DNA of 64,000 nt from Guyparkeria halophila (lineage in GTDB: Bacteria > Pseudomonadota > Gammaproteobacteria > Halothiobacillales > Halothiobacillaceae): contig NZ_CP140153.1 of NCBI RefSeq assembly GCF_034479635.1, positions 1,867,501 to 1,931,500 on the forward strand, read 5' to 3'. Of this stretch, positions 1 through 64,000 are shown piece after piece (position 1 is the first letter of the stretch; each line of letters opens with the position of its first letter). The position numbers and the translations under genes were made by a program. Under the pieces are notes generated by a model, which ran no database searches, had not been told where the DNA came from, and saw nothing but the letters and a program-made list of their open reading frames with translations.

Positions 1-1070
1 GCCGACGGCACGGCGGCAACGCCGATGGAGGTGACCAGCGCCAGCACCACGATCAGCACCTGCATCGACAAGGAGAGGTCCACGCCGTAGGCCTGGGCGA
101 TGAAGAGCACCGCGGCGCACTCGTAGAGCGCCGTGCCGTCCATGTTGATGGTCGCGCCCAACGGCAGCACGAACGAGGAGGTCTCGCGTGACACGCCGGC
201 CCGTTGCGTCAGCGCCTGCAGGGTGACCGGCAGGGTGCCGGCCGACGAACTGGTCGAGAAGGCGACCAGCAGGGCCGGCCAGATCGCCCGGATGAACCGG
301 ATCGGCGATCGGCGGGTGACCAGCCACAGCACCAGTGGCAACACCACCAGGGCGTGAATCGCCAACCCCATGACCACGGCCAGGAAGAAGTCGATCAGTG
401 GCAGGATTACCGACAGGCCGCTTTCGGCGATCACGCCGGCCACCAGCGCGAACACGCCGATTGGCGCGGTCTTCATCACCCAGTGGGTGATCTGGATCAT
501 CACGTCCTGCACGCCGGCCCAGAAATCCTTGACCGTCTGCATCCCCGGCGAGGTCGCGCGGGTCAGGGCGATGCCGAACAGCACCGAGAAGAAGATCAGG
601 CCCAACATCTGGGCCTCGGCACCGGCCTGGACGATGTTGGACGGCACCATGTCGCGCAGGATGTTGAAGAACTCGGACAGCTCCTTGCCCTCCAGCCGGC
701 CGCTGACCTCGTCACCGATCGGCGGCAGGGCAACGGTTTCCGACAGCGGCTGGCCGCCGGAAATCCCGGGCTGGAACAGGTTCATCACCATCAGGGCCGT
801 GGTGACGGCCAGGGTGGTCGAGAACAGGTAGTAGATAACCGTGCGGCCCGCCATCATGCCGACCCCGCCGGCACTGCCGATGCTTGCCACGCCGGTGATG
901 ATCGAGGCGGTGATCAACGGCACGATCAGCATCTTGAGCGCGTCGAGGAACAGGCCGCCGACGAAATCGTAGACGGCCAGCAGCGGGAGGCCGGCCGCCT
1001 CGGTGCCGAACACGGCGCCGACCAGGAAGGCCGCCGCCAGCGCGGTCAGGATCTGCCAGTGCAAGGCCAT
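1..1070 (-). CDS. Dicarboxylate/amino acid:cation symporter (DAACS family), 3' end missing
   Basis: This reads as a membrane carrier of the GltP/DctA family that takes up dicarboxylates or acidic amino acids with H+ or Na+. The reverse strand is open from an ATG at 1070 (start MALHWQILTALAAAF) to the window edge, giving 356 codons of alternating hydrophobic segments. A serine-rich SSSAGTLPVTL motif followed by NMDGTALYE is the substrate/cation-binding signature of the family. An AGGAG Shine-Dalgarno sits just upstream of the ATG. Family members are usually a little over 400 residues, so the last roughly 50-70 are outside the window. The exact substrate cannot be told. It follows ppiD on the same strand after about 50 bp. 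Confidence 0.88.
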   Translation of the reverse strand, partial: MALHWQILTALAAAFLVGAVFGTEAAGLPLLAVYDFVGGLFLDALKMLIVPLITASIITGVASIGSAGGVGMMAGRTVIYYLFSTTLAVTTALMVMNLFQPGISGGQPLSETVALPPIGDEVSGRLEGKELSEFFNILRDMVPSNIVQAGAEAQMLGLIFFSVLFGIALTRATSPGMQTVKDFWAGVQDVMIQITHWVMKTAPIGVFALVAGVIAESGLSVILPLIDFFLAVVMGLAIHALVVLPLVLWLVTRRSPIRFIRAIWPALLVAFSTSSSAGTLPVTLQALTQRAGVSRETSSFVLPLGATINMDGTALYECAAVLFIAQAYGVDLSLSMQVLIVVLALVTSIGVAAVPS

Positions 1071-1122
1071 GCAATCACTCCTGCTCGCCCATCACCCTGA
1101 CGGCGGGCGTGGACGGTTGCCG

Positions 1123-3051
1123 TCAATCGAAGGCGTGGTCGCGAATCTCGACGTCTGCCTCAGCGCGCAACGAGCGCATGAAGGCATCGATCAGACGGTT
1201 GGCCTGATTGTTCTCCAACTGACCGGCCAGGAGGTTGCGGGTCTCGGCATCCAGTTCGGCCGGCTCACCGGCGCGGACGCTGCTGAGAACGACCACGGCG
1301 GTGTCACCATCGGCCAGGCGAGCCGTCGTGGTGGCCAACGCCTCGTCGCCCGGCCTGGTCAGACCAAAGGCGGCCGACAGGGCGTCGGCAGGCATCGCGT
1401 CGCTGGCATCGGCCCGGCCATACCATTGCGCCGGGGTCCAGCTGGCCGCATCGACCTCGTCCACACGCTCGGCCGGGCTCTTGCCCGCGGCGAGATCGGA
1501 TTCGATCGACTCGGCCAGCTCGGCGATCGCCGTCTCTACCTGCTCGGCGCGCCATTGCGCGACCACCTGATCGCGAACCTCCTCGAACGGCAACGGCTGG
1601 GCGTCGCGATGTTCCTCGACACGCAGGACCACGGCGTGGCTGTTGTCCAGGTCAATCAGCTGGCTATTGAAACGCTCCTCGAGCACGGCCTCCCCGAACG
1701 CGGCCTCGCGCACGGCGCGACGCTCGCCGATGCCGTCTCCGGCCCCTCGGCTGATCCAGTCACTGGTCTCGATCTCCAGGCCAACGGCCTCGGCGGCCGG
1801 CACCAGGCTGTCGGGCTGCTCGTAGCTCACGCTCGCCAGTTGCTCGGCGGCGTCATAGTAGGCACGCTCGGCGGCGTCCTGCTTGAGTTGCTCGATCAAC
1901 TCGCCCCGCGCCTCTTCCAGCGGCGGCACCTCGGCCTGACTGACCTCGTAGACCTGGATCAGGTGCCAGCCGAAGCGGGTGCGCACCGGCTCGCTGATTT
2001 CGCCCTCGCCCAGTTCGGCAACGGCGCGATCGAAGGATTCGGCGATATCGCCCTCGCCGACACGACCGAGATCGCCGCCGCTATCGCGGGTGCTGCCGTC
2101 ATCCGACAGCTCGGCGGCCTTTTCCTCGAAGGTGGCCTCACCCGAGTCGATCGCCTCGCGAGCCGCTTCCAGACGCTCACGTGCCTTGTCGACCGTAGCG
2201 GCATCGGCATCGCCGGGCAGCTGGATCAGGATGTGACGGGCGCGGCGAACGGCCTCGGCGGCCTGACGGTCGCGATAGTCCTCGTAGGCGGACTGCAGGG
2301 CCGCCTCACTGACCTCCTGCGAGGCCGCAAGCTTCTCCGGCGTGATCTCGACATAGGCCAACTTGACCTGCTCGGGACGCTGGAAGGTGTCGACGCGCTC
2401 GTCGTAGTAAGCCTTGAGGGTCGACTCGTCGGGGTCATCGATGTTGGCAGCGACCGCCTCGCGATCGATACGCACCAGCCCGATCTCACGCGACTGGTCA
2501 CGCAGGGCGACCAGCTGGCGCACTTCGGGTTCCGTGACGAAGGCACTGCCCACCAGCGCATTGTCGAGGGTGTTGAACAGCAGGTCGCGCCGCACGTCGT
2601 TCTCGAACTGGTCGACCGACATGCCCTGCTGGGCGAGGCGACGTTCGTAGGCCTCGCGATCGAATTGCCCGTCGCGCTGGAAGGCGGAGATACCGCGAAT
2701 CGTGGCGGCCACCAGACCGTCGGGCACCGTGTAGCCCTGTTCACGGGTGAACTGAACCAGCAGGCGCTCGTTGATCATCTGGTCGAGCACCTGACGCTTG
2801 AGCCCCATCTGCTGGATCATCTCGGCGGTGATCTGCCGATCGCTGCGAGCGATCAACTGCTGACGACGCTCGCTGAAGGCCTGGTCCAGCTGACGGGCGG
2901 TGATCTCTTCGCCCTCGACCTCGGCGACCAGCGTGTCCTTGCCGCCACCCAGGTACTCGCCCACACCCCACAACGCGAACGGGATGCTGATCAAACCAAC
3001 GATTACATAAGCCAGCCAGCCGCGAATCTTCTCGCGGATATCCATCAACAT
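1123..3051 (-). CDS. ppiD: Periplasmic chaperone PpiD (SurA_N / parvulin-type PPIase)
   Basis: PpiD is an inner-membrane-anchored periplasmic chaperone near the Sec translocon that helps outer-membrane proteins fold. The 642-residue product starts MLMDIREKIRGW, has one N-terminal membrane anchor (about residues 13-34), a SurA_N-like chaperone domain, a parvulin domain beginning near RRARHILIQLP (about residue 265) and a long C-terminal chaperone region. Length matches E. coli PpiD (about 620). A GGGAG lies upstream of the first ATG; a second ATG two codons later is an alternative start. It follows hupB, exactly as in E. coli lon-hupB-ppiD. Confidence 0.93.
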   Translation of the reverse strand: MLMDIREKIRGWLAYVIVGLISIPFALWGVGEYLGGGKDTLVAEVEGEEITARQLDQAFSERRQQLIARSDRQITAEMIQQMGLKRQVLDQMINERLLVQFTREQGYTVPDGLVAATIRGISAFQRDGQFDREAYERRLAQQGMSVDQFENDVRRDLLFNTLDNALVGSAFVTEPEVRQLVALRDQSREIGLVRIDREAVAANIDDPDESTLKAYYDERVDTFQRPEQVKLAYVEITPEKLAASQEVSEAALQSAYEDYRDRQAAEAVRRARHILIQLPGDADAATVDKARERLEAAREAIDSGEATFEEKAAELSDDGSTRDSGGDLGRVGEGDIAESFDRAVAELGEGEISEPVRTRFGWHLIQVYEVSQAEVPPLEEARGELIEQLKQDAAERAYYDAAEQLASVSYEQPDSLVPAAEAVGLEIETSDWISRGAGDGIGERRAVREAAFGEAVLEERFNSQLIDLDNSHAVVLRVEEHRDAQPLPFEEVRDQVVAQWRAEQVETAIAELAESIESDLAAGKSPAERVDEVDAASWTPAQWYGRADASDAMPADALSAAFGLTRPGDEALATTTARLADGDTAVVVLSSVRAGEPAELDAETRNLLAGQLENNQANRLIDAFMRSLRAEADVEIRDHAFD

Positions 3052-3255
3052 GTCTACGTCACTCCCGCTTCGGGTCTGTCTTGGTGGTGTGGGGCGCAGC
3101 CGTCACCGCGACGGCACGGTATTCGGCGCAAATCGAGCGGCATGATAGCAGGGCTGATGCCACCAACCCATGCCGGCAACCTGGTGCCGCCGGGATGTCG
3201 ACCGGGGCACTGACCCCGCGTCGGCTCCCGCCCATGCGCCAGGCAAAAGAGAGAG

Positions 3256-3283
3256 GCAAAAAGAAAGGGGCGTTGCCGCCCCT
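3256..3283 (-). terminator. Rho-independent terminator after hupB
   Basis: On the minus strand AGGGGCG and CGCCCCT form a GC stem around a GCAA loop, followed by TTCTTTTT. It lies 60 bp downstream of the hupB stop codon and separates hupB from ppiD. Confidence 0.75.
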
Positions 3284-3344
3284 CCTGATCGGGTGTCAGG
3301 CCGTCATGCCGGCCCGCATCCCGCAACTATTCCGTTCGGATCGA

Positions 3345-3617
3345 TCAGTTGACCGCGTCTTTGAGGCCCTTGCCTGCCTTGAACGACGGCAGCTTGGAGG
3401 CCTTGATGTTGATCGTCTCGCCAGTGCGCGGGTTGCGGCCAGTCCGGGCCTCACGCTCGCGAACCAGGAAGGTGCCAAAGCCTACCAGCGTGACCTGGTC
3501 GTTCTTCTTCAGCGCGCCACCAACGGCATCGATGAAGCCATCCAGGGCACTCGCGGCCGCCGACTTGGAAATGCCAGCGTTATCGGCCATCGCATCGATC
3601 AGTTCAGATTTGTTCAT
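3345..3617 (-). CDS. hupB: DNA-binding protein HU-beta
   Basis: This 90-residue nucleoid-associated protein bends and compacts DNA as a dimer. It begins [18 protein letters not shown], contains the GFGTF turn and the conserved beta-arm segment [12 protein letters not shown], and ends [12 protein letters not shown], all standard for HU. It is a different paralogue from the IHF subunit at 27456-27752. It lies between lon and ppiD on the same strand, the usual enterobacterial and pseudomonad order, and has its own downstream terminator. Confidence 0.97.
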
Positions 3618-3820
3618 ACCTTGTCATCCCTTGGTGAAAAAAATGTCTGTTCGGGTCCCGGCTCACCGCGCGTCAGCGTCAGGACGCGGCGCAGCTGGCC
3701 ACCGCACGGAAACAGCGAAAACAGTTATACAAGTGCGACCTTCGGCGTGTCAACACGCAAATCGCCCGCGCAATGGGCTTTCTGGCGCGAAATGTAGCGT
3801 CACGAACGATCGACACCCAC

Positions 3821-6256
<2,436 letters not shown>

Positions 6257-6337
6257 ATAGGGGTATACCTGTAACGCCGTGATGGCGGTGTATTCGGATG
6301 ATCGGCCGCACCGGAACGCGCGGATCGCTTGTCCCTG

Positions 6338-6365
6338 ACGTATGACCGGAGAATAGCTTTTCAAG
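6338..6365 (-). promoter_or_regulatory. Possible sigma-32-type promoter of lon
   Basis: A perfect CTTGAAA (minus strand, 6365-6359), the -35 consensus of RpoH promoters, lies about 105 bp before the lon ATG. The expected CCCCAT-type -10 is not clearly present; CCGGTCAT (6349-6342) follows after only 9 bp. Control of lon by the heat-shock sigma factor is known in E. coli, so the placement is reasonable, but the -10 is weak. Confidence 0.35.
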
Positions 6366-6414
6366 CGCACTCTGTCAGGAAACCGTCCTCTCGCGAGAAC
6401 AATCCGGCGCGCAC

Positions 6415-6442
6415 ACGAAAACACCCCGGACCAGCCGGGGTG
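6415..6442 (-). terminator. Rho-independent terminator after clpX
   Basis: On the minus strand CACCCCGG and CCGGGGTG form an 8-bp stem around CTGGT, followed by TTTTCGTG. It lies about 30 bp after the clpX stop codon and before the lon promoter region, so lon appears to be its own transcription unit. Confidence 0.8.
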
Positions 6443-6472
6443 CAAAAGATCGCGGCCGGGCCAACCGACGGA

Positions 6473-7801
6473 TCAGCGATCCGAGGAGGCCTTGTCGTGC
6501 TTGGTGGCCGTCTCGTCGGCATCCACGTCCGCCTTGCTGCCGGACTCTGCCTTGCCGTAGACGAGATAGGGCTCGGACTCGGCGCGGACCACCGCGCCGT
6601 CCACCACGACCTTCTCGACGTTGGACAGGGAGGGCACCTCGTACATCGTGTCGAGCAGGATGTGCTCCATGATCGTGCGCAGGCCGCGCGCCCCGGTGCG
6701 CCGGCGGATCGCCTTCTTGGCGATCTCGCGCAGGGCATCCTCGCGAAATTCGAGCTCGACGTCCTCCATCTCGAACAGACGTTCGTACTGCTTGGTCAGG
6801 GCGTTCTTCGGCTCGGTCAGGATGCGGATCAGCGCCTCCTCGTCGAGCTCGGTGAGCGTGGCAATGACAGGCAGGCGGCCGATGAACTCGGGGATCAGGC
6901 CGAAGCGGGTCAGGTCCTCCGATTCGATCTGGTTCATCAGCTCGTCGGTGGCCTTCTGGTCGAGTTCGGATTTCACCTCGGCGGAAAAGCCGATGCCGCC
7001 CCTCTCGACCCGCTGGCGGATGATCTGCTCCAGGCCGGCAAACGCCCCACCGACGATGAACAGCATGTTGCTGGTGTCGATCTGGACGAATTCCTGCTGC
7101 GGGTGCTTGCGCCCGCCCTGCGGCGGGACCGAGGCCGCGGTGCCCTCGATCATCTTGAGCAAGGCCTGTTGCACGCCCTCGCCGGACACATCACGCGTGA
7201 TCGACGGGTTTTCCGACTTGCGGGTGATCTTGTCGATCTCGTCGATGTAGATGATGCCGTGCTGGGCCTTCTCGACGTCGTAGTCGCAACGCTGCAGGAG
7301 CTTCTGCAGGATGTTCTCGACGTCCTCGCCGACGTAGCCCGCCTCGGTCAGCGTGGTCGCATCGGCGATGGTGAACGGCACGTCCAGCACGCGAGCGAGC
7401 GTCTGCGCCAGCAGGGTCTTGCCCGAGCCGGTCGGGCCGATCAGCAGGATGTTCGACTTCGACAACTCGACGCCGTCATCCTCCGCGTCGCGGCGACGCT
7501 CGCCAAACAGGTTCAGGCGCTTGTAATGGTTGTAGACCGCGACCGCCAGTGCACGCTTGGCGGTCATCTGGCCGATCACGTACTCGTCAAGCGCAGCGAC
7601 CAGCTCGTGCGGGGTCGGCAGTCGCTCCGGACCATTCTCGCCCTCGGCTTCCACTTCTTCACGCAGAATGTCGTTGCACAACTCGACGCATTCGTCGCAG
7701 ATGTAGATGTTCGGACCAGCGATCAGTTTCTTGACCTCGTCCTGGCTCTTGCCGCAGAACGAGCAGATCAGATCCTGCGTGTCTTTCGTCTTCTCAGCCA
7801 T
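6473..7801 (-). CDS. clpX: ClpX, ATPase subunit of ClpXP protease
   Basis: ClpX is the AAA+ hexameric unfoldase that feeds substrates to ClpP. The 442-residue protein has an N-terminal C4 zinc-binding domain (Cys13, Cys16, Cys35, Cys38 in CSFCGK...CDEC), Walker [13 protein letters not shown], Walker [11 protein letters not shown], and a ClpP-binding loop of the IGF type that reads IGF in [11 protein letters not shown]. The C-terminal tail is acidic and alanine-rich. It lies about 115 bp after clpP on the same strand, and ends at a strong terminator, consistent with a clpPX transcript. Confidence 0.97.
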
Positions 7802-7916
7802 GGCTGTTCTCGTCGAACCTCGTGGGTCGGTGCGGCCGAGCGTTATCCGGATCGGCCGATCGACTGAATGGGGTCGCCGCCGGTAAACGGTCGCAGACGG
7901 CCTGGATTAGTCGGGA

Positions 7917-8564
7917 TCAGTCCGCCTTGCCGGCCTTCTGACGGCTGGTAAGCACCTTGTCGACCAGATTGTAGTCGCAAGCCTGGTCGGCCGTCATGAA
8001 GTTGTCCCGATCGGTATCGCGCTCGAGCTGTTCGAGGCTCTGGCCGGTGTGGTGCGACAGGATGCCGTTGAGACGCTCACGCAGCTTGATGATCTCCTCG
8101 GCGTGGATCTTGATGTCCGAGGCCTGACCCTGGAAGCCGCCCAGCGGCTGGTGGATCATGATGCGCGAGTTGGGCAGGGCGTAGCGCTTGCCTTCCGCCC
8201 CGCCGGCAAGCAGGAACGAGCCCATGCTGGCCGCCTGGCCGATGCACAGGGTCGAGACGTCCGGCTTGATGAACTGCATGGTGTCGTAGATCGCCATGCC
8301 GGCCGTCACCACGCCACCCGGCGAGTTGATGTAGAGATGGATGTCCTTGTCCGGGTTCTCCGACTCGAGGAACAGCAGCTGGGCAACGATCAGGTTGGCC
8401 ATCTGGTCCTCGATCGGACCGACAACGAAGATCACCCGCTCCTTGAGCAGGCGCGAGTAGATGTCGTAGGCGCGCTCGCCCCGGGAGCTCTGCTCGACGA
8501 CCATCGGTACCAGGGCATTCATTTCCGGTTGGCCGCCATGGTGGCTTTCAAACGCCTCTTTCAT
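7917..8564 (-). CDS. clpP: ClpP, proteolytic subunit of ClpXP
   Basis: ClpP forms the tetradecameric serine peptidase barrel that degrades proteins delivered by ClpX or ClpA. The 215-residue product carries the full triad: Ser113 in GQAASMGSF, His138 in [10 protein letters not shown] and Asp187 in ERDTDRDNF. The YINSPGG substrate-binding loop is present. The first 14 residues before [11 protein letters not shown] are probably the processed propeptide. It follows tig by 79 bp and precedes clpX, the usual tig-clpP-clpX order. Confidence 0.97.
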
Positions 8565-8643
8565 TCATCACCTCGGTATAAACGGTTCGGCCGCCTCGAG
8601 GGCGGCCAGATTCCTGTCAGCAATCAGATGGTGCCGCCGGGTC

Positions 8644-9936
8644 TCAGCCTTGCGGGTTCATCAGTTCCTTGAAGGGGACCTTCTTCTCGCTGACCTTGGC
8701 CTTGCCAAGGATATGCTCGACCGCCTGTTCTTCAAGGACCACGGTACGGGCATTGCTCATCATCTGATGGTCGCCCTTGTAGTGGGCCACCACCTGTTCC
8801 GGCTCGTCGTAGGCCGCGGCGATCTCGTTGATGAACGCATCGACGCGCTCGTCTTCCGGCTTGAGGTCGGCTTCCTTGACCACTTCCATGATCACCAGAC
8901 CCATGCGCACGCGCTTCTCGGCCTGCTCATTGAACAACGAGGCGTCGAGCATGGCCGGGTCGGCATCCGGCATCTGGTTGCGGACGAACTGGTCGCGCAT
9001 CGAGACCGACTCGTCGTCGATCAGCGAGGACGGCACGTCGAACTCGAGCGACTCGGTCAGCGCCTCGATGGTGCGGTCCTTGTTGCGACGGCGGATGGTC
9101 TGCTTGAGTTCGCGCTCCATGTTGTCGCGCACGTCGTCGCGCAGCTTGTCGGCCGAATCGGCGCCGAATTTCTTGGCGAACTCGTCGTCGACCTCGGGCA
9201 GCACCTGCTCTTCGACCTGGGTCGCCTCGATCTCGAACTCGGCGGTCTTGCCCGCCAGCTGTTCGGCCTGGTAGTCCTCAGGGAAGTTCACCTCGATGGT
9301 GACCGGCTCGCCCGGCTTGATGCCTTTCAGGCCCTTCTCGAAGTCCGGCAGCATCTGCCCTTCGCCCAGGATCACCTCGACGCCCTCGGCCGAGCCGCCC
9401 TCGAACGCTTCGCCATCGATCTTGCCGACGAAGTTGATGGTGACCTTCTCGCCCTTGCGTGCCTTGTGGCGGACCTTCTTCCAGTCGGCGTTCTGCTTGC
9501 GCAGGGTGTCGATCATCTCGTCGACATCCTCGTCGGCCACTTCACTGGTGACGGTCTCGACCTTGAGCTTGGACAGGTCACCCAGTTCGATCTCCGGGTA
9601 GACCTCGACCGCCGCGGTGAATTTCAGCGGCTCGCCGGACTTGTTGTTCTCGATCGACTCGATGCTCGGCTGGCCGGCAACGCGCAGGTCGTTTTCCTGA
9701 ACGGCCTGCTGGAAGCTCTGGCCCATGACGTCGCCGATGACGTCATCGCGGACCCGGCCGGCATACTGCATCCGGATGACCGACAGCGGCGCCTTGCCGG
9801 GACGAAAGCCGTCGATGCGGGCGCGACCGCGCATGTCCTTGAGACGCTTCTCGACCTGCTCGTCGATCTCGTTGGCGGGGACCTCGATCGCCAGGCGACG
9901 GGTCAGGCCTTCGGCCGGTTGCAATTCAACCTGCAT
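8644..9936 (-). CDS. tig: Trigger factor
   Basis: Trigger factor is the ribosome-bound chaperone that meets nascent chains at the exit tunnel. The 430-residue protein has the ribosome-docking signature GFRPGKAP at residues 43-50, an FKBP-type PPIase domain (about 150-245, GEKVTINFVGKIDGEAFEGG) and a helical C-terminal domain. Length matches E. coli Tig (432). It heads the tig-clpP-clpX series and lies just downstream of the tRNA-Leu gene on the same strand. Confidence 0.97.
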   Translation of the reverse strand: MQVELQPAEGLTRRLAIEVPANEIDEQVEKRLKDMRGRARIDGFRPGKAPLSVIRMQYAGRVRDDVIGDVMGQSFQQAVQENDLRVAGQPSIESIENNKSGEPLKFTAAVEVYPEIELGDLSKLKVETVTSEVADEDVDEMIDTLRKQNADWKKVRHKARKGEKVTINFVGKIDGEAFEGGSAEGVEVILGEGQMLPDFEKGLKGIKPGEPVTIEVNFPEDYQAEQLAGKTAEFEIEATQVEEQVLPEVDDEFAKKFGADSADKLRDDVRDNMERELKQTIRRRNKDRTIEALTESLEFDVPSSLIDDESVSMRDQFVRNQMPDADPAMLDASLFNEQAEKRVRMGLVIMEVVKEADLKPEDERVDAFINEIAAAYDEPEQVVAHYKGDHQMMSNARTVVLEEQAVEHILGKAKVSEKKVPFKELMNPQG

Positions 9937-10012
9937 GGATGTCGTACCTCAAAAAAAGAATGTCTGAATGTTGCTCGTCCCGCCATCGGTGCGCGGAACG
10001 CCTATCGGGATA

Positions 10013-10097
10013 TGGTGCGAGAGGAGAGACTCGAACTCTCACGCCGTCAGGCGCTGGTACCTAAAACCAGTGCGTCTACCAATTCCGCCACTCTCGC
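10013..10097 (-). tRNA. tRNA-Leu (UAG anticodon)
   Basis: Read on the minus strand, an 85-nt cloverleaf starts GCGAGAGTGGCGGAATTGG and ends with an encoded CCA. The anticodon stem CTGGT/ACCAG encloses the loop TTTAGGT, giving anticodon UAG for CUA and other CUN codons. The long variable arm (GCCTGACGGC region), GTTCGAGTC T loop and matching GCGAGAG/CTCTCGC acceptor stem fit a class II leucine tRNA. It lies between ffh and tig. Confidence 0.95.
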
Positions 10098-10177
10098 CGG
10101 ATGTTCGCCCAAAGCGGGGCAGTATACCGAAGCGTCGAGCGCGCCCAAAGCGCACCCGGCGGTTCGATCGCCCGTCG

Positions 10178-11533
10178 TCAGAACGGCAGGCCCGGCATGC
10201 GCCCCTTCATGCCGCGCATCATCTTCTTCATGCCGCCGCCGGACAGCTTCTTCATCATGTCGCGCATGTCGCGATACTGCTTCAGGAGCCGGTTGACGTC
10301 CTGCACCTGCATGCCCGAACCGTTCGCGATCCGACGCTTGCGCGACCCCTTGATGATGTCGGGGCGCTGGCGTTCACCCGGCGTCATCGAGTCGATGATC
10401 GCCATCATGCGCTTGATGTCCTTGTCGTCGATGTGCTTCTGCGCATCGGCGCCCAGCTTGCCCATGCCCGGCAGCTTGTCCATCAGGCCGCCCATGCCGC
10501 CCATCTTGAGCATCTGGCCGAACTGGTCACGCATGTCCTCGAGCGTGAAGCCCTTGCCGGAGCGCACCTTGTCGGCCAGCGCCTTGGCCTTGTCGGCATC
10601 GACGGTCTCCTGCGCCTGTTCGACCAGGGAGACGACATCGCCCATGCCGAGGATGCGCGAGGCGATCCGGTCGGGATGGAACGGCTCGAGGGCGTCGAGC
10701 TTCTCGCCCACACCGAGGAACTTGATCGGCTTGCCGGTGACGTGACGCACCGACAGCGCCGCGCCACCGCGGGCATCACCATCGGCCTTGGTCAGGATCA
10801 CGCCGGTCAACGGCAGCTGCTCGTGGAAGGCCTGGGCGGTGTTGGCCGCGTCCTGACCGGTCATCGAGTCGACGACGAACAGCGTCTCGATCGGGTCGAT
10901 CGCGCCGTGGATACGGGCGACCTCGCCCATCATCTCCTCGTCGACGTGCAGGCGACCGGCCGTGTCGACGATCAGCACGTCGTAGAACTTGAGCTCGGCC
11001 TCCTTACGGGCGGCCTTGGCGATCTCGACCGGATCCTGGTCACTCGAGGACGGGAAGAAGTCGACGCCGACCTGCTTGGCCACCGTCTCGAGCTGGTCGA
11101 TCGCCGCCGGACGGTAGACGTCCGCGGAGACGACCAGCACCTTTTTCTTCTGGTTGTTCTTGAGCCAGCGGCCGAGCTTGCCCGCGGTGGTGGTCTTGCC
11201 CGCGCCCTGCAGGCCCGCCATCAAGATCACCGCCGGCGGACGCGCAGCCAGGTCGAGCTCGGCGTTCTCCGAGCCCATCAGGCGCGTCAGTTCGTCGTTG
11301 ACGATCTTGACGAACACCTGGCCCGGCTGGAGGCTCTTGGCCACCTCGGCGCCCACCGCCCGCTCGCGCACGTCCTTGATGAACTCGCGCACCACCGGCA
11401 GGGCCACGTCGGCCTCCAGCAGCGCCATGCGCACTTCGCGCAGGGCATCCTTGATGTTGTCCTCGGTCAGACGCCCCTGGCCCTTCAGGCCATCGAGCAG
11501 CCCACCGAGTCGCTTGGAAAGGTTGTCAAACAT
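10178..11533 (-). CDS. ffh: Signal recognition particle protein Ffh
   Basis: Ffh is the SRP54 GTPase that binds 4.5S RNA and signal sequences and targets membrane proteins to FtsY/Sec. The 451-residue protein has an N domain, a G domain with P-loop GLQGAGKTTTAGKLG, DTAGRLHVDEEMM and TKADGDARGG motifs, and a methionine-rich M domain from about residue 330 ending SGGGMKKMMRGMKGRMPGL. Length matches E. coli Ffh (453). It is transcribed away from typA's 3' end on the same strand with a short repeat-containing gap between. Confidence 0.97.
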   Translation of the reverse strand: MFDNLSKRLGGLLDGLKGQGRLTEDNIKDALREVRMALLEADVALPVVREFIKDVRERAVGAEVAKSLQPGQVFVKIVNDELTRLMGSENAELDLAARPPAVILMAGLQGAGKTTTAGKLGRWLKNNQKKKVLVVSADVYRPAAIDQLETVAKQVGVDFFPSSSDQDPVEIAKAARKEAELKFYDVLIVDTAGRLHVDEEMMGEVARIHGAIDPIETLFVVDSMTGQDAANTAQAFHEQLPLTGVILTKADGDARGGAALSVRHVTGKPIKFLGVGEKLDALEPFHPDRIASRILGMGDVVSLVEQAQETVDADKAKALADKVRSGKGFTLEDMRDQFGQMLKMGGMGGLMDKLPGMGKLGADAQKHIDDKDIKRMMAIIDSMTPGERQRPDIIKGSRKRRIANGSGMQVQDVNRLLKQYRDMRDMMKKLSGGGMKKMMRGMKGRMPGLPF

Positions 11534-11544
11534 CGCTTGCCTCT

Positions 11545-11591
11545 CTCAATGCGGTGCACCCCGGCTCAATGCGGCGCACCCCGGGCTCAAT
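11545..11591. repeat. Short imperfect tandem repeat between ffh and typA
   Basis: CTCAATGCGGTGCACCCCGG is followed by CTCAATGCGGCGCACCCCGGG and then a partial third unit beginning CTCAAT. The units are 20-21 bp and lie in the 114-bp gap upstream of ffh. No role can be assigned. Confidence 0.6.
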
Positions 11592-11647
11592 GACGCGCCG
11601 CGTGGAACCGTGCCGGCCCGAGCCGGCACCCGCCATCAAATCCGCGA

Positions 11648-13477
11648 TCAGGAGCCTCGGCCGGCGCGCTTGCGCTCGTTCTCGGTCAGGAACTTCTTGC
11701 GGATGCGAACCGACGCGGGGGTGACCTCGACCAACTCGTCATCGTCGATGAATTCCAGCGCCTGCTCAAGCGTGTAGCGAATCGGCGGGGTCAGGGTGAG
11801 CGCCTCGTCGGTACCGGCGGCACGGACGTTGGTCAGCTTCTTGCCCTTGAGCACGTTGACGGTCAGGTCGTTGTCGCGGGCGTGGATCCCCACGACCTGG
11901 CCTTCGTAGACCTCGTCGCTGTGACCGATCATCAGGCGGCCGCGGTCCTGCAGGTTGAAGAGCGCATAGGCCAGTGCCTTGCCGGTGTCCGAGGCGATCA
12001 GTACGCCGTTGTTGCGCTGGCCGACCATGCCCGGCTGGTACGGGCCGTAGTGATCGAACACCGAGAACAGCAGGCCGCTGCCCTGGGTGGCGGTCAAAAA
12101 CTCGGTGCGGAAGCCGATCAGCCCGCGCGACGGGATGATGAACTCCAGGCGCACGCGGCCCTGGCCGTCCGGCTCCATGTTGCGCATCTCGCCACGGCGC
12201 TCGCCGATCTTTTCCATCACGCCGCCCTGGTGCTGCTCCTCGATGTCGACGACCAGCTGCTCGTAGGGCTCCTGCTTGGCGCCGTCGACCTCGCGGACGA
12301 TGACCTCCGGACGCGAGACGCCCAGCTCGTAGCCCTCACGGCGCATGTTCTCGATCAGCACCGACAGGTGCAGCTCGCCGCGACCGGAGACACGGAACTT
12401 GTCCGGATCGTCGCCCTGCTCGACGCGCAGTGCCACGTTGTGCACCAGCTCACGCTCGAGGCGCTCGCGGATCTGGCGACTGGTGAGGTACTTGCCCTCA
12501 CGGCCGGCGAACGGCGATGTGTTGACCTGGAAGGTCATGGAGACGGTCGGCTCGTCGACGGTGAGCGCCGGCAGTGCCTCGACGTTTTCCGGGTCGCAGA
12601 GCGTGTCGGAGATGTAGAGCGGATCGACGCCGGAGAAGGCGATGATGTCGCCGGCCTGGGCCGAATCGACCTCGACACGATCGAGGCCGTGGAAGCCCAT
12701 GATCTGCAGGATACGGCCACTACGGACCTCGCCATCGCGCCCGACGATCTTGACCTGGGTGTTGGTCTTGACCCGGCCGCGCTTGATCCGGCCGACGCCG
12801 ATCACGCCGACGTAGGAGTTGTAATCGAGGCTGGACACCTGCATCTGGAACGGACCGTCCGGATCGACGTCCGGTGCCGGAACGCGCTTGGTGATCGTCT
12901 CGAACAGCGGGGTCATGTCGCCGTCGCGGACATCGTCTTCGAGGCCGGCGTAGCCGTTAAGCGCCGAGGCGTAGACGATCGGGAAATCGAGCTGGTCGTC
13001 AGTCGCACCGAGGCGATCGAACAGGTCAAACACCTCGTTGATGACCCAGTCGGGACGCGCACCCGGACGGTCGATCTTGTTGATCACGACGATCGGCTTC
13101 AAGCCGTGCTCGAAGGCCTTCTGGGTGACAAAGCGCGTCTGCGGCATGGGGCCGTCGACGGCGTCGACCAGCAGCAGCACCGAGTCGACCATCGACATGA
13201 CCCGCTCGACCTCACCACCGAAGTCGGCGTGTCCCGGCGTGTCGACGATGTTGATGCGCCAGTCCTCGCCCTCGGGGGACTGCCATTTGATCGCGGTGTT
13301 CTTGGCCAGGATCGTGATGCCCCGCTCCTTCTCGATCTGGTTGGAGTCCATGACCCGTTCACCGTGATCGGTGCGGGCATCGAGGGTGCCGGATTGCTGC
13401 AGCAGGCGGTCGACCAGCGTGGTCTTGCCGTGGTCAACGTGGGCGATAATGGCGATATTACGGAGATTGGCGATCAC
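11648..13477 (-). CDS. typA: Translational GTPase TypA/BipA
   Basis: BipA is a ribosome-binding GTPase of the EF-G superfamily that aids 50S assembly and stress or cold growth. I start it at a GTG at 13477 ([20 protein letters not shown]), which gives 609 residues, close to the usual 607; the open frame upstream to 13762 has no BipA-like sequence. The P-loop [10 protein letters not shown], the switch region [31 protein letters not shown] and NKIDRP are all intact. No clear Shine-Dalgarno precedes the GTG. A TATACT box 35 bp upstream could be its -10. Confidence 0.95.
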
Positions 13478-14041
13478 AAAAACGGGTCCAAGGGGTTGAA
13501 ATAAGGCGCGCAGTATAAACACAAATGCCCTTCGGACCGAGCCAAATCGGCAAATCCGTCGCCCCTGCCGACACGGGGCCTTCAGGGTCGGCTCGTGCGA
13601 AACATCCTCGCCAGCAGGAGGCCGTGTACCTTGATCGTCACCGCCCCAAGCCTTTCCCGTCGATTTCCGCCTTCCGGGCCCGTCCCGCCACCTCGAACTC
13701 CCGCAACCTGGCGCGAAGCTTTTCGGCCATGGAAGCGACAGGTCGGACCTGGTCGCCAGCACATATCGCGTCGACCAGAACGCTAGCGCGCCACGAGAAG
13801 CGGGTAGCCGAACGCTGTCGGCACGGGGAAGGAAAGTAAGCAGAAACCCTCAACACCGACAGCGATGGATGATGATGCATCGCACGACGAAACCCTGGAC
13901 GCGCAGCATCACACACCCTTCCTAGCGCATCATTTGCGGCGACGGGATCGACACTCTAAATGCGCTCAGCGCCAAGTTTTCCAAGCGAAAAACTCGCGAA
14001 GACAGCAGGTTAGCCAGGTCCGACCCCGTCACCGTTGCTCA
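13478..14041. other. Intergenic stretch with no convincing gene
   Basis: Apart from the typA promoter region and the 46-bp repeat at its far end (13998-14043), I see no supported gene. A short minus-strand frame around 13640-13730 (MAEKLRARLREFEV) looks protein-like for about 30 codons but runs into a stop; it may be a relic. The stretch opens the accessory region that ends at the betT-like gene. Confidence 0.5.
13512..13517 (-). promoter_or_regulatory. Possible -10 box of typA
   Basis: On the minus strand TATACT lies 35 bp upstream of the typA GTG, at a plausible distance for a short leader. No good TTGACA-like -35 is found at 16-18 bp; a TTGGCT occurs at 22 bp. Confidence 0.3.
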
Positions 14042-14043
14042 TC
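13998..14043 (-). repeat. 46-bp 3'-end repeat, copy 1 (GGGGTCGG core)
   Basis: Read on the minus strand it contains GGTGACGGGGTCGGACCTGG and then TAACCTGCTGTCTTC. The same layout recurs at 14898-14943. It overlaps the TGA stop of the 14042-14503 gene. See that gene and the finding on this pair. Confidence 0.65.
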
Positions 14044-14503
14044 AGCGTTTCCTCCCTATGGTAAGTTCAAAATAGGGTTTGATGCCCGCAAGCGCACCAA
14101 TACCGAGGAACAATGACTTGCGCCATTCCTCCTGCGATTCCCGGTACATCACGATGCGGAAACGCTCCTCGCGTCCACGCTGCTCGTAGAAATCCATGCA
14201 CAGGTTCACGATTTCCAATACTGCCGGTTGAGGGATTTCGTCGGATTGGTATAGCCAAATGGTGTAACTGCCCGGAACTCCTGAAATTGCAAACCAAGGG
14301 CTTTCACGATCATGCGCCACGGGCACACCGTGTTTTTTAAGTATTTCCAAGGCCTCATAGTCAACCGTATCCTTGAATTCTGCATAGGGGTATTTGCCAG
14401 CCATTGCGGTCGGAACGATAACCAGTTGGACAAGCACAAAGAGCAACTGTGCGGCCCGCACGATGCGCGACAAACGGCTCAACGATGTTGATTCCCTTTT
14501 CAT
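14042..14503 (-). CDS. Hypothetical exported protein
   Basis: I do not recognise a family. The 153-residue product starts MKRESTSLSRLSR and has a clear Sec-type signal peptide (hydrophobic core AAQLLFVLVQLVIVPTAMA, probable cleavage after AMA). The mature part is about 115 residues, with ALEILKKHGVPVAHD, WFAISGVPGSYTIWLYQ and a basic segment ending TIGRKR, so it should be periplasmic or envelope-associated. An AAGGGG Shine-Dalgarno at the right distance picks this ATG over upstream codons in the same frame. The codons are more AT-rich than in the core genes. Its stop lies inside the repeat at 13998-14043. Likely acquired. Confidence 0.7.
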   Translation of the reverse strand: MKRESTSLSRLSRIVRAAQLLFVLVQLVIVPTAMAGKYPYAEFKDTVDYEALEILKKHGVPVAHDRESPWFAISGVPGSYTIWLYQSDEIPQPAVLEIVNLCMDFYEQRGREERFRIVMYRESQEEWRKSLFLGIGALAGIKPYFELTIGRKR

Positions 14504-14897
14504 CACTGCCCCTTCCCGAATGACGACCTTGAAATTCGCCATGGCTGGCTCATGGCATCCCGGGCCTTGCTGGAGCAACGGATCACCGCGCTTTCCCAGA
14601 CAGAGATTCGATGAACGTTCGCCTGCATGCCCTGCCCCCACGCCGAAGGTCCGATGCGATGTCCGGCCGCAGCCGGCCAACTGGTCCCGTACCTCGCTCA
14701 CTCGCGAACGGAGCGTGGATGCAACCATGGTCAGCAGCTTGTCTTTCCGTGCGGCCGGGTACGCCTTCCTGCCAATCGATGAGCGCTTGGCTTATGCCCA
14801 TGTCGAATCTCCGGTTAAATGTATGATCAAAAAGGAGCGCATGGGGATCGCCCGCCATGCGGTAGTGCGACCACAAACACACAGCCAGCGCGCACCG
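14504..14897. other. Gap between the two orphan genes; no convincing gene
   Basis: Several GC-rich reading frames are open on both strands here, including a minus-strand frame running in front of and continuous with the 14042-14503 gene. None shows a recognisable domain or a good start. I treat the stretch as non-coding or degraded sequence. Confidence 0.4.
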
Positions 14898-14943
14898 GAA
14901 GGCGGCAGGATTATCCTGGCCCGACCCCGCCACCTTGCTGATC
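14898..14943 (-). repeat. 46-bp 3'-end repeat, copy 2 (GGGGTCGG core)
   Basis: On the minus strand it contains GGTGGCGGGGTCGGGCCAGG and then ATAATCCTGCCGCCTTC. It aligns over its whole length with copy 1 at 13998-14043 at roughly three-quarters identity. The TAA stop codon of the 14911-15471 gene falls within it, so the last 10 or so residues of that protein (QQGGGVGPG) are encoded by the repeat. Confidence 0.65.
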
Positions 14944-15471
14944 GGGACCACGCCTGTGCTTAAACCAGACGTATACGATTGGCAGCAGCGCGAGAACAAA
15001 AAAAACAGTCATTTCTACGGGAATGGATTTGTAACTGCGAACTCGATGAGGCTTTATTTCGGACCAATCCTTGACCAAATTTTCGCCCACTTTGATTTGA
15101 TTCAGGTAGTCAGTAGAGCCGTAAAAAAAATCAACATAAGGCTGGCTCCAAATCTTCACACGCTCGCCTAAAATAAGCGCCTGTTGCTCGTTTGTAAGAC
15201 AACCATGGAATTTGACGATCTCCCCATCGTCCAGCGCCAAATGAATATTCGCGCCGCACCTCGTTTGCCACCGAAGATTGACTTCTTTCACAACACCCGT
15301 GGTTACATCCATCTCGTCCAGACCCGGAACAGCATTCAGAGCATCGATAGCCCAAATGACAGCCAAAAGAAGGAAAAAACCTGAAAACCAATACATAAGT
15401 ATGGAAACACGGTTCCGGAGGGCGCGCTCCACAAAGACCAAGTGGAAATAATTAAGAATGTTTTTAACCAT
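14911..15471 (-). CDS. Hypothetical membrane protein with two transmembrane segments
   Basis: I do not recognise it with certainty. The 186-residue product starts MVKNILNYFHLVF, has a first membrane helix (about VSILMYWFSGFFLLLAVIWA), a mostly beta-like soluble middle of about 95 residues with GVVKEVNLRW, LALDDGEIVKFHG and ILGERVKIW, and a second helix (VEMTVFFVLALLPIVYVWF) before a basic tail. This resembles the topology of DUF3592-type proteins, which is only a weak hint. An AGG lies 12 bp before the ATG. AT-rich codon use and orphan status suggest acquisition. The C-terminus reads through the repeat at 14898-14943. Confidence 0.68.
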   Translation of the reverse strand: MVKNILNYFHLVFVERALRNRVSILMYWFSGFFLLLAVIWAIDALNAVPGLDEMDVTTGVVKEVNLRWQTRCGANIHLALDDGEIVKFHGCLTNEQQALILGERVKIWSQPYVDFFYGSTDYLNQIKVGENLVKDWSEIKPHRVRSYKSIPVEMTVFFVLALLPIVYVWFKHRRGPDQQGGGVGPG

Positions 15472-15806
15472 TACTATCAACCTGTAACTTGACTATGTGA
15501 TATCCGAATAGGGACACCAAAATCTTCCCGGTCAGGGTCGGACGTATGATACGTGCTCGGATAAGTGGGGTCGGAACTGCTCTTCAGTTCATTGACAGGC
15601 TGAGATAAAGGACCAGAAAACACCAGTTATTCCTCTTTTAAGCGGCCAATTTCCAGGTTGGAATTGGGCATGTAGGTGCCGAACGAATCGCGTAACCATG
15701 TCGTCTCGCGGGCCGGCTCAACTCGCCTTGTGTGCGCTTCCGGGCCCATCTACCCCTGGACTTCTTCCATGAACGGCTTACTGCCCGCCGTCAGGTGCTC
15801 GGACCA
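15472..15806. other. Gap with two further GGGTCGG motifs; no gene seen
   Basis: GGTCAGGGTCGGACG (about 15530-15544) and GTGGGGTCGGAAC (about 15566-15578) lie here on the plus strand, the opposite orientation to the cores at 14.0 and 14.9 kb. They lie just downstream of the RAYT remnant's 3' end and upstream of the orphan membrane protein. No gene is supported. Confidence 0.5.
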
Positions 15807-16061
15807 TCAAGAGTCCCTCTGCATACGATCCTCCGCCAGGGCCTGCTCGACCCATGCCGGACGCGCTGTGCGCAACTGGGCACTGCCATCAATACCCAAC
15901 GTTTGTTGCAGTGTCTGTGAATCGATAACCCGATAGCGGCATGGCGGCGACAGAATCTTGAGGTAACCACAGGCTTCCCATTCCACGGGATGGGCAGCCT
16001 GGTCGGCACGGACCATGTTGAGATCGATATACAACAAGGTTCGCGAACCATCGGCTTGCAT
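15807..16061 (-). pseudogene. Remnant of a REP-associated tyrosine transposase (RAYT, Y1_Tnp family)
   Basis: Only the C-terminal third is readable: LLYIDLNMVRADQAAHPVEW, CGYLKILSPPCRYRVID, LQQTLGIDG and WVEQALAEDR match the conserved end of chromosomal Y1-type transposase-like proteins (which usually read YIDLNMVRAGVV..HPxEW..GY.EI..PP.RYR.ID). The catalytic HUH histidines and tyrosine lie in the N-terminal part, which is absent or scrambled upstream of 16061 in all frames. RAYTs act on REP palindromes; several GGGGTCGG motifs surround this relic. The family assignment is from memory of conserved motifs, not a search. Confidence 0.7.
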
Positions 16062-16905
16062 CACGTCGATGATCGGCGCGCGGCTTTGCTGAGATCCAAC
16101 GCACACCGGGCGGCGAACGCGCCGCGCATGGCGACAATGCCACCCAGCCGAATGGCCGTCGGACAGCCATACCAAGAAGATAGAGATCAGAGAGATCCCA
16201 CGGGAGGGCGCGAGTGCGCCCCGTGTGAGTGCGTCGTCCATCCGTGACAACCTCAACCATCAGTCCATTAGAATATGCTGGAGCTGACCACCCTTTTCTT
16301 GGCGAGTCAAACAATCCAACCACCAGGTAGCCAACAGCAGCCGGTCCATCTCAACCAATTGATATTACGATACAAACTCCATTCAAACCCGCCCACTTCC
16401 GCCTTAGAGTGCCAATCCCTTTGATGGAATAAGTGACCGAAGGAACTGTCAACGCAAGCTCGGACATGCCGCGCAAACGTGGATGCACCCTCCCACCTCG
16501 CCCCGGTGGCATCGGTGAGCGACGTGCCAGACTTGCCCTGGTATACGGAAACGGCGCACCCGACATCCCTCCCTAGGACGCCTTTGACGGGGGATAAACA
16601 GGCCCTCTCAGGACGTTCAGCACCCCGCGCCGGATCTATCAAAGACACTCTTATGTATACAGAACGCTAGCGAGGCACGACCCCGTCAAAACCCGGTAAT
16701 CACAAAAGCCCAACCAACCGAGGCAGAAAAAACCAAAAGTCGGCACCGGCGCCGCCAAAACGGCCCGAACAAACGGCTCGTGGCCGTGAAGATCAGCAAA
16801 AACACGGTCTGGGTGATATACCTACGGGGTCCTGGTCGCCGAGTCCCCTACTCGGGCATTCCGCGACACCACGTATAAGAACGAACGAGAATGCAAGGAG
16901 CCTCC
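16062..16905. other. Gene-poor stretch upstream of the betT-like gene
   Basis: No gene is convincing. A minus-strand frame at 16307-16648 (MSLIDPARGAERPE, 113 codons) is open but has no recognisable domain and no good Shine-Dalgarno. A further GACGGGGTCG motif (minus strand) lies near 16678-16688. The segment just before 16895 should hold the betT-like promoter, but no clear -35/-10 pair was found. Confidence 0.4.
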
Positions 16906-19005
16906 ATGAGCACCACCCCCACTGCCGGCAAGCGCACGACGCTGCTGATGCCGGTCTTTCTGCCCGCGGTGATCGTTATCGCGCTGCTGGTCATCGGCAC
17001 GGTGATCAACCCCGATCGCGCCGGGGACATCTTCGCCCGGGTCCTGGACTGGATCACCAGCGATTTCGGCTGGTTCTACATGCTGGCCGTGGCCATCTTC
17101 CTGGTCTTCTTCATCGCCGTGGCCGTCTCGCCCTGGGGGAATATCAAGCTCGGCCCGGACCACTCCGAGCCCGAATACAGTTTCCCGGCCTGGTTCGCCA
17201 TGCTGTTCTCGGCCGGCTACGGCATTGCGCTCTTGTTCTTCGGCGTCGCCGAGCCGGTGCTCCACTTCGCCAGCCCACCCAACGGGTCGGCCGAGACCAT
17301 CGATGCGGCCAAGCAGGCGCTGCAGATCGCGTTCTTCCACTGGGGCTTTCACATCTGGGCCATCTACGGCCTGGTCGGCCTGGTACTGGCCTACTTCGCC
17401 TTCCGTCACGGGCTGCCACTGTCGATGCGCTCGGCGCTCTACCCGCTGATCGGCGAACGCATCCACGGCCCGATCGGCCACACGGTGGACGTGTTCGCCA
17501 TCCTCGGCACCATGTTCGGCATCGCCACCACGCTGGGCCTATCGGTGGCGCAGATCAACGCCGGCCTGAACTACCTGTGGCCGAACATCCCGGTCAACAC
17601 CACGGTGCAGATCATCGCGATCGCCGTGATCACGGCCGCGGCGACCGTCTCGGTGGTCGCCGGCATGGACAAGGGGATCAAGCGCCTGTCGCAGCTGAAC
17701 ATGATCATGGCCATCGCCCTGGTGCTGTTCGTGTTCCTGATGGGGCCGACCGTCTTCCTGCTCGAGGCCTTCGTCGAGAATACCGGCTTCTATCTGTCGA
17801 ATATCGTCGAGCGCACCTTCAGCCTGCAGGCCTACGAGTCGAGCGACTGGATCGGCAACTGGACCCTGTTCATCTTCGGCTGGACCATCGCCTGGGCGCC
17901 GTTCGTCGGGCTGTTCATCGCGAAGATCAGCCGCGGGCGGACCATCCGCCAGTTCGTGCTGGGCGTGATGTTCGTGCCGACCATCTTCACCTTCTTCTGG
18001 TTCACCGTCTTCGGTGACACCGCGCTCAACGCGATCATGCACGAGGGGGCCGAGGCCCTGATCGGCCAGGTGCAGACGGACAAGGCCATCGCCCTGTTCA
18101 AGCTGTTCGAGATGCTGCCGCTCACGCCGATCATCTCCTTCCTGACGATCGTGCTGATCATCACCTTCTTCGTGACCTCCTCGGACTCCGGCTCGCTGGT
18201 GATCGACTCGCTGGCCTCCGGTGGCGCGATCCAGACACCGGCCCTCCAGCGGGTGTTCTGGGCCGTGCTCGAGGGCGTGGTCGCCTCGGTGCTGCTGCTC
18301 GCCGGCGGGCTGGGTGCCCTGCAGACGGCCTCGATCACTGCCGCCCTGCCGTTCGCGATCATCATGCTGATCGCTGCGGTGGGCATGTGGCGCGCGTTGC
18401 AGATCGAGGGGCATCGCGAGGTCAGCCTGCAGCACCACATGAATGCCGGTCGTCACGGCAGCCTCGGCGGGGTCGACAACTGGCGCAAGCGCGTGACCAA
18501 CATGGTCAGCTTCCCGAAGCGCGAGCCAGTCGCCGCGTTCATCCGCAACGACGTGGTCGAGGCGATGCAGCAGGTGAGTGAGGAACTGAAGACCCAGGGC
18601 TGGCCGGTCGGCTCCGACTTCGACGAGGAGCGCTGCCGCGCGCATATCAACGTCACCAAGCCCGGTACGATGGAGTTCATCTACGAGGTACGCCTGCGCG
18701 GCTATGCCAAGCCGGGCTTCGCCTTCCCGGAGCAGGACCGATCGCTCGACGGCGACAGCCACTACTACCGCGCCGAGGTCTACCTGCGTCGGGGTGGTCG
18801 CTCCTACAATATCTACGGCTACGACCGGGAGACCGTCATCAGCGACATCCTCGACCAGTTCGAGAAGTACATGCACTTCCTGCACACCTCCCCGGCCATC
18901 CTGCCGTGGAAGATGGAAGAGCATGACGATGACCTCCACACCCAGCGGATCCGTCAGCTGGGCAAGGACAAGGGCAGCCAGGCCGGGCCGGCCACCGACA
19001 GCTGA
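16906..19005 (+). CDS. BCCT-family choline/betaine transporter (BetT type)
   Basis: This 699-residue carrier is expected to take up choline or glycine betaine by ion coupling as an osmoprotectant route. It starts MSTTPTAGKRTTLLMPVF after an AAGGAG at the correct distance; an in-frame ATG five codons earlier overlaps that Shine-Dalgarno. About twelve membrane segments occupy residues 15-520, including the family region around FGWTIAWAPFVGLFIAKISRG. After the last helix comes a cytoplasmic extension of about 180 residues rich in charged residues. Such a long C-terminal domain is typical of BetT (677 in E. coli), where it senses osmolarity; short BetP/OpuD-like carriers lack it. No betA/betB is nearby. 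Confidence 0.9.
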   Translation: MSTTPTAGKRTTLLMPVFLPAVIVIALLVIGTVINPDRAGDIFARVLDWITSDFGWFYMLAVAIFLVFFIAVAVSPWGNIKLGPDHSEPEYSFPAWFAMLFSAGYGIALLFFGVAEPVLHFASPPNGSAETIDAAKQALQIAFFHWGFHIWAIYGLVGLVLAYFAFRHGLPLSMRSALYPLIGERIHGPIGHTVDVFAILGTMFGIATTLGLSVAQINAGLNYLWPNIPVNTTVQIIAIAVITAAATVSVVAGMDKGIKRLSQLNMIMAIALVLFVFLMGPTVFLLEAFVENTGFYLSNIVERTFSLQAYESSDWIGNWTLFIFGWTIAWAPFVGLFIAKISRGRTIRQFVLGVMFVPTIFTFFWFTVFGDTALNAIMHEGAEALIGQVQTDKAIALFKLFEMLPLTPIISFLTIVLIITFFVTSSDSGSLVIDSLASGGAIQTPALQRVFWAVLEGVVASVLLLAGGLGALQTASITAALPFAIIMLIAAVGMWRALQIEGHREVSLQHHMNAGRHGSLGGVDNWRKRVTNMVSFPKREPVAAFIRNDVVEAMQQVSEELKTQGWPVGSDFDEERCRAHINVTKPGTMEFIYEVRLRGYAKPGFAFPEQDRSLDGDSHYYRAEVYLRRGGRSYNIYGYDRETVISDILDQFEKYMHFLHTSPAILPWKMEEHDDDLHTQRIRQLGKDKGSQAGPATDS

Positions 19006-19030
19006 CCTCCCGGCACGCCCCCACCCACCA

Positions 19031-19058
19031 ACCCGCCACGATCGTGGCGGGTTTTTTT
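19031..19058 (+). terminator. Rho-independent terminator after betT-like gene
   Basis: The perfect palindrome ACCCGCCACGAT plus its complement is followed by a run of T residues (GGGTTTTTTTGC), 25 bp after the stop codon. Confidence 0.9.
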
Positions 19059-19170
19059 GCGCCTCACGCCCCCCGCAACCCACTCGAATCAGCCGGGTTT
19101 CACGCCCCGGCCGACGGCCTCGGGTGATAGAATTGGCACCAAACGACACCCAATCACGACGAGGGATTCC

Positions 19171-20055
19171 ATGGCCCAACGGCTGGCTTTCACCAAGATG
19201 CACGGACTGGGCAACGACTTCATGGTGGTCGATGCCGTCAGCCGCCGCCTGCCGGTCGCCGACTGGCTGACCCCAACGCGCATTCAAGGCTGGGCCGATC
19301 GGCATTTCGGCATCGGCTTCGACCAGTTGCTGCTGATCGAACCGCCGAGCGGCAGGAAAGCCGATTTCGGCTACCGGGTCTTCAATGCCGATGGCGGCGA
19401 AGTGGAACAGTGCGGCAACGGCGCGCGCTGCTTCGCGCGGTACGTGGCCGAGCGCGGGTTGACCGACCGGCGCGACATCCGTGTCGAGACCGCCGGCGGG
19501 CCGATCGTGTTGCACCTGACCGAAGACGACCGCGTCCGGGTCGACATGGGCCGGCCCCGATTCGCCCCCGAGGCGATTCCGTTCAAGCCGCCGATCACGG
19601 CCAGCGAATCGCCCTACACCCTGATGCTCAGCGGAAAGCCCGGCGGCCTGGATCAGGTCACGCTGGAGGCCGTCTCGATGGGCAATCCGCACGCGGTCGT
19701 TCAGGTCGGGGATCTCGAGGGCTTCCCGATCGAAGCGGTCGGCTCGGCGCTCGAGTCGCACCCGGCCTTCCCGCGCCGCGTGAATGTCGGTTTCGTCGAG
19801 CAGCATCGTCCCGATCACATCGGCCTGCGGGTGTTCGAGCGCGGCGCCGGCGAGACGTTGGCCTGCGGCACCGGTGCCTGCGCCGCCGTCGCCGCCGGCA
19901 TTCATGCCGGGCGACTGGAGTCGCCCTGTCGGGTCGACCTGCGCGGCGGGACGCTGTCGATCGAGTGGTCCGGCCGCGAGGACGACTCGCTGTTCATGAC
20001 CGGGCCGGCCACCTTCGTCTTCGATGGCGAGGTCCCGATCGACCCGGCCGGATGA
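19171..20055 (+). CDS. dapF: Diaminopimelate epimerase
   Basis: DapF converts LL- to meso-diaminopimelate for lysine and peptidoglycan synthesis. The 294-residue enzyme starts MAQRLAFTKMHGLGNDFMVVD and has both catalytic cysteines: Cys81 in EQCGNGARCFARY and Cys232 in ETLACGTGACAAVAAG. Length is close to the usual 275. The ATG at 19171 follows GAGGGA; the open frame upstream is not DapF-like. It heads the dapF-DUF484-xerC group found in many gammaproteobacteria. Confidence 0.96.
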   Translation: MAQRLAFTKMHGLGNDFMVVDAVSRRLPVADWLTPTRIQGWADRHFGIGFDQLLLIEPPSGRKADFGYRVFNADGGEVEQCGNGARCFARYVAERGLTDRRDIRVETAGGPIVLHLTEDDRVRVDMGRPRFAPEAIPFKPPITASESPYTLMLSGKPGGLDQVTLEAVSMGNPHAVVQVGDLEGFPIEAVGSALESHPAFPRRVNVGFVEQHRPDHIGLRVFERGAGETLACGTGACAAVAAGIHAGRLESPCRVDLRGGTLSIEWSGREDDSLFMTGPATFVFDGEVPIDPAG

Positions 20056-20232
20056 CGGCGTCGCCGCTGCATTGCCGAGCCCGGCACGCGGGGGTAAGGT
20101 AGATGCTTGAAAGGTCTGCCGGAATCCGACCCGTTTGCGAGGCTTGCCCCAAGGTTTGCCCCCGACGGCATCGGATTCGCGCGGAAGCGCCCGGAGAGGC
20201 GCCTGCTGCCAATAACCATCAAGGGATTACGC

Positions 20233-20934
20233 ATGAGCGAGAACGTGGCCTACGAACTTGCCGACTCGGATACCGAGGTCGACACCCAGCAGACACCCAG
20301 CGCCGAGGCGGTGCTCGCCTACCTGCGCACCCATCCGGACCTGTTCCTCGAGCACCCGGAAATCCTCGATCACATCGAACTGCCCGGCCCGCCCCAACCG
20401 GTGGTCTCCCTGCACCACTGGCAACTGCGACGCTGGCGCGGTCAGGCCCTGCGTCATCGTCATGCCCTGGATCAGCTCCACCAGGTGGCCGCCGACAACG
20501 CCGAGGCCGACCGCCTGTTGCACCGCTTCTGCGAAGGGCTGCTGAACACCACGGATCGCTCCCCGGCGACGCTGGAAACACAGATCCAGGCCGACTTCGA
20601 GATCGACACCTGTCGAGTCGTCCCGCTGGCCGATCTCGACGGCGATACCCGCAAGCTGCTGGCCGGCTGGCTGGACAACCCCACCCCGTTCTGCGGGCGC
20701 CCGCACGACACGGTGCGTGAAAGCCTGTTCGGTGATGCGTTGCCGCAGACCGGTTCGGTGGCGCTGATCGCCGTACCGACCCCGGTGGCTGGCCCCACCC
20801 GGCACATCATCGCGCTGGGCCGCCGCCTGCCGGATGGCTTCAATCCCGCCCAGGGCACGCACTTTCTCGAACAGATCGGCGAACTCGCCGGCGCATTTCT
20901 CGAGCAAGCCGCGAGCGACAACGACCGCCACTGA
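20233..20934 (+). CDS. DUF484 family protein
   Basis: This 233-residue protein belongs to DUF484 (YigA-like), a family of unknown function with a GAF-like fold. It starts MSENVAYELADSDTEVDTQQ after AAGGGA; an earlier in-frame ATG at 20107 is less likely. Typical features are the opening VLAYLRTHPDLFLEHPEIL, a VVSLHHWQLRRWR helix and the late ALIAVPTPV...GTHFLEQIGELAGAFLEQA segment. It lies between dapF and xerC with a 6-bp gap to xerC, as in E. coli, which is the strongest evidence of identity. Confidence 0.9.
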   Translation: MSENVAYELADSDTEVDTQQTPSAEAVLAYLRTHPDLFLEHPEILDHIELPGPPQPVVSLHHWQLRRWRGQALRHRHALDQLHQVAADNAEADRLLHRFCEGLLNTTDRSPATLETQIQADFEIDTCRVVPLADLDGDTRKLLAGWLDNPTPFCGRPHDTVRESLFGDALPQTGSVALIAVPTPVAGPTRHIIALGRRLPDGFNPAQGTHFLEQIGELAGAFLEQAASDNDRH

Positions 20935-20940
20935 TCCACC

Positions 20941-21948
20941 GTGCCCGCCGCCCCGCTGAAAACGGCCTTCGATCGGGCGACCGAGGCACTGGCCGCCGAC
21001 CACCGACTCAATCCGCTCACCCGCAAGGCCTACCAGGCCTCGTGGGCGCGGCTGGCCGACCATCTCAACACCCTTGGCATCGACTCGAGTGCCGCGGTCG
21101 ACGATCGGTCGCTACGCCGTTTTCTCGCCGAGCTGGCCCGCGCCGGCCAATCGCCCCGTTCGATCGCCCGCCACGTCAGCGCCGTCAAGCGTCTGCTGGG
21201 CTTCTGGCAACAGCTTGACCTCGACTGCCCGGCCGATCCGCTGTTGCTCAAGGCGCCCAAGGCAGCCAGACGCCTGCCGGATGCCCCCGATGTCGAAATA
21301 CTGACCCGCCTGCTCGACGGCCCGAACGGGTCGACAGCCAGCCCCACGGACAAGCAGCACCAAACCGCGGCACGGCAGCGCGCGGTGCAGATCCGCGCCT
21401 TGCGGGATCGCTGCCTGTTCGAATGGCTTTACGGCAGTGGCCTGCGACTGGCCGAAGTGGTCGGCCTCGACCTGACCGACTTCGACCTGGCTGCCGGTCA
21501 GGCACGCGTGACCGGCAAACGCGACAAGACCCGCATCGTGCCGGTCGGTCGCCAGGCCCGCGCGGCGATGCAGGACTGGCTGACCGCCCGTCGCGAATGG
21601 GATCGGGCCGGCACCACGGCCGTGTTCATCAACGACCGCGGCCGGCGACTGTCGGCCCGCTCGGTGCAGCTGCGCCTCAACCGCGCCTCGCGCCAGGCCG
21701 GACTCGACGCCCCACTGCATCCCCACCAGTTGCGACACGCCTTTGCCACCCACGTGCTGGAATCCTCGGGTGACCTGCGCGCCGTCCAGGAGATGCTGGG
21801 ACACGAGAGCCTCTCGACCACCCAGATCTATACCCACCTCGATTTCCAGCATCTGATGGGCGTTTACGAGCGCGCCCACCCGCGCGCCATGCGCCACGGC
21901 CGGGACAAAACCGGGGACGACACCCCGAGCGGCGACAAGCCGGGTTGA
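20941..21948 (+). CDS. xerC: Tyrosine recombinase XerC
   Basis: XerC works with XerD at dif to resolve chromosome dimers. The 335-residue protein uses a GTG start and has an N-terminal SAM-like core-binding domain (about 8-100) and a catalytic domain with Arg169 (YGSGLRLAE), Lys196 (GKRDKTR), His262 and Arg265 (HPHQLRHAF), His288 (LGHESL) and Tyr297 (TTQIYTH). It is about 35 residues longer than most XerC, partly from a polar insert at about 126-150 ([15 protein letters not shown]) and a tail after residue 315. Genomic position after dapF-DUF484 identifies it as XerC rather than a phage integrase. Confidence 0.94.
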
Positions 21949-22027
21949 AAAGCCCAGCCATCGCCTACACTGTCCTCCCTTCAGAACGCCCTATCGGCCC
22001 ACCCATCAACCGGACCCGATCGCTTCC

Positions 22028-22576
22028 ATGGCTCACCACGAAGAAACCCTTTACGGCACCACCATCCTCTGCCTGCGCAAAAACGGCCAGACCGTCATCG
22101 GCGGCGACGGCCAAGTCACGCTCGGCCACACCGTGGTCAAGGGCAACGCCCGCAAGGTACGCACCCTGTACGACGGCAAGGTGATCGCCGGCTTCGCCGG
22201 TGCGACCGCCGATGCCTTCACCCTGTTCGAACGCTTCGAGGCCAAGCTGGAGAAATACAGCGGCAATCTGCTGCGCTCGGCCGTCGAACTGGCGAAGGAC
22301 TGGCGCACCGACCGAATGATGCGCCGGCTGGAGGCGATGCTGGTGGTCGCCGACCGCAACGCCATGCTGACCATCAGCGGTAACGGCGACGTGATCGAAC
22401 CCGAAGACGCGCTGATCGCGATCGGTTCGGGCGGCGCCTACGCCCAATCGGCCGCCACCGCCCTGATGCGCCACTCGGACCTCCCGGCGCGCGAAACGGT
22501 GGAAACCGCCCTGCACATTGCCGGGGATATCTGCATCTACACCAACCACAAGCTCACCATCGAAGAACTCGACTGA
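22028..22576 (+). CDS. hslV: ATP-dependent protease peptidase subunit HslV
   Basis: HslV (ClpQ) is the threonine peptidase of the HslUV protease. The 182-residue protein reads [19 protein letters not shown]; the catalytic threonine is the first Thr of GTTI (Thr11), exposed after removal of a 10-residue propeptide, which is longer than the one-residue leader in E. coli. [21 protein letters not shown] and the [11 protein letters not shown] loop are canonical. Its stop overlaps the hslU ATG by one base (TGATG), so the two are translationally coupled. Confidence 0.97.
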
Positions 22577-23907
22577 TGAACCTGACACCTGCACAGATCG
22601 TCTCCGAACTCGACAAGCACATCGTCGGCCAGCACGCCGCCAAGAAGGCGGTGGCAATCGCCCTGCGCAATCGCTGGCGTCGCCAGCAGGTCGACGAACC
22701 GCTCAAGAGCGAGATCACGCCCAAGAACATCCTCATGATCGGCCCCACCGGCGTGGGCAAGACCGAGATCGCCCGCCGCCTGGCCCGGCTTGCCAACGCC
22801 CCGTTTTTGAAGATCGAGGCAACCAAGTTCACCGAGGTCGGCTACGTCGGCCGCGACGTCGAATCGATGATCCGTGATCTCGCCGAATACGCGCTGAAGA
22901 TGGTGCGCCAGGAGGCCATGGTCGAGGTGCGGGACCGCGCCAAGGTGGCCGCCGAGGACCGCGTGCTAGACGCGCTGCTGCCGGCCCCGCGCGACCCGTG
23001 GCAGAGCGACGACAGCCACGGCCAGGAGGCCTACCGCAACACCCGCGAGAAGTTTCGCGACAAGATCCGCCGCGGCGAGATGGATGACCGCGAGGTCGAG
23101 ATCGAACTGCGCCAGACCCCGGCCGGCATCGACGTGATGACCCCGCCGGGCATGGAGGAGATGGCCAGCCAGCTGCGCTCGGTGTTCCAGAACATGAGCC
23201 AGGACAAGACCCAGACCCGACGCATGACGGTCGCCGAGGCCCTGTCGGCCCTGACCGAGGAAGAGGCCGCGAATCTCGTTAACGAAGAGGAGATCCGGGC
23301 CGAGGCGGCCGAGCGCGTCGAGCAGAACGGCATCGTCTTCATCGACGAGATCGACAAGGTCGCCAAGCGCGCCGAACAGGGGGGCGGCGAGGTATCGCGC
23401 GAGGGCGTGCAGCGCGACATGCTGCCGCTGATCGAGGGCTCGACCGTCAACACCAAGGTGGGCATGGTGCGCACCGACCACATCCTGTTCATCGCCTCCG
23501 GCGCCTTCCACGTCGCCAGCCCCTCGGACCTGATCCCCGAACTGCAGGGCCGCCTGCCGATCCGGGTCGAGCTCGAAGCGCTTTCCAGCGACGATTTCGT
23601 CCGCATCCTCACCGAACCGGATGCCGCGCTGACGCGCCAGCACACCGCGCTGCTGGCCGCGGATGGCCTGTCGATCGAATTCACCGATGACGCGATCCGG
23701 CGCATCGCCGAGATCGCCTTCGAGGTGAATCACCGCACCGAGAACATCGGCGCCCGCCGCCTGCACACGGTCATGGAGCACCTGCTCGAGGAACTGAGCT
23801 TCGAAGCGAGCGGCGAGTCGAAGACCCTCTCGCTCGATGCCGACTTCGTCGAGGAACGCCTGGGCGAACTGGCGCGCGACGAGGACCTGAGCCGCTACAT
23901 CCTGTAA
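22576..23907 (+). CDS. hslU: ATP-dependent protease ATPase subunit HslU
   Basis: HslU (ClpY) is the AAA+ unfoldase partner of HslV. The 443-residue product contains Walker [16 protein letters not shown] (about 55-69), the family motif [14 protein letters not shown], the inserted I domain (about 110-240), Walker [14 protein letters not shown] and the C-terminal tail ending EDLSRYIL that inserts into HslV. Length equals the usual 443. It is coupled to hslV by a one-base overlap. Confidence 0.97.
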
Positions 23908-23920
23908 TCCGAGGTACCGC

Positions 23921-24367
23921 ATGGCAGACAACCACCCCGCCCCGCGCCAGATCCGCCTGGCCAAGGACCGCCGTTCGCTGGGCCTGGTCTTCCCGGATGG
24001 GGCCAGCTTCGATCTCGCGGCCGAGTACCTGCGCGTATTCAGCCCGTCGGCGGAGGTGCGCGGCCACGGCGGTGGCGAGATGATGCTGGTGCTCGGCAAG
24101 GAGCGCGTGAAGATCACGGACGTGCAACCGGTGGGTCGTTACGCGGTCAAACTGGTGTTCGACGACGGCCATGACAGCGGGCTGTACGACTGGGGCCTGC
24201 TGCGCGAACTGGGCGACCGCCGCGATGAACACTGGAACTACTACCTGGAACGACTGGCCTCCGCGGGCGTCGAACGCGATCTGGAACGCGACCCCGGGCG
24301 CGCCGAACCGGCCGCGCCTTACGATGTATTATCGACACCCGGCTCGGCAGGCAAGCTCGACGACTGA
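23921..24367 (+). CDS. DUF971 (GBBH-like N-terminal domain) protein
   Basis: This 148-residue protein is a DUF971 member, a small domain also found at the N-terminus of gamma-butyrobetaine hydroxylase and in Fe-S assembly contexts. It has PRQIRLAKDRRSLGLVFPDG, LAAEYLRVFSPSAEVRGHGGG, VKITDVQPVGRYAVKLVFDDGHDSGLYDW, the hallmark segments of the family, and a polar tail of about 30 residues. It follows hslU by 13 bp and precedes ubiE, the order seen in many beta- and gammaproteobacteria. Function is not established. Confidence 0.9.
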   Translation: MADNHPAPRQIRLAKDRRSLGLVFPDGASFDLAAEYLRVFSPSAEVRGHGGGEMMLVLGKERVKITDVQPVGRYAVKLVFDDGHDSGLYDWGLLRELGDRRDEHWNYYLERLASAGVERDLERDPGRAEPAAPYDVLSTPGSAGKLDD

Positions 24368-24427
24368 TCCGGGTCGTCGGCGCCGAGCCGAGCTGTCGAC
24401 ACCGCCCACCTGACGAGAGAACCGACC

Positions 24428-25171
24428 ATGACCGAGAAGACGCACTTTGGCTACCGGGAAGTCCCGCGCGACGAGAAGTCCCGGCTGGTGGGTTCGGTCT
24501 TCGATTCCGTGGCCGCGCGCTACGACCTGATGAACGATGCGATGTCGCTGGGCATTCATCGGCTGTGGAAGCGCGTGGCGCTGGAGTACACCGGCCTCAG
24601 GCGCGGCGGCCAGGCCCTGGACCTGGCCTCGGGCACCGGCGATCTGGCCGCCCGCATGGCGCGCATCGTGGGTGACACGGGACTGGTCGTCCTGTCCGAT
24701 ATCAACGCCAGCATGCTGTCCATCGGCCGGGAGAAGCTCGACGAGCAAGGCATCTTCAACAATGTCGAATACAGCCTGGCCAACGCCGAGGACCTGCCGT
24801 TCGAAAGCAATCGTTTCGACTGCGTGACCATCGGCTTCGGCCTGCGCAACGTCACCGACAAGGCCCGCGCGCTGGCCGAAATGGCCCGGGTGGTCAAGCC
24901 CGGCGGTCGCGTCGTGATCCTGGAGTTCTCCAAGCCGACCAGCCCGCTGGTCGAACGGGTCTACGACGCCTACTCCTTCTCCGCCCTGCCGGTGATGGGC
25001 AAGCTGCTGGCCAATGACGCCGACAGCTATCGCTACCTGGCCGAGTCGATCCGCATGCACCCCGACCAGGAGACGCTCGAGCGCATGATGCTCGACAACG
25101 GTTTCGATCACGTCGACGTGCACAACCTCACCTTCGGCGTGGTTGCCATCCACGTGGGCTTCACGTTTTGA
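24428..25171 (+). CDS. ubiE: Ubiquinone/menaquinone C-methyltransferase UbiE
   Basis: UbiE is the SAM-dependent C-methyltransferase of quinone synthesis. The 247-residue protein has the family segments [21 protein letters not shown] motif [34 protein letters not shown] and [12 protein letters not shown]. An AGAGAA precedes the ATG. It follows DUF971 and its stop overlaps the start region of mltF. No other quinone gene is adjacent; the MenA-like gene at 44.4 kb is broken. Confidence 0.96.
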
Positions 25172-25173
25172 CG

Positions 25174-26682
25174 ATGCCCCCGCGGCAACGCGGGATCGGC
25201 CGCTGGCTGATCCCGCTGATTGGCGTGGGCGCCCTGTTCGCCGCCCCGCTTGGCTGGTGGATCCAGACCTGGACGCCCGCCGACCGACCGGCCCGACTGG
25301 CCGCCATCGATGTCGCCGAAAGCTTCAAGCGCAACCCGCAGCTCGAGCAGGTGCGTGACCGCGGTGTGCTTCGGGTCGCCACCCTGATCGAACCCACCCT
25401 CTACATCCCGGACAGCTACCGCCCCCAGGGGCTCGAATACGACCTGACCGGACGATTCGCCGAACGCCTCGGGGTGGACGTGGAATACGTGGTGGTACCG
25501 ACCATCGAAGCGGCCTACGAGGCCGTCGCCGACAATCGGGTCGATCTCGCCGCGGCCGGGCTGGCCATCGATCCGGCGCGCATGCAGCGCTTTCGTTTCG
25601 GACCGCCCTACCTCACGGTCAGCCGCAAGCTCATTCATGCCACCGACCAGCCGTCTCCCACCGGGCTTGATGACATCGACGGGGCCAGCATCGCCCTGCC
25701 AACCGGCTCGGCGAGCCGGTTCTGGCTCGAGCGGGTCATCGCCCAGGACAACACCATTCGCCTCGACGTGGTGGAGGAGCAGGACAAGCTCGCGATTCTC
25801 GAGGGGATTCGTCACGGCGACATCGACTACGCATTGGCGCTCTCGCATATCGCCCTGCTGGCTCACAAGCTTTCCGACGAGGTGGCGATCGGGCCGATCG
25901 TCGGCCCGCCGGTGGCCTTGGCCTGGGTGTTCTCGCGCCACGCGGACGAGTCACTACTCCGGGTGGCACGACGGTTCTTCGCCGAAGCCCGCAGCGACCG
26001 GCAGCTCAAGATGCTGGTCGATCGCCACTACGCCCAGTTCGAACGACTCGACGAGTCACTCTCGCGACGCTTCCTGCAGGATCTAGACACGCATGCCCGC
26101 CCCTATCTGCCCACGTTTCGCCGGGCCGGCAAGCGCTACGAAATCGATTGGCGCCTGCTCGCCTCGGTAGGCTACCAGGAATCCAAGTGGCAACCGGACG
26201 CGGTGTCACACCAGGGCGCCTATGGGCTGATGCAAATCGTCCTGCCCACGGCACGGGATCTCGGCCTGACCAATCCCGCCAACCCGACGGCGAACATCAT
26301 GGCGGGTGCCAAGTACATCGCCCAGCTGCGTGACCTCGTCCCCGAACAGGCCACCGAACCCGATCGCACCTACCTGGCGCTGGCCGCCTACAACGTCGGC
26401 ATCGGCCATCTGCGCGACGCGCTCGAATTGACGAGCCGACAAGGCGGCGATCCCACCCAATGGGCGGACGTGCGCGAACGCCTGCCCCAGCTCTCCGATC
26501 CCGCGATCTACCGAGAGATGCGATATGGCTACGCCCACGGCAACGAGACCGTCAATTACGTCGAAAACATTCGTGCCTTCCACGACCTGATGATCTGGGT
26601 GGCCACCCGCAAGGACCTCCTCGCCGACCGACAACCACCCCAACCGCTGCCAGGCATGGCGATGAAAACCGGCTCACCATGA
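25174..26682 (+). CDS. mltF: Membrane-bound lytic murein transglycosylase F
   Basis: MltF cleaves peptidoglycan glycan strands, releasing 1,6-anhydromuropeptides, at the periplasmic face of the outer membrane. The 502-residue product has an N-terminal hydrophobic segment (about 11-28), a solute-binding-protein-like regulatory module (about 55-300, RGVLRVATLIEPTLYIPD) and a C-terminal SLT domain with catalytic Glu336 in VGYQESKWQPDA and GAYGLMQIVLPTAR. I use the ATG at 25174, which overlaps the ubiE stop region; no lipobox cysteine was seen, so it may be anchored by an uncleaved helix. It is convergent with pyrF. Confidence 0.92.
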   Translation: MPPRQRGIGRWLIPLIGVGALFAAPLGWWIQTWTPADRPARLAAIDVAESFKRNPQLEQVRDRGVLRVATLIEPTLYIPDSYRPQGLEYDLTGRFAERLGVDVEYVVVPTIEAAYEAVADNRVDLAAAGLAIDPARMQRFRFGPPYLTVSRKLIHATDQPSPTGLDDIDGASIALPTGSASRFWLERVIAQDNTIRLDVVEEQDKLAILEGIRHGDIDYALALSHIALLAHKLSDEVAIGPIVGPPVALAWVFSRHADESLLRVARRFFAEARSDRQLKMLVDRHYAQFERLDESLSRRFLQDLDTHARPYLPTFRRAGKRYEIDWRLLASVGYQESKWQPDAVSHQGAYGLMQIVLPTARDLGLTNPANPTANIMAGAKYIAQLRDLVPEQATEPDRTYLALAAYNVGIGHLRDALELTSRQGGDPTQWADVRERLPQLSDPAIYREMRYGYAHGNETVNYVENIRAFHDLMIWVATRKDLLADRQPPQPLPGMAMKTGSP

Positions 26683-26722
26683 AAAACGCCCGTCTCGCCA
26701 AGCGACACGGGCGTCTCTCGTT
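26682..26722. terminator. Bidirectional terminator between mltF and pyrF
   Basis: ACGCCCGT (26686-26693) and ACGGGCGT (26707-26714) pair around a 13-nt loop. A-rich sequence on the left and CTCTCGTTTT on the right let it serve both converging genes. Confidence 0.75.
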
Positions 26723-26748
26723 TTGGCACAAGCCGCGTGGCTCGCGGA

Positions 26749-27453
26749 TCAAAGCTCGGCGACAATCGCCTCCAGCGCCCTGCCCGGGTCACCCGCCGCC
26801 GTAATCGGTCGGCCGATCACCAGACTGGTCGCCCCGTTCGCCAGCGCCTCGCTGGGCGTGACCACCCGGCGTTGGTCGTCACGGGCACTGCCCGCGGGGC
26901 GCACCCCGGGGGTGACCACCAAGCCACCCTCACCGGGGAAGAGCGCCCGCATGGCCGACGCTTCGCGTGCCGAACACACCACCCCGTCGAGACCGGCCGC
27001 CGCGGTCAGTCGAGCAAGACGCTCCACCTGAGCCTCGGCCCCGTCGCTCACGCCCACCTCGGCCAGATCGGCATCCTCCATCGAGGTGAGTACCGTCACG
27101 GCGATCAGGGCCGGCGCGTCCTCGGCGCCCCCGATTGCCTCGCGGGCCGCCTCGAGCATCCGCCGGCCACCGCTGGCATGGACGTTCACCAAGGCGACGT
27201 CCAGATCGGCCGCGGCCCGGCAGGCCTGGGCCACCGTGTTGGGGATGTCGTGAAACTTCAGATCAAGGAACACCGGAAAGCCGCGTTGCCGGGCCCATTC
27301 GATTGCCTTCGGCCCAAGGGCCGTGAAGGCTTCCTTGCCGATCTTGATCCCACAGAGCGACGGGTCGAGCGCGCCGAGCAGCCCCCGCACACGCCCTTCG
27401 TGCGCGGCATCCAGGGCCACGTAGATACGTGGCTGGGGACGATGGCGAGCCAC
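26749..27453 (-). CDS. pyrF: Orotidine 5'-phosphate decarboxylase
   Basis: PyrF makes UMP from OMP in pyrimidine synthesis. The 234-residue enzyme starts at a GTG two bases after the ihfB stop, with AGGAGG upstream, and contains the catalytic signature [14 protein letters not shown] (Lys and Asp) and the phosphate-binding VVTPGVRP and [11 protein letters not shown]. In E. coli lapA and lapB lie between ihfB and pyrF; here they are absent and pyrF follows ihfB directly. Confidence 0.96.
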
Positions 27454-27455
27454 GC

Positions 27456-27752
27456 TCAGTCCTCCTGTTTCACGGCCGCATTGACCCGCTCGCGCAATTC
27501 CTTGCCGGGCTTGAAGTGCGGCACGTACTTCGCCCCCAGCGACACGGTCTCGCCGGTCTTGGGATTACGACCCAGGCGTGGGCGACGATAGTTGAGCGAG
27601 AAGCTGCCAAAACCACGAATCTCGATCCGGTCGCCACCACTCAACGCATCCATCATCTCGTCGAGCATCAGACGTACCGAGGTCTCGATATCGCGCATGG
27701 GCAGATACTGCTGGCGATCGGCCAGCCGTTCGATCAGCTCCGACTTGGTCAT
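27456..27752 (-). CDS. ihfB: Integration host factor subunit beta
   Basis: IhfB pairs with IhfA to bend DNA sharply at specific sites. The 98-residue protein starts [21 protein letters not shown] and has [22 protein letters not shown], in which the RRPRxGRNP arm and the intercalating proline are those of IHF-beta rather than HU. It follows rpsA, the conserved arrangement, with a leader of about 200 bp between. The gap to pyrF is two bases. Confidence 0.96.
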
Positions 27753-27902
27753 CGGTCTATCTCCGTTGCCGCCCCGAGGGGCGCACAGCTAATGTTTTGG
27801 TGAAACCCCCGGTGAACCGGGGATTCCAAGGGAATTCGCGGCTTCCCCGCGCTCCGCTGGGGCCGGAGTCGACCTCCGACACGGACTGGCGGGGATAGCC
27901 AT

Positions 27903-27934
27903 AAAAAACGCCATCACAAAGGATGGCGTTTTTC
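27903..27934 (-). terminator. Terminator after rpsA
   Basis: AACGCCAT (27907-27914) and ATGGCGTT (27923-27930) pair, with a T run on both strands (TTTTT after the stem on plus, TTTTTTAT on minus). It lies about 20 bp after the rpsA stop and implies that ihfB has its own promoter. Confidence 0.85.
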
Positions 27935-27952
27935 GGACACGACGGTTCCGAG

Positions 27953-29626
27953 TTACTCGGAGCGGCCGAGCTGTTCCTTGAGCAGATCGCCCAGGGTCGG
28001 CGACGAGGTGCTCGGCGCCTTGCTCAGCTCGTCCATCGCCTCGGCTTCCTCGGCGTGATCCTTGGCGCGGATCGACAGGCTGATCATGCGGTTCTTGCGA
28101 TCGATACCCATGAACTTGGCCTCGACTTCCTCACCTTCCTTCAGGACGGTGCGGGCATCGTCGATACGCTCGCGAGCGATGTCGGAGGCGCGGATGTAGC
28201 CTTCGATGCCTTCGGCCAGCTCGACCACGCCGCCGCGGGCGTCGACTTCACGCAGCGTGCCCTTAACGATGCTGCCCTTCGGGTTGTCGGCCGCCCAGTT
28301 GGACAACGGATCGTCCTCGAGCTGCTTGAGGCCCAGCGAGATGCGCTCGCGCTCCGGGTCGATGGCGATGACGACCGCCTCGAGCTCCTCGCCCTTCTTG
28401 AACTGGCGCACGGCGTCTTCGCCCGGCTCGCTCCAGGACAGGTCGGACAGGTGGACCAAGCCATCGATGCCGCCTTCGAGACCGATGAAGATACCGAAAT
28501 CGGTGATCGACTTGATCTGGCCGGAAACCTTGTCGCCCTTGGTGTGCGATGCCGCGAAGGCGTCCCACGGGTTCGGCTGGCACTGCTTCATGCCCAGCGA
28601 GATCCGGCGGCGGTCCTCGTCGATGTCCAGGATCATCACCTCGACCTCGTCGCCGACGTTGACCAGCTTGCCCGGGTTGACGTTCTTGTTGGTCCAGTCC
28701 ATCTCGGAGACGTGTACCAGACCTTCGACGCCATCCTCGATCTCGACGAAGCAGCCGTAATCGGTGATGTTGGTGACCTTGCCGAACAGGCGGGTGGAGG
28801 TCGGGTAGCGACGGGAGATGTCGCTCCACGGATCCTCGCCCAGCTGCTTGAGGCCGAGCGAAACACGGTTGCGCTCGCGGTCGAATTTGAGCACCTTGAC
28901 GTCGATCTCGTCACCGATGTTGACCATCTCGGACGGATGCTTGACGCGCTTCCACGCCATGTCGGTGATGTGCAGCAGGCCATCGATGCCGCCGAGGTCC
29001 AGGAACGCACCGTAGTCGGTGAGGTTCTTGACGATACCGCGGAGGACCATGCCTTCCTGCAGCTGCTCGAGCAGAGCCTCGCGCTCGGCGCTGTACTCTT
29101 CCTCGACAACCGCGCGGCGCGAAACGACCACGTTGTTGCGGCGCTGATCGAGCTTGATGATCTTGAACTCGATGTCCTTGCCTTCGAGGTAGGTGGTGTC
29201 CCGGATCGGGCGCACGTCGACCAGCGAACCCGGCAGGAACGCACGGACGTCGCCGAGCTCGACGGTGAAACCACCCTTGACCTTCCCGGAAATGCGGCCG
29301 GTGACGATCTCGTCGTCGTCGAAAGCCTTCTCCAGCTTCTTCCACGCACGGGCACGCAAGGCCTTTTCACGCGACAGGCGCGTCTCGCCGAAACCGTCTT
29401 CGACGGCATCAAGGGCGACTTCGACCTCTTCACCGACGCTGATGTTCAGCTCACCGTTCTCGTCACGGAACTGGTCGGTGGGGATGATACCTTCCGACTT
29501 CAGGCCGGCGTCGACGGTGACGTAGTCATCGTTGATGTCCACGACCTTGCCGTAGACGATCGAGCCCGCCTGCATGACGGCGTTCTGGAGGCTTTCTTCA
29601 AAAAGCTGGGCAAAACTTTCAGACAT
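27953..29626 (-). CDS. rpsA: 30S ribosomal protein S1
   Basis: S1 binds mRNA leaders and brings them to the 30S subunit. I start it at [14 protein letters not shown] (29626), giving 557 residues, the standard size. Six S1 OB-fold repeats follow, with the repeated signature GxV..I.DYGxFV/I, for example [41 protein letters not shown] and [21 protein letters not shown]. No Shine-Dalgarno is at the usual distance (the nearest is GGA about 14 bp upstream), as in E. coli rpsA, whose leader is read by a special mechanism and autoregulated. It follows cmk by about 160 bp. Confidence 0.97.
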
Positions 29627-29788
29627 TAATCCGCATTTCCAAAGGGTTGACGACTGGACGTTCCAAAAGCTGTCCGTCGTGGTAAAAAAACACTGGCGTA
29701 TCCGGTCCCTGGGTTTGCCAGACAAACGGGTTGATGAGCGGGCGGAATTGCCCGTACAAAAACACGAGTCGATGGCCCCGCCGTATCG

Positions 29789-30457
29789 CTACTCGTCCCG
29801 ATCGGTGAGCCGATCCTGGATGTAGCGCCACAGCGTGGCCTCCACCTCGTCGATGGAAAGATCGCTGGAATCAACGACTAACGCATCTTCCGCCGGCCTG
29901 AGCGGCGCGACCGAACGATTGCGATCCCGCTCATCCCGCTGACGAATCTCCTCGACGAGGGCGGTAAAACTAGCATCGAATCCATTCTCGATCAACTGCT
30001 TATAACGCCGGTCGGCGCGCACCTCCGCGCTCGCGTCGAGAAAAATCTTCGCCGGCGCCTCCGGGAAGACCACCGTGCCCATGTCACGGCCGTCGGCGAC
30101 CAGCCCCGGGGCCCTGGCGAAATCACGCTGCCGCTGCAGCAACGCCTCGCGCACCTCGGGTCGGGCGGCAATCTGCGAGGCGATCGCCCCGGTGGTTTCG
30201 GTGCGCAGCTCCCGGCTGACATTCTCGTCATTGAGGAACACGTTGCCCTCTTCGTCGAAACGGCAAGCCAGGTGGCGCGCGATATCGACGATTTCGGGCG
30301 CCTGCGGGGCAAGGCCCGCGTTCTGGCTGGCCAGTGCGGTCAACCGGTAGAGCGCTCCGGAGTCGAGCATGCCGAAGCCCAACCGGGCGGCAAGCCGTCG
30401 GGCGATCGTGCCCTTACCCGAGCCACTGGGGCCGTCGATGGTGATGACAGGGACCAT
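29789..30457 (-). CDS. cmk: Cytidylate kinase
   Basis: Cmk phosphorylates CMP and dCMP. The 222-residue protein starts [23 protein letters not shown] with the P-loop at residues 9-17, followed by [11 protein letters not shown], the NMP-binding segment [24 protein letters not shown], and [16 protein letters not shown] precedes the ATG. It lies 22 bp after aroA and before rpsA, the conserved aroA-cmk-rpsA order. Confidence 0.96.
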
Positions 30458-30479
30458 TGGGACCTCCTAAAGCGAAAAT

Positions 30480-31835
30480 TCAGTGGCGCGACAGCTCAAG
30501 GCAACCGCCCAGCCGGTTGAACAACTCGGCAAACCCCGGGAACGACGTCTCGACGAACTGACAGTCGTGGATGGTCACCTCGCCACGGGCCTTGAGCCCG
30601 GCAACGGCAAATGCCATCGCGATCCGGTGGTCGCCCTGCGCATAAATCGTCGCCGAGCCGAACGGCGTCGGCTCGCCGCGACCCTCGATGATCATGCCGT
30701 CGGCCGTCGGGGTCGCATCGATACCGAGCTTGGCCAGGCCGTCGGCCATGACCGCGATCCGATCGGATTCCTTGACCCGCAGTTCCTCGGCCCCGGTCAG
30801 CACGGTGCGTCCGGTCGCACAGGCCGCGGCGACGAAAAGGACCGGGAACTCGTCGATCGCCAACGGCACCAGCGCCTCGTCGATCGCGATGCCGTGGAGC
30901 GGCGCACTCTTGACGCGCAGATCCGCGACCGGTTCGCCACCTACCTCGCGACGGTTCTCGATGCGGATATCGGCCCCCATCGCCTTGAGGATGTCGATCA
31001 CCCCGGTACGGGTCGGGTTCAGTCCCACATGGGTGAGCAGGATCTCCGAGTCGGGGACGATGCTTGCCGCCACCAGAAAGAATGCCGCCGAGGAGATATC
31101 CGCCGGGACCTCCAGGCGACGCCCTTCCAGCCGACGTGTCGTGGGGTCGGCCTGCTCGATGCAGACCCGAGCGCCGTCACGCGCAACGCCCACGCCCAGG
31201 CCGGAGAGCATCCGCTCGGTGTGATCGCGCGTCGGGGCCGGTTCGGTCACACAGGTGCAGCCCTCGGCGTACAGGCCGGCGAGCAGTACGCAGGATTTCA
31301 CCTGCGCACTGGCCATGGGCATCGCGTAGTCGATCGCCTTGAGCGACTGACCGCCATGGATTTTCAGCGGCGAGCGGCCCTCGGGGCCGGCGTCGATGCG
31401 CGCACCCATCGCGACAAGGGGGTCGATGACCCGCTTCATGGGCCGGCGCGACAGCGAGGCATCGCCCTCGAGCACCGAGTCGAAGGCTTGCCCGGCAAGG
31501 ATGCCGGACATCAGCCGCATCGAAGTGCCCGAGTTGCCGACGTAGAGCGGCTTTTCCGGCTGTTTCAAGCCATGCAGGCCCACGCCCTCGATGGTTACCC
31601 GCCCGGCCTCGGGGTCGGTGATCGACACCCCCATGGCCCGGAAACAGCGCAGGGTATTGAGGCTGTCCTCGCCCTCGAGGAAACCACTGATCTCGGTGGT
31701 TCCGCTCGCCAGCGAGCCAAACATGATCGAACGATGCGAGATCGACTTGTCTCCCGGCACCCGCGCCTCGCCCTCGAGCGCTTGAGAGGCGGTACTGCGA
31801 TAGATCAGGGAAGCGGAATCATGAACTGCGGTCAT
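30480..31835 (-). CDS. aroA: 3-phosphoshikimate 1-carboxyvinyltransferase (EPSP synthase)
   Basis: AroA joins shikimate-3-phosphate and PEP in the shikimate pathway. The 451-residue enzyme has VPGDKSISHRSIMFGSLASG and FLEGEDSLNTLR near the N-terminus, and MPMASAQVKSCVLLAGL; the GDKSISHR wording is that of the class II form rather than the class I GSKSxSNR of E. coli. The PEP/glyphosate loop reads YVGNSGTSMRLM and keeps the glycine expected in glyphosate-sensitive enzymes. It lies 55 bp after tyrA and 22 bp before cmk. Confidence 0.95.
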   Translation of the reverse strand: MTAVHDSASLIYRSTASQALEGEARVPGDKSISHRSIMFGSLASGTTEISGFLEGEDSLNTLRCFRAMGVSITDPEAGRVTIEGVGLHGLKQPEKPLYVGNSGTSMRLMSGILAGQAFDSVLEGDASLSRRPMKRVIDPLVAMGARIDAGPEGRSPLKIHGGQSLKAIDYAMPMASAQVKSCVLLAGLYAEGCTCVTEPAPTRDHTERMLSGLGVGVARDGARVCIEQADPTTRRLEGRRLEVPADISSAAFFLVAASIVPDSEILLTHVGLNPTRTGVIDILKAMGADIRIENRREVGGEPVADLRVKSAPLHGIAIDEALVPLAIDEFPVLFVAAACATGRTVLTGAEELRVKESDRIAVMADGLAKLGIDATPTADGMIIEGRGEPTPFGSATIYAQGDHRIAMAFAVAGLKARGEVTIHDCQFVETSFPGFAELFNRLGGCLELSRH

Positions 31836-31890
31836 GGCGCGGTCATCCGGGGTTGGGCTGAAAAAGGATTGGTGCGGACAAGCCGGCCGG

Positions 31891-32808
31891 TCAGCGGCCG
31901 GTCTCGTCCGCCTCGCTTACAGGGTTGGCCCCGTTAGCTTGGGCCACGGGATACAGGGCATCGCGCACGGCCTTCGCCTCATGGAAATAATGCTCGATCT
32001 TCTCGCCGTCGGCGGATTCCAACATGTCCCGCAGGCAGTCGAGCTCGGCGCGATAATGATCGAGCATCACCAGGATCTCGTCGCGGTTATCGAGGCAGAT
32101 ATCCCGCCACATGACCGGATCGGAGCTGGCAATACGCGTGAAGTCACGAAAGCCACCCGCGGCGTAACGAAACACCTCGTAACGCTCGGCCAGCCGGGCG
32201 AGTGCCGAGACCATCGCGTAGGCCGCCGCGTGCGGCAAGTGGGAGGTGGCCGCGAGCACGTGATCGTGGTGGGCCACCTCGAGCCGTTCGATGCGGGCCC
32301 CGGTCGCCTGCCACATCGCCTCGATGCGGGCGACGTCCTCGGCGCGGTTCTCCTCGATCGGCGTGAGGATCACGCGATGACCGCGGTAGAGATCGGCGGT
32401 GGCGGCCTCCGGGCCACTGCGCTCGCGCCCGGCAATCGGGTGCCCCGGGACGAATCGGGCCAGTTGCCCGGCCGACAGATGCGCCCGCGCCCGCTCGACC
32501 ACGGCCCCCTTGACGCTGCCACCGTCGGTAACCAACGCGTCGCCCGGCAGGCACGCAGCCAGCTCGCCGAGCACCGCATCCATCGCCTTCACCGGCGTGG
32601 CCACGAAGACCAGGTCCGCCCCCGCGACCGCCTCGGCAATCGAATCGGCCGGTCGGTCGATCAGGCCGAGCCGCTCGGCGGCCAGCCGGGTGTCGAGTCG
32701 ACGCGAGTAACCGACCACCTCGCCCACCTCACCGCGCTCGCGCAGGGCTAGGGCCAGCGAACCGCCAATCAGGCCGGTGCCGATCAACGCCAGGCGTCGG
32801 AACATCAT
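31891..32808 (-). CDS. tyrA: Prephenate dehydrogenase
   Basis: TyrA oxidatively decarboxylates prephenate to 4-hydroxyphenylpyruvate for tyrosine. I start it at MMFRRLALIGTGLIGGSLALALRE (32808), overlapping the hisC stop as ATGA; the frame upstream of this is hisC antiframe. The Rossmann glycines are GTGLIGG, the catalytic histidine is in VPGHPIAGRERSG, and YRGHRVILTP follows. At 305 residues it is a monofunctional enzyme without a chorismate mutase domain; the mutase is on pheA here. Confidence 0.94.
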   Translation of the reverse strand: MMFRRLALIGTGLIGGSLALALRERGEVGEVVGYSRRLDTRLAAERLGLIDRPADSIAEAVAGADLVFVATPVKAMDAVLGELAACLPGDALVTDGGSVKGAVVERARAHLSAGQLARFVPGHPIAGRERSGPEAATADLYRGHRVILTPIEENRAEDVARIEAMWQATGARIERLEVAHHDHVLAATSHLPHAAAYAMVSALARLAERYEVFRYAAGGFRDFTRIASSDPVMWRDICLDNRDEILVMLDHYRAELDCLRDMLESADGEKIEHYFHEAKAVRDALYPVAQANGANPVSEADETGR

Positions 32809-33977
32809 GCCGAGGCGTCCTCGTCGCCAAGCCTTGCCAACACCCGCTCGAGCGCCTCGATGACGCGCGCGTTCTGCTCGGCCGTGCCGATGGTGATGCG
32901 CAGCGCCTGCGACAACCCGCCGCAAGCCTCCATGCCACCGAGTGGCCGGACGATGACGCCCTCGCGCAAGAGGGTCTCGAACACCCGGCCGGCGGCGAAC
33001 GGCGTGAGCACCGTGATGAAGTTGGCCCGGCTGGGCACGGTCGACCAGCCCTTCGCCTCGGCGGCCTGTTGCCACTGGACCAGTCCGGCCCGGTTGACCG
33101 TGCGGCTCTCGGCAATGAACTTGTCGTCGTCCAAGGCAGCCTCGGCGGCGCGCAGGGCGAGTGCGTTGACGTTGAACGGATGACGCACACGATCGAGCAG
33201 GCTCGCGATGGCCGGATCGCTCACCGCGAACCCGACCCGCAGGGCCGCCAGACCGAAGATCTTGGAGAAGGTGCGCGTCACCACCAGGTTCGGGTAGTGC
33301 GCGAGCAGTTCGATGCCGTTCGGGAAGGCCGGATCGTCGACGTACTCGGTATACGCCTCGTCGAGCACCACGACCACGTGCGGCGGCACGGCATCCAGCA
33401 GCGCGCGCAGTTCGGCGGCCTCGACCCAGGTCCCGGTCGGATTATTGGGGTTGGCGAGGAACAGCACACGGGTGCACTCGTCGACCGCGGCGGCCATCGC
33501 CTCGAGATCCGCACCGAAGGGCATCTCGGGGTCATCAGCCGGGCGTGCCGGGACCACCTTGGCCTCGGCGCCGGCGGCCTGGGTCGCCAGCGCGTAGACG
33601 GCGAAGGCGTGCTGAGAGAACACCGCGTTGACACCCGGCTCGAGGTAGGCGCGTGCCACCAGTTCGAGCACGTCGTTCGAGCCGTTGCCCAGCGTGACCT
33701 GTTCAGCATGCACGCCGAAGTGACTGCTGATCGCCCGCTTGAGATGAAACCCGCTGCCGTCCGGGTAGACGTGCAGGTCGGCCAGCCCGGCCTGGATCGC
33801 CTCGACGGCGCGCGGCGACGGACCGAGCGGGTTTTCGTTCGAGGCAAGCTTGAGCACCTCCTCGATACCGTATTCGCGCGCGACCTCCTCGGCCGGCTTG
33901 CCCGGGACGTAAGGCCGGATGGCCGCGACACAGTCGCGCACCCGCCCGAACGACAGCTCGGTCTCGTTCACGCCCAT
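32805..33977 (-). CDS. hisC: Histidinol-phosphate/aromatic aminotransferase (HisC2 type)
   Basis: This PLP enzyme of fold type I transaminates histidinol phosphate and, in such clusters, aromatic keto acids or prephenate. The 390-residue product starts MGVNETELSFGRVRDCVAAI after GGGAGG, its ATG overlapping the pheA stop by one base. LKLASNENPLGPSPRAV, YPDGSGFHLKRAI, LGNGSNDVLELVAR, the Asp-rich VLDEAYTEYVD and PLP-lysine motif RTFSKIFGLAALRVGF are present. Location between pheA and tyrA, as in Pseudomonas, points to an aromatic role. Confidence 0.92.
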   Translation of the reverse strand: MGVNETELSFGRVRDCVAAIRPYVPGKPAEEVAREYGIEEVLKLASNENPLGPSPRAVEAIQAGLADLHVYPDGSGFHLKRAISSHFGVHAEQVTLGNGSNDVLELVARAYLEPGVNAVFSQHAFAVYALATQAAGAEAKVVPARPADDPEMPFGADLEAMAAAVDECTRVLFLANPNNPTGTWVEAAELRALLDAVPPHVVVVLDEAYTEYVDDPAFPNGIELLAHYPNLVVTRTFSKIFGLAALRVGFAVSDPAIASLLDRVRHPFNVNALALRAAEAALDDDKFIAESRTVNRAGLVQWQQAAEAKGWSTVPSRANFITVLTPFAAGRVFETLLREGVIVRPLGGMEACGGLSQALRITIGTAEQNARVIEALERVLARLGDEDASA

Positions 33978-35122
33978 CAGTCGCCTCCCGGCTGGCTTAT
34001 CACCGGCACCGGGTAGGACCCCAGCACCCGCAGTTGACCGCAATGGGGGCGCAACTGCTCGAGCGCCACCGCCACCGCCGGCTCGTCGCGATGGCCGGCG
34101 ATATCGATAAAGAACACGTAATCCCAGACACGATCCCGGGCGGGACGTGACTCGATGCGCAGCACATCGATGCCCGCCTCGGACAGCGGCAGCAACAGAC
34201 GTGTCAGTGCGCCCGGCTCGTTGGTCACCGACAGCAGCAAGGCCGTCTTGTCGTTGCCCGAGGGGGCGACCGGCTCGCGGCCGAGCACCGCGAAACGGGT
34301 GGTGTTCTGGACGTTGTCCTGAATGTTCGAGGCGCGCACCACCAACCCATGACGCTCGGCGGCGAACGTCGGGCCGATGGCGAACACCTCGGGGTCGGCA
34401 GACGCCTGCTGGGCGGCGGCGCTGTTGCTGGACACGGCCATGCGCTCGATGCCCGGGAAATGGGCGTCGAGCCATTCACGGCACTGGGCCAACGACTGGG
34501 CATGCGAGACGATCACGCGCGGCGTATTGCCGGCATCGGGATGCGCCATCAACTGCTGGTCGATGCGCAGCGCCACCTCGCCGCAGAGCAGCAGGTCGCT
34601 GCCGGCGAGCGAGTCGAGGGTGACCGAGACACTGCCCTCGGTGGAATTCTCCAACGGCACCACGCCGTAATCGACGCTGCCCGCGGCGACCGCCCGGAAG
34701 ACCTCGGGGATGCCCGGCTCGAACTGCAGCCGGCCACCGTGGCCGAAGGCCGCCGTCGCGGCCAGCTCGGAGAAGGTGCCCGACGGCCCCAGTGTGGCGA
34801 TCGCCAACGGCCGCTCGTGGGCGAGGCAGGCCGACATGATCTCGCGGAACAACCAGGCAACGGTGTCATCGTCCAGCGGACCGGGATTGAGCTCACGGAT
34901 GCGGGAAAGCACCTGCGCCTCGCGCTCCGGTCGATAGAACGATTGTCCCGATTGATGCGCGGGGTCGCGCTCCTTGATGAGCGCGACCTGCTCGGCCAGG
35001 CGCGCACGCTGGCTGAGCAGGTCGAGAATCTGCCGATCGATCGAGTCGATCAGCACCCGCACCCCGTCCAGGCTCTCGAGCAGTGCCGCGTCAGCCGCGG
35101 ACTTGGCGTTTGTGCCGCCCAT
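33977..35122 (-). CDS. pheA: Chorismate mutase/prephenate dehydratase (P-protein)
   Basis: PheA converts chorismate via prephenate to phenylpyruvate. The 381-residue protein has an AroQ-type chorismate mutase at about 15-100 (LIDSIDRQILDLLSQRARLA), a prephenate dehydratase at about 105-285 (ATLGPSGTFSELAA, VVPLENSTEGSV, TTRFAVLG) and a C-terminal ACT domain with the ESRP motif (RIESRPARDRVWDYVFF) for phenylalanine feedback. The ATG at 35122 lacks a clear Shine-Dalgarno and lies 15 bp after the serA stop. It overlaps hisC by one base. Confidence 0.95.
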   Translation of the reverse strand: MGGTNAKSAADAALLESLDGVRVLIDSIDRQILDLLSQRARLAEQVALIKERDPAHQSGQSFYRPEREAQVLSRIRELNPGPLDDDTVAWLFREIMSACLAHERPLAIATLGPSGTFSELAATAAFGHGGRLQFEPGIPEVFRAVAAGSVDYGVVPLENSTEGSVSVTLDSLAGSDLLLCGEVALRIDQQLMAHPDAGNTPRVIVSHAQSLAQCREWLDAHFPGIERMAVSSNSAAAQQASADPEVFAIGPTFAAERHGLVVRASNIQDNVQNTTRFAVLGREPVAPSGNDKTALLLSVTNEPGALTRLLLPLSEAGIDVLRIESRPARDRVWDYVFFIDIAGHRDEPAVAVALEQLRPHCGQLRVLGSYPVPVISQPGGD

Positions 35123-35137
35123 GGGCCCGACGGGGGC

Positions 35138-36301
35138 TTAGAGCAGGCGCAGGCGCAGAACGCCGTCGATCGCCGCCAGCTCGTCGCGGGTCTCGGCCGG
35201 CACCTCGCGGTCGACGTCCAGCAGGGTGTAGGCCACCTTGTCACGCGACTCGTTGACCAGGTGCTCGATGTTCACGCCGGCCTTGCCGAGGATGTGCGAG
35301 ATCTGACCGACCATGTCCGGACGGTTGAGGTTGGCGATCGCGATGCGCTGGGCGCCGGAACGGGCCATCTGCACGTGCGGCATGTTGACCGCGTTCTTGA
35401 TGTTGCCGTTCTCGATGTAGTCACGCACCTGGTCGGCAACCATGATCGCGCAGTTGTCCTCGGCCTCGTCCGTGGACGCACCCAGGTGCGGCAGGGCCAG
35501 GCACTTGGGGTGGTTCTTGGTCAGGTTGGTCGGGAAGTCGCAGACGTAGGACAGGGCCTTGCCGTTGTCCAGCGCGTCGACCATGGCCTGTTCGTTGACG
35601 ATACCGGCACGGGCGAAGTTCAGGACCACGACGTTGTCCTTCATGAACGCCAGGCGCTCGGCGTTGATCAAGTCACGGGTGGCGTCGATCAGCGGCACGT
35701 GCAGGGAAACGAAGTCGGCCTTGGCCAGCACTTCGTCGACGCTGCCCGCCTGGTGGACGTCCGGCGACAGCTCCCAGGCGCGCTCGACGCTAATGCCCGG
35801 GTCGAAGCCGATCACGCGCATGCCCAGCGCCTTGGCCGAGTTGGCCACGCGTACGCCGATCGCGCCCAGGCCGATGATGCCCAGGGTGCGACCCGGCAGC
35901 TCGAAGCCCTTGAAGTTCTTCTTGCCAGCCTCGGTCGCCTTGTTGATCTCCTCATCGGAACCCTCGAGCTTGCGCGAGAAGTCCCAGGCCGGCCCGATGT
36001 TGCGGATCGACATCAGCATGCCGGCGATGACCAGCTCCTTGACAGCGTTGGCGTTGGCGCCCGGGGCGTTGAAGACCACCACGCCCTGGTCGGTCATGCG
36101 GTCGACCGGGACGTTGTTGACGCCGGCACCGGCACGGCCGATCGCCAGCAGCGACTCCGGCAGGTCCATGTCGTGCATCTTGGCCGAGCGAACCAGGATG
36201 CCGTCCGCCTCGTTCAGTTCGGCACCGATGTCGTACTGGTCGGTCGGCAGGCGCTCGAGGCCCTTGTTGGAGATGGCGTTGAGGGTGTGAATCTTGTACA
36301 T
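35138..36301 (-). CDS. serA: D-3-phosphoglycerate dehydrogenase
   Basis: SerA starts serine synthesis by oxidising 3-phosphoglycerate. The 387-residue product begins MYKIHTLNAISNKGLERL and has IGRAGAGVNNVPVDRMTDQGV, the NAD-binding GIIGLGAIGVRVANSAKALGM and LPHLGASTDEAEDN, with a C-terminal ACT-like domain (NIEHLVNESRDKVAYTLLDVD). It is shorter than the 410-residue E. coli enzyme. AAGGAA precedes the start. It lies between serC and pheA, linking serine and aromatic synthesis in one run of genes. Confidence 0.95.
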   Translation of the reverse strand: MYKIHTLNAISNKGLERLPTDQYDIGAELNEADGILVRSAKMHDMDLPESLLAIGRAGAGVNNVPVDRMTDQGVVVFNAPGANANAVKELVIAGMLMSIRNIGPAWDFSRKLEGSDEEINKATEAGKKNFKGFELPGRTLGIIGLGAIGVRVANSAKALGMRVIGFDPGISVERAWELSPDVHQAGSVDEVLAKADFVSLHVPLIDATRDLINAERLAFMKDNVVVLNFARAGIVNEQAMVDALDNGKALSYVCDFPTNLTKNHPKCLALPHLGASTDEAEDNCAIMVADQVRDYIENGNIKNAVNMPHVQMARSGAQRIAIANLNRPDMVGQISHILGKAGVNIEHLVNESRDKVAYTLLDVDREVPAETRDELAAIDGVLRLRLL

Positions 36302-36346
36302 GACGGATTCCTTGAAAACAGTTGCTGGCAGCGAGGCGAGCGAGGC

Positions 36347-37429
36347 TCAGCCGTGGCGCTTGGCGAAGTCGTTCATGAAGTGGATCAGCGCATCGACGCC
36401 GGCCTCGGGCATGGCGTTGTAGATGCTGGCGCGCATGCCGCCGACCGAGCGGTGACCGTTGAGCGTGACCAGGCCCTGACGACCGGCCTCTTCGAGGAAG
36501 GTCTTGTCGAGCGAATCGTCGGCCAGCATGAACGGCACGTTCATCCAGGAGCGGTAGGCCGGCTCGACCGGGTTGCTATAGAAGTCGTTGCCTTCGATGG
36601 CGGCATACAGCTTTTCGGCCTTGCGCTGGTTGATCTTGCCCATCTCCTCGAGACCGCCCTTGGCGAGCAGGTGCTCGAACACCAGACCGGCCATGTACCA
36701 GGCGTAGGTCGGCGGGGTATTGAACATGGAGTCGGCCTCGGCCTGGGTCGCCCAGTCCAGCATCGCCGGGGTGTTCTCGCGCGACTTGCCGATCAGGTCA
36801 TCGCGGACGATGACGATGGTCAGGCCGGCCGGGCCGATGTTCTTCTGCGCCCCAGCGTAGATGACGCCGAACTTGGAGACGTCGATCGGACGCGACAGGA
36901 TGGTCGAGGACATGTCCGCAACCAGCGGTACGTCACCGGTGTCCGGGATGTAGGGAAACTCGACGCCGGCGATGGTCTCGTTCGGCGTGTAGTGGACGTA
37001 GTCGGCGTCCGGGGAGAACTTGATCTCGCCCTCGGCCGGCAGCGTGGTGAAGTTCGTCGGCTTGGTGTCGGCGACCACGTTGACGTCGACGAAGCGCTTG
37101 GCTTCCTTGATCGCCTTGACCGACCAGTGACCGGTGTTGAGGTAGTCGGCCTTGCCCGAGCCGTTGCCCAGGTTCAGCGGGATCGCGCCGAACTGGGTCG
37201 AGGCGCCGCCCTGCAGGAACAGCACCTTGTAGTTGTCCGGGATGTTCATCAGCTTGCGCAGGTTCGCTTCGGCCTGCTCGGCGATGCCGACGAAATGCTT
37301 GCCGCGATGGCTCATTTCCATGACCGACATGCCGGTCCCCTGGTAATCGACCATCTCGTCCCGTGCGCGGGTGAGGACCTCGGTGGGCAACATCGCCGGA
37401 CCGGCGCTGAAGTTGTAAACGCGAGCCAT
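36347..37429 (-). CDS. serC: Phosphoserine aminotransferase
   Basis: SerC transaminates 3-phosphohydroxypyruvate (and a PdxB product in vitamin B6 synthesis). The 360-residue protein starts MARVYNFSAGPAMLPTEVL after AGGAG; FLQGGASTQFGAIPLNL and the PLP-lysine segment YAGAQKNIGPAGLT are canonical. It is the first gene of the serC-serA-pheA-hisC-tyrA-aroA-cmk-rpsA run. Its 5' side holds a terminator-like hairpin and a mobile element (37489-37584), so its promoter position is unclear. Confidence 0.96.
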   Translation of the reverse strand: MARVYNFSAGPAMLPTEVLTRARDEMVDYQGTGMSVMEMSHRGKHFVGIAEQAEANLRKLMNIPDNYKVLFLQGGASTQFGAIPLNLGNGSGKADYLNTGHWSVKAIKEAKRFVDVNVVADTKPTNFTTLPAEGEIKFSPDADYVHYTPNETIAGVEFPYIPDTGDVPLVADMSSTILSRPIDVSKFGVIYAGAQKNIGPAGLTIVIVRDDLIGKSRENTPAMLDWATQAEADSMFNTPPTYAWYMAGLVFEHLLAKGGLEEMGKINQRKAEKLYAAIEGNDFYSNPVEPAYRSWMNVPFMLADDSLDKTFLEEAGRQGLVTLNGHRSVGGMRASIYNAMPEAGVDALIHFMNDFAKRHG

Positions 37430-37448
37430 GACTACTCCTGAACAGAAA

Positions 37449-37484
37449 CGGAAAACAAGCGACCGGGCGATGTCTCGCCCGGTC
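37449..37484 (-). terminator. Terminator-like hairpin in the serC leader
   Basis: On the minus strand GACCGGGCGA and TCGCCCGGTC pair with a 4-nt loop, followed by GCTTGTTTTCCG. It ends 20 bp before the serC start codon. It could stop readthrough from gyrA, or act as an attenuator; the tail is an imperfect T run. Confidence 0.5.
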
Positions 37485-37488
37485 TAAA

Positions 37489-37584
37489 AGGGAAGCTCTG
37501 CACGAAAACGATGCCACTCTGGCCCGGCGAGCCGGTCATGATCAAGGCGCGCAGAGCGGTATCGTTTTCGTGCAGACCTTCCCT
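37489..37584. mobile_element. MITE-like element, short copy (A)
   Basis: This 96-bp element runs from AGGGAAG to CTTCCCT, with terminal inverted repeats of 33 bp (30 matching), left arm CTGCACGAAAACGATGCC, right arm complementary. Inside the left arm is CACTCTGGCCCGGCGAGCC and ATGATCAAGGCGCG, which recur in copy B at 61474. Compared with the two 270-bp copies it has lost the central part, so the arms nearly touch. It lies between gyrA and serC. Confidence 0.8.
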
Positions 37585-37593
37585 ATTCAATCG

Positions 37594-37618
37594 GAAACAG
37601 CCCGCAATAGGCGGGCTG
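37594..37618 (-). terminator. Terminator after gyrA
   Basis: On the minus strand CAGCCCGC and GCGGGCTG pair around CTATT and are followed by TTTCC, 34 bp after the gyrA stop codon. Confidence 0.7.
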
Positions 37619-37651
37619 ATTGGGGTGGCGTGTCCTTCGCCACGGCGGGGA

Positions 37652-40234
<2,583 letters not shown>

Positions 40235-40457
40235 TCGAGTGTCCTGGTACCCACGAGTGTCCTGATTCAACGGCGCGGTCTTTCCGACCGATGCGGCGAG
40301 GCGCGAAGGCAACCACCTTCGACCATCACCCATGCCGGGCCACCGCGACCCCGCGAGACCGCCGCAGAGCCCTTATGGCCGCGGTCGGATGGGGGTGCCG
40401 GCAAACCGGGGCATCGTACCACAGAGCGCCTCTCGCCGCGCTGACCCGACTGGGTCG

Positions 40458-41519
40458 TCAATCGAACAGTCGCGCAATCCCGGCCCGATTCGGGTGACGT
40501 ACCACTCCGGCCTCGGTAACCAGGGCATCGATGAGTCCGGCCGGCGTGACATCGAAGGCCGGGTTATAGACATCGGCGCCCTCGGGGGCCACCGGCTCTC
40601 CGGCGATTTCACTCACCTCGAAGGCCGAGCGCTGCTCGATCTCGATTGCCCCGCCATCGGCGCAGTCGCGATCGATCGTCGAACGCGGCGCGACCACCAT
40701 GAATTTCACGCCGTGATGGCGTGCCAACACCGCCAGCGCGTAGGTGCCGATCTTGTTTGCCACGTCGCCATTCGCCGCGACTCGATCCGCGCCCACAATC
40801 ACCCAGCCCACCCGACCGGTGGCCAGCACGCTCGCCGCCGCGCTGTCACAGATAAGCCGATAGGGGATCGCTTCCTGCTGCAACTCCCACGCCGTCAGCC
40901 GCGAGCCCTGCAGCCAGGGACGGGTTTCATCGACATACACGCCTTCCAGCCGCCCGGCGGCCCAGGCATCACGGACCACACCCAGCGCCGTGCCCTGCCC
41001 CGCGGTGGCCAGCGCACCGGTATTGCAATGGGTGAGCACCCAGTTGCGTTCCGAACCGGGCTCGAGCAGGCCCGCGCCCAGCTGGCTCATGGCAAGATTC
41101 GCCTCCACGTCGCGGGCCTCGATGGATTGCGCCTCGCCGATCAGGCGGCGCAGCCGTTGACCACCCTCCAGCGCCTCGGCCGACCGCAGACAGGCGACCA
41201 TGCGATCCAAGGCCCAGACCAGGTTGACGGCCGTCGGGCGTGCCTCAGCTAGGTCGCGATACGCCGGCCCAAGCGTCGCCACGGTGAGGTCATCACCCCG
41301 AACCACTGCCGTGTGGGCGGCAAGCAGATACCCGTAAGCCGCCGCCACCCCGATGGCAGGCGCCCCGCGCACCGCCATCTCGCGTATCACTTTCGCCACG
41401 CACGTTGCATCCGTACAACACAGCCATTCGACCCGATGCGGCAAAAGCCGCTGATCGAGAACGAACAGCTCTTTATCCTTATATTTCAGCGCCTTAAGCA
41501 AACCCAACCCCCAAGCCAT
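40458..41519 (-). CDS. mtnA: S-methyl-5-thioribose-1-phosphate isomerase
   Basis: MtnA isomerises methylthioribose-1-phosphate to methylthioribulose-1-phosphate in methionine salvage. The 353-residue protein starts MAWGLGLLKALKYKDKELFV and has LLDQRLLP-like VLDQRLLPHRVEW, the catalytic cysteine in VLTHCNTGALAT, VYVDETRPWLQGSRLTAWEL and the aspartate in VGADRVAANGDVANKIGT. No Shine-Dalgarno is evident before the ATG. No other salvage gene is nearby. It diverges from the OmpA-domain gene. Confidence 0.93.
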   Translation of the reverse strand: MAWGLGLLKALKYKDKELFVLDQRLLPHRVEWLCCTDATCVAKVIREMAVRGAPAIGVAAAYGYLLAAHTAVVRGDDLTVATLGPAYRDLAEARPTAVNLVWALDRMVACLRSAEALEGGQRLRRLIGEAQSIEARDVEANLAMSQLGAGLLEPGSERNWVLTHCNTGALATAGQGTALGVVRDAWAAGRLEGVYVDETRPWLQGSRLTAWELQQEAIPYRLICDSAAASVLATGRVGWVIVGADRVAANGDVANKIGTYALAVLARHHGVKFMVVAPRSTIDRDCADGGAIEIEQRSAFEVSEIAGEPVAPEGADVYNPAFDVTPAGLIDALVTEAGVVRHPNRAGIARLFD

Positions 41520-41617
41520 AATGCGTTAAAACCATGAACAAACACCCCCTCCATCCAGGGGCTTAACCACCCCTGCTCGATTTTGATGCCTAGTTACGCA
41601 ATCGATCGGTTCTATTT

Positions 41618-41647
41618 TTGCACTTTGCGGGAATGGGCGACTACTAT
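41618..41647 (+). promoter_or_regulatory. Probable sigma-70 promoter of the OmpA-domain gene
   Basis: TTGCAC (41618-41623) and TACTAT (41642-41647) are separated by 18 bp, with AT-rich sequence before the -35. The expected transcript start is near 41655, giving a leader of about 90 nt before the AAGGAG and ATG at 41744. Confidence 0.55.
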
Positions 41648-41743
41648 TCCGGTGAGATTCAACCAATGCCGGATCTGAATCGCGCTATTCCTAGCGACTC
41701 CAAAGTCATCTCTGACCTCATAAGAAACAAGGAGATTTCACAG

Positions 41744-42355
41744 ATGAAGAAAATGACCGTGATCGCTGCCTCCGTTGCAGCCACGTTTGCCTTCTCTGGC
41801 CAAGCCTTCGCCGGGGGTCAGTCCCCGTACGTGTTCACCAGCAACGGTGAGCCGGTCAAGACTGGTCATGGCCCGTGCCTGTACAACAACCACGGGACGC
41901 TGAACAGCGAGACCGCGATCGAAGCGTGCAACCCGGAGCTGATCACCAAGGCCGAGCCGGCGCCGAAGCCGATCGTCGAGCCGCCCCCGGCACCGGAAGC
42001 CAAGACCATCACGCTCGAGGCTGACACCTATTTCGACTTCGACAAGTCGAACCTGAAGCCGGAAGGCAAGGACACCTTGAACGCGCTGGTTCGCGACATG
42101 GGTGACCTGAACGCCGTCGCGAACATCGAAGCCGTCGGCCACACCGACAGCATCGGCACCGACGAGTACAACCAAGGCCTGTCCGAGCGTCGCGCGGCGA
42201 CCGTCAAGGACTACCTGGTCGACCAGGGCGTTCCGGGCGACAAGATCGAGACCCAGGGCATGGGCGAATCCAACCCGATCGCCACCAACCAGACCCGCGA
42301 AGGTCGTGCCCAGAACCGTCGCGTTGAGATCACCGTACAGGGCACTGCCCAGTAA
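41744..42355 (+). CDS. OmpA-family outer-membrane/peptidoglycan-binding protein
   Basis: This 203-residue exported protein has a Sec signal peptide (MKKMTVIAASVAATFAFSGQ, cleavage likely after AFA), a short N-terminal region with two cysteines (GPCLYNN and IEACNPEL), a proline-rich linker (EPAPKPIVEPPPAPEA) and a C-terminal OmpA peptidoglycan-binding domain with TYFDFDKSNLKPEGKDTL, VGHTDSIGTDEYNQGLSERRAATV and GMGESNPIATNQTREGRAQNRRVEI. It lacks an eight-strand barrel domain, so it is probably periplasmic or a small envelope anchor rather than a porin. AAGGAG supports the ATG. It has its own promoter and terminator. Confidence 0.92.
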   Translation: MKKMTVIAASVAATFAFSGQAFAGGQSPYVFTSNGEPVKTGHGPCLYNNHGTLNSETAIEACNPELITKAEPAPKPIVEPPPAPEAKTITLEADTYFDFDKSNLKPEGKDTLNALVRDMGDLNAVANIEAVGHTDSIGTDEYNQGLSERRAATVKDYLVDQGVPGDKIETQGMGESNPIATNQTREGRAQNRRVEITVQGTAQ

Positions 42356-42376
42356 AGCGTTTCCAACGTCTGACGT

Positions 42377-42408
42377 GAAAACACCGCCTCCGGGCGGTGT
42401 TTTTGTTT
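42377..42408 (+). terminator. Terminator after the OmpA-domain gene
   Basis: ACACCGCC (42381-42388) and GGCGGTGT (42393-42400) pair around a TCCG loop and are followed by TTTTGTTTG. Confidence 0.9.
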
Positions 42409-42513
42409 GTGGCTCACTCAGGCCCCACTCGAGCGAACGAGATGGCGCCTATACTGGTTGCGCACTCCGTTCCACTCATAACGCACAACGAATCGCCCAC
42501 AAGAGGAACCGTC

Positions 42514-43347
42514 ATGGAAGAAGCAGGCTTTTTCTCCCTGTATGTATTTCCCTGGATTATCAAGATCCTGATCGCCGCCGCGATCGCCGTCGGCGGCTAC
42601 TTCATCGCCAAGGTCGGCAGCCCCTGGCTCACCAAGCTGCTGGGACGCACGGGCCTGGACCGGATGCTGGTGGGCTTTACCGTCGCCCTGGCGCGCACCG
42701 CATTCCTGCTGTTCGTGGCAATCGCGGCCCTGTCACAGCTGGGCCTGGATACGACCTCGCTGGTCGCCCTGGTCGCCGGCGCCGGCATTGCCGTGGGCCT
42801 GGCACTAAAGGACTCGCTGGGCAATTTCGCCGCCGGCGTCATGGTGCTGATCTTCCGTCCATTCAAGGCCGGCGACTTCATCATCGCCCAGGGCGTGATG
42901 GGCACCGTCAACGAGATCGGTATCTTCCATACCCGCATGAACACGCCTGACAACGTCGAACTGATCGTGCCCAACGGTCAGCTCTACGCCTCGGCGATCA
43001 CCAACTACAGCGTGCGCGATACCCGTCGCCTGGATCTGGCGATCGGCATCGACTATGCCGACGACATCGCCAAGGCCAAGGAGTTGGTCATGCAGGTGTT
43101 CGAGAAAGAGGAACGCGTCCTCAAGGATCCGGCCCCGGCCGTGCTGGTCGACCAGTTCGGCGCCTCCAGCGTCGACCTACTGGTGCGCCCATGGATTCGC
43201 GCCGCCGACATGCCGACCATCAAGTCCGATCTTCAGCAGCAGATCAAGGAAGCCTTCGATGCCAACGGCATCACCATCCCGTTCCCGCAGATGGTGATCA
43301 GCTCGAGCAACAACGCCGACGAGAAGGCAACGACAGTCGGCTCCTGA
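42514..43347 (+). CDS. mscS: Small-conductance mechanosensitive channel MscS
   Basis: MscS opens under membrane tension to release solutes on hypo-osmotic shock. The 277-residue protein starts MEEAGFFSLYVFPWIIKI after AGAGGAA, has three membrane helices, with the pore helix TSLVALVAGAGIAVGLALKDSLGNFAAGVMV followed by the beta domain IFRPFKAGDFI and VELIVPNGQLYASAITNYS. Length is close to E. coli MscS (286). Together with the BetT-like carrier it suggests exposure to changing salinity. Confidence 0.95.
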   Translation: MEEAGFFSLYVFPWIIKILIAAAIAVGGYFIAKVGSPWLTKLLGRTGLDRMLVGFTVALARTAFLLFVAIAALSQLGLDTTSLVALVAGAGIAVGLALKDSLGNFAAGVMVLIFRPFKAGDFIIAQGVMGTVNEIGIFHTRMNTPDNVELIVPNGQLYASAITNYSVRDTRRLDLAIGIDYADDIAKAKELVMQVFEKEERVLKDPAPAVLVDQFGASSVDLLVRPWIRAADMPTIKSDLQQQIKEAFDANGITIPFPQMVISSSNNADEKATTVGS

Positions 43348-43370
43348 CCGCTCGTTCCCCGAAGCAAGGA

Positions 43371-43398
43371 CGAAAAAAAGCCCCGCCATGCGGGGCTT
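43371..43398. terminator. Bidirectional terminator between mscS and the small exported gene
   Basis: AAGCCCCGC (43378-43386) and GCGGGGCTT (43390-43398) pair around CAT. On the minus strand a run of seven T follows, on the plus strand ATCTTTTGC. Confidence 0.85.
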
Positions 43399-43444
43399 AT
43401 CTTTTGCATGCCAGGATCAAGTGTCCCGGCGTGGAGTTGGGGAC

Positions 43445-43753
43445 TTATCGGCCGCCGGCGTAGCCGCCACCCATACCACCGGCACCGGCACCGGAGCTCA
43501 TGCCACCGCCAGCAGAGACCGTGCTGTCATCGTCCAGGAAACGATTGGTGGAGTCGGCGCCACCACCGCCTTGGACAAACGCGACAAAGGTATCGCTGTC
43601 ACCCAGTGTATCGACACGGGTGTTGTGGATGTCGTTGGGCATGCTGGCCGTCCCTTCGCCCGACGGGCTGTTATGGTCGGCCAAGGCCGCGCCGGATGAC
43701 AGGAATACGGCGGAAGCCAGGAAAGCAGGGACGATGGTCTTCATCTTGGTCAT
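43445..43753 (-). CDS. Small glycine-rich exported protein, function unknown
   Basis: I do not recognise a family. The 102-residue product starts MTKMKTIVPAFLASAVFLSS after GAGAGG and has a signal peptide cleaved probably after ALA. The mature part is about 75 residues: DHNSPSGEGTASMPNDIHN, TLGDSDTFVAFVQGGGG, NRFLDDDSTVS and a low-complexity tail (GGGMSSGAGAGGMGGGYAGG). It has no cysteines, so it is not a lipoprotein or redox protein. A possible -35/-10 lies at 43796-43824. The gene ends at a strong terminator, so it is transcribed alone. Confidence 0.75.
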   Translation of the reverse strand: MTKMKTIVPAFLASAVFLSSGAALADHNSPSGEGTASMPNDIHNTRVDTLGDSDTFVAFVQGGGGADSTNRFLDDDSTVSAGGGMSSGAGAGGMGGGYAGGR

Positions 43754-43795
43754 GGCGTTTACCTCTCGTGCAGAAGCCTTGAATTGGCGCATCAG

Positions 43796-43824
43796 AATAT
43801 AAGCATATTTTGTGCGCGCATTAA
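43796..43824 (-). promoter_or_regulatory. Possible promoter of the small exported gene
   Basis: On the minus strand TTAATG and TATATT are 17 bp apart, ending 43 bp before the ATG at 43753. The -35 matches the consensus at only three positions. Confidence 0.35.
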
Positions 43825-43933
43825 CTCCGACCATGTCCACGTTGCAAAGTTCATGGAGGGACGTTCCGAGATGACGGAACCGATCTCAGCGCCCCCGGAT
43901 CCGGAAGGCGACGCAACGGCATCTTTCGGCCAA

Positions 43934-43963
43934 CAAAAAAGCCCGGGTGCGTCGCACCCGGGC
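43934..43963 (-). terminator. Terminator of the tRNA-Ser unit
   Basis: GCCCGGGTGC and GCACCCGGGC pair tightly; on the minus strand the stem is followed by TTTTTTG. It lies 28 bp downstream of tRNA-Ser(CGA). Confidence 0.85.
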
Positions 43964-43990
43964 CGTCCGTTCGTTTTCGGCAATGATGTT

Positions 43991-44081
43991 TGGCGGAGAG
44001 GCAGGGATTCGAACCCTGGGACCCCGCGAGGGGGTCAACGGTTTTCGAGACCGCCCCGTTCGACCGCTCCGGCACCTCTCC
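43991..44081 (-). tRNA. tRNA-Ser (CGA anticodon)
   Basis: On the minus strand a 91-nt class II tRNA starts GGAGAGGTGCCGGAGCGGTC and ends CTCTCCGCCA with encoded CCA. The anticodon loop CTCGAAA gives CGA for UCG codons. A long variable arm (GACCCCCTCGCGGGGTC) and GGTTCGAATCC T arm are clear. Confidence 0.95.
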
Positions 44082-44144
44082 AAACGGGAAGGACGCGACC
44101 TCGGTCGCGTCCGCGCCCGGCTATCGAACCGGGCTACACAAAAC

Positions 44145-44235
<91 letters not shown>

Positions 44236-44375
44236 GTTTCCTTCACGCCCATGACTGCCTGACGACAACGCCGTGGCTCGCGAAGGGCGCAGATTCTAAC
44301 CAAACCGATCGCTCGTGACAATGCCATTCGCGCCAGACGGTAAGATACCGATCCGCTGCGCCAATCCCGGATACG

Positions 44376-45593
44376 ATGAATATGCCGTGTGAACCCGACG
44401 TCACTCGCCTCCGCCACCAGCCCCTGCGACGCACCTTGATCGCGACCCGACCGACCTTTCTGCTGCTGGCGGTGGTCGCCGTCGGCATCGGGCTGGCAAC
44501 AGCCCAAACGTCAGGATTGACGCTCGACCCGCTATGGGCCGCGCTGACGCTGGCCGGGGCCGTCAGCCTGCATGCTGCCGCGAATGTGCACAACGACCTT
44601 GCGGACGACCTCAACGGCAGTGACGCCGCCAACCAGGACCGCCAATTCCCGTTCACCGGCGGTAGCCGGATGATCCAGAGCGGTGTGACGACGCCCCAGG
44701 CGACGCAATGGCTCGCCCGGTGGCTCTACGCCCTGACCATCGGCATCGGACTGATCCTGCTGATCCCGGGCGGCTGGCCGCTGCTTGCCCTCGGCGCCCT
44801 CGGCCTGCTGATGGCCTGGGCGTATTCGGCACCAACCATCTCTCTGAATGCCAGGGGCCTTGGCGAGATTGCCGTTGGCATCGGATTCGGCATCTTGATG
44901 CCACTGGGCGCGGACGCAGTCCAACGCGGCGAGTTACACAACCTGCCGATGTTCGCCGGGGCCGGCTTTGCGCTGATGACATCGAGGGAAACGCTGCACG
45001 ATTCGATGGCGCCTCTGGCTGGCGGGTTTGTTCGCAATCAAGGCGCCTTGCCGAAGGCGGGCTCATTGCCCGGCGAGGGACGGCAACGCCGAGTGCGGGC
45101 AAACCCGCCAGCCCCATTCGGGCGAACCGCCAAGGACCCATTTGCAGCGTTGCAGTCCTTGTGAAGGACCACCGCCATTCACGGCGGACTGCGCCTTGCA
45201 ACTGGGCCCTTGGCGGTCCCGCAGAGGCACTATCGAATCGTGCAGCGTTTCCCTAGCCTGCTGCTGATCAACCAGTTCCCAGACTTCAAGGCCGACCGCC
45301 TCGCCGGCAAGCGTCACTGGGTGGTTCGCCTGGGCAGACGCCGGGCCCGTTATGCCTTTTTGACCACCACCGCAGCCGCCTACCTCGTGCCCGTGCTGTT
45401 CGTTGCCATTGGCAGCTTGCCGAATGCCGTCCTGGCAATCCTGGTGGCCTTGCCGCTGTCCCTGCTCGCCGGGCGGGACCTCTGGACGCATCATTCCACC
45501 CCGAACCGCCTGCGCCGAGCGCTGGCGGCAACCGTCGCCGCGACGCTGCTTTACGGCAGCCTGACGATTGCCGGACTCATTTTCGCTTGGTGA
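44376..45593 (+). pseudogene. UbiA/MenA-family prenyltransferase split by a 270-bp element
   Basis: The intact gene would encode an intramembrane prenyltransferase of about 315 residues of the MenA type. The first part (to about 44984) carries TLIATRPTFLLLAVVAVGIG, the metal/diphosphate motif NVHNDLADDLNGSDAANQDR and several helices up to AGAGFALMTS. The gene then enters the mobile element at 44985 and, after exactly 270 bp, resumes in the same frame with LLLINQFPDFKADRLAGKRHWVVRLG, the second conserved motif. One TGA (45162-45164) inside the element ends translation; the rest of the element is open in frame. It overlaps the rlmD 3' end by 17 bp, convergently. Without readthrough it is inactive. 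Confidence 0.85.
44985..45254. mobile_element. MITE-like element, full copy (C), inside the prenyltransferase gene
   Basis: The element is 270 bp, from AGGGAAACGCTGCACGATTC to its inverted end at 45254 (31 of 33 positions complementary). Interior features shared with copy B are ATCAAGGCGC near the left end, GCGTTGCAGTCCTTG and GGCGGACTGCGCCTTGCA in the centre-right. CAGTCC/GGACTG can pair. No open frame for a transposase is present. No clear target-site duplication is visible. Confidence 0.85.
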
Positions 45594-46965
45594 CACCGGG
45601 CTCCAGGACGGCCATGGACTCGACATGTGCCGTATGGGGAAACATGTCCATCACGCCCGCAGCCAGCAATCGCCAGCCATAATCGTTCACCAACCGGCCG
45701 ACGTCCCGGGCCAGTGACCCCGGGTGGCAGGAGACATAAACCACCCGAGCCGGCTTCATGCGCGCAATCACCGGCATCATGGCCTCGGCACCCGCCCGCG
45801 GTGGGTCGAGCAGGACACGATCGAACGACTGGTTCATCCAGCCGTGGCCGGCATCGGGCTCGAACAGGTTGCCGACCACGTGGCGCGTGTTCTCGATGCC
45901 ATTGCTCGCCGCACAGGCGGCGCCGCGCTCGACCATCGCCTCATCCGCCTCCACGGCGGTAACCAGCCCAGTCGAACCAGTCTGGCGGGCCAGCGGCAGG
46001 CCGAAATTGCCCAGGCCGGCAAACAGGTCCAGCACCCGATCGCCCGGCTTGACCGCCAGCCACTCCAGCGCCTGGTGCACCATGCGCTGATTGATCTCGG
46101 CATTCACCTGAGCGAAGTCCAGCGGCGAGAAGCGGATCTCGACATCGCACTCCTCGAGTCGGTAGCTCGGGTAGACATCACGTGCGCCCTTCGCCAGCGG
46201 CTCGAGGCTGTCCGGGCCGCCGGGCTGCAGGAAGATGGCGAAGCCGTGCTCGTCGGCAAAGGCATCCAGGCGCGCCCGGTCGGCCTCCCCGAGCGGCACC
46301 ATGTGGCGAAAGGCCAAGGCGCAGTGCGCATCGCCACAGCCCACCTCGATCTGGGGAATGTCTCGCCGGGCCTCCATCTCGCCGATCAGTTCGGCGATCG
46401 CCGGCAATCGCTCGCCCACCCGCGGATCGAGCACCGGACAGATGTCGATATCGGCGAGCAGCGGCGAACCGAGTTCGCGAAACCCGACCACCGCGCGCCC
46501 CTTCTTGCGCACGAAGCGCACGCCCAGCCGCGCCATGCGACGGTAGCCCCAGATCGGCCCCGTCAACGGCTCGAGCACCTGCTCCGGCGCCACCCGCCCG
46601 ATGCGCGATAATTGATCCAGCAAGGCCTGCTGCTTGTGTCGGACCTGCGCCTCGGGGGCCAGATGCTGCATGGCGCAGCCGCCACAGTGGTGGAAATGCG
46701 GGCAGCCGGGTTCGATGCGCTCCGGACTGGCCCGATCCACCGCCACCGCATCGCCCAGGTCGAAATGCCGGCGCCGGTCGCGGTAGACGAAGCGCACGTC
46801 CTCGCCCGGCAGCGCCCGACCGATGAAGGTCGCCTTGCCATCGACGTGGGCCACTCCCCGTCCCTCGAGGGTCAGCGACTCGATGTGGGCGTCGAACTCG
46901 CCCGGCGGCAGCGGCCTGGCGTGCTTGTGCTTGTGGCGTTTTTTGCGATGAGCGGTGCGGGCCAT
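45577..46965 (-). CDS. rlmD: 23S rRNA (uracil-1939-C5)-methyltransferase RlmD
   Basis: RlmD methylates U1939 of 23S rRNA with SAM. I start it at MARTAHRKKRHKHKHARP (46965), 462 residues; the longer upstream frame contains the cysM terminator. The protein has a basic N-terminus, a TRAM domain (about 20-80), iron-sulfur cysteines Cys88, Cys94, Cys97 (CPHFHHCGGC) with a fourth in DICPVLD, SAM motif LDLFAGLGNFGLPLA, LLDPPRAGAEAM and the catalytic cysteine in VYVSCHPGSLARD. It follows cysM, the conserved pseudomonad order. Confidence 0.95.
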   Translation of the reverse strand: MARTAHRKKRHKHKHARPLPPGEFDAHIESLTLEGRGVAHVDGKATFIGRALPGEDVRFVYRDRRRHFDLGDAVAVDRASPERIEPGCPHFHHCGGCAMQHLAPEAQVRHKQQALLDQLSRIGRVAPEQVLEPLTGPIWGYRRMARLGVRFVRKKGRAVVGFRELGSPLLADIDICPVLDPRVGERLPAIAELIGEMEARRDIPQIEVGCGDAHCALAFRHMVPLGEADRARLDAFADEHGFAIFLQPGGPDSLEPLAKGARDVYPSYRLEECDVEIRFSPLDFAQVNAEINQRMVHQALEWLAVKPGDRVLDLFAGLGNFGLPLARQTGSTGLVTAVEADEAMVERGAACAASNGIENTRHVVGNLFEPDAGHGWMNQSFDRVLLDPPRAGAEAMMPVIARMKPARVVYVSCHPGSLARDVGRLVNDYGWRLLAAGVMDMFPHTAHVESMAVLEPGVTKRK

Positions 46966-46982
46966 CGATTTCTCGATCAGAG

Positions 46983-47023
46983 GAAAGACAAAGGCCCTGC
47001 CGCAGGGAATGCGTGGCAGGGCC
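46983..47023 (-). terminator. Terminator after cysM
   Basis: GGCCCTGCC (46993-47001) and GGCAGGGCC (47015-47023) pair; on the minus strand TTTGTCTTTCC follows. It lies between the cysM stop and the rlmD start, so rlmD may depend on readthrough or its own promoter. Confidence 0.75.
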
Positions 47024-47071
47024 GGCTCTGGGAGGTCTGCTCGCAGCCCCTCCCTCGGACAATCAGGGCAA

Positions 47072-47974
47072 TCAGCCCGCCGGGAAGACCCCGGTGGACA
47101 AGTAGCGGTCACCACGGTCGCAGACGATGGTGACGATCACGGCACTCTCCACCTCGGCGGAGATCTTCAGCGCCGCGGCCATCGCGCCGCCCGAGGAAAT
47201 CCCGGCCATGATGCCCTCCTCGCGCGCCAGCCGCCGGGTCATTTCCTCGGCCTCGTCCTGGTCGATGTCCAGCGTGCGGTCGACGCGAGCGGGCTCGAAG
47301 ATGCTGGGCAGGTATTCGGTCGGCCAGCGTCGGATGCCCGGAATCTGCGCGCCCTCGCCCGGCTGAACGCCGACGATCTGCACGCCGGAATTCTGCTCCT
47401 TGAGGTAGTGCGAGGTGCCCATGATCGTGCCGGTGGTGCCCATCGCCGAAACGAAGTGCGTTACCCGGCCTTCGGTCGCCGCCCAGATCTCCGGGCCGGT
47501 CGTCAGGTAGTGGGCGCGCGGATTGTCCGGGTTGGCGAACTGATCGAGCACCACGCCCTCGCCCCGCGCGGCCATGGCGGCGGCGAGATCCCGCGCGCCC
47601 TCCATGCCCTCCTCGCGGGAGACGAGCCTGAGCTCGGCCCCGTAGGCGGCCATCGACTGGCGTCGCTCGATCGACATGTGCTCGGGCATGATCAGTGTCA
47701 GGCGCAGGCCCAGCGTGGCGGCCACCATCGCCAGGGCGATGCCGGTATTGCCGGAGGTCGCCTCGACCAATCGGTCACCGGGCTTGATCTCGCCGCGCTC
47801 CATGGCGCCTGCGATCATCGAATGGGCAGCGCGATCCTTCACCGACCCGGCCGGATTGTTGCCTTCGAGCTTGCCGAGAATCACGTTGCCGCGCGCCGCC
47901 CCCGTGGGGTCGAGGCGCTGGATACGCGCCAACGGCGTGTTGCCGATCAATTGATCAAGACGGTGACCTAACAT
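47072..47974 (-). CDS. cysM: Cysteine synthase B
   Basis: CysM makes cysteine from O-acetylserine and sulfide or thiosulfate. The 300-residue PLP enzyme has the lysine Lys46 in NNPAGSVKDRAA, EATSGNTGIALAM and MGTTGTIMGTSHYL; the RRWPTEYLPSIF segment with the arginine pair is of the CysM rather than CysK type. It diverges from the GacS/BarA-like gene at 48 kb and precedes rlmD. Confidence 0.95.
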   Translation of the reverse strand: MLGHRLDQLIGNTPLARIQRLDPTGAARGNVILGKLEGNNPAGSVKDRAAHSMIAGAMERGEIKPGDRLVEATSGNTGIALAMVAATLGLRLTLIMPEHMSIERRQSMAAYGAELRLVSREEGMEGARDLAAAMAARGEGVVLDQFANPDNPRAHYLTTGPEIWAATEGRVTHFVSAMGTTGTIMGTSHYLKEQNSGVQIVGVQPGEGAQIPGIRRWPTEYLPSIFEPARVDRTLDIDQDEAEEMTRRLAREEGIMAGISSGGAMAAALKISAEVESAVIVTIVCDRGDRYLSTGVFPAG

Positions 47975-48060
47975 ACGCTTTGCCGGCTCGCTTCAGTTAC
48001 CAAATGCTTACGGGGAAGGCGGGTTTGCCTCGCTCCTCGAGTATGCCACAAAGGCCTTCG

Positions 48061-50331
48061 GTGAACGCTCCGATCCGCACAACACAGACCGCCACACGAC
48101 GGGGCTCCACCGGCCGCCTAGCCCTGCCGGGAGCGGCTCTGCCGTGGATCCTCGCCCTTGCCGCCCCACCCCTACTGCTGGCCGTGGAGGCGCTCGTTTC
48201 CCAGCGCGCCCTGCCCTCGCCCGGATTCTGGGCGATGACCATCGGCTGGACGGGGACCTGGCTCACACTCGCCGGTTTGTCGGCCGCCGTTTCGTGGCAT
48301 CGGCGACGCTCACTCCCCGCCGACGTCGCGCCACCGGCCCAGTCGGCGCCACCCATCCACCGCCACGCACCGGAAAGCCAGCTTTCCGCCGCCTCGGTGC
48401 TCGAACTGGTCAACCAGCAATGGGTGACGCCACTGGGACACATTCGCTCGGCCGTCGACAGCCTCGCCACGCTGGAACGGCGCCTGAGCCGCTGCGCGCC
48501 GCCGGCCAAGGACGGCCAGCAGGAACCGGCCCGATCGCTCCAGCTGATGCGCCACGCCAGCCACCGCCTGCGCATCTCGATCGAGAACATCATCGACTAC
48601 CACGAGATCACCGCCGGGCGCATGACGCGCACCGACGGGCGCGTCAATCTGCGCACCACCGGCGAGGACCTGGTCACCGACTGGCAGACCACCGCCCAGC
48701 GTGATGGCGAGGTCCTGCAGTTCATCGGCTACCAGGATCTGCCGCGCGAGATCGTGTTCGATCCGCAGATGCTGCGCCGCCTGCTCGACCGGTTGCTCAA
48801 CGAGATCCTAGGCATTGCCCATCTGCGCGAGCCGGCCATCACGCTGGAACTCGAGGACGATTACGAGAACGATGGCGGCGACCGACTGGGACGCTTTCGC
48901 CTGACCGTCGATGGGCAGGCCCGTGACGGCTCTCTGGATCAGCAACAGCTGGCCGAGCGCCTGGCACAACCGCTACCGGAGCAGCTCGAGGGCCTGCTGG
49001 CCGACGACCTGATCGACCTCTGGATCCTGCGCTGTATCTCCCATCATCTCGATTCGGCACTCGAGGTGGTCGAAACCGGTGCCGAGCGCTTCGGCATGAC
49101 CGCGACCTTCAGCGCCCCGATCCTGATCGGCGAACCCGACAGCAGCGACCGGCTGGCCGGACAACTGGCGGCCGTCGTCTGCGCCTCGGCGCAACATCGC
49201 CGTGCCTGGCAAGGCAACCTCGCCGCCCTGGGGGCGAACATCCAGGTCGAGCCGGATTTCGGCCAGCCGGTCGACCTGCTGTTCCTCGACGAGCGCATCG
49301 TCGAACGACACCACGAGGACCCGGCCTTCGGCCAGTGGGTCTCGCTGGCCGGGCGGGTCGTTGGCCTGTCCAGCCACCTGACCATTCGCGGTCGACCGGC
49401 CGCCCCGCTCCACTGGGCGGATTTCACCCTGCCGTTGTTCATTCGCGCCCGGGCGTTGGCCGCCTCACTCGAGCGGGTGCTGGGCGCACCGACACCGGGG
49501 CCGGGTCGCAGCCCAGCCCGCCTTACCCCGACCCGACAGCCCGACAGCGCGCCTACGGTCAGTAACAACGACAAACCACGGCAAGGCACGCCGAGTCGAC
49601 ATGCCTTGTATTCCTTCGCCGGCCGGACCGCGCTGGTAATCGACGACGACCCGGTCTACCTCGCCCACCTGGGGCAAACGCTGCGTGAACTGGGATTCCA
49701 CGTGCTCGAGGCCCCCAACGGCAAGCAGGCATTGGCGCTGGCCGATCACGAAGACATCGACGTGGTGTTTACCGACATGCACATGCCGGACATCACCGGC
49801 GCCGGCGTCGCCCGCATCCTGAAAAAGCGCCCGCGCCACCTGGAAACCCCGATTATCGCCATCACGGCCAACCGGCAGGGCAACGTGCACCAGGATCTGC
49901 TGCACAGCGGTATCGAGCGGGTACTGACCAAACCGGTCACCGCCGGCGACCTGTTGAGTGCGATCGGCGAATTCTTTCCCCTCGAGACGCACGGGCGCAG
50001 CGCCCCGGAGACCAACCCGCCCGCCACAGGCGACCGCAAGGACGAACGCGACCCGTTCCTCACCCGGCTGCTCTGCGATGAACTGCCCGGCTATCGGCGG
50101 CTACTGACCGAACAGGCCGACGATCACGACACATTGCGCCACGCCGCGCACAAACTCCGGGGCGCAGCCGCCTGCTGTCGTGAAACCGAGTTGCAGACAC
50201 TCGCCGGTGAGCTCGAGGATGCGCTAGACGCCAACGAATCGGCCGAAGGCATCGCGCCACGCATCGACGCCCTGATTCGCTGCATCGACGGCATCAACGC
50301 CCACCCGGCCTGCAATACGAGTGCCACCTGA
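48061..50331 (+). CDS. GacS/BarA-like hybrid sensor protein with degenerate kinase (HisKA*-REC-HPt)
   Basis: The product (756 residues from a GTG at 48061 with AAAGG upstream; ATGs at 48004 and 48043 are alternatives) has two N-terminal membrane segments, a HisKA-like helix pair, a degraded ATPase region, a pseudo-receiver, then an intact receiver (VIDDDPVYLAHL, phosphoacceptor Asp in VVFTDMHMP, Lys in LTKPV) and an HPt domain with His in RHAAHKLRGAA. In the H-box the usual SHEIRTPL reads NQQWVTPL, so the phosphoacceptor His is Gln (about residue 119). No DxGxG G-box is visible. Position beside cysM-rlmD is that of gacS in Pseudomonas. It probably relays rather than makes phosphate. Confidence 0.85.
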   Translation: MNAPIRTTQTATRRGSTGRLALPGAALPWILALAAPPLLLAVEALVSQRALPSPGFWAMTIGWTGTWLTLAGLSAAVSWHRRRSLPADVAPPAQSAPPIHRHAPESQLSAASVLELVNQQWVTPLGHIRSAVDSLATLERRLSRCAPPAKDGQQEPARSLQLMRHASHRLRISIENIIDYHEITAGRMTRTDGRVNLRTTGEDLVTDWQTTAQRDGEVLQFIGYQDLPREIVFDPQMLRRLLDRLLNEILGIAHLREPAITLELEDDYENDGGDRLGRFRLTVDGQARDGSLDQQQLAERLAQPLPEQLEGLLADDLIDLWILRCISHHLDSALEVVETGAERFGMTATFSAPILIGEPDSSDRLAGQLAAVVCASAQHRRAWQGNLAALGANIQVEPDFGQPVDLLFLDERIVERHHEDPAFGQWVSLAGRVVGLSSHLTIRGRPAAPLHWADFTLPLFIRARALAASLERVLGAPTPGPGRSPARLTPTRQPDSAPTVSNNDKPRQGTPSRHALYSFAGRTALVIDDDPVYLAHLGQTLRELGFHVLEAPNGKQALALADHEDIDVVFTDMHMPDITGAGVARILKKRPRHLETPIIAITANRQGNVHQDLLHSGIERVLTKPVTAGDLLSAIGEFFPLETHGRSAPETNPPATGDRKDERDPFLTRLLCDELPGYRRLLTEQADDHDTLRHAAHKLRGAAACCRETELQTLAGELEDALDANESAEGIAPRIDALIRCIDGINAHPACNTSAT

Positions 50332-50464
50332 ATGCATCGTCTGGCGCGGTTGGTTATATAAGATCCCGCTGATTCAGATCGCGTCAATTCGCTGCTAGGA
50401 TGCTTTCAAGGGCTTCACCCAGGGTCGGGTGACAGGAACGACGAGCAGGGAAGGAACAGGGACA

Positions 50465-52093
50465 ATGCAACTCGACAACGCCACGGCGGACGGAGGGACC
50501 TTTTCGGGCATGGTCGTCTTTCTTTGCACTGCCGCCGGGCGCGTCCTCAGCGCCAGCCCTCGAGCGGACGAGCTGTTCCCGACCAACGGCGAGCAGACCC
50601 TTCGCGAACGCCTGGAACGTCGTCTGCGCATGAACCCTGGCCCGTCACTGGGGAGCGCGCTGATCGATGGCGAGGAAACCTCCCTGATCGGGCTGATGGA
50701 CAACCGGGAGATCACGCTCGGCATCACCCCGCTCGACGAGCACCAGCGACTGGTCGTCCTGCTGGAAAGCCTCTGCCCGCACACCAGCCTGGATTCGCTT
50801 ACCGGCCTGCCGGACCGCAGCGCCATGCTCGAGCGCATCCGCGACATCCAGTCCGATGGGGACGGTGGCCATCGCCTGATGCTGGTCGACATCGACCGGC
50901 TCAAGACCGTCAACGATTATCTGGGCTACCACGTCGGCGACCGGGTCATCCGCGATCTGGCCGGCGCCATGCAGGCAACCGTCCCCGACGACGTGATGGC
51001 CGCGCGCTGGAGCGGTCACGAGTTCATGCTCCTGATCCCGCCCCGCCAGGCCGAACGCACCAAACAGATCGCCGAAAGCATCCGCGCGTCTGCCGCGAAT
51101 GTACGCTTCAACGGTGGCGACGACGCGCCGCCGCTGGGTTCCCTTACCGTCAGCATCGGTCACGGTGCGCTCGGCCCCGGCGAAACATCCCGCACCCAGC
51201 CTCGCGATCAACTCAGTGCGCTCAATGCCGCCGTCTACGAGGCCAAGCGCACCGGCCGCGACCGCGTCGTCAACGCCGACCGGCTGCTGCAGCCCTCCGT
51301 ATACACGACCGGCGGCGCGCTCGATCGCGCCATCCACGAGGGACGTATCGTCGCCGCCAGCCAGCCGATCGTCGACCTCCGGAGCGGCGAGGTGGTCGCC
51401 GACGAGGCGCTGGCCCGCATGATCACCCCCGAAGGCGACGTCATCCCGGCGGGTCTGTTCATCGATGCCGCCTCGCGGTTGCAGATGGCCCACCGGATCG
51501 ACTTCGAGATCATCAACCAGACCATCAACAACTGTGTCGCCTCGATCGATCATCGACCGATGGCGCATTTCGTCAACATTTCGGGCGACTTCCTGCAGCA
51601 CCCCGAACTGATGGAGCGGGTGATCACCAACGCCCAGGCCGCCTGCGAGTGTATCGATGCGACGGGAAACCCAGGCCCCAAGCCCCTGGTCCTGGAAATG
51701 ACGGAACGCGAGGTACTCGAAGACACGTCAGATGCCTTGAGCGCACTCAAGCCCCTGATCGATTTCGGCCTGCGACTTGCCCTGGACGACTTTGGCAGCG
51801 GCTACTCCTCCTACCGCTATCTGCTCGACATGCCGTTCACCTTCCTCAAGATCGAAGGTGCGCTGGTGCAGAACATGAGTGACAGCGTGCGGGCGCAGAA
51901 GATCGTCCAGCACATCCAGTCCATGGCCAAGGACATGGGACTGATCACGGTCGCCGAGTTCATCGGCGATGAGCGAACCGCCGACATGCTGCGCGAGATG
52001 GGGATCGACTGGGGCCAGGGCTTTTACTTCGGCCGACCGGAGATCATCCGTCCGCTGAAAAGCGAAAACCGCGAGGTCATTCACGACATCTAG
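50465..52093 (+). CDS. GGDEF-EAL cyclic-di-GMP protein, probably a phosphodiesterase
   Basis: The 542-residue protein has a PAS-like N-terminal part (1-105), a GGDEF domain (about 110-275) and an EAL domain (about 285-535). The GGDEF signature reads WSGHEF (182-187), with Ser for Gly and His for Asp/Glu, so cyclase activity is doubtful. The EAL domain keeps DEALAR (Glu314), FVNISGDFL, LEMTERE, LDDFGSGYSS (Asp441-Asp442), FLKIEGALV and GQGFYFGRP, so c-di-GMP hydrolysis is expected, perhaps regulated by GTP at the degenerate GGDEF. No membrane helix is seen. AGGAACAGGG precedes the ATG. It lies 133 bp after the GacS-like gene on the same strand. Confidence 0.92.
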   Translation: MQLDNATADGGTFSGMVVFLCTAAGRVLSASPRADELFPTNGEQTLRERLERRLRMNPGPSLGSALIDGEETSLIGLMDNREITLGITPLDEHQRLVVLLESLCPHTSLDSLTGLPDRSAMLERIRDIQSDGDGGHRLMLVDIDRLKTVNDYLGYHVGDRVIRDLAGAMQATVPDDVMAARWSGHEFMLLIPPRQAERTKQIAESIRASAANVRFNGGDDAPPLGSLTVSIGHGALGPGETSRTQPRDQLSALNAAVYEAKRTGRDRVVNADRLLQPSVYTTGGALDRAIHEGRIVAASQPIVDLRSGEVVADEALARMITPEGDVIPAGLFIDAASRLQMAHRIDFEIINQTINNCVASIDHRPMAHFVNISGDFLQHPELMERVITNAQAACECIDATGNPGPKPLVLEMTEREVLEDTSDALSALKPLIDFGLRLALDDFGSGYSSYRYLLDMPFTFLKIEGALVQNMSDSVRAQKIVQHIQSMAKDMGLITVAEFIGDERTADMLREMGIDWGQGFYFGRPEIIRPLKSENREVIHDI

Positions 52094-52154
52094 ACGGGAC
52101 CGCGCCACGGCCTTCCTCGACGCGGCAAAGTGCGCTATCCTGCGCGCCCTGAAT

Positions 52155-52231
52155 CGGAGTGTAGCGCAGCCTGGTAGCGCACCTGCCTGGGGGGCAGGTG
52201 GTCGGGGGTTCGAATCCCTCCACTCCGACCA
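52155..52231 (+). tRNA. tRNA-Pro (GGG anticodon)
   Basis: The 77-nt cloverleaf starts CGGAGTGTAGCGCAGCCTGG and ends CACTCCGACCA with encoded CCA. The anticodon stem CCTGC/GCAGG encloses CTGGGGG, giving GGG for CCC codons. GTTCGAATC T loop is standard. Confidence 0.96.
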
Positions 52232-52242
52232 ATCGATTCAGA

Positions 52243-52276
52243 CAGAAAGGCCGCCTCACGAGGGCGGCCTTTCTGC
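52243..52276 (+). terminator. Terminator after tRNA-Pro
   Basis: GAAAGGCCGCC and GGCGGCCTTTC pair around TCACGAG and are followed by TGCGTTG. It lies 12 bp after the tRNA and may also serve the convergent TauE gene. Confidence 0.75.
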
Positions 52277-52350
52277 GTTGGGGCGCGCGGGAACGAGAGC
52301 GCGGGCAAAGATCACATCGATTCGACGGGTCGGGTGCCCCCGTTGGAAAG

Positions 52351-53157
52351 TCAAAAGAAGAGCATCTTCACCCCGACCGCCACCAACAAGACGGCGAAGG
52401 CGCGCCGCAACTTGCCCACGTCCAGCCGCTGGCACAACCGCACGCCCAGCGGGGCGAACAGCATCGTCATCGGCACCAGCAGGACAAAGGCCAACCAGTT
52501 CACATAGCCGGTCGATCCCAGTGGCAACCCGGGCTGGTCCCAGCCGGTCATCACGTAGCCAACGGTCCCGGGCACGGCGACCACCAGCCCGACCACCGCC
52601 GCCGAACCGACCGCCCGGTGCATGGGAAAGCGGAAGAAATTGAGAAATGGCACCACCAGCGTGCCGCCGCCGATTCCCAGCAACGAGGCGAGACTGCCGA
52701 TACCGGTCGCCGCCCCGCGTTGGCCCCAGCGGCCGGGCAAGTGATCGGTCAGGGCGACGGGGCGGCCGGCGGTCAGCAGCATGTGGGTGGCAATCACCAC
52801 CATGAAACCGCCGAAGATCACCCTCAGCACCGCGCCCGGCAGCACCGCCCCGAGCAAGGTGCCAATCACCACGCCGACCAGCACCGCCGGTATCCAGCGC
52901 TTGACCAACGGGGCATCGACGTTGCCTCGGGCCTGATGGCTGCGCGAGGACATGCTGGCCGTAACCACGATCGTGGCCAGCGAGGTGCCCACCGCCAGCG
53001 GCATCACCACCTCCGGCGTGACGCCGACATGAAGGAAGACGTGGTAGAGCATCGGCACGATGACGATACCGCCACCTACGCCCAGCAGGCCGGCAAGCAG
53101 GCCGGCAGCGGCACCGCAAACGAGCAGCAGCGGGATCAGGACAATCAAGTTTTCCAT
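52351..53157 (-). CDS. TauE/SafE family membrane exporter
   Basis: This 268-residue protein has about eight membrane helices and belongs to the TauE/SafE family (sulfite or organosulfonate export, or anion transport more generally). It contains two related halves, each opening with a glycine-rich loop: LLGVGGGIVIVPML and LLGIGGGTLVVPFL, the family hallmark. I take MENLIVLIPLLLVCG (53157) as start; an ATG at 53211 overlapping the GGT stop (TGATG) would add 18 residues and allow coupling. Neither has a clear Shine-Dalgarno. It is the last gene of the GGT-TRAP run. Confidence 0.85.
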   Translation of the reverse strand: MENLIVLIPLLLVCGAAAGLLAGLLGVGGGIVIVPMLYHVFLHVGVTPEVVMPLAVGTSLATIVVTASMSSRSHQARGNVDAPLVKRWIPAVLVGVVIGTLLGAVLPGAVLRVIFGGFMVVIATHMLLTAGRPVALTDHLPGRWGQRGAATGIGSLASLLGIGGGTLVVPFLNFFRFPMHRAVGSAAVVGLVVAVPGTVGYVMTGWDQPGLPLGSTGYVNWLAFVLLVPMTMLFAPLGVRLCQRLDVGKLRRAFAVLLVAVGVKMLFF

Positions 53158-53210
53158 GGGAACCGTGGTCAGTGAGAAGGCTGGAGCGCGACTCGTCGCG
53201 CGTGCTGTCA

Positions 53211-54800
53211 TCAAAAGCCGGCGACACTGCCGTTGCCGCGCGGGTCGACGCCGCCGGCAAGCACTCCCGGCGGTGAGCGCACGATCAGGCCGGCGTGGCC
53301 CATCATCTCGTCGTAGTCGGCAACGATCTCCACGTCATGGCCCATCTCGGCCAAGCGCGCGGCGATGCCCGGATCAAAGCGGGCTTCCAGCTTCAAGGAA
53401 GTAGAGGCATTGCCCCAGGTCCGGCCCAGCAGCCAGCGAGGGGCGGTGACGGCCGCCTGTGGCTCGATGTCCTGCCAGACGTGGCGGGCAAACAGCGCGG
53501 CCTGCGTCTGCGGTTGGCCGTCCCCGCCCATGGTGCCGTAAACGAGGAGGCGGCCGTCGTCGAGACACGCCAGCGGCGGATTGAGCGTGTGAAACGGTCG
53601 CCGCCCGCTCCTGAGCACGCGCGGCGAGTCCGGATCAAGGGAGAAGGCCAACCCGCGGTTCTGCCAGTTGATGCCGGTCTCGGGCAGCACCACGCCGCTG
53701 CCGTACTCGTGATAGATGCTCTGGATCACCGAGACGGCATTGCCCTGCCCGTCGACCACCCCGAACCAGGTCGTGTCGCCCGGCTCACCGGGTTGCCCCC
53801 AAGGTTGTGCCCGCTCCAGGTCGATCTCGTCGACCAGGTCGTCGAGAAAGCCCGGCTCGAGAAGTGACTCGGGCGGCGTCGTCATGTCGCGGGGATCGGT
53901 CAGCAGCTGATCGCGCACGCGGAAGGCCTGCTTGGTCGCCTCGACCAGACGGTGGATCGCCTCGGGGCTGTCCACCGGCCAATCGGCCACACCGAGGCGC
54001 TCGGCTAGGGCGAGGATGATCAGCGAGACCACGCCCTGGGTCGGCGGGCGACTGTTGTAGACCGTCGCCGAGCCGACCCGGCAAGCCAGCGGCTCACCCA
54101 CCTCGATCTGGTGGGCCACCAGCGCCTCGAGCCCGATCGGGCTACCCACCCGCTCGAGGTCCCCGGCAATGGCGCGGGCCAGGTCGCCCCGGTAGAAATC
54201 CCCCAGTCCCTTGTCGACCAGCCGGCGCAGGGTTCGGGCCAGGCGGGGCTGGGTCTCGATCGCGCCCGCCGGTCGGTGCTCTCGATCGTCAAGAAAGGTC
54301 TCGGCAAAGCCGGGCACCGACGAGAGTTCGTCTCGGCGGGCCTCGGTCACGGTCGACTGACTGGCCGTGACCGGGTAACCCGCTTGGGCATGGTGGATGG
54401 CCTCCTCGAGCAGCCGCTCCAGCGGCAGCGCCCCGCCCCACTCCCGGGCGATCCCGAGCGCCGCCTGCCACGACGACACGGCACCGGCCACGGTCACGGC
54501 CGCGTCGGGCCCACGCGTGGGGATGGCCTCCAGGTCGCGGCGAACGTATTCATCCCGGTCGGCAGCCGCAGCGCCACAACCACCGATGTAGCGCACCGGC
54601 CCGTCGGCGGGCTTGACCAGCCAGAAGGCATCGCCGCCAATGCCGGTCATGTGCGGGTAGACCACCGCCAGGGTCGAGGCCACGGCGACGGCCGCCTCGA
54701 TGGCGTTGCCACCGTCACGGAGGACCGCCAGACCCGCCTCGGAGGCGAGCGAGTGCGGAGCGACCACCATGCCGCGGCGGGCACGTGGGGTATTGATCAT
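53211..54800 (-). CDS. Gamma-glutamyltransferase family protein (no signal peptide)
   Basis: The family cleaves gamma-glutamyl amide bonds of glutathione and related compounds after autoproteolysis at a threonine. The 529-residue product (MINTPRARRGMVVAPHSLAS; GGAG lies 6 bp before this ATG, while the ATG two codons earlier overlaps it) shows GGNAIEAAVAVASTLAVVYPHMTGIGGDAF, NSRPPTQGVV, the nucleophile threonine in GDTTWFGVVDGQGNAVSVIQSI, FHTLNPPLA and GTMGGDGQPQTQ. There is no signal peptide, so it is probably cytoplasmic like B. subtilis YwrD, unlike the periplasmic E. coli Ggt. It follows the TRAP genes on the same strand. Confidence 0.9.
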   Translation of the reverse strand: MINTPRARRGMVVAPHSLASEAGLAVLRDGGNAIEAAVAVASTLAVVYPHMTGIGGDAFWLVKPADGPVRYIGGCGAAAADRDEYVRRDLEAIPTRGPDAAVTVAGAVSSWQAALGIAREWGGALPLERLLEEAIHHAQAGYPVTASQSTVTEARRDELSSVPGFAETFLDDREHRPAGAIETQPRLARTLRRLVDKGLGDFYRGDLARAIAGDLERVGSPIGLEALVAHQIEVGEPLACRVGSATVYNSRPPTQGVVSLIILALAERLGVADWPVDSPEAIHRLVEATKQAFRVRDQLLTDPRDMTTPPESLLEPGFLDDLVDEIDLERAQPWGQPGEPGDTTWFGVVDGQGNAVSVIQSIYHEYGSGVVLPETGINWQNRGLAFSLDPDSPRVLRSGRRPFHTLNPPLACLDDGRLLVYGTMGGDGQPQTQAALFARHVWQDIEPQAAVTAPRWLLGRTWGNASTSLKLEARFDPGIAARLAEMGHDVEIVADYDEMMGHAGLIVRSPPGVLAGGVDPRGNGSVAGF

Positions 54801-54847
54801 CGACATTCTCCGGTTGGTTACGGGGGGCGCTTCCCGCAGGAAAAACC

Positions 54848-56170
54848 TTACCAGCCCATGCTTTGCGGCAACCCCGTGGCCACGGCCGGGAAGATCAGCA
54901 CGATGGCGAGCGTGACCAGTTGCAGGCCGATGAATGGCAGCACACCCAGATAGAGGTCCCGGGTGCGCACCTCTGGCGGTGCCACCCCCTTGAGAAAGAA
55001 CAGTGCCCAGCCGAAGGGCGGCGTGAGAAACGAGGTCTGCAGCACCAGGGTCACCAGCATGGCCAGCCAGATCACGTCGACGTCGGCAGCCAGAAAGATC
55101 GGCAGCATCAGCGGCAGCACGATGTAGGAGATCTCGATCCACTCGAGGAAGAAACCCAGGATGAACAGGATCAGGAGCATGAACAGGATCGCGCCCATGG
55201 TCCCGCCCGGCACCCAGTCGAACAGGTCGCTGATGATCTCCTCGCCCCCGAGCAGGCGGAACGAGAGGGCGAAGGCCTGGGCGGCGATCAGCACGAACAT
55301 GATCATGCCGGTGAGCTTCAAGGTGTCGCGCATGGTCTGCTTGAGGGTGACCATGTCCAGTCGCCCCATGGCTGCGACGATCGCCATCGCCCCGAGTGCG
55401 CCGATGGAGGCCGCTTCGGTGGGCGCGGCGACCCCGCCGATGATCGACCCGAGCACCGCGACGACCAGCAGCACCGGCGGGACCACCGTCTTGACCACCT
55501 TGAGCCAGAGCTCGCCCCGCCCCATCGCGTCCCGCTCGGCCTGGGGCAACGGCGGGGCGTGATGCGGCACCAGCCGACCGAGAACGATCAGGTAGATCAC
55601 GTACAGCGCAGCCAGGAGCATCGACGGCACGATCGCCGCGGCGAACAGTTCACCCACCGATTCGCCCATGATGTCGGCGAGCAAGATGATCAACAGGCTC
55701 GGCGGGATGATCTGGCCAAGCGTGCCCGAGGCGCAGATGGTGCCGCTGGCCAACGAGGGGTGATACCCCCGGGCGAGCAGCTTGGGCAGCGTGATCAATC
55801 CGACCGCCACCACCGTCGCGCCGACGATCCCGGTCGAAGCGCCCATCAGCACCCCGATAACGATGATGGCGATCGCCATGCCGCCCGGCCGGTCGCCGGC
55901 GAGGTGGCCAACCACGTCGATCGCGCTCTCGGCGATACGGGATTTCTCCAGCAACACCCCCATGAACACGAACAGCGGGATGGCCAGCAGCGTGTAGTTG
56001 GTGATCACGCCGAAGATGCGTGCCGGCAGCAGGTTGAACATGAAGTCGCCCACGCCGATCAGCCCGAAGACAATGCCGACGGCAGCGATCGAGAAGGCGA
56101 CCGGGACACCGGCGAAAATCAGCACCAGCAGTCCCGCGATCATCATCAACGCCAGGCTGTAGGAATCCAT
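54848..56170 (-). CDS. dctM: TRAP transporter large permease (DctM family)
   Basis: DctM is the ion-coupled translocating subunit of a tripartite ATP-independent periplasmic transporter. The 440-residue protein starts MDSYSLALMMIAGLLVLIFA after GGAGACGG, with about 12 membrane helices and family segments VPVAFSIAAVGIVFGLI, ASGTLGQIIPPSLLIILLADIM and FILGFFLEWIEISYIVLPLMLP. The last part is VLPFIGLQLVTLAIVLIFP. It lies 16 bp after dctQ. Confidence 0.93.
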   Translation of the reverse strand: MDSYSLALMMIAGLLVLIFAGVPVAFSIAAVGIVFGLIGVGDFMFNLLPARIFGVITNYTLLAIPLFVFMGVLLEKSRIAESAIDVVGHLAGDRPGGMAIAIIVIGVLMGASTGIVGATVVAVGLITLPKLLARGYHPSLASGTICASGTLGQIIPPSLLIILLADIMGESVGELFAAAIVPSMLLAALYVIYLIVLGRLVPHHAPPLPQAERDAMGRGELWLKVVKTVVPPVLLVVAVLGSIIGGVAAPTEAASIGALGAMAIVAAMGRLDMVTLKQTMRDTLKLTGMIMFVLIAAQAFALSFRLLGGEEIISDLFDWVPGGTMGAILFMLLILFILGFFLEWIEISYIVLPLMLPIFLAADVDVIWLAMLVTLVLQTSFLTPPFGWALFFLKGVAPPEVRTRDLYLGVLPFIGLQLVTLAIVLIFPAVATGLPQSMGW

Positions 56171-56186
56171 GGGTCCGTCTCCGAAG

Positions 56187-56774
56187 TCAGTGGGATGCCG
56201 CGGGCTGTTCCGGCGGAGCCGCGGGCGCAGGGGAGGATTTACCCGATACCAACACGGCATCCGGGTCGGGGGCGAAGACCGCCAGGCCGTCGCGCAGGGC
56301 CATGGCGACCCCCTGGATGGCGATCAGCGAGAACCCGACCGGGATCACGGCCTTGACCAGGTAACGGTGCGAGAGGCCGCCCGGATCAGGCGAGCCTTCG
56401 CCCATGCCATAGGACTTGGTGACGTAATCCACCGACAGCCAGCCGAGCCACAGTGCCATCGGCACAATGATCAGTGCCGCGATCAGTGCACCGAACGCGC
56501 GACGCAACCGGGGCGGGTACCGCTGCCAGAGGACATCGACACGAACGTGCTCGTCCTGCTGAAGCGTGTAGACCGAACCGAGCATCGCGATCAGCGCCAG
56601 CAGGTGCCATTCAAGCTCCTGCAACCCGACCGAGCTGACGTGAAAGACGTAGCGGAACAGGACGTTACCGGCCACTAGCAGCACCAATGCCAGCGTCAGC
56701 CAGGCGCTCAGCCGACCGATCAGCCCTACCCCCCGGTCGAGCGACCGGGCCAGTTCGTGGATTGCCGTCTTCAT
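56187..56774 (-). CDS. dctQ: TRAP transporter small permease (DctQ family)
   Basis: The 195-residue protein has four membrane helices: LSAWLTLALVLLVAGNVLFRYVF, LLALIAMLGSVYTL followed by the DctQ signature HVRVDVLWQR, ALIAALIIVPMALWLGW and VIPVGFSLIAIQGVAMALRD. The C-terminal 35 residues are proline- and alanine-rich and cytoplasmic. It lies 3 bp after the binding-protein gene and 16 bp before dctM, so the three are one operon. Confidence 0.92.
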   Translation of the reverse strand: MKTAIHELARSLDRGVGLIGRLSAWLTLALVLLVAGNVLFRYVFHVSSVGLQELEWHLLALIAMLGSVYTLQQDEHVRVDVLWQRYPPRLRRAFGALIAALIIVPMALWLGWLSVDYVTKSYGMGEGSPDPGGLSHRYLVKAVIPVGFSLIAIQGVAMALRDGLAVFAPDPDAVLVSGKSSPAPAAPPEQPAASH

Positions 56775-56777
56775 GGC

Positions 56778-57875
56778 TTAGCTCAGGTCGGTCTGCAGCA
56801 CGGTCTCGCTGCGCCGCTGCCACAGATCGTGCTTCTTCTTGAAGGCGAAGTAGCTGTCATGGACCTTCTTGGCCATGGGGTCCTTGGCCGCCAGGTCGCT
56901 GAGCGCATCGCCCGTACCCTCCTTGAGGCGTGCGACGATTTCCGGTGACAGCGTGCCGAGCTTCACACCGTGATTCTCGACCAGGTCGGTGAGTGCATCG
57001 GCGTTGTTGGCCTCCGACCAGGTGTGGCTGGTCACGTTGCAGGCGCTGGCCGCGTGGCGAACGATGGCCTGCAGGTCGGCAGGCAGGCTGGCCCAGGCAT
57101 CCTTGTTGACCAACAACTCGGTGACATTGCAGGGCTCGGCCCAGCCGGTGGTGTAGTAGTGCTTGGCGGCCATGTGCAGGCCGAGGCGACGATCCTGGTA
57201 GGGCCCGACGAACTCCGCGGCATCGATCACGCCGCGTTCCAGTGCCGGGAAGATCTCGCCGCCCGGCAGCAGCTTCACGCTCACCCCGAGCTGCTCATAG
57301 ACCTTGCCGGCCAGGCCCGGGATCCGCATGCGCAGACCGTCGAAATCCTCGACCGACTCGATCGGATCGCGGAACCAGCCGGTCATCTGCACGCCGGTGT
57401 TACCCGCCGGCATGCCGATCACGTTGAACGGCTCGTAGACCTCGTCCCAGAGCTTCTGGCCTTCGCCGTGCTGGAGCCAGGCGGTCATGCCCTGGAAATT
57501 CATGCCGAACGGCACGGTGGTGAAGAACTGGGCCGCCGGGGTCTTGCCCGCCCAGTAATAGGCATTGGCCCAGTTCATCTCGACCACGCCGTTGGAGCAG
57601 GCATCGAACCCCTCCATCGCCGGCAGCAGCTCACCGGCGGCGAAGTGCTTGATCTTCAAGCGCCCGCCGGACATTTCCTCGACGATACGACAGAAATCCT
57701 CGGCACTGCCCGGGCCGGTGGAGTAGAACGGCGCCCCGGCCGGATAGGCGTTGGTCATCTTCCAGACAAAGGTCTTGTCCGAGGCGGCGCGGGAAATCAT
57801 CGGCGCCGAGGCGGCAGCGGTCGCGCCGAGCGCGGCAATGCCGGATTTGATGAAGCTTCTGCGATTGATCGACAT
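56778..57875 (-). CDS. TRAP transporter substrate-binding protein (DctP, TakP-like), Tat signal
   Basis: The 365-residue binding protein starts MSINRRSFIKSGIAALGATA, with the twin-arginine motif NRRSFIK and an alanine-rich core, so it is exported folded by Tat. The mature part has GLRMRIPGLAGKVYEQLGVS with the carboxylate-binding arginine, GGEIFPALERGVIDAAEFVGPYQDRRLGLHMAAKHYY and GWAEPCNVTELLVN, resembling the alpha-keto-acid binder TakP rather than C4-dicarboxylate DctP. Association with a GGT and an AsnC regulator suggests an amino-acid-derived or gamma-glutamyl-linked substrate. It is first in the operon. Confidence 0.9.
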   Translation of the reverse strand: MSINRRSFIKSGIAALGATAAASAPMISRAASDKTFVWKMTNAYPAGAPFYSTGPGSAEDFCRIVEEMSGGRLKIKHFAAGELLPAMEGFDACSNGVVEMNWANAYYWAGKTPAAQFFTTVPFGMNFQGMTAWLQHGEGQKLWDEVYEPFNVIGMPAGNTGVQMTGWFRDPIESVEDFDGLRMRIPGLAGKVYEQLGVSVKLLPGGEIFPALERGVIDAAEFVGPYQDRRLGLHMAAKHYYTTGWAEPCNVTELLVNKDAWASLPADLQAIVRHAASACNVTSHTWSEANNADALTDLVENHGVKLGTLSPEIVARLKEGTGDALSDLAAKDPMAKKVHDSYFAFKKKHDLWQRRSETVLQTDLS

Positions 57876-58280
57876 GCGGTCTTCCTCCGTGGGATGAAAG
57901 GCAGGCGTTTACATTCGTCTGCGACACCCCAGGGATTGCGAGCTTCGTGCCAGCACTGGGGAAAACCGGATTTCTACTTCTAATTCATCATCTTGAATCA
58001 CGTTTCTAGGCAGGGGCCGCTACCGGGTCACGCACCACCCTGGCGCGTCGACCGAGCAGGCCGAGTATCGCTTTGTAAGGTATTCACGCCTCACGAGATC
58101 AGATGTCAGCCCTGGTTGGGCCATTCGCTCGTCTAACCCCCGCTTTTCCCACTCCACCGCCCCCGATTGTCACCTGATGCGGCGCCATGGTGCTCGTTTG
58201 CACCACGGCGGTGCCGACAATCCCACCGCGCGCCTCCTCTTCCCCACCACGACGATCCCGAAGCCACTGGTTGGCCACTG

Positions 58281-58293
58281 GCAGGAAACCTGC
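58281..58293. promoter_or_regulatory. Palindrome GCAGG-AAA-CCTGC, possible regulator site
   Basis: A perfect 5-bp inverted repeat with a 3-bp AT spacer lies 15 bp before the TATATA box and 43 bp before the AsnC GTG. Lrp/AsnC proteins often autoregulate and bind such dyads, so it may be the operator. Confidence 0.4.
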
Positions 58294-58316
58294 AGAGCGA
58301 ATGCCGATATATAGCC

Positions 58317-58327
58317 GGGGGGGGGGG
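58317..58327 (+). repeat. Homopolymer tract of 11 G in the AsnC leader
   Basis: Eleven consecutive G lie between the TATATA box and the GTG start, and their end forms part of the Shine-Dalgarno. Tracts of this length are prone to slipped-strand length changes in replication. Confidence 0.7.
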
Positions 58328-58335
58328 AGAGACTT

Positions 58336-58782
58336 GTGAACCGACTGGACACCGAGATCATCGGTCTGCTGATCAAGGACGGGCGATTGGCCTACGCCGA
58401 AATCGCCCGCCAGCTGGGCGTGACTCGGGCCCATGTGCGTGACCGGGTGCAGGCGCTGCTGGATGGCGGCTCGATCGAGCAATTCACCGCGGTGATCGAC
58501 CCGGAGAAGCTGGGCAAATCCGTCTCGGCCTTCCTCGACATCAAGGCCTCGCCGAACGCCATCGAGGAAGTGGCCCAGGCGCTTGCCGACCAACCGGAGG
58601 TGATCAGCCTCTACATCATGAGTGACATGAAAAGCCTGCACGTCCACACCCTGACGGATTCGTCCGACTCGCTGTTGGACTTCGCGTCACGGCAGATTTA
58701 CGGTCGCGCGGGCATCGTCAGCGTGGAGTGCCAGACGTTGCTCAAGCGGATCAAGAACCGGGTTGGAGGACCACGGCTCTGA
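58336..58782 (+). CDS. Lrp/AsnC family transcriptional regulator
   Basis: The 148-residue protein starts at a GTG (MNRLDTEIIGLLIKDGRLAYAEIA) after GGAGAG. An N-terminal winged HTH (about 3-50, ARQLGVTRAHVRDRVQALLD) is followed by a beta-rich RAM effector domain (about 65-140). It diverges from the TRAP-GGT-TauE operon and is its likely local regulator, responding to an amino acid or the transported substrate. The leader carries an 11-G tract that could make expression phase variable. Confidence 0.92.
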   Translation: MNRLDTEIIGLLIKDGRLAYAEIARQLGVTRAHVRDRVQALLDGGSIEQFTAVIDPEKLGKSVSAFLDIKASPNAIEEVAQALADQPEVISLYIMSDMKSLHVHTLTDSSDSLLDFASRQIYGRAGIVSVECQTLLKRIKNRVGGPRL

Positions 58783-58901
58783 TTCGCGCCGACGGAACGA
58801 ACAAGGCCGTGCCGCGTCGACGCAAATCACGCTGGCGACCGAGCGGCAGGATGCTCAGCCCGATCCTACGGGGCACCACGCCGAGCCACGCCAGCCCCTC
58901 A

Positions 58902-58932
58902 AACAAAAACGCCGCCTCACAAGGGCGGCGTT
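58902..58932 (-). terminator. Terminator after the thioredoxin-like gene
   Basis: AACGCCGCC and GGCGGCGTT pair around a short loop; on the minus strand TTTGTTTG follows. It lies about 50 bp after the stop codon of the 58985 gene and 120 bp after that of the convergent AsnC gene. Confidence 0.75.
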
Positions 58933-58984
58933 GCAGTGTCCTGAACTTGATGCACTCGCGCGTCCAACGCGCGGGAGCGCGTGC

Positions 58985-59581
58985 CTATTTCAGGCCCGGC
59001 CGGTCGATGAACTCGCGGCATTCGGCCGGCCCCATGTCCTTGGCGCAGCGTTCAGCGCGATCGATGTTGCGTTCCAGATAGTGGTTGTAGAAGGCCGGGG
59101 CCGCACCGGTGATCTCGCCGATCCGCTCGCCCTCGGGGGAGAAGAACAGCACGTAGGGCACGCCGCGCACGTCCAGCTTATCGGCAAACGCCGCCGGCTC
59201 CTTCCACTCGCCGTCGACGCCGATGAAGCGATCGTCGGAGTCGATCTGGACCCGGCGGATGATCAGGCGTCCCTGATAGTCCGGGTCGAGGCGCATCGGG
59301 ATCAGGAACTCGTCGTCGATCTTCTGGCAGTAGCCGCAGTAGCTCGCGTGGAAGAACAGCATCATCGGCTTGTCGTGCTTTTGCATCCAGGCCAGGTCCG
59401 CCGGCAGGTCGGCGAGGTGATCGACAAAGCGCACCTCGTCGTAGATGTCCATCGCCGCGCCGCCGGTGTCGGCAGCAATCGCCGGGACAGAGGCACCGAG
59501 ACCCAAGGCCACGATCAGGGCGCCAACCGGGCGACGCAGGGAGGACAGAAAGCGGGAATGCGGGCGACGGGATAGGGTCAT
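58985..59581 (-). CDS. Periplasmic thioredoxin-fold protein (CGYC)
   Basis: The 198-residue protein has a signal peptide (PVGALIVALGLGASVPAIAA) and a thioredoxin fold with the redox motif SYCGYCQK (Cys82, Cys85) in MLFFHASYCGYC, then RRVQIDSDDRFIG and the cis-Pro region VRGVPYVLFFSPEGERIGEI. It resembles SoxW/DsbD-gamma-type periplasmic thioredoxins that reduce proteins such as cytochrome c or Sox components; the partner is unknown. I start it at MTLSRRPHSRFLSS (59581). It diverges from the HD hydrolase. Confidence 0.85.
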   Translation of the reverse strand: MTLSRRPHSRFLSSLRRPVGALIVALGLGASVPAIAADTGGAAMDIYDEVRFVDHLADLPADLAWMQKHDKPMMLFFHASYCGYCQKIDDEFLIPMRLDPDYQGRLIIRRVQIDSDDRFIGVDGEWKEPAAFADKLDVRGVPYVLFFSPEGERIGEITGAAPAFYNHYLERNIDRAERCAKDMGPAECREFIDRPGLK

Positions 59582-59801
59582 GGAAACACTCGCTGGTTGT
59601 GATGGGGCGCATATGCCTGCCCCCACACGATACGACCACCGGGCCTCGCAATCCATCAAAGCGCAGGTTGAATTTACCCGGTGCCTTCTGGCGGACCAAC
59701 GGAACGGCTTGAGCGTCGATGATTGGCCGGGCACACTTGCCCCCGCCAATCTTTCAGCACCAAGGCCTCGCCACGATAACCGCGCCTCCATCACCACGCC
59801 T

Positions 59802-60344
59802 TTGACCAACCCGTTCTCCCGTCACCCCTCGCTCGTGGTGCGCCACGCGCTGGCGATCGCGACCGAGGCGCACGATGGCCAGGTGCGCCGTTACACGCAC
59901 GAACCCTTTGTCTCGCACCCGATCGCCGTCGCCAACACGGTCGCGCCGTTTCACGGCGATCCATTGGTGCTGGCCGCCGCCCTGCTCCACGACGTGGTCG
60001 AGGACACGCCGGTGACGGCCGCTGATCTGGCGCGCGAGATGCCGAGCTCGGTGGTGCGCATGGTGCTTTCACTGACCAATCCTTCCACCCCGGCCGACGG
60101 CGAGCGCGCCAGCCGCAAGCGTATCGATCACGACCATGTGGCCCGCGCCGAGCCGCGCGCCCAGACGATCAAGTACGCCGATGTGCTGCACAACGTGCAG
60201 TCGATCGCCCGGCACGACCCCGACTTCGCCCCCACCTACCTTGCCGAGAAGATCAGCCTGATCGGCCGACTCGACCGGGGCCATCCCGTGCTGCGCCGGC
60301 GCGTATGGCACTGCCTCGTCGAGCTGACGGCCGGACCTTTCTAG
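59802..60344 (+). CDS. HD-domain hydrolase, RelA/SpoT-hydrolase-like (Mesh1 type)
   Basis: The protein has ALAIATEAHDGQVRRYTHEPFVSHPIAVANTV, the paired LLHDVVEDT and the late IKYADVLHNVQSIARHD; this order is that of the HD4 family of (p)ppGpp hydrolase domains. There is no synthetase, TGS or ACT part, so it would be a small alarmone hydrolase or related nucleotidase of about 180 residues. The start is uncertain: TTG at 59802, GTG at about 59835 or ATG at 59613 (243 residues) are all in frame, none with a strong Shine-Dalgarno. It ends 4 bp from the convergent ABC permease gene. Confidence 0.8.
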   Translation: MTNPFSRHPSLVVRHALAIATEAHDGQVRRYTHEPFVSHPIAVANTVAPFHGDPLVLAAALLHDVVEDTPVTAADLAREMPSSVVRMVLSLTNPSTPADGERASRKRIDHDHVARAEPRAQTIKYADVLHNVQSIARHDPDFAPTYLAEKISLIGRLDRGHPVLRRRVWHCLVELTAGPF

Positions 60345-60348
60345 CCTC

Positions 60349-61467
60349 TCAGCCGATATCCGCCAGCATCCGCCGGAATCGCGCCAGCGAAAGCATGAAA
60401 AGAATGCCACCGATCGCGGCCAGCGCAGCGAATTGCGGCCAGACCACCTCGAACCCCGCCCCGCGAAAAAGCACGGCCTGCGCCATGGCGACGAAGTGCA
60501 ACGTCGGCGCGGCCTGCATCAACAGGTGTATCCAGTCGGGGAGACTCTCGGCCGGGGTCATCCCGCCGGAAAGGATCTGCAGCGGCAGCAACACCATCAG
60601 GATCAGCAACCCGAACTGCGGCATCGAGCGGGCGATCGTCGCGAGAAAGATCCCCAGCGACGTGGTCGCGAACAGGTGCAACAGCGCGCCGGCCAGGAAC
60701 AGCATCACCGATCCCTCGATCGGGATGGCGAGCAGGCCCTGCACGACAATGGTCAGGGAAAACGTCGCGGCCACCAGCACGACCACCGTCATCGACCATA
60801 CCTTGCTGGCCATGATCTCGAAGGGTGTGACCGGCATGACCAGTAGGTGCTCGACCGTGCCGTGCTCACGTTCGCGCAGCAGCGCCGCGCCGGTGAGCAC
60901 GATCGCGAGCATGGTGATGTTGTTGATCAGCTCCGTGACGGCACCAAACCACGATGCCTGCAACTCCGGGTTGAACCGGGCCCGCCAGACCAGCTCGACC
61001 GGCGGGGTGTTCACCTCGCGATCGGCGGCGAGAAAGGCCTCGATCTCCCCCTGCACGATCGCCTGGATATGCCCGCTGCCGACGAAAGCCTGGCTCATGC
61101 GGGTGGCATCGACGTTCAGCTGGATGGTCGGGCTACGCCCGGCCAGCACGTCGCGCTGAAAGCCCGCCGGAATATGCAGGGCGAAGGTATCCAGCCCGGC
61201 ATCCATGCGCTCGTCCATCTCGACGGCGGAAATCAGGCGCGGCGGCAGGAAAGACGGCGGATAGAAGGCATCGGCAATGCGCATCGACAGCGGTGAGCGG
61301 TCCTCGTCGCCGATCGCGATCGGCGCCTTGTTGAGGGTTTCCGGCATCGCGGTGGCGGCGGTGTAGATCGCGAGCGAGAAGGCAAAGACGATCAGCACCA
61401 GCATGATCGTGTCGCGCCAGAGGCTGCGAAATTCCTTCAGGCCGAGATGCCAGATATTGCGCCACAT
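60349..61467 (-). CDS. ABC-2 type permease (YhhJ/YbhR-like)
   Basis: The 372-residue permease starts MWRNIWHLGLKEFRSLWRD, has one N-terminal helix, a large periplasmic domain (about 40-175) and five C-terminal helices with LLREREHGTVEHLLVMPVTPFEIMASKVW, the ABC-2 signature. In E. coli yhhJ follows rbbA in the same way. Its partner is the fused ATPase-permease at 61742-64000. The mobile element B ends 7 bp before its start codon, and the Shine-Dalgarno AAGG lies at that junction. Confidence 0.9.
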   Translation of the reverse strand: MWRNIWHLGLKEFRSLWRDTIMLVLIVFAFSLAIYTAATAMPETLNKAPIAIGDEDRSPLSMRIADAFYPPSFLPPRLISAVEMDERMDAGLDTFALHIPAGFQRDVLAGRSPTIQLNVDATRMSQAFVGSGHIQAIVQGEIEAFLAADREVNTPPVELVWRARFNPELQASWFGAVTELINNITMLAIVLTGAALLREREHGTVEHLLVMPVTPFEIMASKVWSMTVVVLVAATFSLTIVVQGLLAIPIEGSVMLFLAGALLHLFATTSLGIFLATIARSMPQFGLLILMVLLPLQILSGGMTPAESLPDWIHLLMQAAPTLHFVAMAQAVLFRGAGFEVVWPQFAALAAIGGILFMLSLARFRRMLADIG

Positions 61468-61473
61468 TGCCTT

Positions 61474-61743
61474 AGGGAGCCTCTATACGGATGCCATGCC
61501 ACTCTGGCCTAGCGAGTCGTTCGTGATCAAGGCGCGATGTCGCCGACGTGCCGGAGGCCACGTCAAGACATCGCAACGCGGAGCACGCGGGACTCGCCAG
61601 GCCCCGCAGGGCACGCCTTGAGCCGGGCATCTGCGGCGTTGCCGTCCTTGGAAAGAGAATAACTCTTCCGCGGCGGACGGTCGCCTTGCACCTGCCCGGC
61701 TCAAGGCGCGCAGAGCGGTATGGCATCCGTGTAGAGGTTCCCT
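61474..61743. mobile_element. MITE-like element, full copy (B), between two ABC transporter genes
   Basis: The element is 270 bp, from AGGGAGCCTCTATACGGATG to an inverted end at 61743 (29 of 33 positions complementary). Near the left end it shares CACTCTGGCC, GTGATCAAGGCGCG with copy A, and centrally GCGTTGCCGTCCTTG and GGCGGACGGTCGCCTTGCA with copy C. CCGTCC/GGACGG and AAGAG-AATAA-CTCTT can pair. It carries no transposase frame. Its right end forms the TAG stop codon of the 61742 gene. Confidence 0.85.
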
Positions 61744-64000
61744 AACGCTCCTGTTTTCTCAGCAAGAGGGCGGCGATCGCGATCATCACCGGGGCGGCCA
61801 GCAACAGCGGCAGAAACGAGCCGGACAGGTCCGCGAAGCCCAGCGTCTTTGAGAAGGTGCCGCGCGCGATGGTCACGAAGTGCGTCGCCGGGAACACCTG
61901 CCCGATCACCGCGCCCAGCCCCTCGAGCGCGGTGACCGGGTCGATCAGCCCCGAGTACTGCGTCGACGGAATCATGGTGAGGATCGCCGTGCCGAAGATG
62001 GCGGCCAGCTGGCTCTTTACGAAGGTCGAGATCAGCAGTCCCAGGGCCGTCGAGGCGAACACGTACAACAGCGCGGCCAGGCTCAGGGCAAGGAAGCTGC
62101 CGGTGATCGGCACGCCGAAGACGATCACCGCCAGCGCCACCAGCAGCAGGTAGTTGCCCATCGCCAGCACCACGTAGGGCAACTGCTTGCCGAGCAGGAA
62201 CTCCAGGCGCGTAACCGGGGTGACGTAGAAGTTCACGATCGACCCCAGCTCTTTCTCGCGCACCACCGACAAGGCGCTCAGGATGGCGGGGATCAGCATC
62301 AGCAGCAGCGGGATCATCGCCGGCACCATCGCCGGCAGGCTTTTGACGTCCGGGTTGTAGCGAAAGCGCGGCTCGATCGAGGCCGGACCCACCAGGGCGG
62401 CCTCGCCCACCGCCTCGCGCGCCCGCCTAGCCAACCAGTGCTGGTGCATGCCCTGGGCGTAGCCGACCAGGGTCTCGGCGCGGGTGGGCATCGCGCCATC
62501 GACCCAGGCGCCCACCTCGACCGGCGACCCCCGCGCCAGGTCGCGGGCAAAGCCGGGCGGGATCTCGATCACCAACCCCAATTCGCCCGAGCGCATGCGG
62601 CGATCGAGCTCCGCGTAATCGCTGACCGGGGCGTGCTCGATGAAATACCGCGAGCCCGACAGGCCGGCGACGTAGTCGCGGCTGACCGTGGTGTTGTCGC
62701 GATCGAGCACCGCGAAGGTCAGGTCGTCGACGTCCATGTTCATGCCATAGCCGAGCACCAGCATCAGCAGCACCGTGCCCAGCGCGGCGAGCGTCAGGCG
62801 GATCGGGTCGCGCGTGAGCTCGCGCCCTTCGCGGTGCGCGTAGGCGGCCAGCCGCCGCGGGCTGAACGCGCGGCGGGCGGTTGCCGTCCGCCCCGCGCCG
62901 GTGTCGACCGTGCCACCGCCCGACCGGGGCGCAGCAGCCGGATCGCGCTCGGCGGCCGCCTCGAGGTAGTCAATGAACGCCTCCTCGAGATCCGCCGCGC
63001 CACAGGAGGCGACCACCTCCTCGGGCGTCCCGGTGACCAGCATCCGCCCGGCATGCATCAGTGAGAGCCGGTCGCAGCGCTCGGCCTCGTTCATGAAGTG
63101 CGTCGAGATGAAGATGGTCACCTGTTCCTCGCGCGCCAGCTCGATCAGGATGCGCCAGAAGGCATCGCGGGCGATCGGGTCGACGCCGGAGGTGGGCTCG
63201 TCGAGGATCAGGATCTCCGGCTCGTGCACCAGGGCCACGGCCAGCGACAGGCGCTGGCGCTCCCCCAGCGGCAACTCGCCGGGCAGCGCGTCCATCGCGC
63301 GGTCGAGACCGAAGCGGCTTGCCACGGCCGCCACCCGCTCGTCGACTGCCGCGCGCGGCAGGCCGAACAGCCGGGCATGCAGCTCGAGGTTCTGCCGGAC
63401 GCTCAGCTCGCCGTAGAGCGAGAACCCCTGGGTCATGTAGCCAACCCGGTGGCGGGTGGCCAGGTCGTGCGGGTCGAACCGGTGACCGAGCAGGCGGGCC
63501 TCGCCGTCGCTGGCCGGCAGCAGGCCGGTCAGCATCTTCATGGTGGTGGTCTTGCCGCAGCCGTTCGAGCCGACGAAGCCGAAGATCTCGCCGCGGGGGA
63601 TGGAAAAGCTGACGTCCTCGACCGCGGTGAAGTGACCGAATCGCTTGGTCAGCCCCTGCGCCTCGATCGCGACCGGGGCGGTTTCGCGGTCCGGGTGCGC
63701 CGAGTGATCGACCGGACGGTGCTCGTGGCGCTCGGCGGCCGGCAGCAGCGAGATGAAGGCCGACTCGAGCGTCTCTTGGCCCGTGCGCTCGAGCAGTGCC
63801 GCCGGCGTGCCGGTCGCCAGCAACCGCCCGGCGTTCATGGCCACCAGGCAATCGAAGCGCTCGGCCTCTTCGATGTAGGCGGTAGCGACCAGTACGCTCA
63901 TGCCCTCGTGCTCGGCACGGATGCGCTCGATCAGGCGCCAGAACTGGCGGCGCGAGAGCGGGTCGACCCCGGTGGTGGGCTCGTCGAGGATCAGCAGATC
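61742..64000 (-). CDS. RbbA-like fused ABC transporter (ATPase-ATPase-permease), 5' end missing
   Basis: The frame is open to the window edge (752 codons); ATG codons inside are not the true start because the sequence before 63901 continues [20 protein letters not shown], the Walker B of a first ABC domain. A second complete ABC domain follows (Walker [13 protein letters not shown], signature [12 protein letters not shown], Walker [13 protein letters not shown]), then a polar linker and a six-helix ABC-2 permease with [27 protein letters not shown]. This is the RbbA/YhiH architecture. The stop codon is formed at the junction with mobile element B. It is upstream of the YhhJ-like gene. Confidence 0.9.

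Follow-up and report, generated by a model that had tools for sequence, protein, structure and literature searches.

A GacS orthologue of Guyparkeria halophila that is kinase-dead by sequence and retains its receiver and phosphotransfer domains

GacS is a textbook, widely conserved global sensor kinase, and the locus described here raises the question of what such a protein is kept for once its phosphoacceptor histidine has been replaced. The window, a stretch of 64,000 nucleotides, corresponds to positions 1867501–1931500 of the Guyparkeria halophila genome (G000; a single contig of 2,452,836 bases, 100% complete by tool estimate). A preliminary description of this DNA had placed one open reading frame in the gacS position beside cysM and rlmD, with membrane, HisKA-like, receiver and HPt parts in GacS order, and had suggested that, lacking the histidine, the product may have become a phosphorelay hub or phosphatase fed by another kinase, much as kinases of the RetS/LadS type modulate GacS in Pseudomonas. 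A clade in which GacS is kinase-dead by sequence yet selected would separate the kinase role from the phosphotransfer role, offer a natural test of whether the HPt node by itself can account for the essential contribution of GacS, and add a further example of a histidine-kinase pseudoenzyme beside DivL and RcsD. An annotator who relied on the locus or on the label 'hybrid kinase' would wrongly take such a protein for an active kinase. The features of the locus are collected in Table 1.

Table 1. Features of the gacS-type locus, numbered from the first nucleotide of the window
Feature	Position	Strand	Basis and remarks
rlmD	45577–47115	-	NCBIfam RlmD above cut-off
cysM, divergent neighbour	47072–47974	-	NCBIfam cysM above cut-off
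GacS orthologue, kinase-dead by sequence (756 residues)	48061–50331	+	Locus, profile, alignment
Predicted membrane helix 1 (residues 27–46 of 756)	48139–48198	+	Full-length AlphaFold2 model; hydrophobic stretch
Predicted membrane helix 2 (residues 54–83)	48220–48309	+	Full-length AlphaFold2 model
Pseudo-DHp (HisKA-like) region	48385–48630	+	Profile alignment, core model, dN/dS
Rewritten H-box NQQWVTPLGHIR	48412–48447	+	12 positions, 10 of them invariant across the 20 orthologues
Pseudo-CA (HATPase-like) region; N, G1 and G2 boxes missing	48631–49125	+	Alignments, core model, structural matches
Degenerate receiver-like region	49150–49485	+	Profile alignment with the corresponding part of intact GacS-type proteins
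Receiver domain, Asp codon 49774–49776 intact	49621–49977	+	Pfam Response_reg, whole-protein E = 4.3e-24 (783-residue frame)
HPt domain, His codon 50149–50151 intact	50050–50298	+	Pfam Hpt, 4.4e-8
GGDEF-EAL protein gene	50429–52093	+	Pfam EAL 1.8e-52, GGDEF 1.9e-25

The frame ending at 50331 has two possible starts, a TTG at 47980, which gives a protein of 783 residues, and an ATG at 48061 (MPQRPSVN). The ATG is preferred because the matching methionine is the first in-frame start in five of the nine other orthologues of the genus (L011–L015). The cysM gene adjoins the pseudokinase or GacS gene in all 20 loci compared; rlmD is found in nine Guyparkeria-like loci and in genome G011 and is absent from all ten stretches compared from a second genus of the family (g4, which we take to be Halothiobacillus). 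G011 belongs to yet another genus of this family, the third considered here, and carries, at cysM–rlmD, a GacS of 889 residues with LSHEIRTPM, NLLGNA and DTGPG motifs and Pfam matches to HisKA, HATPase_c, Response_reg and Hpt. In the 783-residue frame of G. halophila, the only Pfam matches above threshold are Response_reg (residues 552–662) and Hpt (residues 698–772), together with a listed sub-threshold AmiR_N overlap, and the orthologue gave no match to HisKA or HATPase_c even at E ≤ 1. The NCBIfam BarA model scores 91.8 bits against a cut-off of 890, with signal from the REC–HPt part only; this miss says little by itself, because the intact G011 GacS also falls below the cut-off (343.8 bits). 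A profile of 20 orthologues (ten Guyparkeria-like and ten from the second genus) aligns with three intact GacS-type proteins with an hhalign probability of 98.1% over 341 columns at 17% identity; the alignment begins at the H-box, takes in the DHp and CA regions and closes with the degenerate receiver. The assignment to the gacS position is upheld by the intact GacS in the same place in G011, and the domain order by the profile alignment and the Pfam receiver and HPt matches. Judged by locus and profile, the frame is GacS by descent; it is probably no longer a sensor kinase.

The profile alignment places NQQWVTPL of the window over SHEIRTPM of the intact GacS-type proteins, with a glutamine codon (48415–48417) at the phosphoacceptor position. 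The box reads NQ[QHN]W[VI]TPLGHIR in all 20 orthologues of both genera, each with glutamine at the histidine position. A misaligned H-box was considered and rejected on the strength of this alignment; the nearest histidines lie at +1 and +8. The +1 residue is histidine in nine of the ten second-genus sequences, asparagine in G026 and glutamine in all ten sequences of the genus; the +8 histidine (GHIR) is invariant, and a threonine four residues past the old histidine site is likewise kept in 20/20. The N-box of the window reads RLLNEILGIA versus NLLGNAIRYT in an intact relative, with the first asparagine changed to arginine and the second to glutamate, an asparagine standing one residue earlier. 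Among the second-genus sequences listed, the first asparagine is retained (NLL) and the second-place asparagine is absent. DTGPG of the G1 box is replaced by VDGQ, VDAQ or IDGK, and the second N-box asparagine, DxGxG and GxGxG are lost in both genera by differing changes. The absent phosphoacceptor, the displaced N-box asparagine and the missing DxGxG of the preliminary description were therefore read correctly. The same is true of the receiver aspartate and HPt histidine that it had called intact: the acid residues, aspartate and lysine of the receiver and the HPt histidine are conserved in the orthologue alignment, and the REC acid pocket, the REC aspartate motif and the HPt AHKLRG motif are present in every one of the 20 sequences.

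The N-terminal part appears to have lost its input. The predicted loop between the two membrane helices is about seven residues long, too short to accommodate a periplasmic sensor. The confidence of the full-length model is low (pLDDT 65.2, pTM 0.42), and it was used for helix order only. No HAMP or sensor domain was matched by Pfam in the pseudokinase, the intact G011 GacS being likewise without a HAMP match, and the 7TMR-DISM input domain of the LadS/RetS type gave no Pfam match in the pseudokinase either.

A protein search at E ≤ 1e-20 matched 21 of 57 genomes: 10/11 in the own genus, 10/10 in the second genus, the single g2 genome (G011), 0/5 in group g3 and 0/30 in the rest of the class. 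The sole own-genus genome without a match, G004, is 64% complete. Both pseudokinase genera are sulfur-oxidising bacteria. Eight close relatives of the protein show 67–94% identity in the best segment, and the second genus 38–41% in nine genomes and two pieces (52 and 35%) in G026. The H-box histidine is also present in GacS-type proteins from other families (L171 and L173), and the sequences would most simply be read as a single loss that predates the divergence of the two genera. When 369 genomes sampled evenly across the class were scanned, 11 matched; the four strong matches all belong to the own family and the seven weak ones lie outside it; six of the latter have readable frames, all with the H-box histidine as judged by eye, and L174 has no readable frame. 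No second origin of the histidine loss was seen in this sample. Within G000 no second, intact GacS was seen, the other matches of the protein covering the linker and receiver only, and no frame in G000, G003, G006 or G015 joins HisKA and HPt matches.

Purifying selection acts on the dead DHp and CA regions. The median dN/dS within the genus (Nei–Gojobori, over non-independent pairs) is 0.12 for DHp, 0.18 for CA and 0.05 for REC (45/45 pairs usable for each), 0.09 for the degenerate receiver and 0.15 for HPt (37/45); the N-terminal membrane part reaches 0.58 and the linker 0.56 (27/45). In the second genus just 7–14 of 45 pairs per region are unsaturated. The rewritten H-box is invariant across the genera at 10/12 positions versus 74/393 over the core, with no higher-scoring window of 12 residues (hypergeometric p = 1.6e-6, indicative only, as the motif was picked after inspection). 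The model of the core contains a DHp hairpin, a CA sandwich and a receiver-like domain with a pLDDT of 80.8, the first DHp helix reaching only about 54–60. Its structural matches include ShkA (Z = 20.4, r.m.s.d. 3.5 for 269 residues), DivL (Z = 18.9, r.m.s.d. 2.9 for 179 residues), P. aeruginosa GacS (Z = 17.8, r.m.s.d. 5.0 for 197 residues) and RetS (Z = 15.5, r.m.s.d. 5.3 for 214 residues); the VIA-align comparison spans mainly model residues 28–259 and is thus silent on the degenerate receiver. The dead core is predicted to keep the kinase fold. An ATPase domain recovered intact by structure prediction would have spoken against a dead kinase, and the outcome is divided: the DHp–CA fold is predicted, without the sequence motifs for ATP binding. 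By these measures of sequence, the gene is a fixed, selected pseudokinase in the place of GacS.

Pathway partners were examined in G000 and related genomes. In G000 and G015, uvrC is immediately preceded by the gene of a GacA-family regulator, and in G003 such a gene precedes a frame judged uvrC-like by eye. Among the NCBIfam models the regulator scores best with UvrY/SirA/GacA (192 bits versus a cut-off of 280); the assignment to GacA rests mainly on the place beside uvrC, because no genome passes the cut-off of the model and control genomes match too (6/14 at E ≤ 1e-30). Of two g3 genomes, G012 lacks a GacA-like match at E ≤ 1e-30, and G014 shows only a weaker match (130 bits). CsrA is present in 8/8 genomes. 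The single Rfam CsrB model gave no match in G000, G003, G006 or the g3 genome G012. No csrB-like RNA was found in the Guyparkeria-like genomes searched, a point against a phosphotransfer node for GacA as regards the output end of the pathway there. Matches far below the CsrB cut-off occur in 4/8 genomes and, at the same threshold, in 5/14 controls; those in G013 and G015 look real on other grounds. The GacA box is TGTAAG-N6-CTTACA, and a search of five genomes found one site with one mismatch in each of two, the reversed control pattern occurring in three of the five. The sites are taken as chance, the one in G000 lying inside an open reading frame and the one in G013 overlapping the start of a chaperonin-like gene.

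A census of HPt domains (E ≤ 0.01) found five matches each in G000, G003, G006 and G015, ten in G013 and 12 in G011. The five comprise one in a CheA-like frame (695–720 residues), three in a ChpA-like frame (∼2200 residues), both names being taken from architecture, and one in the pseudokinase, which is thus the only HPt match outside such frames in those four genomes. By the HisKA and HATPase models used for the kinase census, G000 has seven HisKA proteins, six of them accompanied within 4 kb by a separate REC gene. The remaining one is LadS-like, with 7TMR-DISM_7TM, HisKA (NTSHELRTPL), HATPase_c (DTGIG) and REC matches and no HPt match, and is the only HisKA protein of this genome (E ≤ 0.001) with a receiver in the same frame. 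The 7TMR-DISM_7TM domain occurs in a frame of 927–958 residues in G000, G003 and G010 only (3/10 genomes of the genus, with just the 7TM part seen in G010), and three of the seven genomes without the LadS-like kinase are 79–87% complete. The complete genome G006 yielded eight HisKA proteins, each with a separate REC gene no more than 4 kb away; no hybrid or unpaired kinase is among them. G015 has three hybrids with receivers in the same frame (867, at least 1016 and 1167 residues) and no Pfam HPt match in them; HisKA and REC seem to be combined in a fourth frame, of 462 residues. In G000, three HATPase hits that were weak or unpaired were considered as hidden orphan kinases and rejected: one is an ATPase of 642 residues with only HATPase domains, and by eye the other two look like HtpG and like an AlgZ/LytS-type kinase beside its regulator. 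HATPase frames without HisKA were assumed from size and position to be non-kinases (G000 at 194684, 2132971 and 2173037; G006 at 1811824, 1374070, 1415522 and 1403244).

We propose that the pseudokinase probably serves GacA as a relay or drain instead of acting as a kinase. The more specific reading that we prefer, with moderate confidence, is a membrane-anchored REC–HPt phosphotransfer node for GacA, comparable with RcsD, which would either be fed by hybrid kinases or drain GacA~P. The ancestor of both genera would have lost the periplasmic sensor, HAMP, the phosphoacceptor histidine and the ATP site and retained the membrane anchor, the dimerisation/CA fold, the receiver aspartate and the HPt histidine. 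Phosphate would then pass from hybrid kinases without an HPt domain (the LadS-like kinase here and the three hybrids in G015) to the HPt or REC domain and on to GacA, and in strains without such a kinase the flow through REC and HPt would be reversed, taking phosphate off GacA~P. One study of P. aeruginosa describes a precedent: LadS signals via its receiver to the HPt domain of GacS, still does so at natural levels when the H-box histidine of GacS is replaced by glutamine, and requires its receiver aspartate for transfer in vitro, the GacS HPt domain alone being sufficient for signalling by overproduced LadS (PMC4866733). That relay is alike in having a hybrid kinase that feeds a GacS HPt domain even with glutamine in the H-box, and unlike in that GacS is an active kinase there, whereas here the glutamine state is natural and the LadS-like partner patchy. 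The hub of the preliminary description is supported in part, as far as G. halophila is concerned, by the GacS locus, the motif losses, the intact REC and HPt domains and the LadS-like hybrid in the same genome, but feeding by another kinase does not, on this evidence, hold as a general rule, because a LadS-like kinase is found in three of ten genomes and G006 offers no candidate. A pure relay would moreover leave the retention of the dead DHp/CA unexplained, since the HPt domain alone sufficed for overproduced LadS in P. aeruginosa; selection on the dead core therefore points to a further role, which may be dimerisation, docking of a partner kinase or dephosphorylation of the receiver.

A phosphate drain would suit the genomes that lack a candidate feeder, such as G006. 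The protein would then mainly strip GacA, charged by acetyl phosphate or cross-talk, of its phosphate, which would leave via HPt and REC as Pi, possibly with hydrolysis aided by the invariant Gln/Thr pair of the rewritten H-box. No other 12 residues of the core are as well conserved as this box, whose threonine is kept throughout, which agrees with a drain, but G000 and G015 carry hybrid kinases without a detected HPt domain, and we regard a drain as the main role as rather unlikely. The constraint on DHp and CA despite their lost catalytic motifs, and the match of the core fold to DivL and RetS, could also be explained by an allosteric partner whose dead DHp/CA heterodimerises with other kinases or acts as DivL does on CckA, with REC and HPt secondary. 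Precedents are the RetS–GacS heterodimer and the regulation of CckA by DivL (PMC4866733, PMC12189002), the heterodimers of the ChrS pseudokinase with HrrS (PMC9491836) and the maintenance of the kinase fold for signalling in the catalytically inactive DivL of Caulobacter (PMC12189002). Such a partner would need neither REC, the most constrained of the domains, nor the invariant HPt motif, and we consider it improbable.

PMC3762810 describes RcsD as an HPt protein without the kinase histidine whose HPt domain passes phosphate to RcsB; its cytoplasmic domain was reportedly labelled by autophosphorylation in vitro, and the same paper cites a group that saw no such activity. Motif loss is therefore no proof of a total loss of activity, and it is conceivable that the +8 histidine, present in 20/20, is phosphorylated in trans by the CA domain of another kinase. 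This histidine lies off the usual place on the helix, however, and the CA region of the protein itself is without ATP motifs, which makes a moved phosphoacceptor very improbable. Least credible is a decaying relic on its way to loss: the membrane part and the linker do evolve fast, but the frames are open in 20/20, both genera share the same derived motif and the dN/dS of the dead core is low, and we disfavour it.

Set beside the known systems, the pseudokinase resembles each in part. It shares with GacS/BarA the cysM–rlmD locus, the domain order, a degenerate and a true receiver, the HPt domain and homology at the profile level, and differs in lacking the phosphoacceptor histidine, the ATP motifs, the periplasmic sensor and HAMP. 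With RcsD it has in common a kinase-like region without the histidine, membrane-anchored (by prediction here), and an HPt domain; unlike RcsD, which has a large periplasmic part, it has none of that size and keeps a receiver with an intact aspartate, the likeness being one of architecture. DivL is likewise an inactive kinase with a kinase fold and is among the structural matches above, but it acts on CckA and is not known to carry a REC–HPt tail. Pseudo-histidine kinases are thus already known (DivL, RcsD, a ChrS variant), and the new part is one in the GacS position: in the open-licence literature we found no report of such a pseudokinase and no study of GacS in Guyparkeria or Halothiobacillus.

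The gene next downstream may extend this picture. A homologue of the GGDEF-EAL protein follows the pseudokinase gene in 19/19 other loci (nine of the genus and ten of the second genus); none was seen in the G011 stretch, in which a transposase-like frame comes after gacS. This synteny hints at a possible functional tie between the phosphodiesterase-type protein and the pseudokinase. We raise tentatively, as a possibility that falls short of our preferred reading in confidence, that the Gac system has been rebuilt in this clade, with an input-less pseudokinase whose former H-box, turned into the invariant NQxWxTPLGHIR motif, would act on a receiver (by phosphatase action or docking), REC–HPt gating GacA by relay or drain and the neighbouring protein tying the node to c-di-GMP. 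If so, nature would have fixed its own version of the laboratory His-to-Gln allele of the GacS H-box. In 18 of the 19 loci and the window (L090 was left out), the GGDEF site of the downstream protein is degenerate, reading WSGHEF, and those EAL motif residues that were checked are conserved; its sequence marks this protein as a probable phosphodiesterase whose cyclase site is dead.

The GGDEF-EAL protein gene adjoining the pseudokinase, the kinase-dead GacS orthologue, keeps this position in both genera, and in its product the GGDEF signature is replaced by WSGHEF.

Two intergenic stretches upstream of queA are candidate csrB-like RNAs, each with 17 A.GGA motifs compared with a mean of 6.6 and a maximum of 13 (G015, a second-genus genome) or 4.5 and 12 (genome G013) in 500 dinucleotide shuffles; both score far under the Rfam CsrB cut-off. 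The GGA-rich stretch of G014, a genome of genus g3, is followed by a terminator-like hairpin, and its five A.GGA motifs are no excess over shuffles (mean 2.8, maximum 8). CsrA was found in G012, also of g3; a search of this genome for GacA-like regulators (E ≤ 1e-30) came up empty, as did one for the pseudokinase (E ≤ 1e-20).

The Pfam domains of a 642-aa G. halophila protein are solely of the HATPase type (HATPase_c_3 and HATPase_c); the protein is not a histidine kinase.

Coordinates of the features (L, stretches of relatives' or own genome)
Feature	Location	Remarks
Tandem tRNA-Ser genes (cga, gga)	window 43991-44235	- strand
UbiA-family prenyltransferase gene	window 44376-45593	
Element with terminal inverted repeats	window 44985-45254	270 bp
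GGDEF-EAL protein gene	window 50429-52093	
csrB-like RNA candidate	L180:1395-1815 (G015)	unannotated
csrB-like RNA candidate	L181:1359-1780 (G013)	unannotated
GGA-rich stretch	L179:1450-1680 (G014)	
642-aa protein	L182:224-2152 (G000:C1 near 96840)	

The UbiA-family prenyltransferase gene is split by an element with 33 bp terminal inverted repeats (94% complementary) and is whole, without the element, in the relative L030. A 62-bp piece of the element recurs with 84% identity in L037 and L017 (one genome), where it sits between cysM and the pseudokinase. The tandem tRNA-Ser genes overlap several mechanically called ORFs.
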